This document shows, one piece after another, positions 1-47,861 of a DNA stretch of 47,861 bases. The stretch is from an uncultured Opitutia bacterium (lineage in GTDB: Bacteria > Verrucomicrobiota > Verrucomicrobiia > Opitutales > Opitutaceae). The stretch is taken from the NCBI GenBank assembly GCA_903820035.1, contig CAIJFT010000011.1:1-47861 (forward strand), read 5' to 3'. Numbering within the stretch: the stretch's first letter is position 1; each line of letters begins with the position of its first letter. The notes under the pieces are model-generated. The model made no database searches. It was not told the DNA's origin and worked only from the letters and a program-made list of their open reading frames with translations. The position numbers and the translations under genes are program-made.

Positions 1-861
1 CCGCCCCACAAGCGGAATACCGGCATGATGTTTCAGAGCTACGCGCTCTGGCCCCATATGACCGTGGCGGAAAACGTCGCGTTTGGACTCGAAGAGCGTC
101 GGGTGCCCAAAAATGAGATCAAGCGCCGGGTGCATGAGGCGCTCGAATCGGTGCACATGGCGGCCTACGCCGCCCGCAGCCCGAACCAACTTTCCGGTGG
201 TCAGCAACAACGGGTCGCGCTGGCCCGCGCGCTCGTGATCCGGCCGCGGTGCCTTTTGCTCGACGAGCCGTTGTCGAACTTGGACGCCAAGCTGCGGCTC
301 GAAATGCGCGCGGAGATCCGGCGCGTCTGCAAGGAGTTCAAGTTGACGACCATCTACGTGACGCACGACCAGAAGGAGGCGCTGTCGGTTTCGGATCGGA
401 TGGCGATTCTGGATCACGGCCGGATCCTGCAGGTCGGCACGCCGCGCGAGATCTACCGCCGCCCGGCCTGCAAGGTGGTGGCGGACTTCATTGGTGAGAC
501 TGATTTTGTGCCGGGGACGCTGGTCGGCCTGGCGCAGGGGCGGGCGCAGGTGGATACGGCGGTTGGGCGTTTTGAAGGCGTGCTGGGCGATGCAACCGCG
601 CAGCCGGCGGTGGGGGCGGCGGTCACGCTGTCGGTCCGTCCGGAGTGTTGGGTATTGAGCCGCGAGCAACCGGCGCGGAATTTTGTGCGGGGCCGGATCG
701 GCGAAGCCATTTACCTTGGGGAACTCGCGCAATACGAGTTCGTCGCGGGAGCCGTGACGTTGAAAATCCTCGAGCTGAATCCGCCGGTGATCGACGTGGC
801 CTCGCGGGATGAGTTGTTTGCCCGGGCCGAGCCGGACGACGTCGTGGTGTTGTGCCGGTGA
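1..861 (+). CDS. ABC transporter ATP-binding protein, iron/polyamine type (5' end outside window)
   Basis: The reading frame is open from the first base, so the N-terminus with the Walker A loop lies upstream of the window. The visible part begins at the Q-loop (FQSYALWPHMTV), followed by the signature LSGGQQQRVALARAL, Walker B CLLLDEPLSNLDAK and the switch histidine in YVTHDQ. The last ~100 residues fit a TOBE domain, as in the FbpC/PotA/UgpC class of importers. The next gene is an exported solute-binding protein, so the two probably belong to one importer whose permease genes lie upstream. FbpC-type ferric iron uptake is favoured by the neighbouring binding protein, but the substrate cannot be fixed from sequence. 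The ATG at 25 is internal to the gene. Confidence 0.93.
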   Translation, partial: PPHKRNTGMMFQSYALWPHMTVAENVAFGLEERRVPKNEIKRRVHEALESVHMAAYAARSPNQLSGGQQQRVALARALVIRPRCLLLDEPLSNLDAKLRLEMRAEIRRVCKEFKLTTIYVTHDQKEALSVSDRMAILDHGRILQVGTPREIYRRPACKVVADFIGETDFVPGTLVGLAQGRAQVDTAVGRFEGVLGDATAQPAVGAAVTLSVRPECWVLSREQPARNFVRGRIGEAIYLGELAQYEFVAGAVTLKILELNPPVIDVASRDELFARAEPDDVVVLCR

Positions 862-898
862 AGACCGGGAATTTGCCGCCGGTTTACGCGCCGCGCCG

Positions 899-2500
899 AT
901 GAAACGCTGGCTGATCATCGGGACGCTGCTGGCGATCGTGGCGGTGCCGTTTGCGCTGCGGCCCCAGCGGGGCGCGACGGCGCAGACCGACGACACCGTG
1001 GTGATCATCACGCCGCACAACGAGGCGATCCGCCACGAGTACGCGCGGGGTTTCGCCGCGTGGTATCGGGCGAAGACGGGCCGGACGGTCGGGATCGATT
1101 GGCGGATGGTCGGCGGCACGAGCGACATCGCGCGCTTCCTCGAGGGGGAATACACGTCGGCCTTCGAGCTGCACTGGACGCGGCTCGGCAAAGGGTGGAG
1201 CGCGGAGATTCAGGCCGGGTTTCAAAATGGGCGGCTGCCGGAGTCGGCGCCGGCCGTGGTCCGCGCGGCCCGCGCGGCGTTTCTGGCGTCGGAGGTCGGC
1301 TGCGGCATTGATGTGTTTTTCGGCGGCGGCACCTATGACCTCGACCGGCAGGCGGCGGCGGGCCGGCTCGTCGACTCCGGCGTGGTGCGGGCGCATCCGG
1401 AGTGGTTCAACGATGACGTGATTCCGCGCCGCTTCGGCGGCGAGGAATACTGGCGGGCCGACGGCTTGTGGGTGGGCACGGTGTTGAGCACGTACGGGAT
1501 TATCTTCAACCGGGATGCCTTGCAGCGCCTCGGCATCACGCGCGAGCCGCGGCACTGGGCGGACCTCGCGGATCCGCGGCTCATCGGGGAGGTCGGGCTG
1601 GCGGATCCGACGAAAAGCGGCTCGGTGGCGAAGGCGTTTGAAAACATCATCCAGCAGGAGATGCAGCGCCGGTTGTCGGCCCAGGGGGCGGCGCCCGACG
1701 AGGCCCGCGCGGTGCGCGAAGGGTGGAGGTCCGGCCTGCAACTTCTGCAACGCATCGGTGCCAATGCGCGCTACTTCACCGACACCTCCCAAAAACCGCC
1801 GATCGATGTGGCGGCGGGAAATTGCGCCGCCGGGCTCAGCATCGATTTTTATGGCCGGCAACAACAGGAGGCGATCCGCCGGCGCGATCATTCCGAGCGC
1901 ATCGGCTTCGTGACGCCACCGGGTGGCTCGGTGTCGTCGGTGGATCCGATCGGGCTCCTGCGCGGGGCCCGCCATCGGGCAGTCGCGGAGGCCTTCATCG
2001 AGTACGCGTTGACGATGGACGGGCAGAAGCTCTGGAACTTGAAGGTGGGCGCGCCCGGCGGGCCGCAGCGGTTCGCGTTGCGCCGGTTGCCGGTGCGGAA
2101 GGATTTCTACACCCAGACTGAGTTAATGCCGTGGCGGAGCGATCCCGAAGGGGCGCCGTTTGCGCAAGCCGATCCGTTGGTCTACCGGGAGGCGTGGACG
2201 GGGAACCTCTTTCGCGAGATGGGATTCGTCGTGCGCGTGATGTGCCTCGATCCGCACCGCGAATTGCAGGCGGCGTGGCGGGCGATCAACGCCGCCCCGG
2301 AACCGCAGCACACCCGGGCTCTGGCGGTGATGCAGGATATGTCCGCCGTGGAGTATGATCTGGTGGCAACGGGACTCCGCGCCCGGCTCGGTGCGAAGGA
2401 CAAGGTCGAGGAGGTCCGCGCCGCGCAGGAGCTCGGCGCTATCTTCCGCGCAAACTACGGGCGGGCCGCGGCGATCGCCCGGGGCGCCGCCACCCCCTGA
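899..2500 (+). CDS. ABC transporter extracellular solute-binding protein (AfuA/Fe3+-like)
   Basis: The 533-residue product starts with a clear signal or anchor (MKRWLIIGTLLAIVAVPFAL) at the ATG at 899. A longer in-frame opening back to 809 overlaps the ATPase gene and was not chosen. After the signal, the VVIITPHNEAIRHEYARGF opening and the later TYGIIFNRDAL segment are typical of type 2 periplasmic binding proteins in the AfuA/ferric iron group. It is longer than usual (about 340 residues) because of a C-terminal part after residue ~390 that does not look like the standard fold end. It follows the ATPase gene by 37 bases and is presumably co-transcribed. Iron or a related ligand is an inference. 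Confidence 0.85.
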   Translation: MKRWLIIGTLLAIVAVPFALRPQRGATAQTDDTVVIITPHNEAIRHEYARGFAAWYRAKTGRTVGIDWRMVGGTSDIARFLEGEYTSAFELHWTRLGKGWSAEIQAGFQNGRLPESAPAVVRAARAAFLASEVGCGIDVFFGGGTYDLDRQAAAGRLVDSGVVRAHPEWFNDDVIPRRFGGEEYWRADGLWVGTVLSTYGIIFNRDALQRLGITREPRHWADLADPRLIGEVGLADPTKSGSVAKAFENIIQQEMQRRLSAQGAAPDEARAVREGWRSGLQLLQRIGANARYFTDTSQKPPIDVAAGNCAAGLSIDFYGRQQQEAIRRRDHSERIGFVTPPGGSVSSVDPIGLLRGARHRAVAEAFIEYALTMDGQKLWNLKVGAPGGPQRFALRRLPVRKDFYTQTELMPWRSDPEGAPFAQADPLVYREAWTGNLFREMGFVVRVMCLDPHRELQAAWRAINAAPEPQHTRALAVMQDMSAVEYDLVATGLRARLGAKDKVEEVRAAQELGAIFRANYGRAAAIARGAATP

Positions 2501-2538
2501 TCACCGCAGCCGTTCGCTCCCGCCGCGCCGGCAAAGGC

Positions 2539-5500
2539 TTGCGGGCCGGAGCCGGTTTCGCACGCTGGCTGCGCTTGCTTTCCCGTTACCCTATTGCGCT
2601 CGGTCTGATGCTGCTCGCGGCTGCGCGGGTGGCGTCCGCTCCAGTTGATTTCAACCGCGAGGTGCGGCCCATTCTCTCGGATAAGTGTTACCACTGTCAC
2701 GGTCCGGACGAGAGCGGGCGCAAGGCCAAGTTACGCTTCGACACGAAGGAAGGCGCGTTGCGCGTGCACAACGATACGGTCGTCATCGTGCCGGGGAAGA
2801 GCGCCGAGAGTGAAATCATCTTCCGCGTCGCCAGCACTGATGCCGAGGAGGTGATGCCGCCGCCCGAGGCAAAACTCGGCCGGCTCACCGCTGCCGAGGT
2901 CGCGACCCTGAAGCGATGGATCGACGAGGGTGCGACCTTTCAATCGCACTGGTCGTTCGTGCCCCTCGCGCCGGTGGCGTTGCCCGCGGCGCAACCCGCG
3001 CTCCCCGCCGGGGTGCAGGTGCGCAACCCGATCGACCGCCTCGTCTTTTCCCGACTGGCTGAGCGCAAGCGAGCGCCGCAGCCCGAAGCCGATCGCGCCA
3101 CGCTCATCCGCCGCGTCACGTTTGATCTCACGGGCCTGCCGCCGACGCCGGCGGAGGTGAACGCGTTCATCGGCGAGGCGCACCCGCAGGCGTACGCGCG
3201 GCTGGTTGACCGGTTGCTCCACTCTCCGCGTTACGGTGAGCGCATGGCGGTCGACTGGCTCGATGTGGCACGTTACGCCGACAGCTACGGTTTTCAGGTG
3301 GATCGCGAGCGGGACATGTGGCCCTGGCGTGATTGGGTGATCAAGGCGTTCAACCAGAATTTGCCCTGGGATCAGTTTGTCACGTGGCAACTCGCGGGCG
3401 ATTTACTGCCGCAGGCCACGGACGAACAGGTGTTGGCGACGGCGTTTAACCGCCTCCACGCGCAGGAGAGTGAAGGCGGTTCGGTTGAAGAGGAGTATCG
3501 CGTCAACTATGTGAACGACCGCGTCACGACGTTCGGCACGGCGTTCCTCGGCCTGACGCTGGAGTGCTCGCGGTGCCACGACCATAAGTTCGATCCGGTC
3601 ACGCAGAAGGACTACTACCGTTTCTTCGCGTTCTTCGACGACATCGACGAGGCGGGGTTGTATTCGTACTTCACGCCGTCGATGCCGACGCCGACGATGG
3701 CGCTGCCGGATGCCGAGCGCAGCCGCAAGCAGGCGGCGGCGCTCGCGGCGGTCGCAAGCGCGGAGACTAAACTCCAAGTGCTGGCCGCGGAACGCGGTAC
3801 GGCCTTTGCGGCCTGGCGGCGGAGCCCTCCGGTCGCGCCGTTGAGGGTCGGCGCCGAGTTGGCCCGTTTCGATTTCGAACAGCGGGACGTCGCGCCGCCG
3901 CCGGTCGCCACCGCCAAGGGCAAGGCGAAGACGAAGGCGAAGGCGGCCCCGGCGCCCGAGGGTGCCGAGGCTTCGGAAAAGCCGGGGATGAGTCGGTTTG
4001 CGAGTGCGCTCGACGGCAAGCAGTCGGCGAGCACGTCCAAGGAAAACGAGTCGGTGCCCGGGCGTTCCGGTCTCGCGGTGAAGCTGACCGGCGATCACGC
4101 GATCACGACGACCCTCGGTAATTTTCACCGCCACGAACCCTTCGCGGTCGCGCTCTGGTTGCAAACGCCCGACGTGAAGGAGCGCGCCGTGGTCATGCAC
4201 CGTTCGCGCGCGTGGACGGATGCCGCCAGCCGCGGGTACGAGTTGTTGCTCGAGGAGGGTCGGCTCAAATGGTCCTTGATTCACTTCTGGCCGGGCGACG
4301 CGATTTCCGTGCGCGCGGTCGACCCGTTGCCGGTGCAGGCTTGGACGCACGTCACGGTGTCGAACGACGGCTCGGGCACCGCCGCGGGCCTGCGGATTTT
4401 TGTGAATGGGGAGCCGGTGCGTACGGAGGTGATCCGGGATCGCCTGACGAAGGACATCACGGGCGGCGGTGGTGACACCATTGCGCTGGGTGAACGTTTC
4501 CGTGACCGTGGTTTCAAGGGCGGGCTCGTCGACGACCTGCGGGTCTTCGGTCGCGCGTTGACCGAGCTCGAGGCGCGCGAGGTTTTCGCGCCGGGGGCGA
4601 TACAGGCCCTGGCGGCGAAGGCGGACGCGGCGCTGAGCCAAGCGGAACGCGCCGCGTTGTTCGGTTACTTTCTGGCGAATTACGATGACGCCTGGCGCGG
4701 GGCGATGCAGGCGTTGGGCGAGGCGCGGGCCGTGGTCACGAAGTTGGCCGACGAGGCGAAGGACATCATGGTCATGCGCGAGTTGGCGCAGCCGAAAACG
4801 GCTTACGTGTTGAAGCGCGGCGACTATTCACAGCGTGGTGAGGCGGTGGAGCCGGGCACGCCGGCGTCGCTTACGCCCTTTCCGGCGGGCCAACCGCGCA
4901 ACCGGCTCGGGCTGGCGCGATGGCTGACCGATCCGCAGCACCCGCTGCTGGCGCGGGTCACGGTGAATCGTTTTTGGCAGGCGGCGTTCGGACGCGGGCT
5001 GGTCAAGACGGTCGATGATCTCGGTAGCCAGGGCGAGCGCGCCGAGCATCCCGAGCTGCTCGACTGGCTGGCGAATGAGTTCATTCGCTCCGGTTGGGAT
5101 GTGAAGGCGCTGCTGCGCACGATCGTCACGTCCCATACCTACCGGCAGGGCAGCTTTGGTTCCGCAGAATTACACGCGGAAGATCCGGAAAATATTTGGC
5201 TGGCGCGCGGGCCCCGGCACCGGCTCCCGGCGGAGATGATCCGCGACAACGCCCTGGCCGTGAGCGGGCTGTTGGTGGAGAAGCTCGGCGGCGCGCCGGT
5301 CTACACTTACGATATTCCCGAGTCGTTCAAGCCGGCGCCGGCGGGGAAGGGTGAGGCGCTTTACCGCCGCAGCCTTTATACATTTTGGCGGCGCAACGGT
5401 CCGGCCCCGATGCTCGAGGCGTTCGACGTGCCGAAGCGCGTGGTGTGTGTGGCCAAGCGCGACACGACCAACACGCCGCTCCACGCCTTTGTGCTCCTCA

Positions 5501-5820
5501 ATGGTCCGCAGTTTGTCGAGGCGGCGCGGGTGCTGGCCGAGAAGTTGTATCGCGAGGGCGCGGGCGGGCGCGATGCGGTGATTGCACGGGCGTTTGAGCT
5601 TTTGACCTGCCGGGCGCCCGATGCGGTGGAGCGGGGGATTTTGAACCGGATGTTCGACGAGCAGGCCGGTTGGTACCGGCAGCATGCGGCCGAGGCCGCG
5701 AAGTACCTGGCGATCGGCGACACCCCCCGCGACGCCCTGTTGCCCGCCGCGGAAATCGCGGCGGCCGCCACCTTGATCAACACTCTGATGAACCACGACG
5801 CGTTTGTCGTGAAGCGCTGA
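2539..5820 (+). CDS. PSCyt1/DUF1549/LamG/DUF1553 secreted cytochrome-like protein
   Basis: This ~1,090-residue secreted protein has the composite architecture common in Planctomycetes and Verrucomicrobia. After the signal peptide comes a PSCyt1 domain with one c-type haem motif, CYHCH, at about residues 50-54. DUF1549 follows (about 155-375, including CSRCHDHKFDP near 343). A LamG/concanavalin-like insert (about 480-700) comes after an Ala/Lys-rich linker, and DUF1553 (about 780-1050) closes the protein. No ATG gives a good signal peptide: TTG at 2539 or TTG at 2575 are the candidates, and ATG 2608 would lose the n-region. The gene lies 7 bases before its usual partner, a DUF1501 gene. The exact reaction is unknown; roles in breakdown of complex or sulfated polysaccharides have been suggested for the family. 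Confidence 0.93.
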   Translation: MRAGAGFARWLRLLSRYPIALGLMLLAAARVASAPVDFNREVRPILSDKCYHCHGPDESGRKAKLRFDTKEGALRVHNDTVVIVPGKSAESEIIFRVASTDAEEVMPPPEAKLGRLTAAEVATLKRWIDEGATFQSHWSFVPLAPVALPAAQPALPAGVQVRNPIDRLVFSRLAERKRAPQPEADRATLIRRVTFDLTGLPPTPAEVNAFIGEAHPQAYARLVDRLLHSPRYGERMAVDWLDVARYADSYGFQVDRERDMWPWRDWVIKAFNQNLPWDQFVTWQLAGDLLPQATDEQVLATAFNRLHAQESEGGSVEEEYRVNYVNDRVTTFGTAFLGLTLECSRCHDHKFDPVTQKDYYRFFAFFDDIDEAGLYSYFTPSMPTPTMALPDAERSRKQAAALAAVASAETKLQVLAAERGTAFAAWRRSPPVAPLRVGAELARFDFEQRDVAPPPVATAKGKAKTKAKAAPAPEGAEASEKPGMSRFASALDGKQSASTSKENESVPGRSGLAVKLTGDHAITTTLGNFHRHEPFAVALWLQTPDVKERAVVMHRSRAWTDAASRGYELLLEEGRLKWSLIHFWPGDAISVRAVDPLPVQAWTHVTVSNDGSGTAAGLRIFVNGEPVRTEVIRDRLTKDITGGGGDTIALGERFRDRGFKGGLVDDLRVFGRALTELEAREVFAPGAIQALAAKADAALSQAERAALFGYFLANYDDAWRGAMQALGEARAVVTKLADEAKDIMVMRELAQPKTAYVLKRGDYSQRGEAVEPGTPASLTPFPAGQPRNRLGLARWLTDPQHPLLARVTVNRFWQAAFGRGLVKTVDDLGSQGERAEHPELLDWLANEFIRSGWDVKALLRTIVTSHTYRQGSFGSAELHAEDPENIWLARGPRHRLPAEMIRDNALAVSGLLVEKLGGAPVYTYDIPESFKPAPAGKGEALYRRSLYTFWRRNGPAPMLEAFDVPKRVVCVAKRDTTNTPLHAFVLLNGPQFVEAARVLAEKLYREGAGGRDAVIARAFELLTCRAPDAVERGILNRMFDEQAGWYRQHAAEAAKYLAIGDTPRDALLPAAEIAAAATLINTLMNHDAFVVKR

Positions 5821-5827
5821 ACGCTGT

Positions 5828-7300
5828 ATGAACTCCGCGCCCCGTCCGCTCTGCACCGGCCAGGATCCCTGGTATTTGATGAGTCGCCGCGAGTGCCTCA
5901 ACCGGTTGGCCCTCGGCCTCGGTGGCGCGGCGTTGGCCGAACTGCTCGGGAGTCGGGTGCACGCGGCGCCGGGGGGCGCGGGGCGCGTGGCGGGGCAGCC
6001 GGACATCCCGCATTTCGCGCCGAAGGCAAAGCGGATCATTTACCTCTTCCAGTCCGGCGGACCCTCGCAGCTCGATCTCTTCGATTACAAGCCGGTGCTC
6101 AACCAGCGGCACGGCGAACAGTTGCCCGATGCGGTGCGCGGCGGCCAGCGGCTCACCGGAATGTCGGGCAACCAGAGTTCGATTCCGATCGCGGGGTCGC
6201 CGTTTAAATTTCAGCAGCATGGGCAGAGCGGCGCGTGGCTCAGCGAGCTGTTGCCGCACACGGCGAAGGTTGCCGACGAGCTGTGCGTGATTCGCTCGAT
6301 GCAAACGGAGTCGATCAACCACGGTCCGGGCGTGACGTTCATGCAGACCGGTTCGCAGATTCCAGGGCGGCCGAGCTTCGGTTCCTGGCTCGACTATGGT
6401 CTGGGTAGTGAGAACGCCAACTTGCCGGCGTTCGTCGTGCTGATCACGAAGGATAAGAAGGGCCAGCCGTTGATGTCGCATTTGTGGGGCACGGGCTTTT
6501 TGCCCGCGAAGCATCAGGGGGTGCGCTTCCGTTCGGGTGGAGATCCGGTCCTGTACCTTGGCAATCCCGCGGGCGTCTCGCCGGAGAACCGGCGTCTGGC
6601 GCTCGACCGGTTGCGCGAGTTGCATGAGCACCAGTTTGCGGGCACGCCGGACGCGGAGATCTCGGCGCGCATTGCGAATTACGAGATGGCATTCAAGATG
6701 CAGACCAGCGTGCCGGACGTGACCGACCTCAAAGACGAGCCGGCGCACGTCGTGGATTCCTACGGCCCCGATGCGCGGACGCCCGGTAGTTTTGCGGCGA
6801 ACTGCCTGCTCGCGCGGCGGATGGCCGAGCGTGGCGTGCGGTTCATCCAACTCTATCATCAGGACTGGGACCACCACAGCGGGCTGCCCGGCGGGATCAA
6901 GCGGGAGTGTCAACAAACGGACCAGCCGACGGCGGCCTTGATTGCAGACTTAAAGCAGCGCGGGATGCTCGACGACACGTTGGTCGTGTGGGGCGGTGAG
7001 TTTGGCCGCACGAATTATTGTCAGGGTCCGATGACCGCGGGGAATTTCGGCCGCGACCATCACCCGCGGTGCTTCACCGTTTGGATGGCCGGCGGCGGCG
7101 CCAAGGCGGGGCTGACCTACGGCGAGACCGATGAATACGGCTACAACATCACGCGAAATCCGGTGCATATCCACGATCTGCAGGCGACGATCATGCACCT
7201 GTTCGGCATCGATCACGAGCGGCTCACCTACAAGTTTCAGGGTCGGCGCTACCGGCTCACGGACGTGCACGGGCACGTGGTGAAGGACCTGATTGGCTGA
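5828..7300 (+). CDS. DUF1501 family protein, Tat-type leader
   Basis: This 490-residue DUF1501 protein belongs to the alkaline-phosphatase/sulfatase-like superfamily. A Tat-like leader (MSRRECLNRLALGLGG) begins about 18 residues after the ATG at 5828; an internal ATG at 5879 (MSRRECL) is an equally good start. Conserved segments include SGGPSQLDLFDYKP near residue 77, HHSGLPGG, WGGEFGRTNYCQG and GRDHHPRCFTVWMAGGG. These histidines and acidic residues suggest a metal site. It starts 7 bases after the DUF1553 gene, the standard pairing for these families, so the two products presumably act together in the periplasm or at the cell surface. The substrate is unknown. Confidence 0.92.
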   Translation: MNSAPRPLCTGQDPWYLMSRRECLNRLALGLGGAALAELLGSRVHAAPGGAGRVAGQPDIPHFAPKAKRIIYLFQSGGPSQLDLFDYKPVLNQRHGEQLPDAVRGGQRLTGMSGNQSSIPIAGSPFKFQQHGQSGAWLSELLPHTAKVADELCVIRSMQTESINHGPGVTFMQTGSQIPGRPSFGSWLDYGLGSENANLPAFVVLITKDKKGQPLMSHLWGTGFLPAKHQGVRFRSGGDPVLYLGNPAGVSPENRRLALDRLRELHEHQFAGTPDAEISARIANYEMAFKMQTSVPDVTDLKDEPAHVVDSYGPDARTPGSFAANCLLARRMAERGVRFIQLYHQDWDHHSGLPGGIKRECQQTDQPTAALIADLKQRGMLDDTLVVWGGEFGRTNYCQGPMTAGNFGRDHHPRCFTVWMAGGGAKAGLTYGETDEYGYNITRNPVHIHDLQATIMHLFGIDHERLTYKFQGRRYRLTDVHGHVVKDLIG

Positions 7301-7414
7301 GGCGGAACGGGTTTCTAAAGCGATTTCAACCCTGGCCTAGCCGCGTTGGAACGCTGCGACCAGGTGGTGCTCACGCGTGATCCCGTTTTCGGCTTCGGCG
7401 CAAACCCAGCGCGT

Positions 7415-7434
7415 CCCGCCGCTCACGCGGCGGG
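7415..7434. terminator. GC-rich hairpin between converging genes
   Basis: A perfect 8-bp stem (CCCGCCGC / GCGGCGGG) with a 4-base loop lies between the DUF1501 gene (plus, ending 7300) and the Rsm22-like gene (minus, ending 7475). There is no T-run directly after it on either strand; a run of six T lies 36 bases further on the plus strand. It could end transcription from both sides or be a dispersed palindromic element. Confidence 0.35.
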
Positions 7435-7474
7435 CGCCAAGACCGGTCTCGCCCTGCGAGGGAGTGCGGGTTTT

Positions 7475-8491
7475 TTATTTTAACGCCTCGCCGCCGAGGA
7501 CTTTGTCTCCGTCGCGCTGCCAACGGTACACGAGCGGGGCTTTGGTTCGCTCGAGTTGCTTGAAGAGCGCACCGTCCGCTCGCCTCGGCAACTCCAGCTC
7601 GACGAGCCCGGTCGTGTCGCAATTGAGCCAGCGGGCGTAGGGCTTGAAGTGTTCGACGCGTCCGATCACGCGGGAAAGCGGCAGCGTGGACGCCGGTCCG
7701 GCCGTTTCTCCCGTGGGATCGTGCGGTGCGGTGCGATCCAACGCGAAGAAGCAATACGGCAGGCTGCGGAGGTCGATGCCCGCGCGCTGGCCGAATTTAA
7801 CCCAATTCGAGTCGGCGAAAATCTCCGATGGCGGCGGCGCGAAAAAGTGACACCAGTGGCGCGCGTTGCTCTCGGTGAAGACCGGACAAGCCGCCTGATG
7901 CGGACAGGGTGCCGCGATCTGAAACGTGGCGCGATAGTGCTCCCGCAAGGCGCCGAGTTGGCGGCTCACCGCATGGGTACCGGGCTCAACCCAGAGCACG
8001 GCGTCGGCGCGGGCGATCAGGCTGCGCAGGGCGGCCAGGGCGTCCGCGGGCAGTTCGTTGAGCACGTGACTCACGACGAGGAGGCCGATGGGTTCGCTCG
8101 CGGTGAGCAGGCCGGGCGTGGCCTGGGAAATTCGCAGGGAGGGGAAAGCCGCTCCGGCGGCCTCGGCGGCGAAGTTGCAGGCGAGCGGCGAGTGGTCCCA
8201 GACCGTGAGCGAATCGAAGTTCTCCGCGCCGTAGGCGGCGATGACCCGGCGGGCGGCGATGCCGCTGCCACAGCCCCAGTCGAGGACGGTGCGGGTCCGC
8301 GGGTGCCAGCCGCGCAGCTTGAGCTCGCGCAGGACATGGTCCCATTTCCAGCCGATGCGCTCGGCAAAGGTGAAGTCGTACGCCGCGAGGTCGCCGGGGC
8401 TCGTCCAGTAAGGGCCGCCCTTCAGGTCGGTGCTGAGAAAGCGGGCGCGCAACCGCTCCAGCGCGGACCAATCGATATCGTCCCACGTCAC
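7475..8491 (-). CDS. Rsm22-family ribosome-associated methyltransferase
   Basis: The start is the GTG at 8491, which overlaps the stop of the upstream methyltransferase gene as GTGA, giving 338 residues. The SAM-binding motif VLDWGCGSGIAARR is at about residue 87, followed by LVVSHVLNELP. Cysteine motifs CPHQAACP and RHWCHF lie near residues 205-225. This layout matches the Rsm22/METTL17 family, where such cysteines bind an iron-sulfur cluster and the protein acts on the small ribosomal subunit. The gene is last in a minus-strand run downstream of a second methyltransferase and an ABC transporter. A role in small-subunit rRNA modification or assembly is inferred from the family. Confidence 0.85.
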   Translation of the reverse strand: MTWDDIDWSALERLRARFLSTDLKGGPYWTSPGDLAAYDFTFAERIGWKWDHVLRELKLRGWHPRTRTVLDWGCGSGIAARRVIAAYGAENFDSLTVWDHSPLACNFAAEAAGAAFPSLRISQATPGLLTASEPIGLLVVSHVLNELPADALAALRSLIARADAVLWVEPGTHAVSRQLGALREHYRATFQIAAPCPHQAACPVFTESNARHWCHFFAPPPSEIFADSNWVKFGQRAGIDLRSLPYCFFALDRTAPHDPTGETAGPASTLPLSRVIGRVEHFKPYARWLNCDTTGLVELELPRRADGALFKQLERTKAPLVYRWQRDGDKVLGGEALK

Positions 8492-9801
8492 GGCGTGAGG
8501 GGGAAGTTGAGGCGCGTAGCGAGCGCTTGGGTACGGATACCGTAGAACGCGGCGAATTCGCGGAGCCGCGTCGCGCGGTCGGGGTCGCCGGGGGCGTGGG
8601 ATTTTAGGGCGGCAATCATCAGGTTCTTGGCCGTGTGTTCGGTGGAGATAAACTCGAAGACCTTCGTGCGATAGCCGGCCCACTCCAGGAGTTGGGCGCG
8701 GAGTGCGTCCGTGACAAACTCGGCCTGCCTTTCCTGGAAGATTCCGTGACGCAACGCGGCGGCGAGTACGGGTGGCGCGGTGAGTTGGGCCCGGAGCTCC
8801 TTCTGGCAGCACGGCGCGACGACGATCAGTTGGGCGCCGGCGGCGAGGCCGCGGGCGAGGGCGTCGTCGGTCGCGGTATCGCAGGCGTGTAACGCGAGCA
8901 GGACGTCGCAGCCGTCCGCGGGCGTGTCGGCGATGGTTCCCGCGACGAAGTTCAGTCGAGACGCGAGGCCATGGTCGCGGGCGACCTGGTTGCAGAGCGC
9001 GACGAGTTCCGGCCGCGCCTCGATGCCGCGCACCGTGGCGCGGTCGCCGAGAACCTCGGCGAGGGCGAACGTGAGGTAACCCTTGCCGCTGCCCATGTCG
9101 GCGAGGCGCAGGGGAGGCGGAGGCGTTGAGCGTGGCGGGTTGAGCGTTGAGGGTGCGGTTTCGTTCGGTGACGTCTGACCGCTCGCTTCCGGCTTCTGAC
9201 TTCTGGCTTCTGATCCCTGACCTCCGACCTCGGACCGCGGATCGCCCGGAAACGCCTCGTCGAGGAGGTGGCGGAGGAGTTCGGCGAACTTCTGGATCTG
9301 GCGGAACTTATCGGCCATGCCCTCGCGGGGCTGACCGCGGTCGTTGGTGACGCCGAGGGCGCGGAGCCACGGCGCGTGGGCGGAAATGAGATGGGCTTTG
9401 GCGCGGTCGTGGGCGGGAGGCGCGAAGGGAGCGGCGGGCGCGGCCTGGCTGGAAGCGGGCGCGAGGATTTTGAGGCGGGCCGTGCCGTCGGGTTTGGATT
9501 CGAACTGGGCGGTCTGGCCGTGGGTGAAGAGATGGGCGTCGAGGAAGTCGCCGCCGATCAGAGCTTCGAGCAAGGCGAGGGCTTCGGGGGCGGAGTGGTT
9601 CTTCGTGATGTCGCGGGTGGCGTGGCGCCAGACGAAGGCGAAGTGCGGACCCGTCTTCAAAGTGACGGGGCGCACGAAGAGGTTTTGCAGGGTGGCGTCG
9701 GCGCTCCGGGACTTGCCGAGGGTGAGCTTGACGAGCGAGGCGTCGTTCAGCGCCGCACGGAGCAGGGTGAGAAAGCGATCGCGGGCGGAGGGGTTGGACA
9801 T
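8488..9801 (-). CDS. Class I SAM-dependent methyltransferase (Methyltransf_32 type)
   Basis: The ATG at 9801 overlaps the stop of the upstream gene by one base (TGATG) and gives 437 residues. The C-terminal half carries the SAM motif DMGSGKGYLTFALAEVLG, then LALHACDTATDDALARG and VVAPCCQKELR, typical of the Methyltransf_32 group (relatives METTL25 and RRNAD1). The N-terminal ~140 residues (with LVKLTLGKSRSADATLQNLF) are shared by bacterial members but have no known role. Between the two parts is a low-complexity Gln/Ser/Pro-rich linker encoded by two runs of 7-base tandem repeats at 9121-9236. Substrate unknown; RNA is plausible given the Rsm22-like neighbour, which overlaps its stop codon. 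Confidence 0.85.
   Translation of the reverse strand: MSNPSARDRFLTLLRAALNDASLVKLTLGKSRSADATLQNLFVRPVTLKTGPHFAFVWRHATRDITKNHSAPEALALLEALIGGDFLDAHLFTHGQTAQFESKPDGTARLKILAPASSQAAPAAPFAPPAHDRAKAHLISAHAPWLRALGVTNDRGQPREGMADKFRQIQKFAELLRHLLDEAFPGDPRSEVGGQGSEARSQKPEASGQTSPNETAPSTLNPPRSTPPPPLRLADMGSGKGYLTFALAEVLGDRATVRGIEARPELVALCNQVARDHGLASRLNFVAGTIADTPADGCDVLLALHACDTATDDALARGLAAGAQLIVVAPCCQKELRAQLTAPPVLAAALRHGIFQERQAEFVTDALRAQLLEWAGYRTKVFEFISTEHTAKNLMIAALKSHAPGDPDRATRLREFAAFYGIRTQALATRLNFPLTP
9121..9155. repeat. Heptanucleotide tandem repeat inside coding region (unit GAGCGTT)
   Basis: Five consecutive 7-base units are visible on the plus strand: aggcgtt, gagcgtg, gcgggtt, gagcgtt and gagggtg. They sit within the methyltransferase gene at 8488-9801 and encode part of its Pro/Ser/Thr-rich linker on the minus strand. 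A second array with another unit starts 18 bases further on. Confidence 0.8.
9174..9236. repeat. Heptanucleotide tandem repeat inside coding region (unit TCTGACC)
   Basis: Nine uninterrupted 7-base units fill exactly 63 bases: tctgacc, gctcgct, tccggct, tctgact, tctggct, tctgatc, cctgacc, tccgacc and tcggacc. Since 63 is divisible by three, the methyltransferase reading frame is kept and 21 linker residues rich in Gly, Ser, Gln and Glu are encoded. Gain or loss of single units would shift the frame; three units would not. Confidence 0.85.
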
Positions 9802-10766
9802 CACGGGAGAAACTGCGTGGTCATCGCGGTGGCGGCGTCGATCTTGCCCTTCGGCAAGAGACCGAGCGCTTCGAGCTGGGCGATTTGTTGCGTGAACCGC
9901 GCGGGATCGAGCCGGCCGATTTTCGCGGGGCCGCCGTCGGCGTCGCGGCCGGTGACGAGTCGCTCGTCGATGATCATTTTGCGGGAGAAGAGCATGAACT
10001 CGTCGGTGTTGTTGGCGTTGGCCTTTTTCATCGCGGCGTGGGCCGGGGCGGGATCGCCCTCGAGGTAGTCGCGCCAACCCTTGATGTAGGCGCGGGTGAA
10101 GGCGCGGAGGGCCTCGGCGTGGTTACGGGCAAAGGCCTTGTTCGTGACGAGGACGGCGTAACCGCGGAAGCCGGCGTCCCAGGTGGAGAGGAAGCGCGGC
10201 ATTTTACCGCCGGCCTTGGTAATGTGGTAAGGCTCGGCGATGTAATAGCCCTGTTGCAGGGCGGTCCGGTCGCCGAGGAAGGCGGAGACGGAGAAGTTTT
10301 GGGCGACGACGTTCACCTTCAGCTGGTATTTCTGCTTGAGGAAGTCGAGGAAGGGCCAACCGGGGCGGGCGATGATCGTCTTGCCCTGCAGGTCCTCGAA
10401 TTTCCTCACCGGACTGTCGGCGTGCACCAGAATGCCGGCTGGGTCGTCCTGAAAAACGGCGGCGAACTGTACGAAGGGTAGTCCCTCGGCTTGTTTCATC
10501 AGGGTTTCAATGTCGCCGGCCTGACCGATGTCGGCCTTGCCGGTGGCCACGGCGGACATGACATGTGAGCCGGGCCCGCCCGGGAGGATGGTGACGTCGA
10601 GTCCTTCCGCGCGGAAATAGCCCCGGGCCTCGGCCTGATAAAACCCGCCGTGCTCTGGTTCGGCGACCCAATCGAGCTGGACGGTGAGTTTGAGCGGGGA
10701 TTTTTCGGCCGCGAAAGCGGTGACCGAAAGGGCGAAGGCGGCGAGAGCGTGACGGAGGCGGATCAT
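9801..10766 (-). CDS. NMT1/THI5-like ABC transporter substrate-binding protein
   Basis: The ATG at 10766 is chosen because it opens a signal peptide (MIRLRHALAAFALSVTAFAAEK); the frame continues upstream but without a leader. The mature protein begins LKLTVQLDWVAEPEHGGFYQAEARGYF, the NMT1/THI5 fold signature, with VATGKADIGQAGDIE at about residue 75. The family binds thiamine precursors, sulfonates or nitrate-like ligands; the LDWVAEPEH opening is closest to pyrimidine (THI5/ThiY) binders, but this is only suggestive. It is 321 residues, the usual length, and lies in a minus-strand operon after the ATPase and permease genes. No TPP riboswitch sequence was recognised upstream. Confidence 0.85.
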   Translation of the reverse strand: MIRLRHALAAFALSVTAFAAEKSPLKLTVQLDWVAEPEHGGFYQAEARGYFRAEGLDVTILPGGPGSHVMSAVATGKADIGQAGDIETLMKQAEGLPFVQFAAVFQDDPAGILVHADSPVRKFEDLQGKTIIARPGWPFLDFLKQKYQLKVNVVAQNFSVSAFLGDRTALQQGYYIAEPYHITKAGGKMPRFLSTWDAGFRGYAVLVTNKAFARNHAEALRAFTRAYIKGWRDYLEGDPAPAHAAMKKANANNTDEFMLFSRKMIIDERLVTGRDADGGPAKIGRLDPARFTQQIAQLEALGLLPKGKIDAATAMTTQFLP

Positions 10767-10947
10767 GAGGACGTGGAAAAAAAGGAGACGTGGGTATTTG
10801 AGAGGTGAATGGCCGTGGTTGAAAGCGCGAAGGGGCGGGGCGGTGGGAGCCGTTGTCCTTCTCGGGCGGGTTCCCCGATGCTTTCCGGACGAAACGACCC
10901 GATGATGACACCGGTCGCCACCCGTCGGCACGCGCGTTAAACGCACC
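10767..10947 (-). other. 181-base leader or spacer between permease and binding-protein genes
   Basis: This is an unusually long gap inside an otherwise tight operon. On the minus strand it contains GC-rich segments able to pair (around TCATCGGGTCGTTTCGTCCGG and CGGGGAACCCGCCCGAG) and ends in a T-rich run before the gene start. It matches no riboswitch consensus that I can recognise (TPP, cobalamin and SAM checked by eye). It may be an untranslated leader or hold a separate promoter for the binding protein. Confidence 0.3.
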
Positions 10948-11742
10948 TCAGTGGTCGGTGCGTTCGTAGGAGTCGTGCCAGTGGTGGAGCGCGAGCCAGG
11001 CCAGAGTCAGGATGGCGGCGTTGAAGATAAAGCCGAGCAGGCAGGTGAGTGCGGCGGTTGCGAAGAGGGCGGGGATTTTGAGCTGGCTGGAGTAGATCAC
11101 GGCTTGAAACCCGAGTCCGCCGCCGTCGCCGGCGGACGAACCGGCATTCATGTCGGCCACCACGGCGCCGATCGGTGCGAGTGTGGCCGCAATGCGCAGG
11201 CCGGTGAAGAAGTACGGCAACGCCGCGGGGACGCGCAGCAGGAAAAGCTGTTGCCAGCGGCTGGCCCGGTAGAGCTGGAAGAGCTCGAGCAAGTTGCGGT
11301 CGACCGAGATGAGACCCTGCGTCGTATTCACCACGAGCGGGAAGAACGCGATGGCGAAGGTCAGCACCGCGACACTGGCCAGCCCGGCGCCGACCCAGAT
11401 CACGCAGATCGGGGCGAGAATCGGCAGCGGGGTGAGCTGCACGGCGGTCAGGAACGGATAGAGGCTGGCGCGCACGAGCGGCGACAACGAGAGCAGCAGG
11501 GCGAAGCCGAAGCTGATTACGACCGCGAGACCGAAGCCCAGCAAGGCGCCCTGCGCGGTATTCCAGGCGGCGTGCAGCAGCAGCGGAGCGTCCTTGATGA
11601 AGGCGTGCCAGACCGCGCCGGGCGGGGGGAGCAGAAAGCGGCGTTCCTCGGAGATCAGGAAGAAATGGGCGGCGTACCACAGCGCGAGCAGCAGGGCGCC
11701 GGTGAGGGCAGGCAGGAGAACTTTGAGGGCCTTGCTCGACAT
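10948..11742 (-). CDS. ABC transporter permease, SsuC/TauC/ThiX type
   Basis: The 264-residue membrane protein has six or so hydrophobic segments and the BPD_transp_1 fold. The N-terminal segment PALTGALLLALWYAAHFFLI is followed by LLPPPGAVWHAFIKD, usual for this permease class. The coupling-helix region VDRNLLELFQLYRASRWQQLFLLRVPAALPYFFTGLRIA is clear. It starts 6 bases after the ATPase stop and is followed by the substrate-binding protein gene, so all three form one importer. The substrate is a small organic molecule (thiamine precursor, sulfonate or similar), not resolved further. Confidence 0.9.
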   Translation of the reverse strand: MSSKALKVLLPALTGALLLALWYAAHFFLISEERRFLLPPPGAVWHAFIKDAPLLLHAAWNTAQGALLGFGLAVVISFGFALLLSLSPLVRASLYPFLTAVQLTPLPILAPICVIWVGAGLASVAVLTFAIAFFPLVVNTTQGLISVDRNLLELFQLYRASRWQQLFLLRVPAALPYFFTGLRIAATLAPIGAVVADMNAGSSAGDGGGLGFQAVIYSSQLKIPALFATAALTCLLGFIFNAAILTLAWLALHHWHDSYERTDH

Positions 11743-11748
11743 GGCGGG

Positions 11749-12519
11749 TCAGGCGGCTTCGGGATCGACCGAGCGCAGCAGGCGCGAAACGTGGGCGACC
11801 AGTTCGTGATAGTCGCGCGCGAGCCGCGTGTCGGCGGTACGCGGGCCGGGCAGCGGTACCGTGACCTCGGCGTGGATACGCCCCGGATTGGCGGCGAGGA
11901 TAAAGATCCGGTTGGACAGAAACACGGCCTCGGCGACGGAGTGCGTGACGAAGAACGCGGTCCACTGCTGTTGAGCATGAATCGCGAGCAGTTCCTCGTT
12001 GAGGTGCTCGCGGGTCATTTCGTCGAGGGCGCCGAACGGCTCGTCGAGGAGCATCATGCGCGGCGCGAGCGCGAGGGCGCGGGCGATCGACACCCGCATC
12101 TTCTGGCCGCCGGAAAGTTGGCGGGGAAAGGCGCCGGCCTTTTCCTGCAGGCGGACGAGCTCGAGGACGCGTTGCCGGCTGGCGGCGCGCGTCGCGGCGT
12201 CGACGCCGCGCAGTTGCAGAGGCACCTCGATGTTGTGGGCGACCGACAGCCAGGGCAGGAGCGTCGGTTCCTGAAACACGAAGGCCAGATCGGTGGCGAC
12301 GGCCGCAGGATCCCGGCCGCCGGCGGCAATGGTCCCGGAGGTGACCGGGCTCAGGCCGGCCAGTAGGCGCAGGAGGGTGGACTTGCCGCAGCCGCTGGGG
12401 CCGATGAGGGTGATGAATTCGCCCGGAGCCGCGGAGAACGAGACGCGATCGAGCACCAGCGGGCCGTCGCCGAACCGCTTGGTCACATCGCGAAACTCAA
12501 TGTAGGGCGACGCGGGCAT
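11749..12519 (-). CDS. ABC transporter ATP-binding protein, SsuB/TauB type
   Basis: This 256-residue ATPase is complete. Walker A is LIGPSGCGKSTLLRLLAG (about residues 38-55), the Q-loop is FVFQEPTLLPWLSV, the signature is LSGGQKMRVSIARALAL, Walker B is MMLLDEPFGALDE and the switch is FFVTHSVAEAVFL. The DEPFGALDEMTR sequence and the absence of a regulatory tail place it with nitrate/sulfonate/taurine-type import ATPases. It is the first gene of the minus-strand importer operon (ATPase, permease, binding protein), which continues into two methyltransferase genes. Confidence 0.92.
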   Translation of the reverse strand: MPASPYIEFRDVTKRFGDGPLVLDRVSFSAAPGEFITLIGPSGCGKSTLLRLLAGLSPVTSGTIAAGGRDPAAVATDLAFVFQEPTLLPWLSVAHNIEVPLQLRGVDAATRAASRQRVLELVRLQEKAGAFPRQLSGGQKMRVSIARALALAPRMMLLDEPFGALDEMTREHLNEELLAIHAQQQWTAFFVTHSVAEAVFLSNRIFILAANPGRIHAEVTVPLPGPRTADTRLARDYHELVAHVSRLLRSVDPEAA

Positions 12520-12568
12520 AGGGGGCCAACGTGACGCGGCAGTTTAGGCGAGACAAGGGGTGAGATGC

Positions 12569-13474
12569 CTACTTCAACCGGGCCAACGCTTCGCCGGCTT
12601 GGCGGTTGCCGGCGTCGAGTTGCAGCGCCGTCTGATAGGCGGTGCGGGCGGCGGCGGGCTGCGCGAGTTTTTCCCGGATGTTGCCGATGCGGTGCCAGAC
12701 GTAGCTGTGGGCCGGGGCGGCGGCGGACGGCGGCGTCAGGGTGAGACACTGCTGCAGGCAGGTGAGGCCGCGTTCGAGGTTCTGACCGCTCAGGATGGCG
12801 GTGCGGCCGTACTGGTAAAGGGCGGTGTAATTTTCGGCGTCTTTGGTGAGGGCGGAGTCGCACAGCGCGAATGCGCCGGAAAAGTCCTTGGCGTTCGTTT
12901 TGGCGGATACCTCCAACGCGATCGCGCGGTTGGGGCTGCGTTGGCGTAGGTCGGCGAGGTGGGCGGTCGCCTTGGCCTCGCTGCCAATCGGCCAGGGGGC
13001 GCGCTGGTAAAACTGGATCAGTGCCTCGCGGGCGTCGAGGTGCCCGGGGTCTAGTTTCAGGGCCTTCTCCATCGCGTCGCGTCCCTTGGTGGCGGCGCTA
13101 ATCGATCGCGTGCGGTTGGCCTGTTGCAGCGCGGCGCCGCCATAGATGGCGAGGTAGGGCACGTTGGCGGGATCGAGTGCAACGGCGCGGGTCAGCCACG
13201 TGAGCGCCTCCTCTTGGGCGGCGGCATCGTTGCGGGCCAGCAGGGTGCGGCCGAGGTAGTGGCAGGCGGGGGCGTTGGCGGGATTGGCGGCGGCAATTTT
13301 CCGCAGGGCCTCCGCGGCCTCCGGGTAGCGGCGGGATTCGAATAATGACACCGCCTCCTGCAGGGCGGGGGCCGGGTCGGCCGCTACCGACGGCGCCCCG
13401 GCGAGCACAAGCAGAACGGCGCCGAGGCAAGCCCGGAGTCCGATGGTGGTCTGCACAAGGAAGGTGACGCGCAT
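12569..13474 (-). CDS. Secreted tetratricopeptide-repeat protein
   Basis: The ATG at 13474 gives a 301-residue protein with a signal peptide (ending near GAPSVAADPAPA, about residue 30). Helical repeats of TPR type follow: ESRRYPEAAEALRKIAAANP, WLTRAVALDPANVPYLAIYGGAAL, AMEKALKLDPGHLDAREALI and AARTAYQTALQLDAGNRQAGEALA. There is no catalytic signature. It lies 32 bases downstream of a TPR/beta-propeller gene in the MacAB-type operon and probably provides a protein-binding scaffold in the periplasm. Confidence 0.85.
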   Translation of the reverse strand: MRVTFLVQTTIGLRACLGAVLLVLAGAPSVAADPAPALQEAVSLFESRRYPEAAEALRKIAAANPANAPACHYLGRTLLARNDAAAQEEALTWLTRAVALDPANVPYLAIYGGAALQQANRTRSISAATKGRDAMEKALKLDPGHLDAREALIQFYQRAPWPIGSEAKATAHLADLRQRSPNRAIALEVSAKTNAKDFSGAFALCDSALTKDAENYTALYQYGRTAILSGQNLERGLTCLQQCLTLTPPSAAAPAHSYVWHRIGNIREKLAQPAAARTAYQTALQLDAGNRQAGEALARLK

Positions 13475-13506
13475 GGTGTCGGCCACCACGAGAACGAAGA
13501 AATCCC

Positions 13507-14790
13507 TTACGGCAAGGCGACTTGCAACAGGCGCACGGTGTGCGACGGCGGGGCCTTGGCCTTTTGCGGGTCGAACAGGTCCCAACCGGCGCCGGCAATC
13601 ACGGTCGGTCGGCCGTTTACGAGGGTCACCAGCGAGAGGTCGTCGAGGTGAGGCAGGCTCCGGGCGAGCACGGTCACGCCGGTGATGCGATCGTGTTCGG
13701 GATTGAGGCGGATGAGCAGCACGCGCTGCGGCGTCACGCCGTTTTGGATCGCGACCAAACCCCCAGGCGCCGGTACCAGGCCGTCCAAGCCGAGCAACGT
13801 GGTGTCCTTTGGTGCGGCGAGCGGGGTCACGGTGCTGGTGGTGAGATCGACGTGAAAGAGCCCGTTGGCGAAATCCGAGACGATGAGGGTTCTCTCGTGC
13901 AGCAGGATGCCTTGCAGCGAGCTGAACCCGGGGAATTCGACGACGGGTTCCGGGGCCTCGGCGCCAGGGGCCAGTTTCCAGATGATCGGGGCGCGGCTGT
14001 CGGTGGCGTAGACGGTGCCGTCGGGAGCGACGGTGAGATCGCTGAGCCCGTGCTCACGGTTGTCGTCCGGAAGGTCGATCACGCGGCGCAGTTCGCCGGT
14101 GACGAGACTGAACTCAGCTAACCCGGACTGGCCCTTCATTTCCTTGGTGTAGCCGGTCATTTCCGGCCCGGCCATCATCGCGGCCCACAGCACCCGGCGG
14201 GGTTCGTCGAGGGCGAGGCCGAAAATGCCGAACAAGTCTTCGTCCTCTTCCGAGAAGCGCGTAATTTTCCCCGTCCGGTCTCGGCGCCAAATGCCGCGGA
14301 GGTGGGCATCGCCGAGGAACGTGTCGCCCGTGCGCTCGCGAAACGCGATACCTTCGAGGATACCGGCGCGGCCGGTCAGTTCGGCGACGACGTCGGCCTG
14401 GCCAAGTGGCTCGCGGTTGGCGGCGAACAACTGCGAAACGGTGCGGAAAGACGGGGAGCCCTGTAGGGCGGCAAAATCCGGATCACGTTCAATGGGAGGC
14501 GCGACCCCGAGTGCGGCCAATCGACGCAGGGTGGACAGTGCACCCGCCGCATCTCCCGCCAGTGACTGGAGGGCGGCGAGGTTGTGGAGGTAGCGGGGGG
14601 AATCGGGCCGCAGCGCCAGCGCGGCGACGGTGGCGGCCTGCGCCGCCGCGAAATCCCGGTTGCCGTAGGCGGCGCGAGCCTCGGCTTGAAAATCCAAATG
14701 GGACTTCTCCGCAGCGCAGACCGCGGGGGCGAGGCCTGCGAACAGGCCGGAGAGGAGCAGCGGGCGGAGGAACATCCGACCCGCGTGCAT
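13507..14790 (-). CDS. Secreted TPR plus beta-propeller (SMP-30/NHL-like) protein
   Basis: The ATG at 14790 overlaps the macB-type permease stop by one base (TGATG); a GTG one codon earlier is also possible. The 427-residue product has a signal peptide (FLRPLLLSGLFAGLAPAVCAAEK), a short TPR-like region (about 30-110), and then a six-bladed-propeller-like region with blades such as LSDLTVAPDGTVYATDSRAP and LQGILLHERTLIVSDFANGLFHVDL. This fits SMP-30/gluconolactonase-like or NHL propellers. The metal ligands of true SMP-30 lactonases were not identified, so no enzyme activity is claimed. Its overlap with the transporter genes suggests a linked extracytoplasmic function. Confidence 0.85.
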   Translation of the reverse strand: MHAGRMFLRPLLLSGLFAGLAPAVCAAEKSHLDFQAEARAAYGNRDFAAAQAATVAALALRPDSPRYLHNLAALQSLAGDAAGALSTLRRLAALGVAPPIERDPDFAALQGSPSFRTVSQLFAANREPLGQADVVAELTGRAGILEGIAFRERTGDTFLGDAHLRGIWRRDRTGKITRFSEEDEDLFGIFGLALDEPRRVLWAAMMAGPEMTGYTKEMKGQSGLAEFSLVTGELRRVIDLPDDNREHGLSDLTVAPDGTVYATDSRAPIIWKLAPGAEAPEPVVEFPGFSSLQGILLHERTLIVSDFANGLFHVDLTTSTVTPLAAPKDTTLLGLDGLVPAPGGLVAIQNGVTPQRVLLIRLNPEHDRITGVTVLARSLPHLDDLSLVTLVNGRPTVIAGAGWDLFDPQKAKAPPSHTVRLLQVALP

Positions 14791-15998
14791 CACTCGTAGC
14801 GCAGGGCGTCGATCGGATCGAGCTGCGCGGCCTTGCGGGCCGGGTAGTAGCCGAAGAACACGCCGATGACTGTACTCACGGCGACGGCGAGCAACACCGA
14901 GGTGGGTGAGATTAGCGTGGGCAACCCGAAGTAGGCTGAAGCGAACTCTGAGGCACCGATGCCGCAGAGGATGCCCAAGATACCTCCGAGGACGGTCAGG
15001 AGAATGGCCTCGATGAGGAACTGCAGCAGCACATCGCGATCGTGTGCCCCAATGGCGAGACGGATGCCGATCTCGCGGGTGCGCTCGGTGACGGAGACGA
15101 GCATGATATTCATGACGCCGATGCCGCCGACGACCAGCGAAACGACGGCGATGCCGCCGAGGAGCAAGGTCATCGTCTTGGAGGTCTCTGTCGCGGTGGC
15201 GGCAATTTCTTCCTGAGTGCGGACGGTGAAGTCCGGCTCGCGGCCCTTGCGGCGCTGATTGAGCAGGTCTTCGATGCGGCTCTTGACGACGTCGAGTTTG
15301 TCGGAGGTTTTACCCTGAACGAGGATCGAGGAGATATTGGAGCGGCGCGAGACGCGGCGCATGTGGGACGTGTACGGGATGATGACGACGTCGTCCTGAT
15401 CGGAGCCGAAGAGGCTGAAGCCCTTGACGTCGAGCACGCCGACCACCCGGAATGGCAAATTGCGGATGCGGAGGGTCTGACCGATCGGATCCTCGTTCGG
15501 GAAAAGTTGGTCGACGACGGTTTTGCCGATGACGGCGACCTTGGCGAGGGACTTGACGTCCTGATCGGTGAACATCGCGCCCTGGACGATGTTCCAGTTC
15601 TTGATGTACGGATAATCAGGCGACTCGCCGTTGATGTTGGTGCTCCAGTTCAGGCCGTTGGCGAGAACTTGGTTGCGGTCGCGCACTTCCGGGCTGACGC
15701 CGTCGATGTCCTCGACTTCGGCGGCGATCGCTTCTGCGTCTTCGACGGTTAAGGTCGGGGCCGACCCGAAGCCGCCCCGCGTGCCGCCCGAGCTGAAGCT
15801 GCCCGGATAAACCGTGATGATGTTTTGACCGAGCGCGGCGACCTGGGCTTCAACGCGGGCCTTGGCGCCGTTGCCCATGCTGACGATGGTGATCACCGCG
15901 CCGATGCCGATGATGATACCCAGCGCCGTGAGGATCGAGCGCATGGTGTTGCGGCGCAGAGCGCGGAGGGCGACGCGGAAGATGGTGGTGAAACGCAT
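14790..15998 (-). CDS. MacB-type ABC transporter permease (FtsX domain)
   Basis: The 402-residue protein has the MacB layout: N-terminal membrane helix (RSILTALGIIIGIGAVITIVSM), a ~220-residue periplasmic MacB_PCD domain, and three C-terminal helices in an FtsX domain (LLLGGIAVVSLVVGGIGVMNIM, then VLGGILGILCGIGAS, then LLAVAVSTVIGVFFGYYPARKA). The loop VTERTREIGIRLAIGAHDRDV is the FtsX coupling signature. Unlike E. coli MacB, the ATPase is a separate protein encoded 25 bases upstream. With the adaptor gene at 16838 it forms a tripartite efflux system; no TolC-like gene is in the window. Confidence 0.93.
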   Translation of the reverse strand: MRFTTIFRVALRALRRNTMRSILTALGIIIGIGAVITIVSMGNGAKARVEAQVAALGQNIITVYPGSFSSGGTRGGFGSAPTLTVEDAEAIAAEVEDIDGVSPEVRDRNQVLANGLNWSTNINGESPDYPYIKNWNIVQGAMFTDQDVKSLAKVAVIGKTVVDQLFPNEDPIGQTLRIRNLPFRVVGVLDVKGFSLFGSDQDDVVIIPYTSHMRRVSRRSNISSILVQGKTSDKLDVVKSRIEDLLNQRRKGREPDFTVRTQEEIAATATETSKTMTLLLGGIAVVSLVVGGIGVMNIMLVSVTERTREIGIRLAIGAHDRDVLLQFLIEAILLTVLGGILGILCGIGASEFASAYFGLPTLISPTSVLLAVAVSTVIGVFFGYYPARKAAQLDPIDALRYE

Positions 15999-16023
15999 GG
16001 CGGTGGCGGGCGGGAGGGTCCGC

Positions 16024-16800
16024 TCAGTTGACGGGGTTGGCGATCAGCTTCGCGGCGGCCTCGGCGCTCTTGAGCTTGCCGAGTTCGTTCGAGGCGATGC
16101 TGCGGTTTGGGACGGCTTCGTCGCGCACGACGACGCCATCACGCAGGATCAGGTTGCGTTTACAGTAGTGGGCGATGTCGAGCTCGTGGGTGACCATCAC
16201 GATGCTGATGCCCTGATCGTTGAGTTGTTGGAAGACGCCCATCACTTCGATGGAGGTCCGGGAGTCGAGATTGCCGGTGGGCTCATCGGCGAGCAGGACC
16301 TGTGGTTCATTGACCAGCCCGCGCGCGATGGCGACGCGCTGCTGCTGACCGCCCGAGAGCTGGTTCGGCATGTGGTCGGCGCGGTTGGCGAGGCCGACGA
16401 TTTCAAGACAGTGCATCGCGCGCTCGCGGATCTGGCCGGCGGATAGCCGGCGGTGGCGACCGTAGAGCATCGGGAGCTCGACGTTTTCGAGCGCGGTGGT
16501 GCGGGCAAGCAGATTGAAGCCTTGGAAAACGAAGCCGAGCTTCTGGTTCCGGATGTCGGCGAGCTCGTTCTTGTCCAGGTCTGAGACGTCGATCCCGTCG
16601 AGCTTGTAGGTGCCTTTGGTGGGGCGGTCGAGGCACCCCAGCATGTTCATCAGCGTGGATTTACCGGAGCCGCTGGCGCCCATGAGGGCGACGAACTCGC
16701 CCTTGTGGATGTCGAGGGATACGCCGCGGACGGCGTGAACGGGGATTTCCCCGGACTCGTAGATCTTGTGGATGTCCTTGATTTGGACAACGGGTGCCAT
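16024..16800 (-). CDS. MacB/LolD-type ABC transporter ATP-binding protein
   Basis: This 258-residue ATPase has Walker A LMGASGSGKSTLMNMLGCLD, Q-loop FVFQGFNLLARTTALENVELP, signature LSGGQQQRVAIARGLV, Walker B VLLADEPTGNLD and switch IVMVTHELDIA. These are the hallmarks of the MacB/LolD/FtsE group, whose members drive mechanotransmission rather than moving substrate across the inner membrane. It sits between the adaptor gene and the permease gene on the minus strand. A C-terminal tail of about 35 residues after the ABC core is somewhat long for the family. Confidence 0.93.
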   Translation of the reverse strand: MAPVVQIKDIHKIYESGEIPVHAVRGVSLDIHKGEFVALMGASGSGKSTLMNMLGCLDRPTKGTYKLDGIDVSDLDKNELADIRNQKLGFVFQGFNLLARTTALENVELPMLYGRHRRLSAGQIRERAMHCLEIVGLANRADHMPNQLSGGQQQRVAIARGLVNEPQVLLADEPTGNLDSRTSIEVMGVFQQLNDQGISIVMVTHELDIAHYCKRNLILRDGVVVRDEAVPNRSIASNELGKLKSAEAAAKLIANPVN

Positions 16801-16837
16801 GGCGTCGGGTGAGTGAGGGAGACGTTTACGCCGCGAC

Positions 16838-18382
16838 TTAGCGGCCGCCGCGGCTGCTGCCGCCGCCGAAGCTGCTCCGACTGCCGCCTTGGAAGGGGTT
16901 ATTCATGCCACCGGCTTGCGAAGCGAGTGCGGCCGCCGCAGCTCCGGGCATCAAGACACCGGTAACGACGGTGTCGCCGTCGTTCAGGCCGGCCAAGACT
17001 TCCGTGGAGAATCCATCGGAGATGCCGAGGCGGACGGACACCGGCTCGACCTTCTTCTCCTTATCGTCGCCCTCGGTGAGCTTGTAGAGGGTGCGGGTGA
17101 CCACGGTGTTGTTAAATCCACGGTCGCCGGCTGCACCACCACCACCGGCAGCACCACCGCGTGGGCCGCCACCGCCACCACCGCCACCTTCGGTGCGCTT
17201 GCGCGCGCCGGGGTTGTTCATGCGGGCCGCGACGAGATCGGGGTCGAGGCCCTTTTCTTTGGCGAGGGTCTTGGCTTTTTCAATTTGTTCGGCGCTGGCC
17301 GGCGTGCCCCGCTCCCAGCCGACGGCGCGGATGACTTCGAAAGTGACCCGCATGCGCTCGTCATCGGTCATGGCGACGGCACCGGGAGCACCCGCCTTGT
17401 CGTCAGCCTTGCCGCCGGTCGCGGCCGGGGCCGTCGGGGCCTTGGGCAATAGCTCCTGCGGCACGCGCACGCGGAGGGCGCCGTTGGCGATCCGGAGTAC
17501 GTTCGGGCGTTGCTGGACGATAATAGAGACGTTGGCCGTCATGCCGGGCTTCAACTTCAGGTCCTCGTTCTTTACGTCAATGATCGTGGCGTAGGAGACC
17601 ACGCTGCTGCTGACGCTCGCGGCGTTGCGGACCATGCGGACGGAGCCGGTGAAGGTGCGATTGGGGAAGGCGTCGACGGTGAATTTGACATCCTGACCCT
17701 CGACGATCGTGCCGACGTCGGCCTCGGCGACGGCGGCGTTGATCTGCATCTTGGTCAGGTCGTTCACGAGGGTGAACAGGGTCGGGGCATTCATGCTGGC
17801 GTTGACGGTGCGACCCTTGTCGGTCTTGCGGTCGAGGACCATGCCGTCGATCGGGGCGGTGACGATCGTGCGCTCGAGATCGAGCTTGGCGTTCGCGACT
17901 GCGGCCTCGCGGGTGAGGAGGGTCGCGTTGGACTGCGCGAGCTGGGCGTTGTTGCTGTCGACCTCTTGCTGGGAAACCAGCTGCTTGTCGAAGAGCTCCT
18001 TCGTGCGGCGGGCGTTGATAACCAAGAGCTGGTTGTTGGCTTTGGCGGACTCGAGATCGGCTTCGGCCTGACGCAGACGCTGCGTGGGCGTGGCGGGATC
18101 GATCTTGGCGAGGATGTCGCCGGCCTTCACCTTGGAGTTAAAGTCGACCAAGACCTCCTGGATCATGCCGGAGACTTGCGCGCCGATGTCGACGGTCACC
18201 ACGGGCTGGAGATCGCCGGTTGCGGTGATCGTCTGGGTGATGTCGCCGCGCGCCACCTTGGTGCTTTGGAACTCGGGCTTGAGATCGGTCTTTGTGCGGA
18301 AGTAATACCAACCACCACCGCCGCCGCCGGCAAGGAGGAGAAGCAATACAACGAGACCACCGTAACTTTTGGATTTGGCCAT
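16838..18382 (-). CDS. MacA-like periplasmic adaptor protein (membrane fusion protein)
   Basis: The ATG at 18382 gives 514 residues with an N-terminal membrane anchor (GGLVVLLLLLAGGGGGGWYYF). The lipoyl half-motifs (QPVVTVDIGAQVSGMIQEVLVD and RTIVTAPIDGMVLDRKTDKG) flank a helical hairpin (about residues 105-185), followed by a beta-barrel. The protein is longer than usual (~390) because of an inserted region at about 330-450 with an Ala/Asp-rich stretch and a poly-glycine run (GGGGGGGGPRGG). The C-terminus is a Gly/Ser/Arg-rich tail (GGSRSSFGGGSSRGGR). It heads the operon adaptor, ATPase, permease, propeller, TPR. The exported substrate is not known. Confidence 0.92.
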   Translation of the reverse strand: MAKSKSYGGLVVLLLLLAGGGGGGWYYFRTKTDLKPEFQSTKVARGDITQTITATGDLQPVVTVDIGAQVSGMIQEVLVDFNSKVKAGDILAKIDPATPTQRLRQAEADLESAKANNQLLVINARRTKELFDKQLVSQQEVDSNNAQLAQSNATLLTREAAVANAKLDLERTIVTAPIDGMVLDRKTDKGRTVNASMNAPTLFTLVNDLTKMQINAAVAEADVGTIVEGQDVKFTVDAFPNRTFTGSVRMVRNAASVSSSVVSYATIIDVKNEDLKLKPGMTANVSIIVQQRPNVLRIANGALRVRVPQELLPKAPTAPAATGGKADDKAGAPGAVAMTDDERMRVTFEVIRAVGWERGTPASAEQIEKAKTLAKEKGLDPDLVAARMNNPGARKRTEGGGGGGGGPRGGAAGGGGAAGDRGFNNTVVTRTLYKLTEGDDKEKKVEPVSVRLGISDGFSTEVLAGLNDGDTVVTGVLMPGAAAAALASQAGGMNNPFQGGSRSSFGGGSSRGGR

Positions 18383-18473
18383 GACGTGAAGGAGGGAGGG
18401 GACTGGGTAGAAAAGGACGCCAATGTTCTGCGTCGGAATAGGAAACCGATGCAGGCGGCATTGCTGGGAGGAC

Positions 18474-18497
18474 CGCAAAGACGCAGAAGCGCAGGAA
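18474..18497. repeat. 8-base short tandem repeat (CGCAAAGA-like)
   Basis: Three 8-base units (cgcaaaga, cgcagaag, cgcaggaa) lie in the divergent gap between the adaptor gene and the S10 peptidase gene. They resemble in style the other 7-9 base repeats of the window. Confidence 0.5.
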
Positions 18498-18589
18498 AGG
18501 TGACGCAATTCTTTCCACGGGGCCCGCGGACTTGGCGACTACAAAATCCACCACTCGCCAAGATGCCCAAATCACCTTTGGCTGACCGC

Positions 18590-20248
18590 ATGAGTTATCG
18601 CCTCCGTTTTTCTGCGGACGCCCTACCAGCGTTCCGTTTTCACCGTGCCGTGACCGCGATGGTCTTGTTGCTGGTCCCCTTGCTGGCTTCTGCCCAAGGG
18701 CCCAAACGCCGCCCCAACGCCTCCGGCGGCACACCCGCGGGAGCCGCGGCTGCCGTGGAAGGTGAAAAAACCGGCGCCGACAATGCCGCCAAGGCCGAGC
18801 GGAAGGAAGATAAGGAGCCGGTGCTCGCGGTGACGGAGCATAGCCTTAAGCTCGGAGCGCGGATCATCAAGTACCGGGCCACCGCCGGCTACATGCCGAT
18901 GAAGGACGCCCGGGGTGAAAAGACGAAGGCCTCCCTTTTCTTTGTGGCCTACACCTTGATCGGTTCGGAAGCGGAGCCGGTCGACGTGACGCGCCGCCCC
19001 GTGACGTTTTCGTTCAACGGCGGCCCAGGCTCGTCCTCGATCTGGCTCCATATGGGCGCGATCGGGCCGAAGCGCGTGGCGATGTCGGAAAACGGAGAGT
19101 CTTTGCCGCCCCCGTACCGCATGCTCGACAACGAACATACGTGGCTCGAGCAGACGGACCTCGTTTTCATCGACCCGGTGTCCACCGGCTACAGTCGGGC
19201 CGCGGCGGGTGAGGACCCCAAACAGTTTCACGGGTATGTCGAGGACATCGCCTCGGTGGGTGACTTTATCCGGCTCTACACCACCCGGCATCAGCGCTGG
19301 TCCTCGCCGAAGTTTCTCGTGGGGGAAAGCTACGGCACCACCCGCGCGTCCGGTCTGAGCGATTACCTGCAAAGCCGCTATGGGCTCTACCTGAACGGCA
19401 TTTCGCTGGTGTCCTCGATCATGAATTTCCAGACCCTCCGCTTTACGCCGGGGAACGATCTGCCGTATATGCTTTTCTTTCCCACCTACACCGCTGGCGC
19501 GTGGTACCACAAAAAACTGGGTGGCGCCCTCGCGGGCGCCGATTTGCGTACCGCACTCAAAGCGGCGGAAGAATTCGTGCAAAAGAGATATACGCCGGCC
19601 CTGATGCGCGGAGATGCGCTGACCGACGCGGAGCGCAACGCCTTGGCGAAGGAAATGTCGGATCTGACCGGGTTGCCCGCCGCCATGATCGCGCAGCGCA
19701 GCCTGCGCGTGGACATCTACACCTTTACGCAACGTCTTTTGGAGGCCCAGAATCGGTCGGTCGGGCGCTACGATTGCCGGCTTACCGGTATTCGTTATCA
19801 GCCCGGTACCTCGCAAGGGGACTTCGATCCCAGTTACGAGGCCGTGCTCGGCAGTTACACCGCCTGTTTCAACGACTACGTGCGGCGTGAGCTCAAGTAC
19901 GAGAGTGACCTGCCCTACAACACGCTGACCGGCGACGTGCAGCCGTGGAATTACTCGAACGTGCAGAACCAGTACCTGAACACCGCCGAGCTCCTGCACC
20001 AGGCGATGAGCCGCAATACCAGTCTCCGCGTTTGGATCGCCAGCGGGTACTTCGATCTGGCCACGCCGTATTTTGCGACCGACTACACCGTGCGACAAAT
20101 GGGTCTCGACCCAGCGGTGCGCGGCAATCTTACGCAGACGTTCTATGAAGGCGGCCACATGATGTACATGGTGCCGACGGAACTCGCGAAACTGAAGGCC
20201 GACGCGAAGAAGTTCTACGCGGACACTTTAAAGGCGGCGGGTCGTTGA
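18590..20248 (+). CDS. S10 family serine carboxypeptidase, secreted
   Basis: The product is about 552 residues from ATG 18590; ATG 18563 is an alternative start in the same frame. A signal peptide (TAMVLLLVPLLASAQ) is followed by a charged Ala/Gly/Lys linker. The S10 fold is shown by SFNGGPGSSSIWLHMGAIGP (oxyanion region), the nucleophile Ser247 in VGESYGTTR, Asp489 in GYFDLATPYF and His523 in EGGHMMYM: a complete catalytic triad. S10 enzymes cut single residues from the C-terminus of peptides, often at acidic pH. It is transcribed away from the efflux operon with no co-oriented partner. Confidence 0.92.
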   Translation: MSYRLRFSADALPAFRFHRAVTAMVLLLVPLLASAQGPKRRPNASGGTPAGAAAAVEGEKTGADNAAKAERKEDKEPVLAVTEHSLKLGARIIKYRATAGYMPMKDARGEKTKASLFFVAYTLIGSEAEPVDVTRRPVTFSFNGGPGSSSIWLHMGAIGPKRVAMSENGESLPPPYRMLDNEHTWLEQTDLVFIDPVSTGYSRAAAGEDPKQFHGYVEDIASVGDFIRLYTTRHQRWSSPKFLVGESYGTTRASGLSDYLQSRYGLYLNGISLVSSIMNFQTLRFTPGNDLPYMLFFPTYTAGAWYHKKLGGALAGADLRTALKAAEEFVQKRYTPALMRGDALTDAERNALAKEMSDLTGLPAAMIAQRSLRVDIYTFTQRLLEAQNRSVGRYDCRLTGIRYQPGTSQGDFDPSYEAVLGSYTACFNDYVRRELKYESDLPYNTLTGDVQPWNYSNVQNQYLNTAELLHQAMSRNTSLRVWIASGYFDLATPYFATDYTVRQMGLDPAVRGNLTQTFYEGGHMMYMVPTELAKLKADAKKFYADTLKAAGR

Positions 20249-20295
20249 CCATGCGTAGCGGGCCTAATCCCGCCGCACCGCCGGCTGATCCCGGC

Positions 20296-20784
20296 TTATT
20301 GCCGTGAGGGCGCGAAGGCGGTCTTGAGCGCCGCGGCGACGTTGGGGGGCACGAAGTGAGAAATATCGCCTCCGAACGTCGCCACCTGCTTCACCAGCGT
20401 GGAACTCGTGTAGCTGAACTGTTCGTTCGGCATGACGAAGATCGTTTCCAGGTTCGGTTCCAGATGGCGGTTCATCAGCGCCATGTTGAATTCGAACTCG
20501 AAGTCGGAGAGGGCGCGCAGACCGCGGATGATCGCGTCGGCTTTCTGGGCCATGCAAAATTCCACCAGCAGGCCGCGAAACGTCGTCACCGTCACGTGCG
20601 GCCACACCTTCACATTGGGCGTAATCATCTCGACCCGCTGCTCCGCGGTGAACAGCGGGGCCTTGCCGGCGCTTTCCGCGACCGCGACGGTAACCTTGTC
20701 AAACAGGCGGGTTGCCCGCTCGAGGACGTCGAGGTGCCCGTAGGTGATGGGGTCGAAGGTGCCGGGGTAAATGCAATGGCGCAT
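20296..20784 (-). CDS. coaD: Phosphopantetheine adenylyltransferase
   Basis: This 162-residue protein has the usual CoaD length. The nucleotide-binding motif GTFDPITYGHLDVLERA is at residues 8-24, LIxRGLR-type IIRGLRALSDFEFEFNMALMNRHL at about 87-110, and the C-terminal YTSSTLVKQVATFGGD corresponds to the ISSSxVKE loop. It transfers AMP from ATP to 4'-phosphopantetheine to give dephospho-CoA in coenzyme A synthesis. The gene stands alone on the minus strand, converging with the S10 peptidase gene and divergent from pgsA. Confidence 0.97.
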   Translation of the reverse strand: MRHCIYPGTFDPITYGHLDVLERATRLFDKVTVAVAESAGKAPLFTAEQRVEMITPNVKVWPHVTVTTFRGLLVEFCMAQKADAIIRGLRALSDFEFEFNMALMNRHLEPNLETIFVMPNEQFSYTSSTLVKQVATFGGDISHFVPPNVAAALKTAFAPSRQ

Positions 20785-20925
20785 GCGGGAAGCGCGAGGA
20801 AAAGGGGCGGCGGGTCGGGTGGCGACTGCGTTTTTTACGGTGCCGGATACCTTCCGGCGGCGGGTGCGTCATATTGCTCAACGCTTGCCATCCCGGGTTG
20901 GGCGCGTGTTTTTACTCCCTTGCGC

Positions 20926-21519
20926 ATGACGCTGCCGAACATCCTCACCCTCTCGCGACTGCCCCTGATGTTCATCGTGGTCGCCCTGATGTATTCGGAC
21001 TTCGCCTATGCCGCGACGCTGGCGTTCTGGCTGTTCATCGTCGCCGCGCTGACGGATTGGCTGGATGGCAAAATCGCGCGCGAGCGCGGCGAGGTTTCGT
21101 CGTTTGGCCGGTTCATGGACACCGTCCTGGACAAGGTCATGGTGATTGGCCTGATGATCGCGCTGGTGAACGATGCCGCCAACTTCATGGGGCACGACAT
21201 CACCGCGATGATGCTGCTGCTCGGTATCCTGGGCCGTGAGTTTGCGATCTCCGGGCTTCGCACCGCGCTGGCGGTGAAAGGTCAGATCGTGGAGGCGGAT
21301 GCAGGGGGAAAGGTGAAGACATTTGTGCAGCTTAATGCGATCGGCTGGCTGATCGGCGCGCGCATGCTCGGTCAGGATTTTCACTTCAACGGCGACGATC
21401 GCTTTATGGTTACGTGGGTGCGCGGACTGGGGATCGGGCTTTATGTGCTCTCGGCGATTTTAACCATGACTTCGGGATTCTCGTATTTCCGGAAGCACGG
21501 CGACGTCTTCTGGAAGTAG
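20926..21519 (+). CDS. pgsA: CDP-diacylglycerol--glycerol-3-phosphate 3-phosphatidyltransferase
   Basis: The ATG at 20926 gives 197 residues with several membrane helices. The CDP-alcohol phosphotransferase motif D-x2-D-G-x2-A-R-x8-G-x3-D-x3-D is present as DWLDGKIARERG then FGRFMDTVLDK (about residues 44-70). The enzyme makes phosphatidylglycerol phosphate from CDP-diacylglycerol. The next gene, 2 bases downstream, encodes the phosphatase for that product, so both steps of phosphatidylglycerol synthesis are adjacent here. Confidence 0.95.
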   Translation: MTLPNILTLSRLPLMFIVVALMYSDFAYAATLAFWLFIVAALTDWLDGKIARERGEVSSFGRFMDTVLDKVMVIGLMIALVNDAANFMGHDITAMMLLLGILGREFAISGLRTALAVKGQIVEADAGGKVKTFVQLNAIGWLIGARMLGQDFHFNGDDRFMVTWVRGLGIGLYVLSAILTMTSGFSYFRKHGDVFWK

Positions 21520-21521
21520 CC

Positions 21522-22034
21522 ATGCGTCTTTCGCAGCCCGTCTGGACGCGTCTGCTACCGAGCGGCTTGGTCGTCGCTCTTGCCACCCTTGGTCCGCTTG
21601 GGCGCAAGCTGCCGGCGCCGGGCACGTGGGGGTCGCTCGCGGGCTTGCTCTACTTTGCGCTTTTTTTTCAGCGGGCGGGCATCGGCGCGATTTTGGTCGC
21701 GAGCGTGATCGGCGGGTATTTCGCCGTGGCGTTTTGCGGCGAGGCGGAAATCCGGCTGCGGCGCAGTGATCCGGGCGAGGTGATCCTCGACGAGTTCGTC
21801 GCGATCCCGTTGTGCTTTCTTGGTTGGAAGGCGCTGTTGCCGCTGTTTCCGGCGTGGGGCGTGATGCTCGCGGGTTTCGCGTTATTCCGCTTCTTCGATA
21901 TTCTGAAACCCCTCGGCATCGCACGCATTCAGGACCTGCCCGGCGGGTGGGGGGTGGTCGCCGACGACTATGCCGCGGCGTTGGCGGCCTGTGCGACGCT
22001 CCACGTCGGGGCGTGGCTGTGGATGTTGCGCTGA
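21522..22034 (+). CDS. pgpA: Phosphatidylglycerophosphatase A
   Basis: The 170-residue membrane protein matches PgpA: LPAPGTWGSLAGL near residue 30, DPGEVILDEFVAIPL at about 83, FRFFDILKPLGI at about 124 and the C-terminal LPGGWGVVADDYAAAL. It removes phosphate from phosphatidylglycerol phosphate. It starts 2 bases after pgsA stops, and the two are clearly one operon. After the stop there is a T-rich stretch (22071-22078), and then the convergent NusG-like gene. Confidence 0.95.
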   Translation: MRLSQPVWTRLLPSGLVVALATLGPLGRKLPAPGTWGSLAGLLYFALFFQRAGIGAILVASVIGGYFAVAFCGEAEIRLRRSDPGEVILDEFVAIPLCFLGWKALLPLFPAWGVMLAGFALFRFFDILKPLGIARIQDLPGGWGVVADDYAAALAACATLHVGAWLWMLR

Positions 22035-22133
22035 CGAAGCGGAGAAAACGCAGCAACGGGCGGGTTTTTATTTCTGCGTCCCGGAATAATCCGATTGGGG
22101 CGGCAGGTGCCACCGCAACGGGCAGGTTCCCGC

Positions 22134-22643
22134 CTAAGGCAGGAGCTGCAGTTGCTCCGCCGGCACGCGCACGAGCACGCCTTGGCGCAGCACATCAACG
22201 GAGAGGACGACGCCGCGCGGATTGGCCGGGTCGTCCACGAAACCCTCCAACCCGTGCAGCGCCCCGCCGAGAATCTTCACCCGGCGTCCCTTCGTGAGCA
22301 GCGGCATGACGGTGAGTTCGAGCCCCGAGGCTACGATCGTCCGGACGTCGGCCAGTTGGCGGAGAAACACCGCCTCATCGCCGACCGACAGCGCGCGGGC
22401 AATCAAGTCCTGCTGGAAAATCCGCGCTTTCCGCTCGTTGATCACGCGGGCGAAGACGTAGCCGGGGAACAGCGGCTTGGTGAATTTTTTCGTCTGCTGC
22501 GCGTAGCGCCGCACGCTCGTGGTCAGCGGCAGATAATGCTCGAAGTTTTCCGCGGCCAGGAGGGCGGCGAGCTTCTTCTCGCAGCGCGGTCGGGTGTGGC
22601 AAACGAGCCATGAAGCTTCCTCCGTTGGGTCAGCGTGACTCAT
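22134..22643 (-). CDS. NusG/RfaH-family transcription antitermination protein
   Basis: The ATG at 22643 gives 169 residues. The NGN domain opens WLVCHTRPRCEKKLAALLAAENFEHYLPL and includes KPLFPGYVFARV; a KOW-type segment (LLTKGRRVKILGGALHGLEGFVDD) follows near residue 115. This layout is that of specialised NusG paralogues (RfaH, UpxY, LoaP) rather than the core NusG, which lies beside secE and ribosomal genes. Specialised members usually act on polysaccharide or other long operons, but none starts right here, so its target is unclear. Confidence 0.88.
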   Translation of the reverse strand: MSHADPTEEASWLVCHTRPRCEKKLAALLAAENFEHYLPLTTSVRRYAQQTKKFTKPLFPGYVFARVINERKARIFQQDLIARALSVGDEAVFLRQLADVRTIVASGLELTVMPLLTKGRRVKILGGALHGLEGFVDDPANPRGVVLSVDVLRQGVLVRVPAEQLQLLP

Positions 22644-22824
22644 GCGTTTGCAAGATGCACGTCGGGGGGGGGCAGCGGCCACCGGACCGGAGCAGGGCAA
22701 ACCCGCGTCGTCCGGAGCCTGCGCGGGGTGCTTGACGCGCCTGGACTTGCGGCCGGAGCCGTGGCCGGCGAAGGGCGATGTCGTACAACGTTCAACGCGG
22801 CGCGTGCAAACCCCTCGCGCCGCC

Positions 22825-23253
22825 TCAGGCCTTCACCAGATAGCGCAGCGCGGCGTGATAGCCCTCGAGCCCGAGTCCGGTGATGACCGCGATACAAGCC
22901 GGCGCGGTGAGCGACGTGTGGCGAAACTCCTCGCGCTTGTAGATGTTCGAGATGTGCACCTCGATCGTCGGCAGGTGGGCGCCGAGCAGGGCGTCGCGCA
23001 AGGCCACACTGGTATGCGTGAATGCGCCGCCGTTGATCACCAGTCCGTCGAACTTGGCGTCGGTCCAGGCCGCGATTTTGTCGATCAGCGCGCCCTCGTG
23101 GTTTGACTGGAAAAACTCCAATTGGGCCACGGTGCCGAATTCCGCACGCAAGGCTTGCTCGAGGTCGGCGAGGGTCGCGCGCCCGTAAATCTCCGGTTCG
23201 CGCTTGCCGAGACGGTCGAGGTTGGGGCCGTTGAGGATGGCGATCTTTTTCAT
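22825..23253 (-). CDS. aroQ: 3-dehydroquinate dehydratase, type II
   Basis: The ATG at 23253 gives 142 residues, normal for the type II enzyme. Motifs are ILNGPNLDRLGKREPEIYG (with the catalytic Arg and Tyr) at residues 5-23, FFQSNHEGALIDKI, LVINGGAFTHTSVALRDAL (with Gly where Pro is common) and the histidine loop EVHISNIYKREEFRHTS. It dehydrates 3-dehydroquinate to 3-dehydroshikimate in the shikimate pathway. It is a single gene on the minus strand, 88 bases downstream of a small lipoprotein gene. Confidence 0.96.
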   Translation of the reverse strand: MKKIAILNGPNLDRLGKREPEIYGRATLADLEQALRAEFGTVAQLEFFQSNHEGALIDKIAAWTDAKFDGLVINGGAFTHTSVALRDALLGAHLPTIEVHISNIYKREEFRHTSLTAPACIAVITGLGLEGYHAALRYLVKA

Positions 23254-23341
23254 GGGCTGGGCGACGATGGAGGCGGGGGCGGGGCGGGAAGGCAATCCCG
23301 TGCTGCGGCGGGGGACGCGGGCGATTCCGGCCGGCGGCAAA

Positions 23342-23827
23342 CTATGAGCGCGGGCCTGGCGGGTTCGTGTTCCACGCGGTGTACAGGATTTTCCACTCGC
23401 CGCCGACTTTGCGCCACACGGTGAGGTACTTGTGGACGGTCTTGATTTTCCCGGCGGGGCCTGCCCCGTGCACTTCGAAGCGGCCGAAGTCGGACGCGAG
23501 GTCGCCCGCGGCGGCGATATCGATTTTTTCCGGCACCAGCCGCACGGTAAGGCCGGGCGACTTCAGGAATTCCTGCCAAGCCGCCCGCATCGCCTCGGCG
23601 CCGCGGCGCGCGGGAGTCTCGGGATCCAGGACGATCGCGTCGAAGGTGTAGAAGGCCGTCACCGCCGCCACGTCGCGGTCGGCGACCGCGACGCCGAATG
23701 TCATCGCGCGTTCGCGAATGGCCAGCGCTTCGGCGGCCGGGTCGACGTTCCCGGGTTTCGCGCAGCCGCCGATGGCGACGACGACGGGCAGTAGCGGAAG
23801 CAAGCCAACGAAACGGAGGAGGTTCAT
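23342..23827 (-). CDS. Putative lipoprotein with SnoaL/DUF4440 (NTF2-like) fold
   Basis: This 161-residue protein has a lipoprotein signal (LLPLLPVVVAIGGC, lipobox cysteine at residue 22). The rest fits the NTF2-like DUF4440/SnoaL family: EALAIRERAMTFGVAVADRDVAAVTAFYTFDAIVLDPETPARRGAEAMRAAW near the front, and a C-terminal strand set with GKIKTVHKYLTVWRKVGGEWKILYTAWNTNPP. Members of this fold bind small hydrophobic molecules or act as simple enzymes; function cannot be assigned. It is directly upstream of aroQ on the same strand. Confidence 0.85.
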   Translation of the reverse strand: MNLLRFVGLLPLLPVVVAIGGCAKPGNVDPAAEALAIRERAMTFGVAVADRDVAAVTAFYTFDAIVLDPETPARRGAEAMRAAWQEFLKSPGLTVRLVPEKIDIAAAGDLASDFGRFEVHGAGPAGKIKTVHKYLTVWRKVGGEWKILYTAWNTNPPGPRS

Positions 23828-24109
23828 GGCGGAAGTCGAAGTGGCGGAGCGCCGGCGGCGACGGCGTATCGGGACATGTTGTACAAGCAGTGGTGACTTT
23901 GTGGCTTGGCCGCGCTGAGGTCCCGGGGCGTTGCGAGCTGCAGTTTTTTTCGGGCCGGCACCAACTCGCGGTCGGGAACCGGAAAACCTTGGTGGAACTC
24001 CCTCCGGCGGAGCCCGTGCGCACCGTGCAGATGTCCTGACCGTAGCCTGGCGAACGAGGCTGCCCGAACGGACGGGAAGCCGGGGCCGTCCCCGGCTGTT
24101 CCGTCGGTC
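23828..24109. other. Intergenic region with hairpin, no supported gene
   Basis: This 282-base gap lies between the lipoprotein gene and the chemoreceptor gene, both on the minus strand. Open frames run through it on both strands but none has a credible start or family resemblance. It contains the terminator-like hairpin at 24078-24097. Confidence 0.5.
24078..24097 (-). terminator. Hairpin downstream of chemoreceptor gene
   Basis: A perfect 8-bp stem AGCCGGGG / CCCCGGCT with a 4-base loop lies 13 bases past the chemoreceptor stop. On the minus strand it is followed by TCCCGTCC, only weakly T-rich, so it is at best a GC-rich terminator. Confidence 0.45.
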
Positions 24110-25810
24110 CTACCGTCGGGTTACGATCGGATGTTCCCCGGGAAACCGCAGCGTGGTGCTGATGCCGTTGGATTTGGGCTGGAGGTGCTGGCCGTTGCTC
24201 GGCGGGAGCTGGGACCCGCGGGCGGCATGCCCCTTGGGTGCGGCCTGGGCCGGGGGCGCGTTTTCGCCCTGCGCTCTTTGGCCCGGAGCAGGCTCTCCGC
24301 CGGAGACGAGCATGGCCAACTCGGCGATGCTGTCCCGCAGGACCTTGGATTGCCCGCTCAACTCCTCGGCGGCGGCCGCGCTTTCCTCGGCGCTGGCGGC
24401 GTTGGCCTGGGTCACCTTGTCGACTTCAACGACGGCCTTGTTCACCTGCGCAATACCTTGGTTCTGTTCCGCCGAGGCCTCGGCGATTTCACCCACCAGG
24501 TTGTCGACCTGCCGCGCCCCGGTTACGATTGCGCCGAGCGATTCCGCGACTTTCTCGCTGATGACCACGCCGCGGTCGCTCTTGGCGATCGCTTCCTGGA
24601 TTTTGGCGGAGGTTTCGCGGGCCGAGTTGGCCGAACGTTGCGCCAGGTTGCGCACCTCCTCGGCGACGACCGCAAAGCCGAGACCCGCTTCGCCCGCGCG
24701 GGCGGCTTCGACCGCGGCGTTCAGCGCCAGAATGTTGGTCTGAAATGCAATCTCATCGATCGTCTTGATGATCTTCGAAATCCCGTCGGACGACGCCTTG
24801 ATGTCCCGCATCGCCTTGCGCATTTCCTCCATGTCGGCGGCTCCGGCGTCGGCGTTCGTTCGGGTTTGCCTGGCGAGTTCACGCGCCTGTTGGGCGCCGC
24901 CGGTGTTCCGTTTCGCCATGCTGGAGATTTCCTCAAGTGAGGCGCTCGACTCCTCGAGCGCGGCAGCCTGCTGACTTGCGCCCTCCGCCTGCCGCTGGCT
25001 GCTGGTGGAGATTTGCCAGGCCGCCTGGGTGGTTTGATCGCTCGCCGACTGGATCGCGGTGATCGACTTGCGGAGCGGGTTGACGATGATGCGGCGGTTG
25101 AGAAAATAGAAAATAACGGCAATTCCCGCCATGACGGGGAGGGTCCACGCGATGCTCCGGAGCATGCTGTTCCGCACCGTCTGATCCACGCGCTGGAAGT
25201 TGGTCTTGAGGATAAATGCGCCGTGGATTTCGCCTTCCTTCCAGTTCTCCATGGCGAATCCGACGATGTCCTTGCCGTCCTTGGTGGGACTGGTCGCTGG
25301 ATCGCCGTGGCAGGCGAGGCAGTCGGCGGATAACTTCACGGGCCGGGCGAAGGTGATGGTATCGGTCGCGCGGTCCGCGCGAAAGTAGTCGGTCTGTCCG
25401 GTCCGCTCGAACTCCTGCAGAATGCTCGTCTCATCGGGGGTGGGGGCGTTTTTGGGATTGCGCGGCTGATGCTTCGGCACGCGGAACTCGAAGCCCTGCT
25501 CCTCCGCGGCCTTGGCCGCGGCGTTCCAGGCTGCGACCACCGGAATGGTTTTATAGAGCGCTGACCCCCGGAGGTCGCCGCTCGTGCGATACTCCTGCAG
25601 GAGCTTGGGGCGATCGAAGGCGCCGCGGCGGGAGAGTTCCGATACACTCTGCCGGACATTCTCGGCCTCGATGATCGTCGAGCGCATGGTGTCGCGCGTC
25701 AGCTGGAGACCTTGTAACTCGATGACGTTTTTCTGCACAATGAGCAACGCGGCGACCGCGGCGAAAAGGGCTCCGAAAACTGCGATGATGATTTTGTTTG
25801 AGATCGACAT
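24110..25810 (-). CDS. Methyl-accepting chemotaxis protein with c-type haem sensor domain
   Basis: The 566-residue chemoreceptor has TM1 at about residues 7-25 and TM2 at about 221-238. The extracytoplasmic domain between them resembles DUF3365 (Tll0287-like) and carries one c-type haem motif, CLACH, at 164-168. A helical linker leads to the signalling tip [35 protein letters not shown] at about 350-390. There is no NWETF-type CheR tether at the C-terminus, which is instead a Pro/Gln-rich tail. A covalently bound haem would make it a redox or gas sensor; the ligand is inferred. No che genes are nearby, so its partners are encoded elsewhere. Confidence 0.93.
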
Positions 25811-26019
25811 GGGGTAACGGCGTTGAGCTACAGGTCGCCGCTACGGGCGGCTTAGCGTCCTGCATCGGAGTGTTTTTATCCGACTGAAGCTAAATTTAGC
25901 CCGGGTCCCTGGGGTCGGCCGGGGCAGGACTAGGCGCCCTGAGCAGGCCGGGCGGCGCACGGCGAGTTTGGAACCAATCGCGACTGGGTGCGTCTTGCTC
26001 CGGTTCCCGGTTTGTTGCC

Positions 26020-26898
26020 ATGCGGTTACGCCACCTCTTTCACTTGGTTTGCCTTCTTGCCTTTGTGCTGCCCACCCGGGCTGCTCCGGTCGATTCCGCG
26101 ATTGTGGCGGCGATGAAGGTGGCGGAGGCGCCGAACTATACGTGGCACACGGACGTGGCGGATGATGCCTCGTCCTACACGATCACTGGTACGACGGAGC
26201 GGGCGACCGACTTTTCTCTGGTGACCATGCCGCTGAGTTCCGGCTCGGTCGCGGCGAGCGCGACCCGCCGCGGTCCCGGTGGTAGCCCGCGCCGTTCATC
26301 TGGCGCCGTATCTACGGTGGTCTTTCAAGGCTCGGAAAACTACGTGGTCCAAGTCGACGACACGTGGCGGACCGCGGACGAAGCGGCCGCGGGTGATCGC
26401 AACACCGCGCGCCGGGGCGGTCCCTCGGGTGGTCCATCCGGGATGGGGGCGGGTGGCGGTTCGATGCGCACCCGCCGCGGTCCGGGCGGCTCCCGGGCTC
26501 CCGGAGCGGGCGAAGGGGAGTCGTTGTCAGCTTTCAGCAACGTGCAAAGCACGCTCAGTCGTCCGCATGAAGAAATCGGGGTGATCGTCGGCGGCGGCAC
26601 GGATTGGAAGATCGAGGGTGAGATGGTCAGTGGCCTCTTGCCCGAGACGACCGCGATCCTGCTGCTGATTCATCCCGGGCAGAAGGACATCGTGCCGAAG
26701 CGGGCCAGCGGAACCTTTCGCTTTTGGGTCCAACGGGGAGTGCTCGTGAAGTACGAGACGCGGCTCGACGGGGTGCTCGTGGTGAGCGGTCGGGAGGTGG
26801 CGGTGCATCAAACGGCGACGACCACCGTGAGCCAGCTCGGTGCGACGACGGTGGACGTGCCGGCGGAGGCGAAGCGGAAGCTCGCCGGGGGAAGTTGA
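26020..26898 (+). CDS. Secreted protein of unknown function with Gly/Arg-rich insert
   Basis: The 292-residue product has a signal peptide (RHLFHLVCLLAFVLPTRAAP). The mature part has an N-terminal beta-rich region (NYTWHTDVADDASSYTITGTTE), then a Gly/Arg/Ser-rich stretch at about residues 125-170 (RRGGPSGGPSGMGAGGG, RTRRGPGGSR), then a C-terminal beta-rich region (GTFRFWVQRGVLVKYETRLDGVLVV). I do not recognise the family; the C-terminal strands would suit an outer-membrane lipid- or polymer-binding fold. A truncated NHL-repeat frame follows immediately. Confidence 0.75.
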   Translation: MRLRHLFHLVCLLAFVLPTRAAPVDSAIVAAMKVAEAPNYTWHTDVADDASSYTITGTTERATDFSLVTMPLSSGSVAASATRRGPGGSPRRSSGAVSTVVFQGSENYVVQVDDTWRTADEAAAGDRNTARRGGPSGGPSGMGAGGGSMRTRRGPGGSRAPGAGEGESLSAFSNVQSTLSRPHEEIGVIVGGGTDWKIEGEMVSGLLPETTAILLLIHPGQKDIVPKRASGTFRFWVQRGVLVKYETRLDGVLVVSGREVAVHQTATTTVSQLGATTVDVPAEAKRKLAGGS

Positions 26899-26909
26899 GA
26901 GGGCGGGCG

Positions 26910-27434
26910 TTGACATTGGCGGTGCTGGCGGACGGCTCGTTCTACGTCAGCGACGGTTACATCAACAGTCGCGTGCTGACGTTCTCCGCGGAGGGTAAAT
27001 TCCTGTTCCAATGGGGCGTCAAAGGGGGCGGGCCCGGCGAATTCGTCGTGCCGCACGGCATCACCGTCGATGCGTCCGGCCGGGTGTACGTCGCCGACCG
27101 CCAGAACGACCGGCTGCAGGTTTTTACCCCGGACGGGAAATTTATCACGCAATGGAAGCAGGCCGCGCTGGGTCGCCCGTACGGCATCCGCATCGGCCGC
27201 GACGGTTTGCTTTACGTCGCCGACGGCGGTGAACAGCCCGCGGCCCCGCCGCACCGGTCGGGCCTCGCGGTGTTCGACCTCGAGGGCAAGCTCGTCGCGA
27301 AGTTCGGCCGCTGGGGTAACCATGACGGCCAGTTCATGATGGCGCACGACATCGCGCTGTCGGCGACCGGCGATATCGACGTCGGCGATATCAACGGCCA
27401 GCGGGTGCAGAAGTTTCAGTGGAGCGGGAGGTGA
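26910..27434 (+). pseudogene. 5'-truncated NHL-repeat (six-bladed propeller) gene
   Basis: The frame encodes about 174 residues of NHL-repeat sequence: LADGSFYVSDGYINSRVLTFSAEGKFLFQWG, then GPGEFVVPHGITVDASGRVYVADRQNDRLQVFTPDGKF, YGIRIGRDGLLYVADGG and FMMAHDIALSATGDIDVGDINGQRVQKF. This is the C-terminal half of proteins related to peptidyl-glycine alpha-amidating lyase-like propellers, normally 300 residues or more with a signal peptide. Here the N-terminal blades and leader are missing, and the homology begins 12 bases after the stop of the preceding gene. The only nearby start is TTG at 26910. Most likely a deletion remnant; translation coupled to the upstream gene cannot be excluded. Confidence 0.7.
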
Positions 27435-27839
27435 GTGGGAGCGGTGCTCGGTCATCAGTAATCTGTGGTCGGCAACCCGTGGTCGGGAGGCTGCGCGAGT
27501 GGGGCTTGGGCTGGGCGAGCAGGTCTCAGCTCCGAAAGTGTGTTGCGCGTTCGCCGTGCATTGGTTCGGGCTCCGAGCCTTTCGTGTGTTTGGGGTGTTT
27601 CGTGGTTTAACCCGGCCGGATTGTTTCGTCCGGTTTCGTTGTCTGAATTCTGCTCTGACGAAACGGCGAGTTTCCCAGTAAGTGGGAGCGCAGGAGTACC
27701 TGAGTCATCTTGGGTCAGACCGGTTCACGTGAAGTCGTGAAGGGCGCGAAGCGTAACGGCGAGGGGAGCGCGTGGTGCCGTTTACTTTTCTCCGTGTCTT
27801 CCGTGTGTTCCGCGGGCCAAGGGATTGACGCTGGGCCGC
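27435..27839. other. 405-base intergenic region with short tandem repeats
   Basis: No open frame here resembles a protein. It holds three copies of CGTGAAG/CGCGAAG at 27728, 27736 and 27745 (8-9 bases apart) and a nonamer array at 27791-27817. It separates the truncated NHL gene (plus) from the end of the MetK-like gene (minus). Confidence 0.6.
27791..27817. repeat. Nonamer tandem repeat (TCCGTGTCT unit)
   Basis: Three 9-base units, tccgtgtct, tccgtgtgt and tccgcgggc, start at 27791, 27800 and 27809. They lie just downstream of the MoxR/VWA/MetK operon end. Confidence 0.65.
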
Positions 27840-28958
27840 TCAACGTTCCCAGGGGGAATCGGGATGGCAGAGGTAGCCGGCGAGCAGATCGGCGCGCCAA
27901 TCCCGTTGGACGAGCTCAAGGTCGTGCACGATGCGACGGATCGCGAACCAATCCAAGGCGGGGATTTCTTCGGCGGGGAGACGGATGCGGACACCTCCCG
28001 TCGTGGTGACGATTTCGGGCCTGAACGTGGCCTCGGCGCCGGGAGCCCACGCGAGGATCACGCGGGCTTCCTCGGCGCCCTCGCGGACCAGTCGCTTCGC
28101 GAGCTGCCGTGCACGCAGGGCGCCACACTTGTCGACCTTGTGGGGGTCCTTGCCGGCGAGGGCGCCGCCGCCGATCGGCACCGACGGACCGTAGTGGTCG
28201 ACGACGAGCTTCTTACCGGAGAGGCCGTTGTCGCCGTGCGGCCCGCCGAGGACGAAGTCGCCGGCGCCGTTGAGCGTGAGGACTGCGGTGGAGAAGGTGG
28301 TGGCGATGCCGGCGAGCCCCGACACCTCGAGGTCCCGCAAGATGCCGGCGACCAGGGGCACGAGTTGGCGGTGCTGGGTTTCGCTGGTGAGGCCGGGCCG
28401 GTGCAGGACGCTTAACACCAACCGCCGCCACTGGATGCGCCGCGTGCGGGCGTCGTGATCGAGGACGACCAGAATCTTGAAGTCGGGGCCATAGGTCTCG
28501 GCCAGCCCGGGATCGGTGCGCAACGTGGCGGCGAGCCGGCGGCCCAACTCGCCGGCGACCCAGTGCGCGGGCGGGAGGAAGTTCGTGGTGGCGTCGCCGC
28601 AGGCATAACCAATCACGATGTTCTGGTCGTCGGAAAAGGGACGGATGTCGGACTCGGCGGCGGGCAACTCCTCCTCGCAGAGGTCGGTCGTCAGCGTGAG
28701 CGTCGCGGGATCGGGACCCCAGGCACCGCCGTAACCGGCGTTCCGGTACACGTCACGGACAACGCCCGCGACGTCGACCCGGGTGGCCCCGGCGGCGATG
28801 CGGCCGTCGACGAAGACGTGGTGGCGGTGGACGGCGACCTCGACCCCGACGAGGGCGTCGGGTCGCTCGCGGACGGCGGCGGTGACGAGGCCCTCGGCGA
28901 TGGCGTCGGCGAGGCGGTCGGGATGGCCGGGGGAAACGTATTCGGCGTAGTCGGTCAT
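27840..28958 (-). CDS. Divergent S-adenosylmethionine synthetase (MetK-like)
   Basis: The ATG at 28958 overlaps the stop of the VWA gene (ATGA) and gives 372 residues, slightly shorter than classical MetK (~384). Conserved sites are SPGHPDRLAD (His12, Asp14; Arg15 replaces the usual Lys), SDDQNIVIGYA (109-119, the GDQG loop altered to DDQN), PDFK (158-161), GGPHGDNGLSGKKLVVDHYG (238-257) and GGGALAGKDPHKVDK (263-277, both lysines and the Asp kept). The methionine-contacting Glu of classical MetK (Glu55 in E. coli, in GEITT) aligns with Arg53 in DGRIAAG. Nucleotide and phosphate sites look intact while the amino-acid site is changed. As last gene of the MoxR/VWA operon, it probably has a special substrate or role rather than being the housekeeping enzyme. 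Confidence 0.88.
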   Translation of the reverse strand: MTDYAEYVSPGHPDRLADAIAEGLVTAAVRERPDALVGVEVAVHRHHVFVDGRIAAGATRVDVAGVVRDVYRNAGYGGAWGPDPATLTLTTDLCEEELPAAESDIRPFSDDQNIVIGYACGDATTNFLPPAHWVAGELGRRLAATLRTDPGLAETYGPDFKILVVLDHDARTRRIQWRRLVLSVLHRPGLTSETQHRQLVPLVAGILRDLEVSGLAGIATTFSTAVLTLNGAGDFVLGGPHGDNGLSGKKLVVDHYGPSVPIGGGALAGKDPHKVDKCGALRARQLAKRLVREGAEEARVILAWAPGAEATFRPEIVTTTGGVRIRLPAEEIPALDWFAIRRIVHDLELVQRDWRADLLAGYLCHPDSPWER

Positions 28959-30337
28959 AAGGACGGGAGCTTAATGGTTTCGTGCACCCAGCGGCCGAGG
29001 TCGGTCTCGTAGTGCGGGGCGGTGAGGGCGGCGACGACGCGCGTGCGCCCGAGGGCGTTCCGGAGTTGCCGGTTGGCGGGGCCGACGTAGCCGTCGGTCG
29101 CGAGCAGGGCCACGCGGGGCCGGACGCGCGGCGGAAGGCCGGCGAGGTGCCGGAGGACGGCGTTGATGTCGGTGCCGCTCGTGTTGGCGAAGGTGGCGGC
29201 AGTCAGGTTCCGGCCCTTGAGTTCGGAGACGACGGTCGAGAAGGCGAAGATCTTCAGGAGGCCACGGCGAAACGGTCCGCGGCAGACCGCGGTGAGGTAG
29301 GGTAGCGCGGTCTCCATCGAGCCGCTGACATCGAGGTAGAGATGGACGACCGGCGCGGGCAGGCGGCGGGGCTTGGTTTCGGAGAATGGCGTGCGGTAGA
29401 GCAACGGAGCGTGACCGAAGACGTCGCGGAAGGCCGACGCGCGGCGATCGCGGCTGTCGGGGACGACGGTCTCCCGCGATTGTTCGCGGGTGGCGCGCTG
29501 GGAGCGGAAGACGGTGGCGCCGTGCGCCGGCGAAAGGCCGCAGCGCCGGAGGACGGCGGCGAAGGCGCGTTGAAACTCCGCGGCGGGCGAGAGTTCCTCG
29601 CGCAGCCAGTGCGAGCGCGGCTCGCGACCGTCGTCGCGACCCCGGATTCGAAACGGCGGTGGGGGCCAGCCCTCGACGATGCGCCGGATGACCTGCGTGA
29701 GCGTCGGGTCGTCGGGTTTTTCGGCGCCGTGCGTGCCCAGGAGTGTGAAGTTAACGTGGCGCAGGTCCAGCGACGCGCGGAGCAGTTCGTAGAGGTCGAG
29801 GTAGGTGATCGAGTCGTTGCCGGAGCCGTACAGCAGGCGGATCGCGCGGGCCTCGGTCTCCGGGAGGTTTTTCAACGCGGGCTCGAAATTGTCGGGCCAG
29901 CCCGGCGGCGGGCGCAGCAGGCGCTCGGGGAATTTCTGGTAATCGTAGAATCGCGTGAAGAGGCCGGTGCCGATGCTGCGGCCGACGGAGCGGGCGAGCA
30001 TGGCGTTGATGACCGCGTCGAAGACCAGATTGTCGAGCGGCGTGAGACGCGGGAACAGCCGCGTGTGGCCGAGGATGACGTGGTGCAGTTCGTGCAAAAT
30101 GAGGAGGAAGAGGTCGGCGTCGGCCTGGCAGTGTTCGGCGACGAAGTCGCGGTTGAGCAACAGCCGCGGCGTGGTGCGGCACTCCACGCAGGCGGTGGCG
30201 GTGTCGGTGCTGAACTCGATGTCGAGCAGGCCGAAGAGTTTTTCCATCTGGTACGAGGCGGCAGGCAGCACGTTGAAGATGCGTTCGCGGATAGCGGCGG
30301 CGGCGCGGGAGCGCGGGCGATGGGCGAGGAGGTTCAC
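28955..30337 (-). CDS. VWA-like DUF2201 protein with HExxH region
   Basis: The GTG at 30337 overlaps the upstream stop (GTGA) and gives 460 residues. The N-terminal half is metallopeptidase-like, with LLILHELHHVILGHTRLF at about 78-95 (HExxH at 82-86 plus His91). The C-terminal VWA-like domain begins VVHLYLDVSGSME, with the MIDAS residues DxSxS at 336-340, a Thr in TSGTDINAVL and the Asp in LLATDGYVG, so metal binding looks intact. Proteins of this type are regularly encoded next to MoxR AAA+ ATPases, and here the ATPase gene is two genes upstream. Whether the HExxH site is an active protease or only structural cannot be told. Confidence 0.88.
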   Translation of the reverse strand: MNLLAHRPRSRAAAAIRERIFNVLPAASYQMEKLFGLLDIEFSTDTATACVECRTTPRLLLNRDFVAEHCQADADLFLLILHELHHVILGHTRLFPRLTPLDNLVFDAVINAMLARSVGRSIGTGLFTRFYDYQKFPERLLRPPPGWPDNFEPALKNLPETEARAIRLLYGSGNDSITYLDLYELLRASLDLRHVNFTLLGTHGAEKPDDPTLTQVIRRIVEGWPPPPFRIRGRDDGREPRSHWLREELSPAAEFQRAFAAVLRRCGLSPAHGATVFRSQRATREQSRETVVPDSRDRRASAFRDVFGHAPLLYRTPFSETKPRRLPAPVVHLYLDVSGSMETALPYLTAVCRGPFRRGLLKIFAFSTVVSELKGRNLTAATFANTSGTDINAVLRHLAGLPPRVRPRVALLATDGYVGPANRQLRNALGRTRVVAALTAPHYETDLGRWVHETIKLPSL

Positions 30338-30852
30338 GGGGAGGGAAAGAGCGGTTCGTCGAAGGCGATGGGTTGGGCGAGCAGACGATCCCAGGAGAGA
30401 TCCGGGGCGCGATCGGGCAGGTAGACGGTGCCGTAGCAGCGGGCGAGGACGCCGGCGCAACGGCGGGGATCCCGGCTAAAGTGTGCCGGGGACCAAGAGA
30501 CCGGCGGTGGCTCGGGCCAGCCCGCGGTCGCCTGCACCCGTCGACCCGTGTGTCCGGTAGTGGGACGCCAACCGAGCAGAAAGTACGCGTTCACCGTGGG
30601 GAAGATCGGTGGGCCGATTTTGCGGAAGAGATCGGCGGGACGTTTGAAAACCTCGGTGATCGCCCGGCTCAGTTGCGAAGATCCGTCGCAGACGTTGCAA
30701 GGAAACCGCTGCCCCATGCCGACCCAGGGCACGACGCCGTCCAGAATCAGCGTGTAAACCAAGGAATAGATCGGCGTCGCCGGAGTGAGCATCGCGGTGG
30801 CGGGCCAATAGCGCGTTGGCGCCGAAGCGCTGGGCGGAACGGACGGTGTCAT
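30334..30852 (-). CDS. Unknown protein, paralogue B of a tandem pair
   Basis: The ATG at 30852 overlaps the stop of the preceding paralogue (ATGA); the product has 172 residues. No signal peptide, membrane segment or known motif was found. It shares a core with the neighbouring gene: IYSLVYTLILDGVVP near 28, FKRPADLFRKIG near 69, FLLGWR near 91, and a nearly identical C-terminus from RDPRRCAGVLARC to FDEPLFPSP (37 of 46 positions equal). Cysteines at 52 and 55 (CNVC) and at 132 and 139 could bind metal. The family is not recognised; the operon ties it to the MoxR and VWA proteins. Confidence 0.8.
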   Translation of the reverse strand: MTPSVPPSASAPTRYWPATAMLTPATPIYSLVYTLILDGVVPWVGMGQRFPCNVCDGSSQLSRAITEVFKRPADLFRKIGPPIFPTVNAYFLLGWRPTTGHTGRRVQATAGWPEPPPVSWSPAHFSRDPRRCAGVLARCYGTVYLPDRAPDLSWDRLLAQPIAFDEPLFPSP

Positions 30853-31343
30853 GGAGTCGGATACAGCGGTTCGTCGAAGGCGATGGGCTCGGCCAGCAGC
30901 CGAGCCCACGAAAAGTCCGGGGCCCGCGCGGGCAGGTAGAGGGTGCCGAAGCAGCGGGCCAGGACGCCGGCGCACCGGCGGGCGTCGCGGCAGACGGTGG
31001 CAGGTCGCCAGCCGTCGGGAGGACGCGGGCGATCGTCCGCCGCCACGGTGTGATAGGTTTGCGCCCGCCAACCGAGGAGAAAGTGGGCGTCGATGGCGGG
31101 GCAGTCCGGCGCGCCGATCCGGCGAAACAGGTCTTCGGGGCGCTTGAATTTCCGGCGGACATTTTTGACGTAGCCGCAGAGGCCGATGGAGCGCGGGTCG
31201 TCGAGTACATCCAGTCCAGGCGCGCTCGTGGCGCCGGGCACGATGCCGTCTGCGATCAACACATACAGCAGCGAATACACCGTGGCGCCGGGCGTCACGA
31301 GGTTGCCGCCGAGCGTGATCCGCGTGCGCGGCGGGGCGCTCAT
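30849..31343 (-). CDS. Unknown protein, paralogue A of a tandem pair
   Basis: The ATG at 31343 lies 14 bases after the MoxR gene stop and gives 164 residues. The sequence is soluble-looking: VYSLLYVLIADGIVP at 22-36, a Cys in GLCGYVKNV, FKRPEDLFRRIGAPDCPAIDAHFLLGWR at 66-93 and C-terminal RDARRCAGVLARCFGTLYLP. The last 46 residues match the following gene at 37 positions, so the pair arose by tandem duplication, with the N-terminal parts diverged. No known domain was recognised. A substrate adaptor or partner of the ATPase/VWA pair is a guess from gene order only. Confidence 0.8.
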   Translation of the reverse strand: MSAPPRTRITLGGNLVTPGATVYSLLYVLIADGIVPGATSAPGLDVLDDPRSIGLCGYVKNVRRKFKRPEDLFRRIGAPDCPAIDAHFLLGWRAQTYHTVAADDRPRPPDGWRPATVCRDARRCAGVLARCFGTLYLPARAPDFSWARLLAEPIAFDEPLYPTP

Positions 31344-31357
31344 GTTGTGGAGAAGCC

Positions 31358-32860
31358 TCACGGGGCGGGTGACGTGGCGGGCTCGAGGCCGAACTTCTCC
31401 CAGAGGGCGAAGAAACGGTCGCGGAGGTGGCGGGCTTCGAGGGCAGTGAAGCCGTCGGGGAGAAACGCGTTGAGCAGGTTGCGCGCGTAGCGGTCGCGGA
31501 GGCATTCGCCGAGTTCGCTGCACAGGGCGGCGACTTCGCGGCAGTTTGTGAGCTGGCGGCCATAGACCTCATAGGTGCTCGTGGCGGGCGTCAGGACCCG
31601 GGCGAGTTGGGTGCCGAGCGTTTCCGCGGCGGTGGCGGCGATGCGCTTGCCGTTGCGCAGGCGGAGGTAGAGGACGAGGGAGAGGGCGGCGCGCTCCTCG
31701 TCGGTCGGTTGCGTGGCAACGGCCTCAAGGACGAGACTCGAGAGTTCCGCTTCACCGAGCGGAAAGTCGACGCGGCTCGCGGCGAGCACGCGGTCCACCG
31801 GGTCGGTGAGGTGCAGCAGCTCCTTCCACGGATCGTCGTCGGCGAGCCGCGAGAGGCTCCAGGCCTGGCGGTGCAGGGCGAATAAGGCGCCGCGGTCGAC
31901 GGGGCCGGCGGCGAGGCCGGGGTAGCCGTGCGCGAGGGCGAGGAAGACCGAGGACTCCCAGTCGGGTCGGGCGCCGGGGCCAGCGAGGGTGGTCCGCGCG
32001 GCGTGGACGCCAAGGGCGGTGCGGAAGAGCATCGAGATGCGGCGGCTCGAGAGCCGGGTGCCCGCGCCGCGCAGTTGGGCTTCGAGCGCGATGAAGTACG
32101 GGGCGAGGTCGGGTGGGCGGGTGCAGTAACGCTCGAAGACGGTCTTGGTGCGCGCGACGAGGGCCGGAACATCGACGGGGAATTCGTGACGGCCGCGGAA
32201 CTGGTCGGCGAGCAGGTCGCGTTTCTCGTTGTCGGCAAGGTCGCACCAATCGGGCACCTCGATGAGGAACGCGAAGCGGTCCGCGAGCGCGGGGTCGAGC
32301 GGTTCGGCGCCGAGGTACGTTTCGGTGGCGTCGGGATCGTCCGTCGGTGCCGGGTTCATGGCGGCCCAGCGGTAGCGGAGTTTTTCGAGCGCCACGCCCT
32401 GCACGCGCCGCTCGTGGATGATGGAGAACAGCTTGTTCTGGAGGTCGGGCCGCGTGCGGTTGAGTTCGTCGATGAAGACCACCTCGGCGTCCCAGATCGC
32501 GGTCGGCGTGGTGATGTAGCGCAGGGCGGTGTGGGCGGCGTCGGGGACGGGGATGCCGACGAGGTCGTCGTAGTTCAGCAGCGACGCGTTGTAGAACCGG
32601 TAGACGAGCCCGAGGGACTGGGCGAGCCGCTCGAGGAGAAAGCTCTTGGCGGTGCCGTGCTTGCCGATGAGCAGCAGCGGGTCGCCGGTGGCGAGGGCGG
32701 CGAGCAGGACCGGTTCGAGCTTGTGCCAGCCGAGGAGGCCGAGCGGGCGGGTGAGGAGTGAAGGGGCGGCGGCCGGAGTGGCGGTGGGGCCGTTGGGTTC
32801 GGGAGCGTCAGCCGGCGGTATCGGAACGGCTGTGACGCGGGGGCGGATTGGTTTTTTCAT
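31358..32860 (-). CDS. MoxR-type AAA+ ATPase
   Basis: The ATG at 32860 gives 500 residues. After a Pro/Ala-rich N-terminus come Walker A LIGKHGTAKS (64-73), NYDDLVGIPVP, Walker B AEVVFIDELNR (125-135), HERRVQG, the sensor-1 region RWAAMNPAP, and PALADRFAFLIEVPDW with a likely arginine finger. This is the MoxR/RavA group, which works with VWA proteins in ATP-driven remodelling or metal insertion. The C-terminal ~280 residues are helical and less conserved, longer than in minimal MoxR. It is 8 bases downstream of a small arm-domain-like gene and upstream of two unknown paralogues, the VWA gene and the MetK-like gene. Confidence 0.92.
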   Translation of the reverse strand: MKKPIRPRVTAVPIPPADAPEPNGPTATPAAAPSLLTRPLGLLGWHKLEPVLLAALATGDPLLLIGKHGTAKSFLLERLAQSLGLVYRFYNASLLNYDDLVGIPVPDAAHTALRYITTPTAIWDAEVVFIDELNRTRPDLQNKLFSIIHERRVQGVALEKLRYRWAAMNPAPTDDPDATETYLGAEPLDPALADRFAFLIEVPDWCDLADNEKRDLLADQFRGRHEFPVDVPALVARTKTVFERYCTRPPDLAPYFIALEAQLRGAGTRLSSRRISMLFRTALGVHAARTTLAGPGARPDWESSVFLALAHGYPGLAAGPVDRGALFALHRQAWSLSRLADDDPWKELLHLTDPVDRVLAASRVDFPLGEAELSSLVLEAVATQPTDEERAALSLVLYLRLRNGKRIAATAAETLGTQLARVLTPATSTYEVYGRQLTNCREVAALCSELGECLRDRYARNLLNAFLPDGFTALEARHLRDRFFALWEKFGLEPATSPAP

Positions 32861-32868
32861 CGCGTGGT

Positions 32869-33129
32869 TCAGGCGGCGCAGCTCCAGGTGCAGGCGGGCG
32901 CTCCGGCGGTGAGAGCGCGATGCAGGCGCAGGTGCTCGAGGAAGACGTCGCGCCGCTCCTGGGCGACGGCGAGGTCCTTGGTGCCGAGGGAGGCGGTGAT
33001 CCGGCGCTCGGCTTTCAGCCAGGCGGCGTCGCGGACGCAGTAGCGCAGGAACCACGTGCCGTGGTTGTTGAACAGGTGGTGGCGGTCGCCACCACGGAAA
33101 CGCAAGGCGGGTTCAGACGATGGATTCAT
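32869..33129 (-). CDS. Small protein resembling integrase arm-type DNA-binding domain
   Basis: This 86-residue frame opens the operon. Its core, LFNNHGTWFLRYCVRD and then RRITASLGTKDLAVAQERRDVFLEHLR, follows the pattern of the N-terminal arm-binding segment of tyrosine recombinases (a strand with W-x-L-R-Y, then S-L-G-T-x-D-x-x-x-A-x-x-x-R-D). The catalytic recombinase domain is absent, with no sign of it downstream. It may be a stand-alone DNA-binding protein regulating the operon or the remnant of an integrase. The stop lies 8 bases before the MoxR start, so co-transcription is likely. Confidence 0.65.
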   Translation of the reverse strand: MNPSSEPALRFRGGDRHHLFNNHGTWFLRYCVRDAAWLKAERRITASLGTKDLAVAQERRDVFLEHLRLHRALTAGAPACTWSCAA

Positions 33130-33196
33130 GATGCGGGAGGCCGGGATCCGGCAGCCGCATCAAGGGGAAATAGGTTTGGGAGGAATCCCCACATCC

Positions 33197-33217
33197 AGCG
33201 CGACCCGACGTCGCGCT
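33197..33217. repeat. Perfect 8-bp inverted repeat upstream of the MoxR operon
   Basis: AGCGCGAC and GTCGCGCT form a perfect dyad with a 5-base spacer, 68 bases upstream of the first operon gene. It could be an operator or a hairpin. Confidence 0.5.
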
Positions 33218-33546
33218 GAGGCCACCGCGGCTTTTCCCAAGCTCGGTTGGCAGACGGCCGCTCCGGCGGGAAGCCGGGACGGAGAGTCGTTCATGATGCG
33301 TATGCACGAGGGGAGAAGAAGCGGTTGAGCGTCCGAGGGCAAGGGCGCGAAGCGACGAGTTATGGCATAAACCGGCGGGTGCTTCCGCACCGAGGCGGGA
33401 CCGGCGAAGGAAAGGTCCACTGCGGTCGCGCAGGCAACGCCGCCGAGTCGCCGCCGCCGCGCTGCCGGCTGACCTGGAAACGCTGGAGTGCGGACGATGC
33501 ACGTTTCAGGTCGAGCAATAGAGGATCGTCTACTCGGAGCGCCCGC

Positions 33547-33577
33547 GTGAAACCCGATGAGACCATCGGGGTTTCAC
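33547..33577. repeat. Long inverted repeat (13/14 bp arms)
   Basis: GTGAAACCCGATG and CATCGGGGTTTCAC pair along their full length with a single bulged base and a 4-base loop (AGAC). There is no flanking T-run. The form suits a REP-type palindrome, a recombination site or a stable RNA hairpin. Confidence 0.75.
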
Positions 33578-33685
33578 CAATTCCGACGTTCCTTTTGTTG
33601 CGACTGCGGCCGGCGACCGAATCGCGCTCCCGGTGTGGCCGGGTTGGCCCACGATGTTGCAAGTTTCGCCCTGACCCCGTGGACC

Positions 33686-35716
33686 CTATGTTTTCAGCGC
33701 TGCGACCGGCGGGGCGGTCGGCAGGATGATCTCGACGATCGTGCCGGCGCCGCCCGCCGTCTTCTGATCGTTGCCCGAGAGGAGCCGCATGTGGCCGCCC
33801 ATGGCGGTGGTGAATCCGTGGATGAGCTGCAGACCTAGACCCGTGCCTTGTTCGTCAAAGGTGCCGGGGCGACAGCGGATCATGCCACGTCGGTTGAATT
33901 CATCCATCAGTTCCAGCGGGATGCCGACGCCGTGATCGCGCACGCTCAGCGTGACGCTATTTTCGTTTCGCGCGGCTGAAAGCTCGATCGTTGCGCCGGC
34001 TTCGCTGTACTTGATGGCGTTGGACAGAATGTTCGCGAGCACGCTGCTCTTCAGAATATTATTCTCGGCCAGTACGAGGGGCAGGTCGGGCGGAATGGCT
34101 TTTACCAGCCGCAGCGACTTCTGTTGCAACTTTTCCTGGAACAGACTTTCGGTCTCCTGGATCGCCGTCGCAAGGTCCGTGGGCGCCACCTCCACGCGGC
34201 CCCCCGTCAACTGCAGTCGCTCCAGCATCCGGACGCTGTCGATGATCTCGCGAATGGCCGTGGAGGCTTTGACGATCCGCTGTAGGTGGGCCGAAGTATT
34301 GTCGGGTGTGGGGTTGCCTCCCGTTGCGCCCAACCTGCTGCTGCTCAGGAAAATTACCGAAAGCGGATTGCTGATGTCGTGACAGAGCAGGCGCACCAGG
34401 CGCTGGAGCGAGTACCGTTCAATCTCCTGTTTTTCAGCCTCATGGCGCTGCTTGCTGATGAGCTCAAATTTGCGGCTTAGGCCCAGGGTGTTCAGCACCA
34501 TTTCCCACATGATACTGGCGAGCGGCAGTAGCTGCATTTGCGGCGGCTTGGGTAGGAGCCCTATGCCCGAGAGGTTGACGACAAATAGGATCGCATACAT
34601 GCCGAGCCAGCCCACCAGCGCGATCCTTGCGCCGGGCAGTCCGCGCCGGGCCGCGGTGATCTCAATGGGTATCGCGATGAGCATGCCCAGCATCTGACCG
34701 ATGAGCGCAAATTTGAAAAATACGCTCGGCGGTAGAAAAATCCCGGCCCCCAGCAGCAAGAGCAGACCGATGAGTAAACCATGAAGGGCTCGCGCCCCGT
34801 TTGGAATAGTTAAGGTAAGATTATAGAAGCTGAGATGTAACCGCAGGGCTAGGATCGTGTTCAGCAGCATCAGATGCGGCAGCCATTCCGACAGGTAGAA
34901 GCCGAAGGGATGACCGGTCGCCCGGTCCACAATCCCGTAGCGCGCCAAACTCCCGACGATCATACCGATCGAGAGAATGACGTAATCGCGGGACGCGGGA
35001 TCCCTTAAGTGGAACCACCAGATGCTCTGAAAGAGGACAAGAAACAGGGCTCCACCGAAATACAGCCAGATGAAGCCCGTCGTGATAGTCACCTCGCGAT
35101 GAATCTCACTCAGCTTGAGCACCCCGGGCGTCATCGGGAATGGGCTGACCGGAATACTGCGGATAAACACGTCCGCCGTGGCTCCCATCGTCAGCGGAAT
35201 GTTTATAATAAGGTCCGAGAGGCCGAAACGGAATCCCTCCGAATCGCGAAAGCCGGCCGCGGTTTCGCGGACAACACCGCTTTCATTGATCAGGTAGGCG
35301 GAGGCCTCCCGTAGGTGAGTGGCACGGAGGTAAAACCAAGCCAACTCCTCCGCATCGGCTTGCGGCACCCTAATCACGAGTTTGTACCAGGTGACCTCGT
35401 GAAGTGGCGCATTGGCCTCGTCGATGGAAGTGACCGCGCGCAAAGGAAAACCACGCAACTGGGCGACCTGCGCGGGCGAGGAAAGCTGGAATTCGCTGGG
35501 GACGGCGACAACGAAGCTCTGGAGGATATTGGCGGTCTCGGGCGACGGCACGGCGCCGGCGAACGGCAGGAGACCGGTGCAGAAAAGCAGCAGCGCGGCT
35601 TGAAGCCCCGGGAAACCCGTTCGCCGACGCCGGAAGGCGGCGCAACCCGGCGTGGCGATGACGAGGCCAAGCAGGGCGGCGAGAAGCAGCTTAGGAGGTT
35701 GAAGGGCGATGAGCAT
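33686..35716 (-). CDS. 7TMR-DISM sensor histidine kinase
   Basis: The 676-residue kinase has a signal or anchor, an extracellular 7TMR-DISMED2-like beta domain (about 60-200; WYKLVIRVP, WFYLRATHLREASAYL), then about seven membrane helices (about 215-410) and the kinase core. The H-box is LCHDISNPLSVIF near residue 445, the N-box ILANILSNAIKY, G1 DHGVGIP and G2 GTGLGLQLIHG. The N-terminal domain type binds carbohydrate-like or other extracellular ligands. No response regulator gene is adjacent, so it is an orphan kinase. Confidence 0.93.
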   Translation of the reverse strand: MLIALQPPKLLLAALLGLVIATPGCAAFRRRRTGFPGLQAALLLFCTGLLPFAGAVPSPETANILQSFVVAVPSEFQLSSPAQVAQLRGFPLRAVTSIDEANAPLHEVTWYKLVIRVPQADAEELAWFYLRATHLREASAYLINESGVVRETAAGFRDSEGFRFGLSDLIINIPLTMGATADVFIRSIPVSPFPMTPGVLKLSEIHREVTITTGFIWLYFGGALFLVLFQSIWWFHLRDPASRDYVILSIGMIVGSLARYGIVDRATGHPFGFYLSEWLPHLMLLNTILALRLHLSFYNLTLTIPNGARALHGLLIGLLLLLGAGIFLPPSVFFKFALIGQMLGMLIAIPIEITAARRGLPGARIALVGWLGMYAILFVVNLSGIGLLPKPPQMQLLPLASIMWEMVLNTLGLSRKFELISKQRHEAEKQEIERYSLQRLVRLLCHDISNPLSVIFLSSSRLGATGGNPTPDNTSAHLQRIVKASTAIREIIDSVRMLERLQLTGGRVEVAPTDLATAIQETESLFQEKLQQKSLRLVKAIPPDLPLVLAENNILKSSVLANILSNAIKYSEAGATIELSAARNENSVTLSVRDHGVGIPLELMDEFNRRGMIRCRPGTFDEQGTGLGLQLIHGFTTAMGGHMRLLSGNDQKTAGGAGTIVEIILPTAPPVAALKT

Positions 35717-36016
35717 GCGCAGACTGGCCTAGGGTTTGGGCGAAGTTACCGACACCTTGGGCTAGGGCGGTTCCAGAAATTGGATGGTCGCCGATGGACG
35801 TAGCCGAAAACGAGGTCATCTCTGCCGACCACGTTGTCGTTACGCTCCCTCACGTCTACACAATTTATGGATACGCTATAAGCTTAATGGAATTAAAGCT
35901 CATCCGGCCGGGGCTTTGCCCCGTTTCTTGACGCTCGGTCGGGATTGAGTCCGGTTTTTGCCCCCGCGCATGTCCGTCCAATCAGCGCAACCTCAGTCTG
36001 CATTTACGCGGACGAT
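35717..36016. other. 300-base intergenic region with AT-rich part
   Basis: This gap contains the window's most AT-rich stretch (35858-35900), a likely promoter zone for the histidine kinase on the minus strand, and a hairpin at 35909-35923. No gene was seen. Confidence 0.5.
35909..35929 (+). terminator. Terminator-like hairpin (CGGGGC/GCCCCG plus T-rich tail)
   Basis: A 6-bp GC stem with a TTT loop is followed on the plus strand by TTTCTT. No plus-strand gene ends here. The same stem could serve the DUF1552 gene on the minus strand, which ends at 36017. Confidence 0.4.
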
Positions 36017-37417
36017 TCAAACGGTCGTCTTTATCTGGGTGATCTCTTTCGTCGCGATGCCGATCGGGCGGTCGAGCGGAACTCCGGCGCAGCCGAGCAG
36101 GGTGGTGAGGAGGTCGCCCTGGTTGCCGCGGACATTTGGCAGGAACCGGCCGGGGCTGATTGAGCCACCGCCGCGGCCGGCCAAAATGAACGGCAGGTTT
36201 TCCCGCTGGTGCTTGTTGCCGTCCTCGAGACCGGAGCCCCACATCATGATGCAGTTGTCGAGGAGCGTGCCGTCGCCTTCGCGGATGCCCTGCATGCGTT
36301 TGATCATGTAGGCGAACTGCGCGATGTTAAACGCGGTGATGGCGGCCACCTTCCGCACCTTCTCCGCTTCGTGGTTGTGGTGGGTATTGGAGTGGTGGGT
36401 GTCGCTAAAGCCGAGCTCCGGGTAGGAAACGCCGTTCGGCGTGGAGCCGATGTAGGTGCTGACGCGGGTCGTGTCGGTCTGGAACGCCAGCACGTTGAGG
36501 TCGCACATCACCTGCATGTATTCACTGCGTTTATCGCCGAGCGGAATCTTGATCTCGATGGGCGGGGCATCCGGGGCGTAGCGTTTGCTCACACTGACGC
36601 CGGCCTTCTCCAGCGCCGCTTCCTTTTGCCGAAACTCGATGGCGGCGATGCGACGTTCCATTGAGCGGACGCTGTCGAGGTATTCGTCGAGCTTGTGTTG
36701 GTCGTCGCGCGGCAAGGTGCGCCGGAGGTCTTTCGCGCCGCCGAGGACCAAATCCAACATCTTGCGATCGAGTGCTCCGGCCTGGGCGGATTGACCGGAA
36801 GCGCCGGCTCGGTCCGTTTGGTCGCGCAGGCCGAAGAGGCGGTTGAGTACGCTGCGGGGATTGGTTTCGGCGGGGACCGCCTGCGTGGCCGAACGGTAGC
36901 TGCAATGGGAGTAGTAGCCTTCGTTGAGACCTTCCTGATTCTCCTTATGCGTCTGCGGCATGGTGGCCAGTTCCAGCGATGGTAGCGACGTCAGATGCCC
37001 CACATAATTCGCGGCGATCTGGTCGGCCGAGATGGAAATATTAATCTGGCTCCGGCGGTCCGCATCCGGGAGCCGCGCGGTGAGCCACGTCGACAATTCG
37101 AGGGCATGCGGCGCGCCGTTGAACGGGGAGATCGGTACCCCGGCGATTCCCTTCATCAGCAAGCACTGGTCGAGCACCGGGCCCAGCGACGCCAAGGCCG
37201 GTGGCGGTGAGGCCAGGAAGGTTTCCGGACTTGCCGGCCAAAATTGATCCATGATGACCCCGTGGGGCATGTACATGAAACCGAGGCGCACCGGTGGCTT
37301 GGCGCGCTTTTTCTTCTCCGGTTCCGCCCAGCCCATCGATTCGAAAAGCGGCAGGGCGAGGGCGACGCCGATTCCTTTGAGGCAGGTGCGACGGTCGATG
37401 AGGTGGGGGCTGCTCAT
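36017..37417 (-). CDS. DUF1552 family protein, Tat-type leader
   Basis: The 466-residue protein has a Tat-like leader ([20 protein letters not shown]). DUF1552 features follow: [53 protein letters not shown] and, near the C-terminus, [27 protein letters not shown]. It is structurally related to DUF1501 proteins, and an [19 protein letters not shown] segment offers a histidine-rich site. It is encoded 18 bases downstream of a DUF1592-type cytochrome gene, the usual partner. Exact function unknown. Confidence 0.93.
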
Positions 37418-37435
37418 GGGCGGTGGTGGGGACGG

Positions 37436-39355
37436 TTAATTCCGGCGCTGGGTGAAGGGATAGCTCGTGACGACTTCGGTGATGAGAGTTTGCAGTCGGT
37501 AGCCGTCCTTGGCGATGGTTTCCATCAGGCGGTCCACCACGATTTCATCGTAGCCCTCGAGTTGGCGGCAGAGGGCGTAGGCCAGCAGTTTCTCGGTCAG
37601 GTTGCGCGCCAGGTCGGCCTGCCGCGCCGCGATGATTACCTTCAGCTCTTTCGGGGCTGAAAACCGTTTCCCCCCGGGGAGTTCGCCCGTGGCGTCGATT
37701 GCGCCGCCCGAATCGTCGGTGTCGCGCCAGCGTCCGATGGCGTCGAAGTTTTCGAGACCGAATCCGATCGGATCCAGGATGCGGTGACAACTCGCGCACA
37801 CCGCATCGGTGCGGTGCAATTCGGTGCGCTGCCGCAGGGTCAGGTGGGCGACTTTCGCCTGATCCTGCTTTTCGAGTGAGGGCACGTTCGGGGGCGGAGG
37901 CGGCACGTGTTCGCCCAGCACCTGCTCGAGCACCCACACCCCGCGTTTGACGGGACTCGTGCGGTTGGGGAACGAAGTCGTCGCGAGGATGCCGGGCATG
38001 CCGAGAATTCCGCCCCGATTGGCGTCGGCGAGCTGGACCCGGCGCATCGCGGAACCCGTGATCGTTTTTTCCAGACCATAGAGCGGCGCGAGCGTGGCGT
38101 TGAGGAACGTGTAATCGCTGTCCACGAAGCCGACGACACTCCGGTTTTCGCGCACCATGCTGTCGAAGAACAGCCGCGCCTCGTCATACATGGCGGTCCG
38201 CAGCGCGGCGGACATCACCGGGAATTTCGTGGCGTCGAACGTCTTGCCTTCCAGTTCCCCGAGGCCGAGCCACTGGGCCCCGAAGCCGTCGAACAGCGCG
38301 CGCGAACGCGCATCTTGCAGCAGGCGTTTTACCTGACCCTGGAGCACGGCCGGCTCGTGCAGGGTGCCGGTGTCGGCCAGGGACGAGAGTTCCGCATCGG
38401 GCATCGTGGCCCAGAGCAAATAAGAGAGCCGCGAGGCGAGTTGATGATCGTCGAGCCGTACGATCTGCCGTCCCGGCTCGGGCTCCCCGGCGGGCGTGAT
38501 AAAAAGAAACTGCGGCGAAACCAAAATCGCCTTCAGCATCAGCCCGAGCGCCGCGGAGTGGGAGAGGTTGTGGCCACGCCCCAAATCGAAAACGCCCACC
38601 AACACGTCCAGTTCCGCTGCCGTTGGCGGACGGCGATAGGCGCGGCGGGCGAGCGAGCGGGCCACGTTGCGGGCGGACGCGCGGGCGTCGGTGCCGGGGG
38701 CGGGCGGTGCGCCGAAGAGACGCTGTTGGACGGCGGTCGGCGGCGTGCCATCGGGCGCGAGGAGGCGATCCAGCACGGTGTTGGCGATCCGGAGATATTG
38801 TTCCGATTGGAGCGGCGAGAGTGTATTCAGGTATCCCTCACCGAAGACCTCATCCGGCAAGTCCCGGCTGACGGCCGGATCTGCCCCGACGAGATCATGC
38901 AGGGTATTGCCGTATTCGAGCTTGTTCAGGCGCCGGATCGTGAACCGACCCGGATCCGGTGGGCTGAGGTACTTGAGTTGGGTCATCCACTCGGCGAACC
39001 GATTTCGCTCTTCGTCGGTCGGCTGCCGGTCGGCGTCGTCCGGCGGCATATCATGGGCCTTCACATTGGTGAGGGCCTGCTTCCAGTGTTTGGCGAAGCC
39101 GGCGCTGCCGGGGTATTTGAGCGCGGACTCGAAGTTTACGCCGGCCTTCGACTTCCGGTTGCTGTGGCAGTTCAGGCAGTAGTTTTTGACGAAGGGGGTC
39201 ACCTGTTCGCGAAAGGCCTGCTTCACCTCGGCTTGGCGGGCCGCCAAATCCCCGTCGCTTACCGGCGCTGCGTGCCCAGTCGGGGTGAGCCGTCCGGCGA
39301 AAAGCCAAAGGACCATGGCCGTTAAGGCGCGGGGGAAAAATCCGGACGTGGTCAT
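37436..39355 (-). CDS. DUF1587/1592/1588/1585 secreted cytochrome-like protein
   Basis: The ATG at 39355 gives 639 residues with a signal peptide ([22 protein letters not shown]). A c-type haem motif CLNCH follows at about residues 59-63 ([24 protein letters not shown]). The PSD-type domain order is visible: DUF1587 ([20 protein letters not shown]), DUF1595, DUF1592 ([15 protein letters not shown]), DUF1588 ([25 protein letters not shown]) and C-terminal DUF1585. A second CxxCH ([19 protein letters not shown]) is in the C-terminal part. With the DUF1552 gene it forms the counterpart of the 2539-7300 pair; both are plausibly extracellular polymer-degradation modules. Confidence 0.93.
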
Positions 39356-39604
39356 GCCGTGCTCAATTTGCAACGTCGCAAACTGTCACGAGCCGCGGAG
39401 CCGTGCTCAATGTCAATCCGAGCGAAATGATTCCCGCCACCCCGGCGCTCGCCGTGGCGCAGGGGCGGCCTCGATCTCGGCCGGGCTCCCTGACCCTCGC
39501 CGCCGCCGCGCCGTGGGCGCTCTCCGATTGACTTCGGAAAACCGCGCAACTCACTCACTGCCCGGTGCGCGCTCCGTGAAATCGAGGGCACGCACTCCTC
39601 ATTC
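39356..39604. other. Divergent promoter region
   Basis: This 249-base gap separates the DUF1592-type gene (minus) from the phosphoglycerol transferase gene (plus) and must hold both promoters. No conserved motif could be assigned. Confidence 0.4.
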
Positions 39605-41602
39605 ATGCTGCCCGTTCCCCGTTTGATTCGTTGGATCATTTCACTTTCGGTGGTTTTTCTCGTGGTGATGACCGTGATGCGGGTCGGCACGTATTTCGCT
39701 TTTGTAGGTCAACGCGTTCCTCTTTCCGATGCTTGGCCTGCGTTCGGGTTGGGATTTCGCTTCGACGCGAGGATCGTCGCCAGCGCGATGCTGCCACTGT
39801 TGGTGTTGGGGAGCTTGCCCTGGTTGAATGTGTTCAGCCCGACAGGGGGGCGGAGGTTCTGGCTGACGCTACTCGGTCTTTTCAGCGGGCTGTTGCTCGT
39901 TTTGTACGCGTGCGATTTTTTGCATTATCAGTATCTCCATCAGCGCCTCAACGCCTCGGTGCTGGGATTTTTGAAGGACGCGCATATTTCCAGCGGGATG
40001 GCCTGGCAGAGTTATCCCGTCGTGCGGATCGCCCTCGGTATACTTGTGATCCTGGCTGCGCTCATGTGGGCCTTCGTGCAGCTACACCGGCGGGCGGTCG
40101 CAACCGCGGCCCCGTCGGGCAAGTCCGCCCGGGTGGTCTGGTTCGTCGGCGCGCTCTTGTGCGTGGTGGTCGGCGTTTTCGGCCGCGTTGGGCAGTACCC
40201 ACTGCGCTGGAGCGATGCCTTTAACCTGCGCAACGATCTCCTCGCGAATCTCGCCCTCAATCCGGTGCAGTCTTTACTCAGCTCGCTGGACTTTCGGACT
40301 TCCGGCTACGATTTGGCGAAGGTGCAGGAGCATTATGCGTTCATGAGTTCGTATCTGGGCGTGACAGAGCCCGACCCGGTAAAGCTGTCGTTCGAACGGC
40401 AGGTCAAGGCGCGCAGCGGTGGCCCGACGGGGCGGCCCAATATCATCTTGGTGATTTGCGAATCTTTCAGCGGATACAAAAGTTCGATGTGGGGTAATCC
40501 GCTCGACACGACGCCGTTTTTCGCCGGCCTCTGCCGCGAGGGATTGTTTTTCGACAACTGCTTCACCCCGCACTACGGCACGGCGCGTGGAGTATGGGCC
40601 ACCATCACCGGCACGCCCGACGTTGAGGCGGTCGAGACGGCGAGCCGTAACCCGAGCCTGGTCGACCAGCACACGATCATCAACGATTTCACCGGCTACG
40701 AAAAATTCTATTTCATCGGGGGCAGTTCCAGTTGGGCGAATATCCGCGGTTTGCTGTCCAACAACATCAAGGGACTTAAGCTCTATGAGGAAAACAGCTA
40801 TAGTTCCCCGCGGGCCGACGTTTGGGGGATTAGCGACCGCAACCTGTTTCGCGAAGCGAACGCGGTGCTGGCGGCTCAGACCCAACCGTTTTTTGCCGTT
40901 ATTCAGACGGCCGATAACCACCGGCCCTACACGATTCCCGAAGAGGATCTCGGCGAATTTTCCAAACGGGTTGTCCCGCCCGAGGCGCTTAAGGCGGGCG
41001 GCTTTGACTCGCTCGAAGAGATGAACGCCTTTCGCTACACGGATTTTTGTTTCGAGAAATTTTTCGAGGCCGCGCGGCGGTCACCGTATTTCGCCAACAC
41101 GATTTTCGTTTTTACCGGCGACCACGGGATCGACGGGGACGCGGGCTCGATGTTGCCGCCGGCGTGGACGGAACAGGCGCTAACCTCCTACCACGTTCCC
41201 CTATTGTTTTATGGCCCCGCACTGGTGCAGCCGCAGCGGGTGCATGCCGTCGCCTCAATGGTGGATATCTTGCCGACGCTAGCCGGGCTGGTAAATATTC
41301 CGTACCGGAACCGCACGCTGGGTCGCGATCTTCTGCGCCAGCAGGAGGTGGATGGAGGGGCCTCGAACGCCGCCTTCATCATCGACCGGCACGAAAATTT
41401 GATCGGAGTGGTGCGGCAGCCGTATTTCGGGCGCCACCGGCTGGATGGGACGCGACCGCAGGTTGTTTGGGCCGATTTCAATACGCCCGCGCCGGCGGCG
41501 ATGCAGGCGCCCGACGGTCGCTATGAGACCGTCGCGAACGCCTTTTACGAAACGTCGCGCTACCTCCTGTTAAAAAACCAAAAGCCGGACGCAAAGAATT
41601 AA
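39605..41602 (+). CDS. LTA synthase-like membrane phosphoglycerol transferase (sulfatase fold)
   Basis: The 665-residue protein has about five membrane helices in the first 200 residues, then an extracytoplasmic sulfatase-fold domain. The metal-ligand Glu is in ILVICESFSGYKSS, the nucleophile is Thr326 in PHYGTARGVWATITG, and the Asp-His pair is in FTGDHGIDGD. This is the architecture of lipoteichoic acid synthase, OpgB-like transferases and related phosphoglycerol or phosphoethanolamine transferases. In a Gram-negative host it more likely decorates a glycan or lipid with phosphoglycerol from phosphatidylglycerol. It converges with a membrane protein/sialidase pair. Confidence 0.9.
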   Translation: MLPVPRLIRWIISLSVVFLVVMTVMRVGTYFAFVGQRVPLSDAWPAFGLGFRFDARIVASAMLPLLVLGSLPWLNVFSPTGGRRFWLTLLGLFSGLLLVLYACDFLHYQYLHQRLNASVLGFLKDAHISSGMAWQSYPVVRIALGILVILAALMWAFVQLHRRAVATAAPSGKSARVVWFVGALLCVVVGVFGRVGQYPLRWSDAFNLRNDLLANLALNPVQSLLSSLDFRTSGYDLAKVQEHYAFMSSYLGVTEPDPVKLSFERQVKARSGGPTGRPNIILVICESFSGYKSSMWGNPLDTTPFFAGLCREGLFFDNCFTPHYGTARGVWATITGTPDVEAVETASRNPSLVDQHTIINDFTGYEKFYFIGGSSSWANIRGLLSNNIKGLKLYEENSYSSPRADVWGISDRNLFREANAVLAAQTQPFFAVIQTADNHRPYTIPEEDLGEFSKRVVPPEALKAGGFDSLEEMNAFRYTDFCFEKFFEAARRSPYFANTIFVFTGDHGIDGDAGSMLPPAWTEQALTSYHVPLLFYGPALVQPQRVHAVASMVDILPTLAGLVNIPYRNRTLGRDLLRQQEVDGGASNAAFIIDRHENLIGVVRQPYFGRHRLDGTRPQVVWADFNTPAPAAMQAPDGRYETVANAFYETSRYLLLKNQKPDAKN

Positions 41603-41662
41603 TCCGGCGGCGGGGTTACTCACCGCGCCACGAATTCGTCGCGGGGACACCGCCCGGTGGCG

Positions 41663-42301
41663 TCACGAAATTGCGGATGCGGCACTGGGTTTTTCCGATC
41701 GAAAATTGCCGGAAAGGCGAAGTGCTCCGCGGCGCAGCAGGCAGCCCAGGGCGTAGAAGGATACCAGGGGATCGATCAGATAATCCCAAAGGTTGGTGGA
41801 CTCGTACCATCGGAGGGTCCACGCGAGCGTCGCGGTCGCGATGCAGATTGAAATTAATTCCAGCCGCGTGAACCACGCCGCCAGCGCGATCACGAAAAGA
41901 ACGCCCACGAACCAAGGCGAACCATAGCCCAAGCGATACGGATCAAACATGCCGACGCCGAGTGCCATGGGGTAGAGCGCGAGCGCCGCAGCCGAAATCA
42001 ACGTCAGCAACGCAAGCCGGGCGCTTTGATCCCCGGGCCACCGTCCCGGCAATTTTGCGCTGACGCTGCCGACCAGCAGAATCAACGTAGTGATGCTCAG
42101 GTCTCCCAGCAGACCGCGCACGCAGCTCGCCACGGACAGCGCGCCGAAGGGAATGAGCACGAGCGATAAGACGGTTAGGAACAAGGCCGCTTTCCGCGGT
42201 CGTGAAATTAGCCGTAGAGCGGGAATCGTGAATAGCGCCGCGGCAAGTGTGGTCGCAACGCCCGCGAGTCCCGTGATGTCGGTGTAAGCAGGGGCGATCA
42301 T
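41663..42301 (-). CDS. Multi-pass membrane protein of unknown function
   Basis: This 212-residue protein has about seven hydrophobic segments (IPALRLI, AALFLTVLSLVLIPF, LGDLSITTLILLVGSVSA, LALLTLISAAALALYPMALGVG, PWFVGVLFVIALAAWF, ICIATATLAWTL, PLVSFYALGCLL). The start ATG overlaps the stop of the sialidase-like gene as ATGA, so the two are made together. No family was recognised. Its fixed link with the sialidase-like protein suggests a transporter or membrane anchor for the same pathway. Confidence 0.8.
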   Translation of the reverse strand: MIAPAYTDITGLAGVATTLAAALFTIPALRLISRPRKAALFLTVLSLVLIPFGALSVASCVRGLLGDLSITTLILLVGSVSAKLPGRWPGDQSARLALLTLISAAALALYPMALGVGMFDPYRLGYGSPWFVGVLFVIALAAWFTRLELISICIATATLAWTLRWYESTNLWDYLIDPLVSFYALGCLLRRGALRLSGNFRSEKPSAASAIS

Positions 42302-43647
42302 TTTGTTTCAGCCATCCGTCGGTCCAGCCAAGCCTGACTGAATTGGACGTGTTTGATGAAGGCTTCGTTCCACGTGTAGACGAGGTGGAACTCGCCGAGT
42401 TTGGTCCGGATTAGGCACGGATAGGAAAACTCAAAAGACCAGCCCTTGGATGAACCCATCAGCCGCTTCACGGAATCAGCGTAGCCAACGGCTTCGACGG
42501 TCCCGCCATTCGTCGCTACCGCCAAGGCTTCGATCGCAGAAGAATACCGGTTGTCGCTCGGGTTTTTCCAGTCCGGTTCGGATTTGTCTTCCACCACGTA
42601 GATCGTTTTCCAGCGGGTGCCGCCGTCGTCCGAGACGACCAGCGAAAGCGCATCGCGGTTATCCTCGTTATTATTGAGGGCGGCTAAAATCCGACCATCC
42701 GGTAGCATCAGGCCCGATAACGCCGAGTTGGGATTCGCGAGCATCAATTTTTCCGGCGGCGTCCAAGTGAGCCCGCCGTCGCTTGTTCTGGTGCTGATAA
42801 CCCGGTTGGGGCGCTCCTTTCCGGCATAACGCATCAACACGACCGCCCGGTTTTCGCCCTCGACCAGGAAAACCGGTTGCAAGCAGGAGCGACCTGAGCT
42901 GAGACGCGTTGAGTCGACCACGTTATTGGCCGCGTCGAGGTTCAGCACCTCGCCAAATTTTCCCAGAAATTCAGCGTGGACCGGCAGCCCGATCGTGCCG
43001 TCAGCGTAGGCGAACGGCTGAGCTTTTACGAGGGTCCCCAAATTGAAGAACGGCGAGGTGATCAGCCGGCGCGGCTGACTCCACGTTTCACCGTCGTCTT
43101 GCGAAGTCATGGCGGTGATTGAGCTGCCTGACCAACCGCCGAGCGAAACCGCGACGTAAAAAAGCGTCATCGAGCCATCGGCGGCCCGACTTACGACCGG
43201 ATTGCCGACCTTTTTCACGTAGCGGAAGAGTGCCTGCTGCGTGGTTTCCCGGCTGACGACCATTCGCTCGGGCGTCCAGCTGCCGGTGTCGGGATCCAGC
43301 ACGGCGGTCTGAATGGTCACATCGGCGGTGCCTTCATCGGTGCCAGCATACCAGAAGGCGCGGACCTTTCGGTTTTCCAATTCAATCAAACAGGCCGCGT
43401 GCGTGCGAACGAGTTTCCGTTTCGAGACAAATTCGCTCCGCACCCCGGACGACCCGCCTAAGCCCGAGGGGATTTCAGGTGATCGTTCGATTGTAGGGGC
43501 GGATGCGACCACCCCGGCTTGAAATTTCGGGCGCGGCCCGCGCTGGAAGATTTTGACGGACCCGGCCAGGAAGGCGACGAGGACAAAGCCCAGCACCCAG
43601 AATCTGCCGGGGCTGCGATCGCCAAGATAAGGTCGGCGTGTCATCAA
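42298..43647 (-). CDS. Sialidase-like (BNR/Asp-box) protein, membrane-anchored
   Basis: The 449-residue product has an N-terminal membrane anchor (FWVLGFVLVAFLAGSVKIF) and a long linker, then a six-bladed propeller of the sialidase/BNR_2 family. Asp-box motifs S-x-D-x-G-x-T-W are visible as SQDDGETW, SDGGLTW and SDDGGTRW. The strand FVSKRKLVRTHAACLIELENRKVRAFWYAG resembles the start of the family's catalytic face, but the arginine triad of true sialidases was not mapped. It forms a two-gene operon with the membrane protein that follows. The substrate is unknown. Confidence 0.88.
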   Translation of the reverse strand: MMTRRPYLGDRSPGRFWVLGFVLVAFLAGSVKIFQRGPRPKFQAGVVASAPTIERSPEIPSGLGGSSGVRSEFVSKRKLVRTHAACLIELENRKVRAFWYAGTDEGTADVTIQTAVLDPDTGSWTPERMVVSRETTQQALFRYVKKVGNPVVSRAADGSMTLFYVAVSLGGWSGSSITAMTSQDDGETWSQPRRLITSPFFNLGTLVKAQPFAYADGTIGLPVHAEFLGKFGEVLNLDAANNVVDSTRLSSGRSCLQPVFLVEGENRAVVLMRYAGKERPNRVISTRTSDGGLTWTPPEKLMLANPNSALSGLMLPDGRILAALNNNEDNRDALSLVVSDDGGTRWKTIYVVEDKSEPDWKNPSDNRYSSAIEALAVATNGGTVEAVGYADSVKRLMGSSKGWSFEFSYPCLIRTKLGEFHLVYTWNEAFIKHVQFSQAWLDRRMAETK

Positions 43648-44192
43648 AGGCCTCCGCTACGCGTTGACGCGACCGCGTAGTCGGCCACCAAAAAATATCC
43701 GGAGAGGTAGCGGGGAAAAATGCGGATGGGGATCATGCTTCGTGGGGCGATACGGGGAACTGCTCGCGGTGCTTCGGAAAGCGAGCGGGGGGAGGGGCTC
43801 CATCCGGTGGATGGCTGGGGGCAATCAAGTTAGTTATGGATTGTTTGGGCTGGGGGAAGATCAAAGCGATCGGAGGGGGCGGCACGCTGAGTTTTCCGCG
43901 CCCACCGGAGCGGGCAGGAAGGTGCTTTCCAGGTCACGGGGTTGACGGTCCATTGACCAATTCACGCCCATGGCCGGAGTTGTCGGCGGAAAACTCGGCC
44001 GAGGTGAACTGCCAGCCCCGGTCGGGGTTGAGGTTCTTCGGCGCGACTTGAATCGCTCGGAGGCGGGTTGGGCCGAATGGATTCCGCTGACGGTGCGGAG
44101 GGCTATGCCACAGCGGTTCCTTTACGTGCGGGAGGAAGTGGCCACGCTGGTGGCTCTCTTTTTCAACGGGAACCGAAGAACAATGGCCAATC
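43648..44192. other. 545-base region without a supported gene
   Basis: This region lies between divergent genes. A minus-strand frame (43934-44194) and an overlapping plus-strand frame (43970-44200) exist but resemble no family I recognise and lack good starts. The minus frame has coherent-looking sequence (LRAIQVAPKNLNPDRGWQF), so a gene remnant is possible. Confidence 0.4.
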
Positions 44193-44972
44193 ATGCGTGA
44201 ACCAACGAATCGCTCGCGGGCCGGGCTCGAGCCGAGTGCGCCTCCGCCTGGCCTGGGTCTGCCGATCTATACGTTGCGGCTCGGGGCCGTGGCCGGGGCG
44301 CGGCCTGCGGCGGCGGCGGTCGCGGCGTTGGTCGGCGCCGCGGTGCCGTCGTTCTCGCTGACGCCCTGCGAGGGTTTCTTTCGCGGCGCAGCGGATCCGG
44401 GCTGGGCGATTATGGTGGCGCATGCGGACCACGGGGTGATCGCGCGCTTGGCGGAGGACCTGCGCTGTCACTTTGTCCAAGAGGGTGTGGGCATCGAAGC
44501 CCATGGTCGCTACCTGCGCTGTCGCGCCGACCACGGTCCGGCGTTGCTCGCGTCCGAACTGTGGGGGCTGGCATCGGGTTTTTTTCCGGCTTACGCCCGG
44601 ACTTGCTTCGCCGTAGCGTCAGTTCCGGACAAATGGCCGGACTGCTTCGCGATTATCACGGCTTGGGCGACGACGGGAGAGCGGTGGACGGCCGATCGCA
44701 ATCGCATGGCGGACGAGCGGCTCCGGCAGTTGCTGCTCGGTCGTAACCTGCCCCATGCGCGGATTACCGGTGCATCGCCGGATGGCCAACACGCGGAACC
44801 CGGTTGGTGGGTGGAGACGGACCGCGAGGATGCGGTCCAAATCGGCCGGGCGTTTCTGCAGGACGCGGTGTATTGGGTCGAGGCGGACGCGTTGAGTGTG
44901 CACAGTTGCCGCGATCACCGGAGCGCTCCGGTGGGGCCGTTTGCGGAGCGGGTCCGCACCGTGCCGGCGTGA
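44193..44972 (+). CDS. DUF3293 domain protein with extra N-terminal domain
   Basis: The 259-residue protein has DUF3293 in its C-terminal half: FAIITAWATTGERW near 151, NRMADERLRQLLL, then GASPDGQHAEPGWWVETDREDAVQIGRAFLQDAVYWVEADAL. The first ~135 residues are an additional part (DPGWAIMVAHADHGVIARLAEDLRCHFVQEGVGIEAHGRYLRCRAD near 68-112) that looks like a separate compact domain. DUF3293 has no known function. The ATG at 44193 is the first in frame. It stands upstream of a small secreted protein gene. Confidence 0.8.
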   Translation: MREPTNRSRAGLEPSAPPPGLGLPIYTLRLGAVAGARPAAAAVAALVGAAVPSFSLTPCEGFFRGAADPGWAIMVAHADHGVIARLAEDLRCHFVQEGVGIEAHGRYLRCRADHGPALLASELWGLASGFFPAYARTCFAVASVPDKWPDCFAIITAWATTGERWTADRNRMADERLRQLLLGRNLPHARITGASPDGQHAEPGWWVETDREDAVQIGRAFLQDAVYWVEADALSVHSCRDHRSAPVGPFAERVRTVPA

Positions 44973-45019
44973 GGAGCGGCGCCTTGTCGCCGCGCCAAAA
45001 ACTCTCATTGCGGATCACG

Positions 45020-45508
45020 ATGAAATTACTCGCCACCGTTCTTTTCGCCTTGCTGTTGGCGGTGAGCGGCCAGTCGCGACTCGGGGAAACTGAGGAGCAG
45101 ATGGTTGCCCGATTCGGCGAACCGACGAACCGGGGGCAGCACTTCGCCTGGCTTCAAGGAAAGAATTGGAACCTCGGACCGTCGCTCACGTTCAAGCAGG
45201 ATGATTGGCGGATCACAGCAGATCTCGTGGACGGCGGCTGCGTGCATATCCGCTACGGCAAGCTCGGCGATTGGACCGAAGACCAAGTGAAAATGGTGCT
45301 GGCCTACAGTGGGCAAGGGGCCGCTTGGGTGGAGACGTCGAAGCCGAATTTTGCGAAGGTGTTGAGGACGTGGAAGCGAAGTGACGGCGGCGCGGCGCGG
45401 TGGCGAACCGGAGTTGGATTCGAACTCGAGAATCCTGCCTACGGGCGGGCCAAGGCGGTCGCCGAGGCCAAGGCGAAGGTGGGTGCCAGTGGGAAACCGA
45501 AGATATAG
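45020..45508 (+). CDS. Small secreted protein of unknown function
   Basis: The ATG at 45020 gives 162 residues with a signal peptide (MKLLATVLFALLLAVSGQS); the longer open frame from 44804 overlaps the DUF3293 gene and was not used. The mature part ESxEQMVARFGEP-like opening (ETEEQMVARFGEPTNRG) recalls small beta-rich lipoproteins with an SmpA/BamE-like start. YGKLGDWTEDQVKMVLAYSGQGAAWVE lies in the centre. No function is assigned. Confidence 0.75.
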   Translation: MKLLATVLFALLLAVSGQSRLGETEEQMVARFGEPTNRGQHFAWLQGKNWNLGPSLTFKQDDWRITADLVDGGCVHIRYGKLGDWTEDQVKMVLAYSGQGAAWVETSKPNFAKVLRTWKRSDGGAARWRTGVGFELENPAYGRAKAVAEAKAKVGASGKPKI

Positions 45509-45517
45509 GCTCTAGGC

Positions 45518-45907
45518 ATGACACTGCCATCGGGTGCATTTGCTGACCGAGGAGGAGGCGTTGCGGGCTTACGCACGGATGTTGCACCGGTCTGGCGGTC
45601 GAAGATCTCGAGCCGTTGCTCGCGGAGGATTTCTGCTACGCGTCGCAATGGGTTTTCGCGGAGATCACGTCCAAGCGCGAATACCTCGCGTACATGCGGC
45701 CCAAGCTCGAAATCATCAAGCGCTCGGGGTGGCGCGTGTGGGCCGGAAGTGTGCAATCGGCCGTGTCGGGTGATCGCGCAGGGCGCGCAGGAGCGTTTGG
45801 TCGCGACCGTGCTGGTCAAAGTGGCTGCCGGCCGGATCCAACGTGCCGACCTCTGTCTCGTACCTCTGCCGCAAGAAGCGCGGCGGACGGGTGACTACCC
45901 GGTGTGA
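45518..45907 (+). pseudogene. Frameshifted remnant of a small gene (NTF2-like?)
   Basis: One protein is spread over three frames: HLLTEEEALRAYARMLH from about 45537 (frame of 45534), then VEDLEPLLAEDFCYASQWVFAEITSKREYLAYMRPKLEIIKRSG from 45598 to about 45765 (shifted +1), then VIAQGAQERLVATVLVKVAAGRIQRADLCLVPLP to the stop at 45907 (shifted again). Each piece reads as ordinary, well-folded sequence, so this is a real gene damaged by at least two indels. The likely start is ATG 45518 or GTG 45534. The alpha/beta pattern resembles SnoaL/NTF2-like proteins of 110-130 residues. Sequencing error is the alternative. Confidence 0.75.
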
Positions 45908-46243
45908 GCGGTCGGCGGCGGGGCCTGCTCCGGGGGCGACGGATTCTCACGGATACGTTGGGCGCGCGGAGGAGTCGAACCCGACGGACTGAATTGGGGT
46001 GCGCGTGGTCCGCTTTCGCGGCTGAACGGGATTGCCAGTGGCGTGGCGGGCGCCGCGCGCAGGCTGGGCTCATCCGGGCTTGTAAGGTGCGACGCGGGGA
46101 GCGGCGTGGACGGGCGGGCGTTTCCGCTCCTTTGCCTGCGCGCGATCATGGACGATCAAACGAATCCGCGGTTTGCAGCGGCGCGTCGAGATGGTCACTT
46201 CCCGCGTCGTACCCGCTGGCGCGGTTGTTGCATTTGTCGGGGC
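45908..46243. other. 336-base region without a supported gene
   Basis: Only Arg/Pro-rich shadow frames run here. No repeat, hairpin or RNA gene was recognised between the pseudogene (plus) and the DUF4886 gene end (minus). Confidence 0.4.
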
Positions 46244-47311
46244 TCATGGGTGTCCCGTTGTTTGGGGCCGGTTCGATGTCCCCGGGGGCTGCTTTTCGAG
46301 CGCCGCGAAATCGCTCAAACCAAGCCAGGCGAGGCGCTGCAGGTCGGCTTTGTCGCGCGGTGAAAAGTTGCGCGTGAGGGGCCCGCCGTCGCGGTCGCGA
46401 TCCTTTTGCTGCGCATCAAAACGGTTGTCGGTCACCTGGCCAAACGTGAGGCCCTCCGGGCTGCGGTGGAACAGGCGGCCGTAGAACGTGCACGCCGTCA
46501 GGTAGGCCATGGTCTGATTCAAGTGCGTGTCGTTGACGAAACGCAGGGTCAGGTCCGGTCGGGTGGTCTGACAGCGCAAGGCCACGAGCGCCATCGGCAC
46601 CACCTCCGCGCCGATGCGCGCGGCGAGCGCGGCGAGTTGTCGGGCTTTCTTCAATACCGCGGTGGGGTCGGGCGGCGTTTTTAGCGCGACGGCGTGCTGC
46701 GTGTTCGACGTGGTCTCGTACAGGATCACGCGCGCACCCTCGGCCCGCGCCAGCGCGGCGTACTGGGGCGCGTAGTCGAAGAAGGAAGAACGGCCCTCCG
46801 GATCGAGATCGTCGAGGTACGACTGCAGCACCACGATATCCCACTTCCGGCGCGGCGCCGGCAGGGAGGCGCCGAGCTGTTCCTGGTTTTTGAGCGCGGC
46901 GACGAAGTGGGACGGCGCGTTGTGGGACGACGGCGGGGCTTTCCCCGGCGGCTCCGTCTCCTTGCGGCGCGCGACCTCACGCCGGAGCAGTTCGATCGAA
47001 GCCCCGACCTCGCGCGGGGTGATGGTTGCCTGGCGGATGAAGTTCGGGGACTGGAGTTCCCAGTGATTGGCGAGGGTCCGGCCGCCATAGATCACCGTCT
47101 TGGCCGTGAACGTCAGCCCCGGTTGCCCTTCTTCGGCGAGGGACTTCACGACCTGCGCCAGCGAGTGGCGGGCCGTGAAACTGTTGCCGATGAAAAGCAC
47201 ATTCAGCTCCTTCGATTCTGCGGGCGCACCCATGACGGCAACGAGGGCGAGGCAACCGACGGCACCGAGTCGAACGAGGTGGGAGGCTCCCTTGAAAATG
47301 GATTTGAGCAT
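46244..47311 (-). CDS. DUF4886 family secreted SGNH-like hydrolase
   Basis: The ATG at 47311 is chosen because it opens a signal peptide (VRLGAVGCLALVAVMGAPAES); the frame extends upstream into the sulfatase gene. The 355-residue protein begins its domain with LNVLFIGNSFTARHSLAQVV, the block I of SGNH/GDSL hydrolases (nucleophile in GNSFT). WDIVVLQSYLDDLDP (block III region) and FVNDTHLNQTMAYLTACTFYGRLF carrying the Asp-x-x-His-like pair come later. It probably removes acyl groups from sugars or glycans. It follows the sulfatase gene by 17 bases. Confidence 0.85.
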   Translation of the reverse strand: MLKSIFKGASHLVRLGAVGCLALVAVMGAPAESKELNVLFIGNSFTARHSLAQVVKSLAEEGQPGLTFTAKTVIYGGRTLANHWELQSPNFIRQATITPREVGASIELLRREVARRKETEPPGKAPPSSHNAPSHFVAALKNQEQLGASLPAPRRKWDIVVLQSYLDDLDPEGRSSFFDYAPQYAALARAEGARVILYETTSNTQHAVALKTPPDPTAVLKKARQLAALAARIGAEVVPMALVALRCQTTRPDLTLRFVNDTHLNQTMAYLTACTFYGRLFHRSPEGLTFGQVTDNRFDAQQKDRDRDGGPLTRNFSPRDKADLQRLAWLGLSDFAALEKQPPGTSNRPQTTGHP

Positions 47312-47328
47312 ATGCGCGTTCAGAGCTT

Positions 47329-47861
47329 CTAGCGTTCGCCGCCACCGGTCCACCACGCCTGAGGATCGAAGTCCGGATTCTTCACCGGCATCTTTGCGCC
47401 GGTGTCCTGCCACCAGGCGGCGAGGGCGGCGGTCAGTTCGCGGGCTTTTTCCGGCTGCGTGGACGCGAGGTCGCGCGTCTCGCTCAAGTCGTCACGGAGG
47501 TTGTAGAGTTCGGTGCGCGGACCGATCACCAACTTCCCGTAGGGCGTGGCGTCGGGCGTCAGGCCGGCGGATTCGAGGTAGTCGCCGAACCAGTGGATGA
47601 GTTTCCAATCGCCTTGGCGGATGACCGAGCAGGGCGACCGTCCGTACGGCACGGTGTAGGTCGGCATGTGCCAGTAGAGCGTGGTGCGTTTGAGCGCGCC
47701 GGATTTTTGCCAAAGCGGCAGGAGGCTCTCGCCGTCCAGCCGGTGCCCGGCCGGGACGGTGGCACCGGCGAGCGCCGCAAACGTCGGATAGAAATCCACG
47801 AAGTGCACAGGCACGTCACACTCGCTGCCGGCCGCGATGGTGCCGGGCCAGCGCACGATGA
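47329..47861 (-). CDS. Sulfatase, C-terminal part (5' end outside window)
   Basis: The frame is open to the window edge, so the N-terminus with the active-site Cys/Ser-x-Pro-x-Arg motif is outside. The visible ~175 residues fit the C-terminal end of type I sulfatases: IVRWPGTIAAGSECDVPVHFVDFYPTFAALAG, HRLDGESLLPLWQ, HMPTYTVPYGRSPCSVIRQGDWKLIHWF and ELYNLRDDLSETRDLA. It likely removes sulfate esters from polysaccharides in the periplasm or outside. The DUF4886 hydrolase gene follows in the same direction. Confidence 0.92.
   Translation of the reverse strand, partial: IVRWPGTIAAGSECDVPVHFVDFYPTFAALAGATVPAGHRLDGESLLPLWQKSGALKRTTLYWHMPTYTVPYGRSPCSVIRQGDWKLIHWFGDYLESAGLTPDATPYGKLVIGPRTELYNLRDDLSETRDLASTQPEKARELTAALAAWWQDTGAKMPVKNPDFDPQAWWTGGGER

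Follow-up and report, generated by a model that had tools for sequence, protein, structure and literature searches.

We found that a six-gene operon in the window, the whole 47,861-nucleotide stretch of DNA analyzed here, combines a MoxR-type AAA+ ATPase, a small protein that we call U, a protein with HExxH and VWA motifs and MetK2, a divergent methionine adenosyltransferase homolog, and that it lies behind a predicted SAM riboswitch, a combination that suggests a so far undescribed response to a lack of SAM and not phage defense. All six genes are carried on the minus strand, running from 33129 down to 27840 by their open reading frame coordinates, and the five junctions measure 8 nt, 14 nt and then three times a 4-nt overlap, which bears out the tightly spaced operon that an earlier note on this DNA had described (Table 1). 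In the loci of relatives, for which the best 80 of 278 MoxR relatives were used, the recurring unit across many phyla was MoxR AAA+, U and the HExxH/VWA protein in this order, usually followed by MetK2 (present in 41 of 60 determinable loci); as this gene order is repeated in many phyla, the operon is not a chance arrangement. Hence the conserved unit of MoxR, VWA protein and divergent SAM-synthetase-type enzyme proposed in the note stands, whereas the two paralogs that it counted as part of the system turned out to be a local duplication of one component. Its remark that it did not know the combination as a described system agrees with the open-licence PubMed Central literature, in which no description was found and no joint mention of "SAM riboswitch" and "MoxR" was found either.

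Table 1. Features of the operon and its leader, with positions in the window.
Feature	Position	Strand	Remarks
SAM-I/IV-type riboswitch aptamer (predicted)	33162..33304	-	Rfam RF01725 below gathering; model R1; SAM-contact letters
Hairpin ending at ARM start codon, probable expression platform	33130..33161	-	fold of 33170-33121
ARM	32869..33129	-	86 aa; first gene; DUF6538-like below cut-off
MoxR-type AAA+ ATPase	31358..32860	-	500 aa; AAA_5, bpMoxR; alignment A1
U protein copy A (unknown A)	30849..31343	-	164 aa; family alignment A2, structure model
U protein copy B (unknown B)	30334..30852	-	172 aa; window-specific tandem duplicate of A
HExxH metallopeptidase-like + VWA (DxSGS motif)	28955..30337	-	460 aa; GTG start
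MetK2, divergent methionine adenosyltransferase homolog	27840..28958	-	372 aa; three Pfam SAM-synthetase domains

The riboswitch adjoins the outer side of the coordinates given in the earlier note, where it had been overlooked. The window aptamer scored 32.1 bits against RF01725 (gathering score 41.1; E 0.0032 with 671 nt searched) and 78.9 bits against R1, a covariation-bearing aptamer model from 21 leaders in which the window itself is one of the training rows. In R1, 92.1% of cells were paired, compared to 36.5-46.3% in slid controls. Upon assigning the SAM-contact positions by the SAM-I numbering, we found C44, A46, C47, U57, G58 and U7 in all 21 leaders, and G11 in 20, A45 in 17, A87 in 20 and U88 in 18 of them; judged by these retained letters, the window leader is a predicted SAM-I/IV-type aptamer. 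The stretch 33170-33121 folds at -21.9 kcal/mol into the hairpin that is probably the expression platform, with a presumed switching role: as the P1 strand CGCATC (33300-33295) is identical to the strand before the ATG, either can pair with GATGCG.

Leaders of this kind recur upstream of the operon in relatives. Among 43 loci scanned, 19 had a SAM-I/IV or SAM-I match at or above the curated Rfam cut-off (L029, L041, L045, L047 and L058, which exceeded the RF01725 gathering score, together with L104, L053, L055, L057, L071, L079, L090, L097, L089, L095, L099, L100, L102 and L072), while the 24 below it include the window, three Anaerolineae loci and one locus without leader sequence. Taking R1 at E<=0.01 or the Rfam cut-off, an aptamer was present in 51 of the 55 loci outside the Anaerolineae that could be assessed, with 18 R1 training rows and 33 other loci among these 51, and a terminator followed the aptamer in 15 of 35 leaders examined. 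The leaders resemble known SAM-I/IV and SAM-I riboswitches (RF01725, RF00162) in aptamer core, leader position and, in some leaders, terminator, and differ in the target gene set. The usual targets of SAM riboswitches are genes for methionine and SAM metabolism. Because the aptamer also precedes operons that lack MetK2 (L047, L057, L071 and L099), the riboswitch belongs to the core. Anaerolineae loci retained MoxR-U-VWA with no aptamer found (0/20 by R1, 0/3 by Rfam) and no MetK2 detected, indicating that the core also serves some function that is independent of control by SAM.

The two proteins at the heart of this core were recognized to different degrees. MoxR matched AAA_5 (E 1.7e-13) and bpMoxR (28.2 bits, cut-off 27), and its tree left out the short sequences of L077, L080, L062, L094 and L024 as well as second copies from L017-L021. 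The VWA protein matched VWA_CoxE below cut-off (E 4.3e-5) and carries the motifs HELHH and DVSGSM, typical of a metallopeptidase-like site and a VWA metal site; HExxH was present in 79 of 83 VWA rows, and the four rows without it are partial. The motifs of the earlier assignment of this protein as HExxH+VWA (DUF2201) are borne out; as to the Pfam family, the window protein had no match to DUF2201 models at E<=1, and its relative in L066 passes DUF2201_N (23.6 bits, cut-off 23.2). Pairs of MoxR and DUF2201 proteins are known as the COG0714-COG3864 type, which the operon resembles in a MoxR adjoining an HExxH and VWA protein and in the L066 match, and from which it differs in that the window protein falls short of the DUF2201 models and that U and MetK2 are extra.

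For the third component, U, neither copy matched a model of Pfam, NCBIfam or PADLOC at E<=1, and the structure model of copy A (pLDDT 85.8, pTM 0.81) had no fold match in the PDB at E<=0.001. The two copies share 51% identity over 170 positions, and a U profile gave 53 hits in 52 loci, with two copies in the window only. U is the least conserved part, with 38% identity between the window and L017 compared to 40% for ARM and 58-71% for MoxR, VWA and MetK2. A search of 273 genomes seeded with U found two real carriers, both with U beside MoxR and VWA, so that the refutation named in the earlier note, homologs commonly found without such neighbors, was not borne out there. All other U hits lie in loci that had been retrieved through MoxR and so provide no test of U without it. 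A further hit in G272 in the U-seeded search was judged a chance match in unrelated genes, and U-like proteins of Chloroflexi are linked to U by profile comparison only (hhalign 90% one way and 81% the other).

MetK2 has the outline of a SAM synthetase with an altered substrate site. It scored above cut-off for PF00438, PF02772 and PF02773 in Pfam and forms a single clade in the tree (SH-aLRT 100), and it resembles MetK (TIGR01034) in its three-domain architecture and its catalytic, ribose and most phosphate-side residues. By contrast, it reached 164.2 bits where the NCBIfam equivalog cut-off of TIGR01034 is 309.4, shares 28-32% identity with four canonical MetK proteins, and has methionine-pocket residues replaced or deleted. 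In a table of 39 MetK2 rows, made without fragments of L054, L067, L077 and L085 and without second copies of L017, L018 and L021, ten catalytic, ribose- and phosphate-side residues were kept in 39/39 rows, and H14, D16, D118, K165, K245, K265 and D271 were retained in 39/39. Arg244, also a residue of the MetK active site, is Lys in 38 rows and Arg in one. On the methionine side, Glu55 is Arg in 38 rows and Gly in one, Gln98 is found in none and the Ile102 column is deleted in all, so that the Gln98/Ile102 loop is gone, and Ile302 is Pro in 39/39; E55, Q98 and I102 are described as methionine-binding in MetK in PMC3853416. As far as the alignment goes, MetK2 keeps the ATP and catalytic side and has a rebuilt methionine pocket, its SAM synthesis activity being putative. 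A change of R229 to D/E was not taken as evidence for a different base, as the adenine contact is a main-chain carbonyl (PMC3853416) and MetK1 changes this residue too. A MetA-like gene lies 3' of MetK2 in L040.

MoxR-VWA pairs act as activase or maturation pairs for neighboring enzymes, and MetK2 could still synthesize SAM with a different mode of methionine binding, suited to low methionine or less product inhibition, with MoxR-VWA as its activase or maturation pair. SAM-riboswitch control suits a reserve MetK, and two further methionine contacts, Lys269 and Asp238, remain in 38 and 39 of the 39 rows, respectively. Furthermore, PMC3853416 describes archaeal methionine adenosyltransferases that make SAM and bind methionine via other residues, without counterparts of Glu55 and Gln98, so that the loss of these residues in MetK2 is no proof of a new substrate, and the Pro position of MetK2 corresponds to E. 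coli Ile303 (Met counted), which was replaced to relieve product inhibition (PMC6152220). We nevertheless consider this reading unlikely, as the exchange of Glu55 for Arg reverses the charge at the amino-group site, the SAM-controlled core exists without MetK2 in the four loci named above, and a canonical metK is present elsewhere: the window genome has a separate one, and in 9 of 11 genomes tested a copy away from the operon exceeds the TIGR01034 cut-off (in G600 there is a fragment only and in G603 none).

The operon is accessory, with a patchy distribution. Within the genus, a search for its VWA protein found it in 3 of 27 genomes, and MetK2 was present in 4 of 387 genomes of the phylum sample, which speaks against the housekeeping locus shared by all relatives that the earlier note had named as a refutation. 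In G625, the nearest genome with the right-hand neighbor, the shared sequence extends up to window position 33632 only, which fits an accessory insert; the left flank of the operon was not found in this genome. Such patchiness, together with U as the least conserved part between the window and L017, could suit a conflict system, toward which the earlier note had leaned, in which the MoxR-VWA pair, joined by a rapidly evolving sensor as third subunit, would be armed upon SAM depletion by an invader. The operon indeed resembles the MoxR-vWA ternary systems (PMC7159879 and PMC12839542) in that a MoxR AAA+ protein, a VWA co-chaperone, here bearing a peptidase motif, and a third protein of a different kind are encoded in the same operon. 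In the eLife 2020 account (PMC7159879), however, the third components are VMAP, iSTAND, FtsH or beta-propeller proteins, and while the MoxR and vWA core is present in the window operon, no such third component was detected by Pfam, NCBIfam, PADLOC or PDB fold comparison. U, the HExxH motif N-terminal to VWA, MetK2, the SAM riboswitch and the lack of a recurrent flanking defense gene all set the operon apart from these systems.

The genomic context weighs further against a role in conflict. From 217 flank proteins selected at 35 loci, 109, picked by hand and mostly nearest the core, were scanned against PADLOC and Pfam and matched 88 and 119 families, respectively, of which the commonest 25 of each were listed. 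Single proteins matched Dnd, restriction-modification, WYL and other PADLOC models, but each PADLOC family was confined to at most 2 of these 109 proteins, and a recurrent defense gene was not found; the recurrent flank families at MetK2 loci were few, with an ADP-ribosylglycohydrolase at five loci, of which two are near-identical, and a LexA-like gene at four. A defense island was rejected on these scattered PADLOC and Pfam hits. The six operon proteins touched PADLOC only through a weak AAA-domain match and contained no effector domain in the Pfam search, the neighboring genes in the window are ordinary, VWA had no match in the plasmid set, and MoxR had one weak match to a phage record. On the IMG/VR contig L118, the VWA frame ends early beside phage-tail-like genes, possibly at a junction or in a chimera. 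As SAM riboswitches before the operon in many phyla indicate SAM and methionine metabolism rather than defense, we regard a conflict system as improbable and do not follow the earlier leaning. Metal insertion is known for MoxR-VWA pairs of, e.g., the chelatase and CoxDE/NorQD types, and a pair that inserts or mobilizes metal for a methionine synthesis or salvage enzyme, with HExxH as a metal site and not a peptidase, would fit the sub-cut-off CoxE match and SAM control, yet it is the least probable reading, as genes for metal transport, corrins or metalloenzymes are absent from the recurrent flank families listed for MetK2 loci and the altered MetK2 is left unaccounted for.

ARM is a general companion of SAM riboswitches and not a part of the operon system alone. 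We rejected it as a component of the MoxR-U-VWA system, since it is far wider: within the family, ARM was found in 63 of 120 genomes, whereas the operon's VWA protein occurs in only 3 of the 27 genus genomes. A second copy in the window genome lies between a SAM-I/IV aptamer and metY, and in family and own-genome searches the aptamer was found at 20 of 21 ARM loci, the remaining locus beginning at a contig end. ARM tentatively resembles the N-terminal arm domain of integrases: it fell below the Pfam cut-offs for DUF6538 (E 0.0016) and Arm-DNA-bind, and its low-confidence model (pLDDT 67.7) has the order strand-strand-strand-helix and gave no PDB match at E<=0.001, which is uninformative for such a model. 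The conserved element TATGACAC lies ~50-75 nt 5' of the aptamer in 19 of 25 ARM loci, and ARM was rejected as its binder because the element is not ARM-specific in the loci seen, being present also 5' of the aptamer at two loci without ARM, L042 and L044, and 5' of a second riboswitch in L025.

We give even chances to the operon being a SAM-shortage module, made up of an induced remodeling or proteolysis machine and an adenosyltransferase whose acceptor has changed. Points against it are the sub-cut-off Rfam scores of the window and 23 further loci, the aptamer-free Anaerolineae core, the exchange of Arg244 for Lys and the archaeal enzymes named above. At high SAM levels, the leader RNA would bind SAM and the operon would be off, a direction taken from the SAM-class aptamers and the terminator that follows in some relatives. 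As SAM falls, the MoxR AAA+ ring, its VWA partner with the HExxH peptidase domain, and U would be made, U, small and fast-changing, serving as a third subunit (adaptor or client), and the machine would use ATP to remodel or clip targets, most likely methionine and SAM enzymes. MetK2, which retained the ATP-cleaving half and has a rebuilt acceptor pocket, would probably couple adenosine to an acceptor that is not free methionine, and ARM, made first, would probably be a DNA-binding helper of the SAM regulon. That there is a single complex, that the peptidase and MetK2 are active, and what ARM does, which client is acted on and which acceptor is used, we infer. The more specific version, a SAM-starvation machine with U as a new fold and with MetK2 making a non-SAM adenosylated product from a non-methionine acceptor, falls somewhat short of even.

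Overall, SAM riboswitches of two classes before the same core in many phyla tie a chaperone/protease pair to SAM homeostasis and give its expected inducer, and ARM may constitute a second layer of SAM control. MetK2 would be a natural methionine adenosyltransferase in which the chemistry side is kept and the methionine side replaced, and the product formed with its acceptor could be a new adenosylated metabolite.

The earlier note's coordinates and six-gene list hold, with all six genes on the minus strand; three of the junctions are 4-nt overlaps, and the other two are gaps of 8 nt and 14 nt. Its duplicated unknown protein, U (a family without a Pfam or NCBIfam match), stood for the window, where copies A and B share 51% identity, and did not extend beyond it: the 53 U-profile matches fell in 52 loci, four of these being second copies of the same place, and only the window has two. 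Because the window alone has two U matches and both lie about equally far from the single U of the related locus L028 (49% and 48% identity), copy B is a local duplicate. The GC content of the operon (67-71%) against the right-hand (58-66%) and left (62-67%) flanks is weakly compatible with acquisition.

Coordinates of the operon genes in the window and of features in the window and in compared loci (L-numbers) and genomes (G-numbers; G000, the window's own)
Feature	Sequence	Positions	Strand
SAM-I/IV aptamer	window	33304-33162	
ARM	window	33129-32869	minus
MoxR	window	32860-31358	minus
U copy A	window	31343-30849	minus
U copy B	window	30852-30334	minus
HExxH + VWA protein	window	30337-28955	minus
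MetK2	window	28958-27840	minus
DUF3293 protein	window	44193-44969	
Aptamer, ARM (1714-1971), metY-like unit	G000:C124, L124	1502-3128	
Second SAM-I/IV riboswitch	L025	14847-14971	minus
SAM-I/IV riboswitch at canonical metK	L106	2816-2936	minus
MetK1	L027	6849-7952	
Restriction-modification-like protein	L099	11788-15297	
MoxR-U-VWA, IMG/VR contig	L118	3264-4316	

Upon scanning the MoxR alignment over one genome per species, we obtained 278 relatives, kept the best 80, and ran five component profiles on the ORFs of these 80 loci, of the window and of 8 stretches from the phylum and order searches (89 sequences in all). Among these best 80 of 278 relatives, the order MoxR-U-VWA-MetK2, where MetK2 is the divergent MetK of the operon, repeats in Verrucomicrobiota, Kiritimatiellota/Lentisphaerota and Planctomycetota (labels per sequence records), and also in Bacillota, Pseudomonadota, Acidobacteriota and others, such that the suspected co-occurrence of MoxR, VWA and MetK-like genes is borne out as a unit recurring in order across many phyla. 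MetK2 was found in 41 of 60 loci with enough sequence after VWA, one of 61 counted loci (L035) being set aside as its VWA belongs to a neighbouring MoxR/VWA pair. Most loci without MetK2 belong to the branch of the Anaerolineae; the MoxR tree requires six changes of the MetK2 label, and MetK2 is present on both sides. A housekeeping locus common to all relatives, the alternative named in the earlier note, is not what we found, as only 3 of 27 genomes from the genus, own genome counted, carry VWA. In a phylum sample of 387 genomes, 7 have VWA; in one of equal size, 4 have MetK2 at E<=1e-50, a cut-off that would miss the most distant MetK2. These four genomes (G000, G557, G417, G510) give the four strongest VWA matches of the phylum sample, and the weaker ones (G164, G188, G462) carry variant systems. 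U was matched in 3 of 273 genomes of the order sample, including G272, whose match we judged to be chance.

We found SAM riboswitches to precede the operon widely. A comparison of leaders revealed strong conservation upstream of ARM, the first gene, which encodes a small protein resembling the integrase N-terminal arm domain, and in the window Rfam placed a SAM-I/IV aptamer there at 32.1 bits, below the cut-off of 41.1. Across 43 scanned loci, window counted, 19 carried a SAM aptamer at or above cut-off ahead of the operon, either SAM-I/IV (L029 at 45.6 bits, L041, L045, L047, L058, L089, L095, L100, L102) or SAM-I (L053, L055, L057, L071, L072, L079, L089, L090, L097, L099, L100, L104), with both classes in L089 and L100 and two short frames between aptamer and MoxR in L095. 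The cut-off was not reached ahead of the operon in the other 24 of 43, which include three Anaerolineae, L028 without a leader, and L025, L026, L027, L030, L036, L037, L038, L040, L042, L043, L046, L048 and L075. An RNA model built from 21 ARM-type leaders (R1) had 92.1% paired cells versus 36.5-46.3% with partners slid, showed both-side changes in 5/5 pairs of helix 2, and also matched aptamers upstream of loci without ARM. MoxR is preceded by 700 nt or more in 76 loci; the 20 of these in the Anaerolineae clade gave no R1 match, and the Rfam scan of Anaerolineae L066, L074 and L081 showed no SAM aptamer. Of the 56 others, L028 was left out for too little sequence before ARM, and 51 of the remaining 55 have an aptamer (R1 E<=0.01 or Rfam cut-off), 18 being R1 training rows and 33 not; some of the 51 are near-identical neighbours. 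The last four comprise L101 (R1 E 0.065), L103 (a sub-threshold SAM-alpha, 27.9 of 36), L092 (no SAM aptamer by R1 or Rfam) and L093 (no R1 match). Operons lacking MetK2 (L047, L057, L071, L099) have aptamers above cut-off, indicating that SAM control is linked to the MoxR-U-VWA core.

The contact nucleotides of SAM-I (in SAM-I numbering) are conserved in the 21 leaders: C44, A46, C47, U57, G58 and U7 in all, G11 and A87 in 20, U88 in 18 and A45 in 17. The A45-aligned nucleotide is U in L034 and L036 and G in L037 and L040, with partner U57 kept, a possible change of ligand. A hairpin with a T-run follows the aptamer in 15 of 35 leaders examined and was not seen in the window leader; there, a hairpin ends at the start codon with CGCATC, the P1 sequence, repeated in its final strand, an arrangement that could allow translation to be switched. 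The element TATGACAC, conserved across phyla, adjoins a promoter-like stretch about 50-75 nt before the aptamer in L022, L025, L029-L041, L045, L067, L084 and L094, and is perhaps a regulator site of a SAM regulon. It also precedes a second, opposite-strand riboswitch in L025 (43.2 bits Rfam, 84.9 R1), which lies near the genes of an unknown and of a small VWA protein. Another SAM-I/IV riboswitch (47.2 bits) lies at a canonical metK locus of G602.

ARM, listed in the earlier note as part of the six-gene operon, proved to occur with SAM-I/IV aptamers elsewhere. It was matched in 27 of the 89 sequences, two as second copies, with the canonical-like MetK1 between ARM and MoxR in L022, L023, L026 and L027. 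Of 120 genomes from the family, 63 carry ARM. Reading 21 ARM loci (the best 20 of the family search and the own-genome one), we found the R1 aptamer in 20, the exception (L136) beginning at a contig end; a SAM-I/IV aptamer was present in 19 of the 20 family loci (L127-L146). Two of these, L127 and L128, where MetK1 follows ARM, coincide or nearly coincide with R1 model rows L026 and L023, while most other ARM loci had no obvious same-strand methionine gene within the 3-kb stretch. In the window's own genome, a second ARM gene has a SAM-I/IV aptamer on one side and, on the other, a metY-like gene of the O-acetylhomoserine sulfhydrylase family; this aptamer was the one match listed by an RF01725 search of the genome, which omitted the window's own aptamer and may miss others. 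Hence, given the aptamer in 20/21 loci and its wide distribution, ARM is part of a SAM-I/IV riboswitch unit and not of the MoxR system alone, and may form a second layer of methionine control. Many ARM C-termini in the ARM alignment (A4) end in Ala-Ala or similar, a feature that is either degron-like or a side effect of the start signals of the following gene.

A canonical metK lies elsewhere in the window's genome and scores 558 bits, versus 165 for MetK2; 9 of the 11 tested genomes have one above cut-off outside the operon, G600 showing only a fragment and G603 none. We compared 39 MetK2 rows with four canonical enzymes, E. coli MetK among them, and with four MetK1; MetK2 forms one clade (SH-aLRT 100; L102 on a long branch). 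Residues H14, D16, E42, D118, D163, K165, D238, K245, K265 and D271 are kept in 39/39 MetK2 rows, and K269, F230 and S186 in 38/39, with R244 replaced by Lys in 38/39. PMC3853416 and PMC1282579 describe Glu55, Gln98 and Ile102 as methionine contacts, and PMC6152220 says E. coli I303 (Met counted; Ile302 here) touches the SAM methyl group. In MetK2, Glu55 is Arg (38/39), Gln98 is never Gln, Ile102 falls in a stretch deleted in 39/39 and Ile302 is Pro (39/39); MetK1 retains all four in 4/4. With catalytic residues kept and methionine contacts altered, MetK2 most likely retained the ATP chemistry and changed its acceptor, a reading that calls for caution because archaeal enzymes make SAM using other contacts (PMC3853416). 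The MetK1 of L027 has Asn at catalytic His14, in a genome otherwise showing only a canonical metK fragment.

U is the fastest-diverging component, with identities of window to L017 and L018 of 38% and 25%, compared with 40% and 51% for ARM, 71% and 54% for MoxR, 58% and 43% for VWA, and 68% and 55% for MetK2. It conserves MS-x-PP-R-[ST] at its N-terminus and a block at its C-terminus (M1, P4, P5 and R140 at >=90% in the U alignment, A2), and its good predicted model (pLDDT 85.8, pTM 0.81) matched no PDB structure at E<=0.001 (best E 3.3). Chloroflexi proteins between MoxR and VWA are, by profile comparison, probable U relatives. The 83 VWA-profile rows take in second copies and a few further MoxR/VWA pairs; 79 of them carry HExxH, and the remaining four are partial frames. 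An N..D..IN stretch follows the HExxH in 77 of the 79, and DxSGS occurs in 71 rows.

A conflict or defence role, in the form of a system armed by SAM depletion, is a minor possibility that nothing found here favours. The scanned window genes around the operon comprise those for a 7TM histidine kinase, planctomycete-type PSD/DUF1552 proteins, a sulfatase and a chemotaxis receptor, along with efflux genes, and flanks of related loci are mixed. In L040 (same place as L018), a MetA-like gene, below equivalog cut-offs, starts 67 nt after MetK2. Other neighbours include an ADP-ribosylglycohydrolase up to ~3.3 kb upstream in L040, L055, L058, L092 and L093 (two near-identical), and DUF3293 proteins, one in the window and two among 109 flank proteins from related loci. 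Read from sequence, LexA-like genes lie near the operon in L025, L026, L037 (9 nt from MetK2) and L052, and a large combined restriction-modification-like protein follows the MetK2-less operon of L099. In L118, the VWA frame ends early and phage-tail-like genes lie on the opposite strand, which may reflect a prophage junction or a chimera.

Within the open-licence literature searched, we found no description of the operon as a system. As two riboswitch classes control it in many phyla, which is hard to explain otherwise, the MoxR-U-VWA core very probably serves SAM or methionine homeostasis. We give even chances to a mechanism in which the operon would act upon SAM shortage, its client would belong to SAM metabolism and MetK2 would make an altered product.
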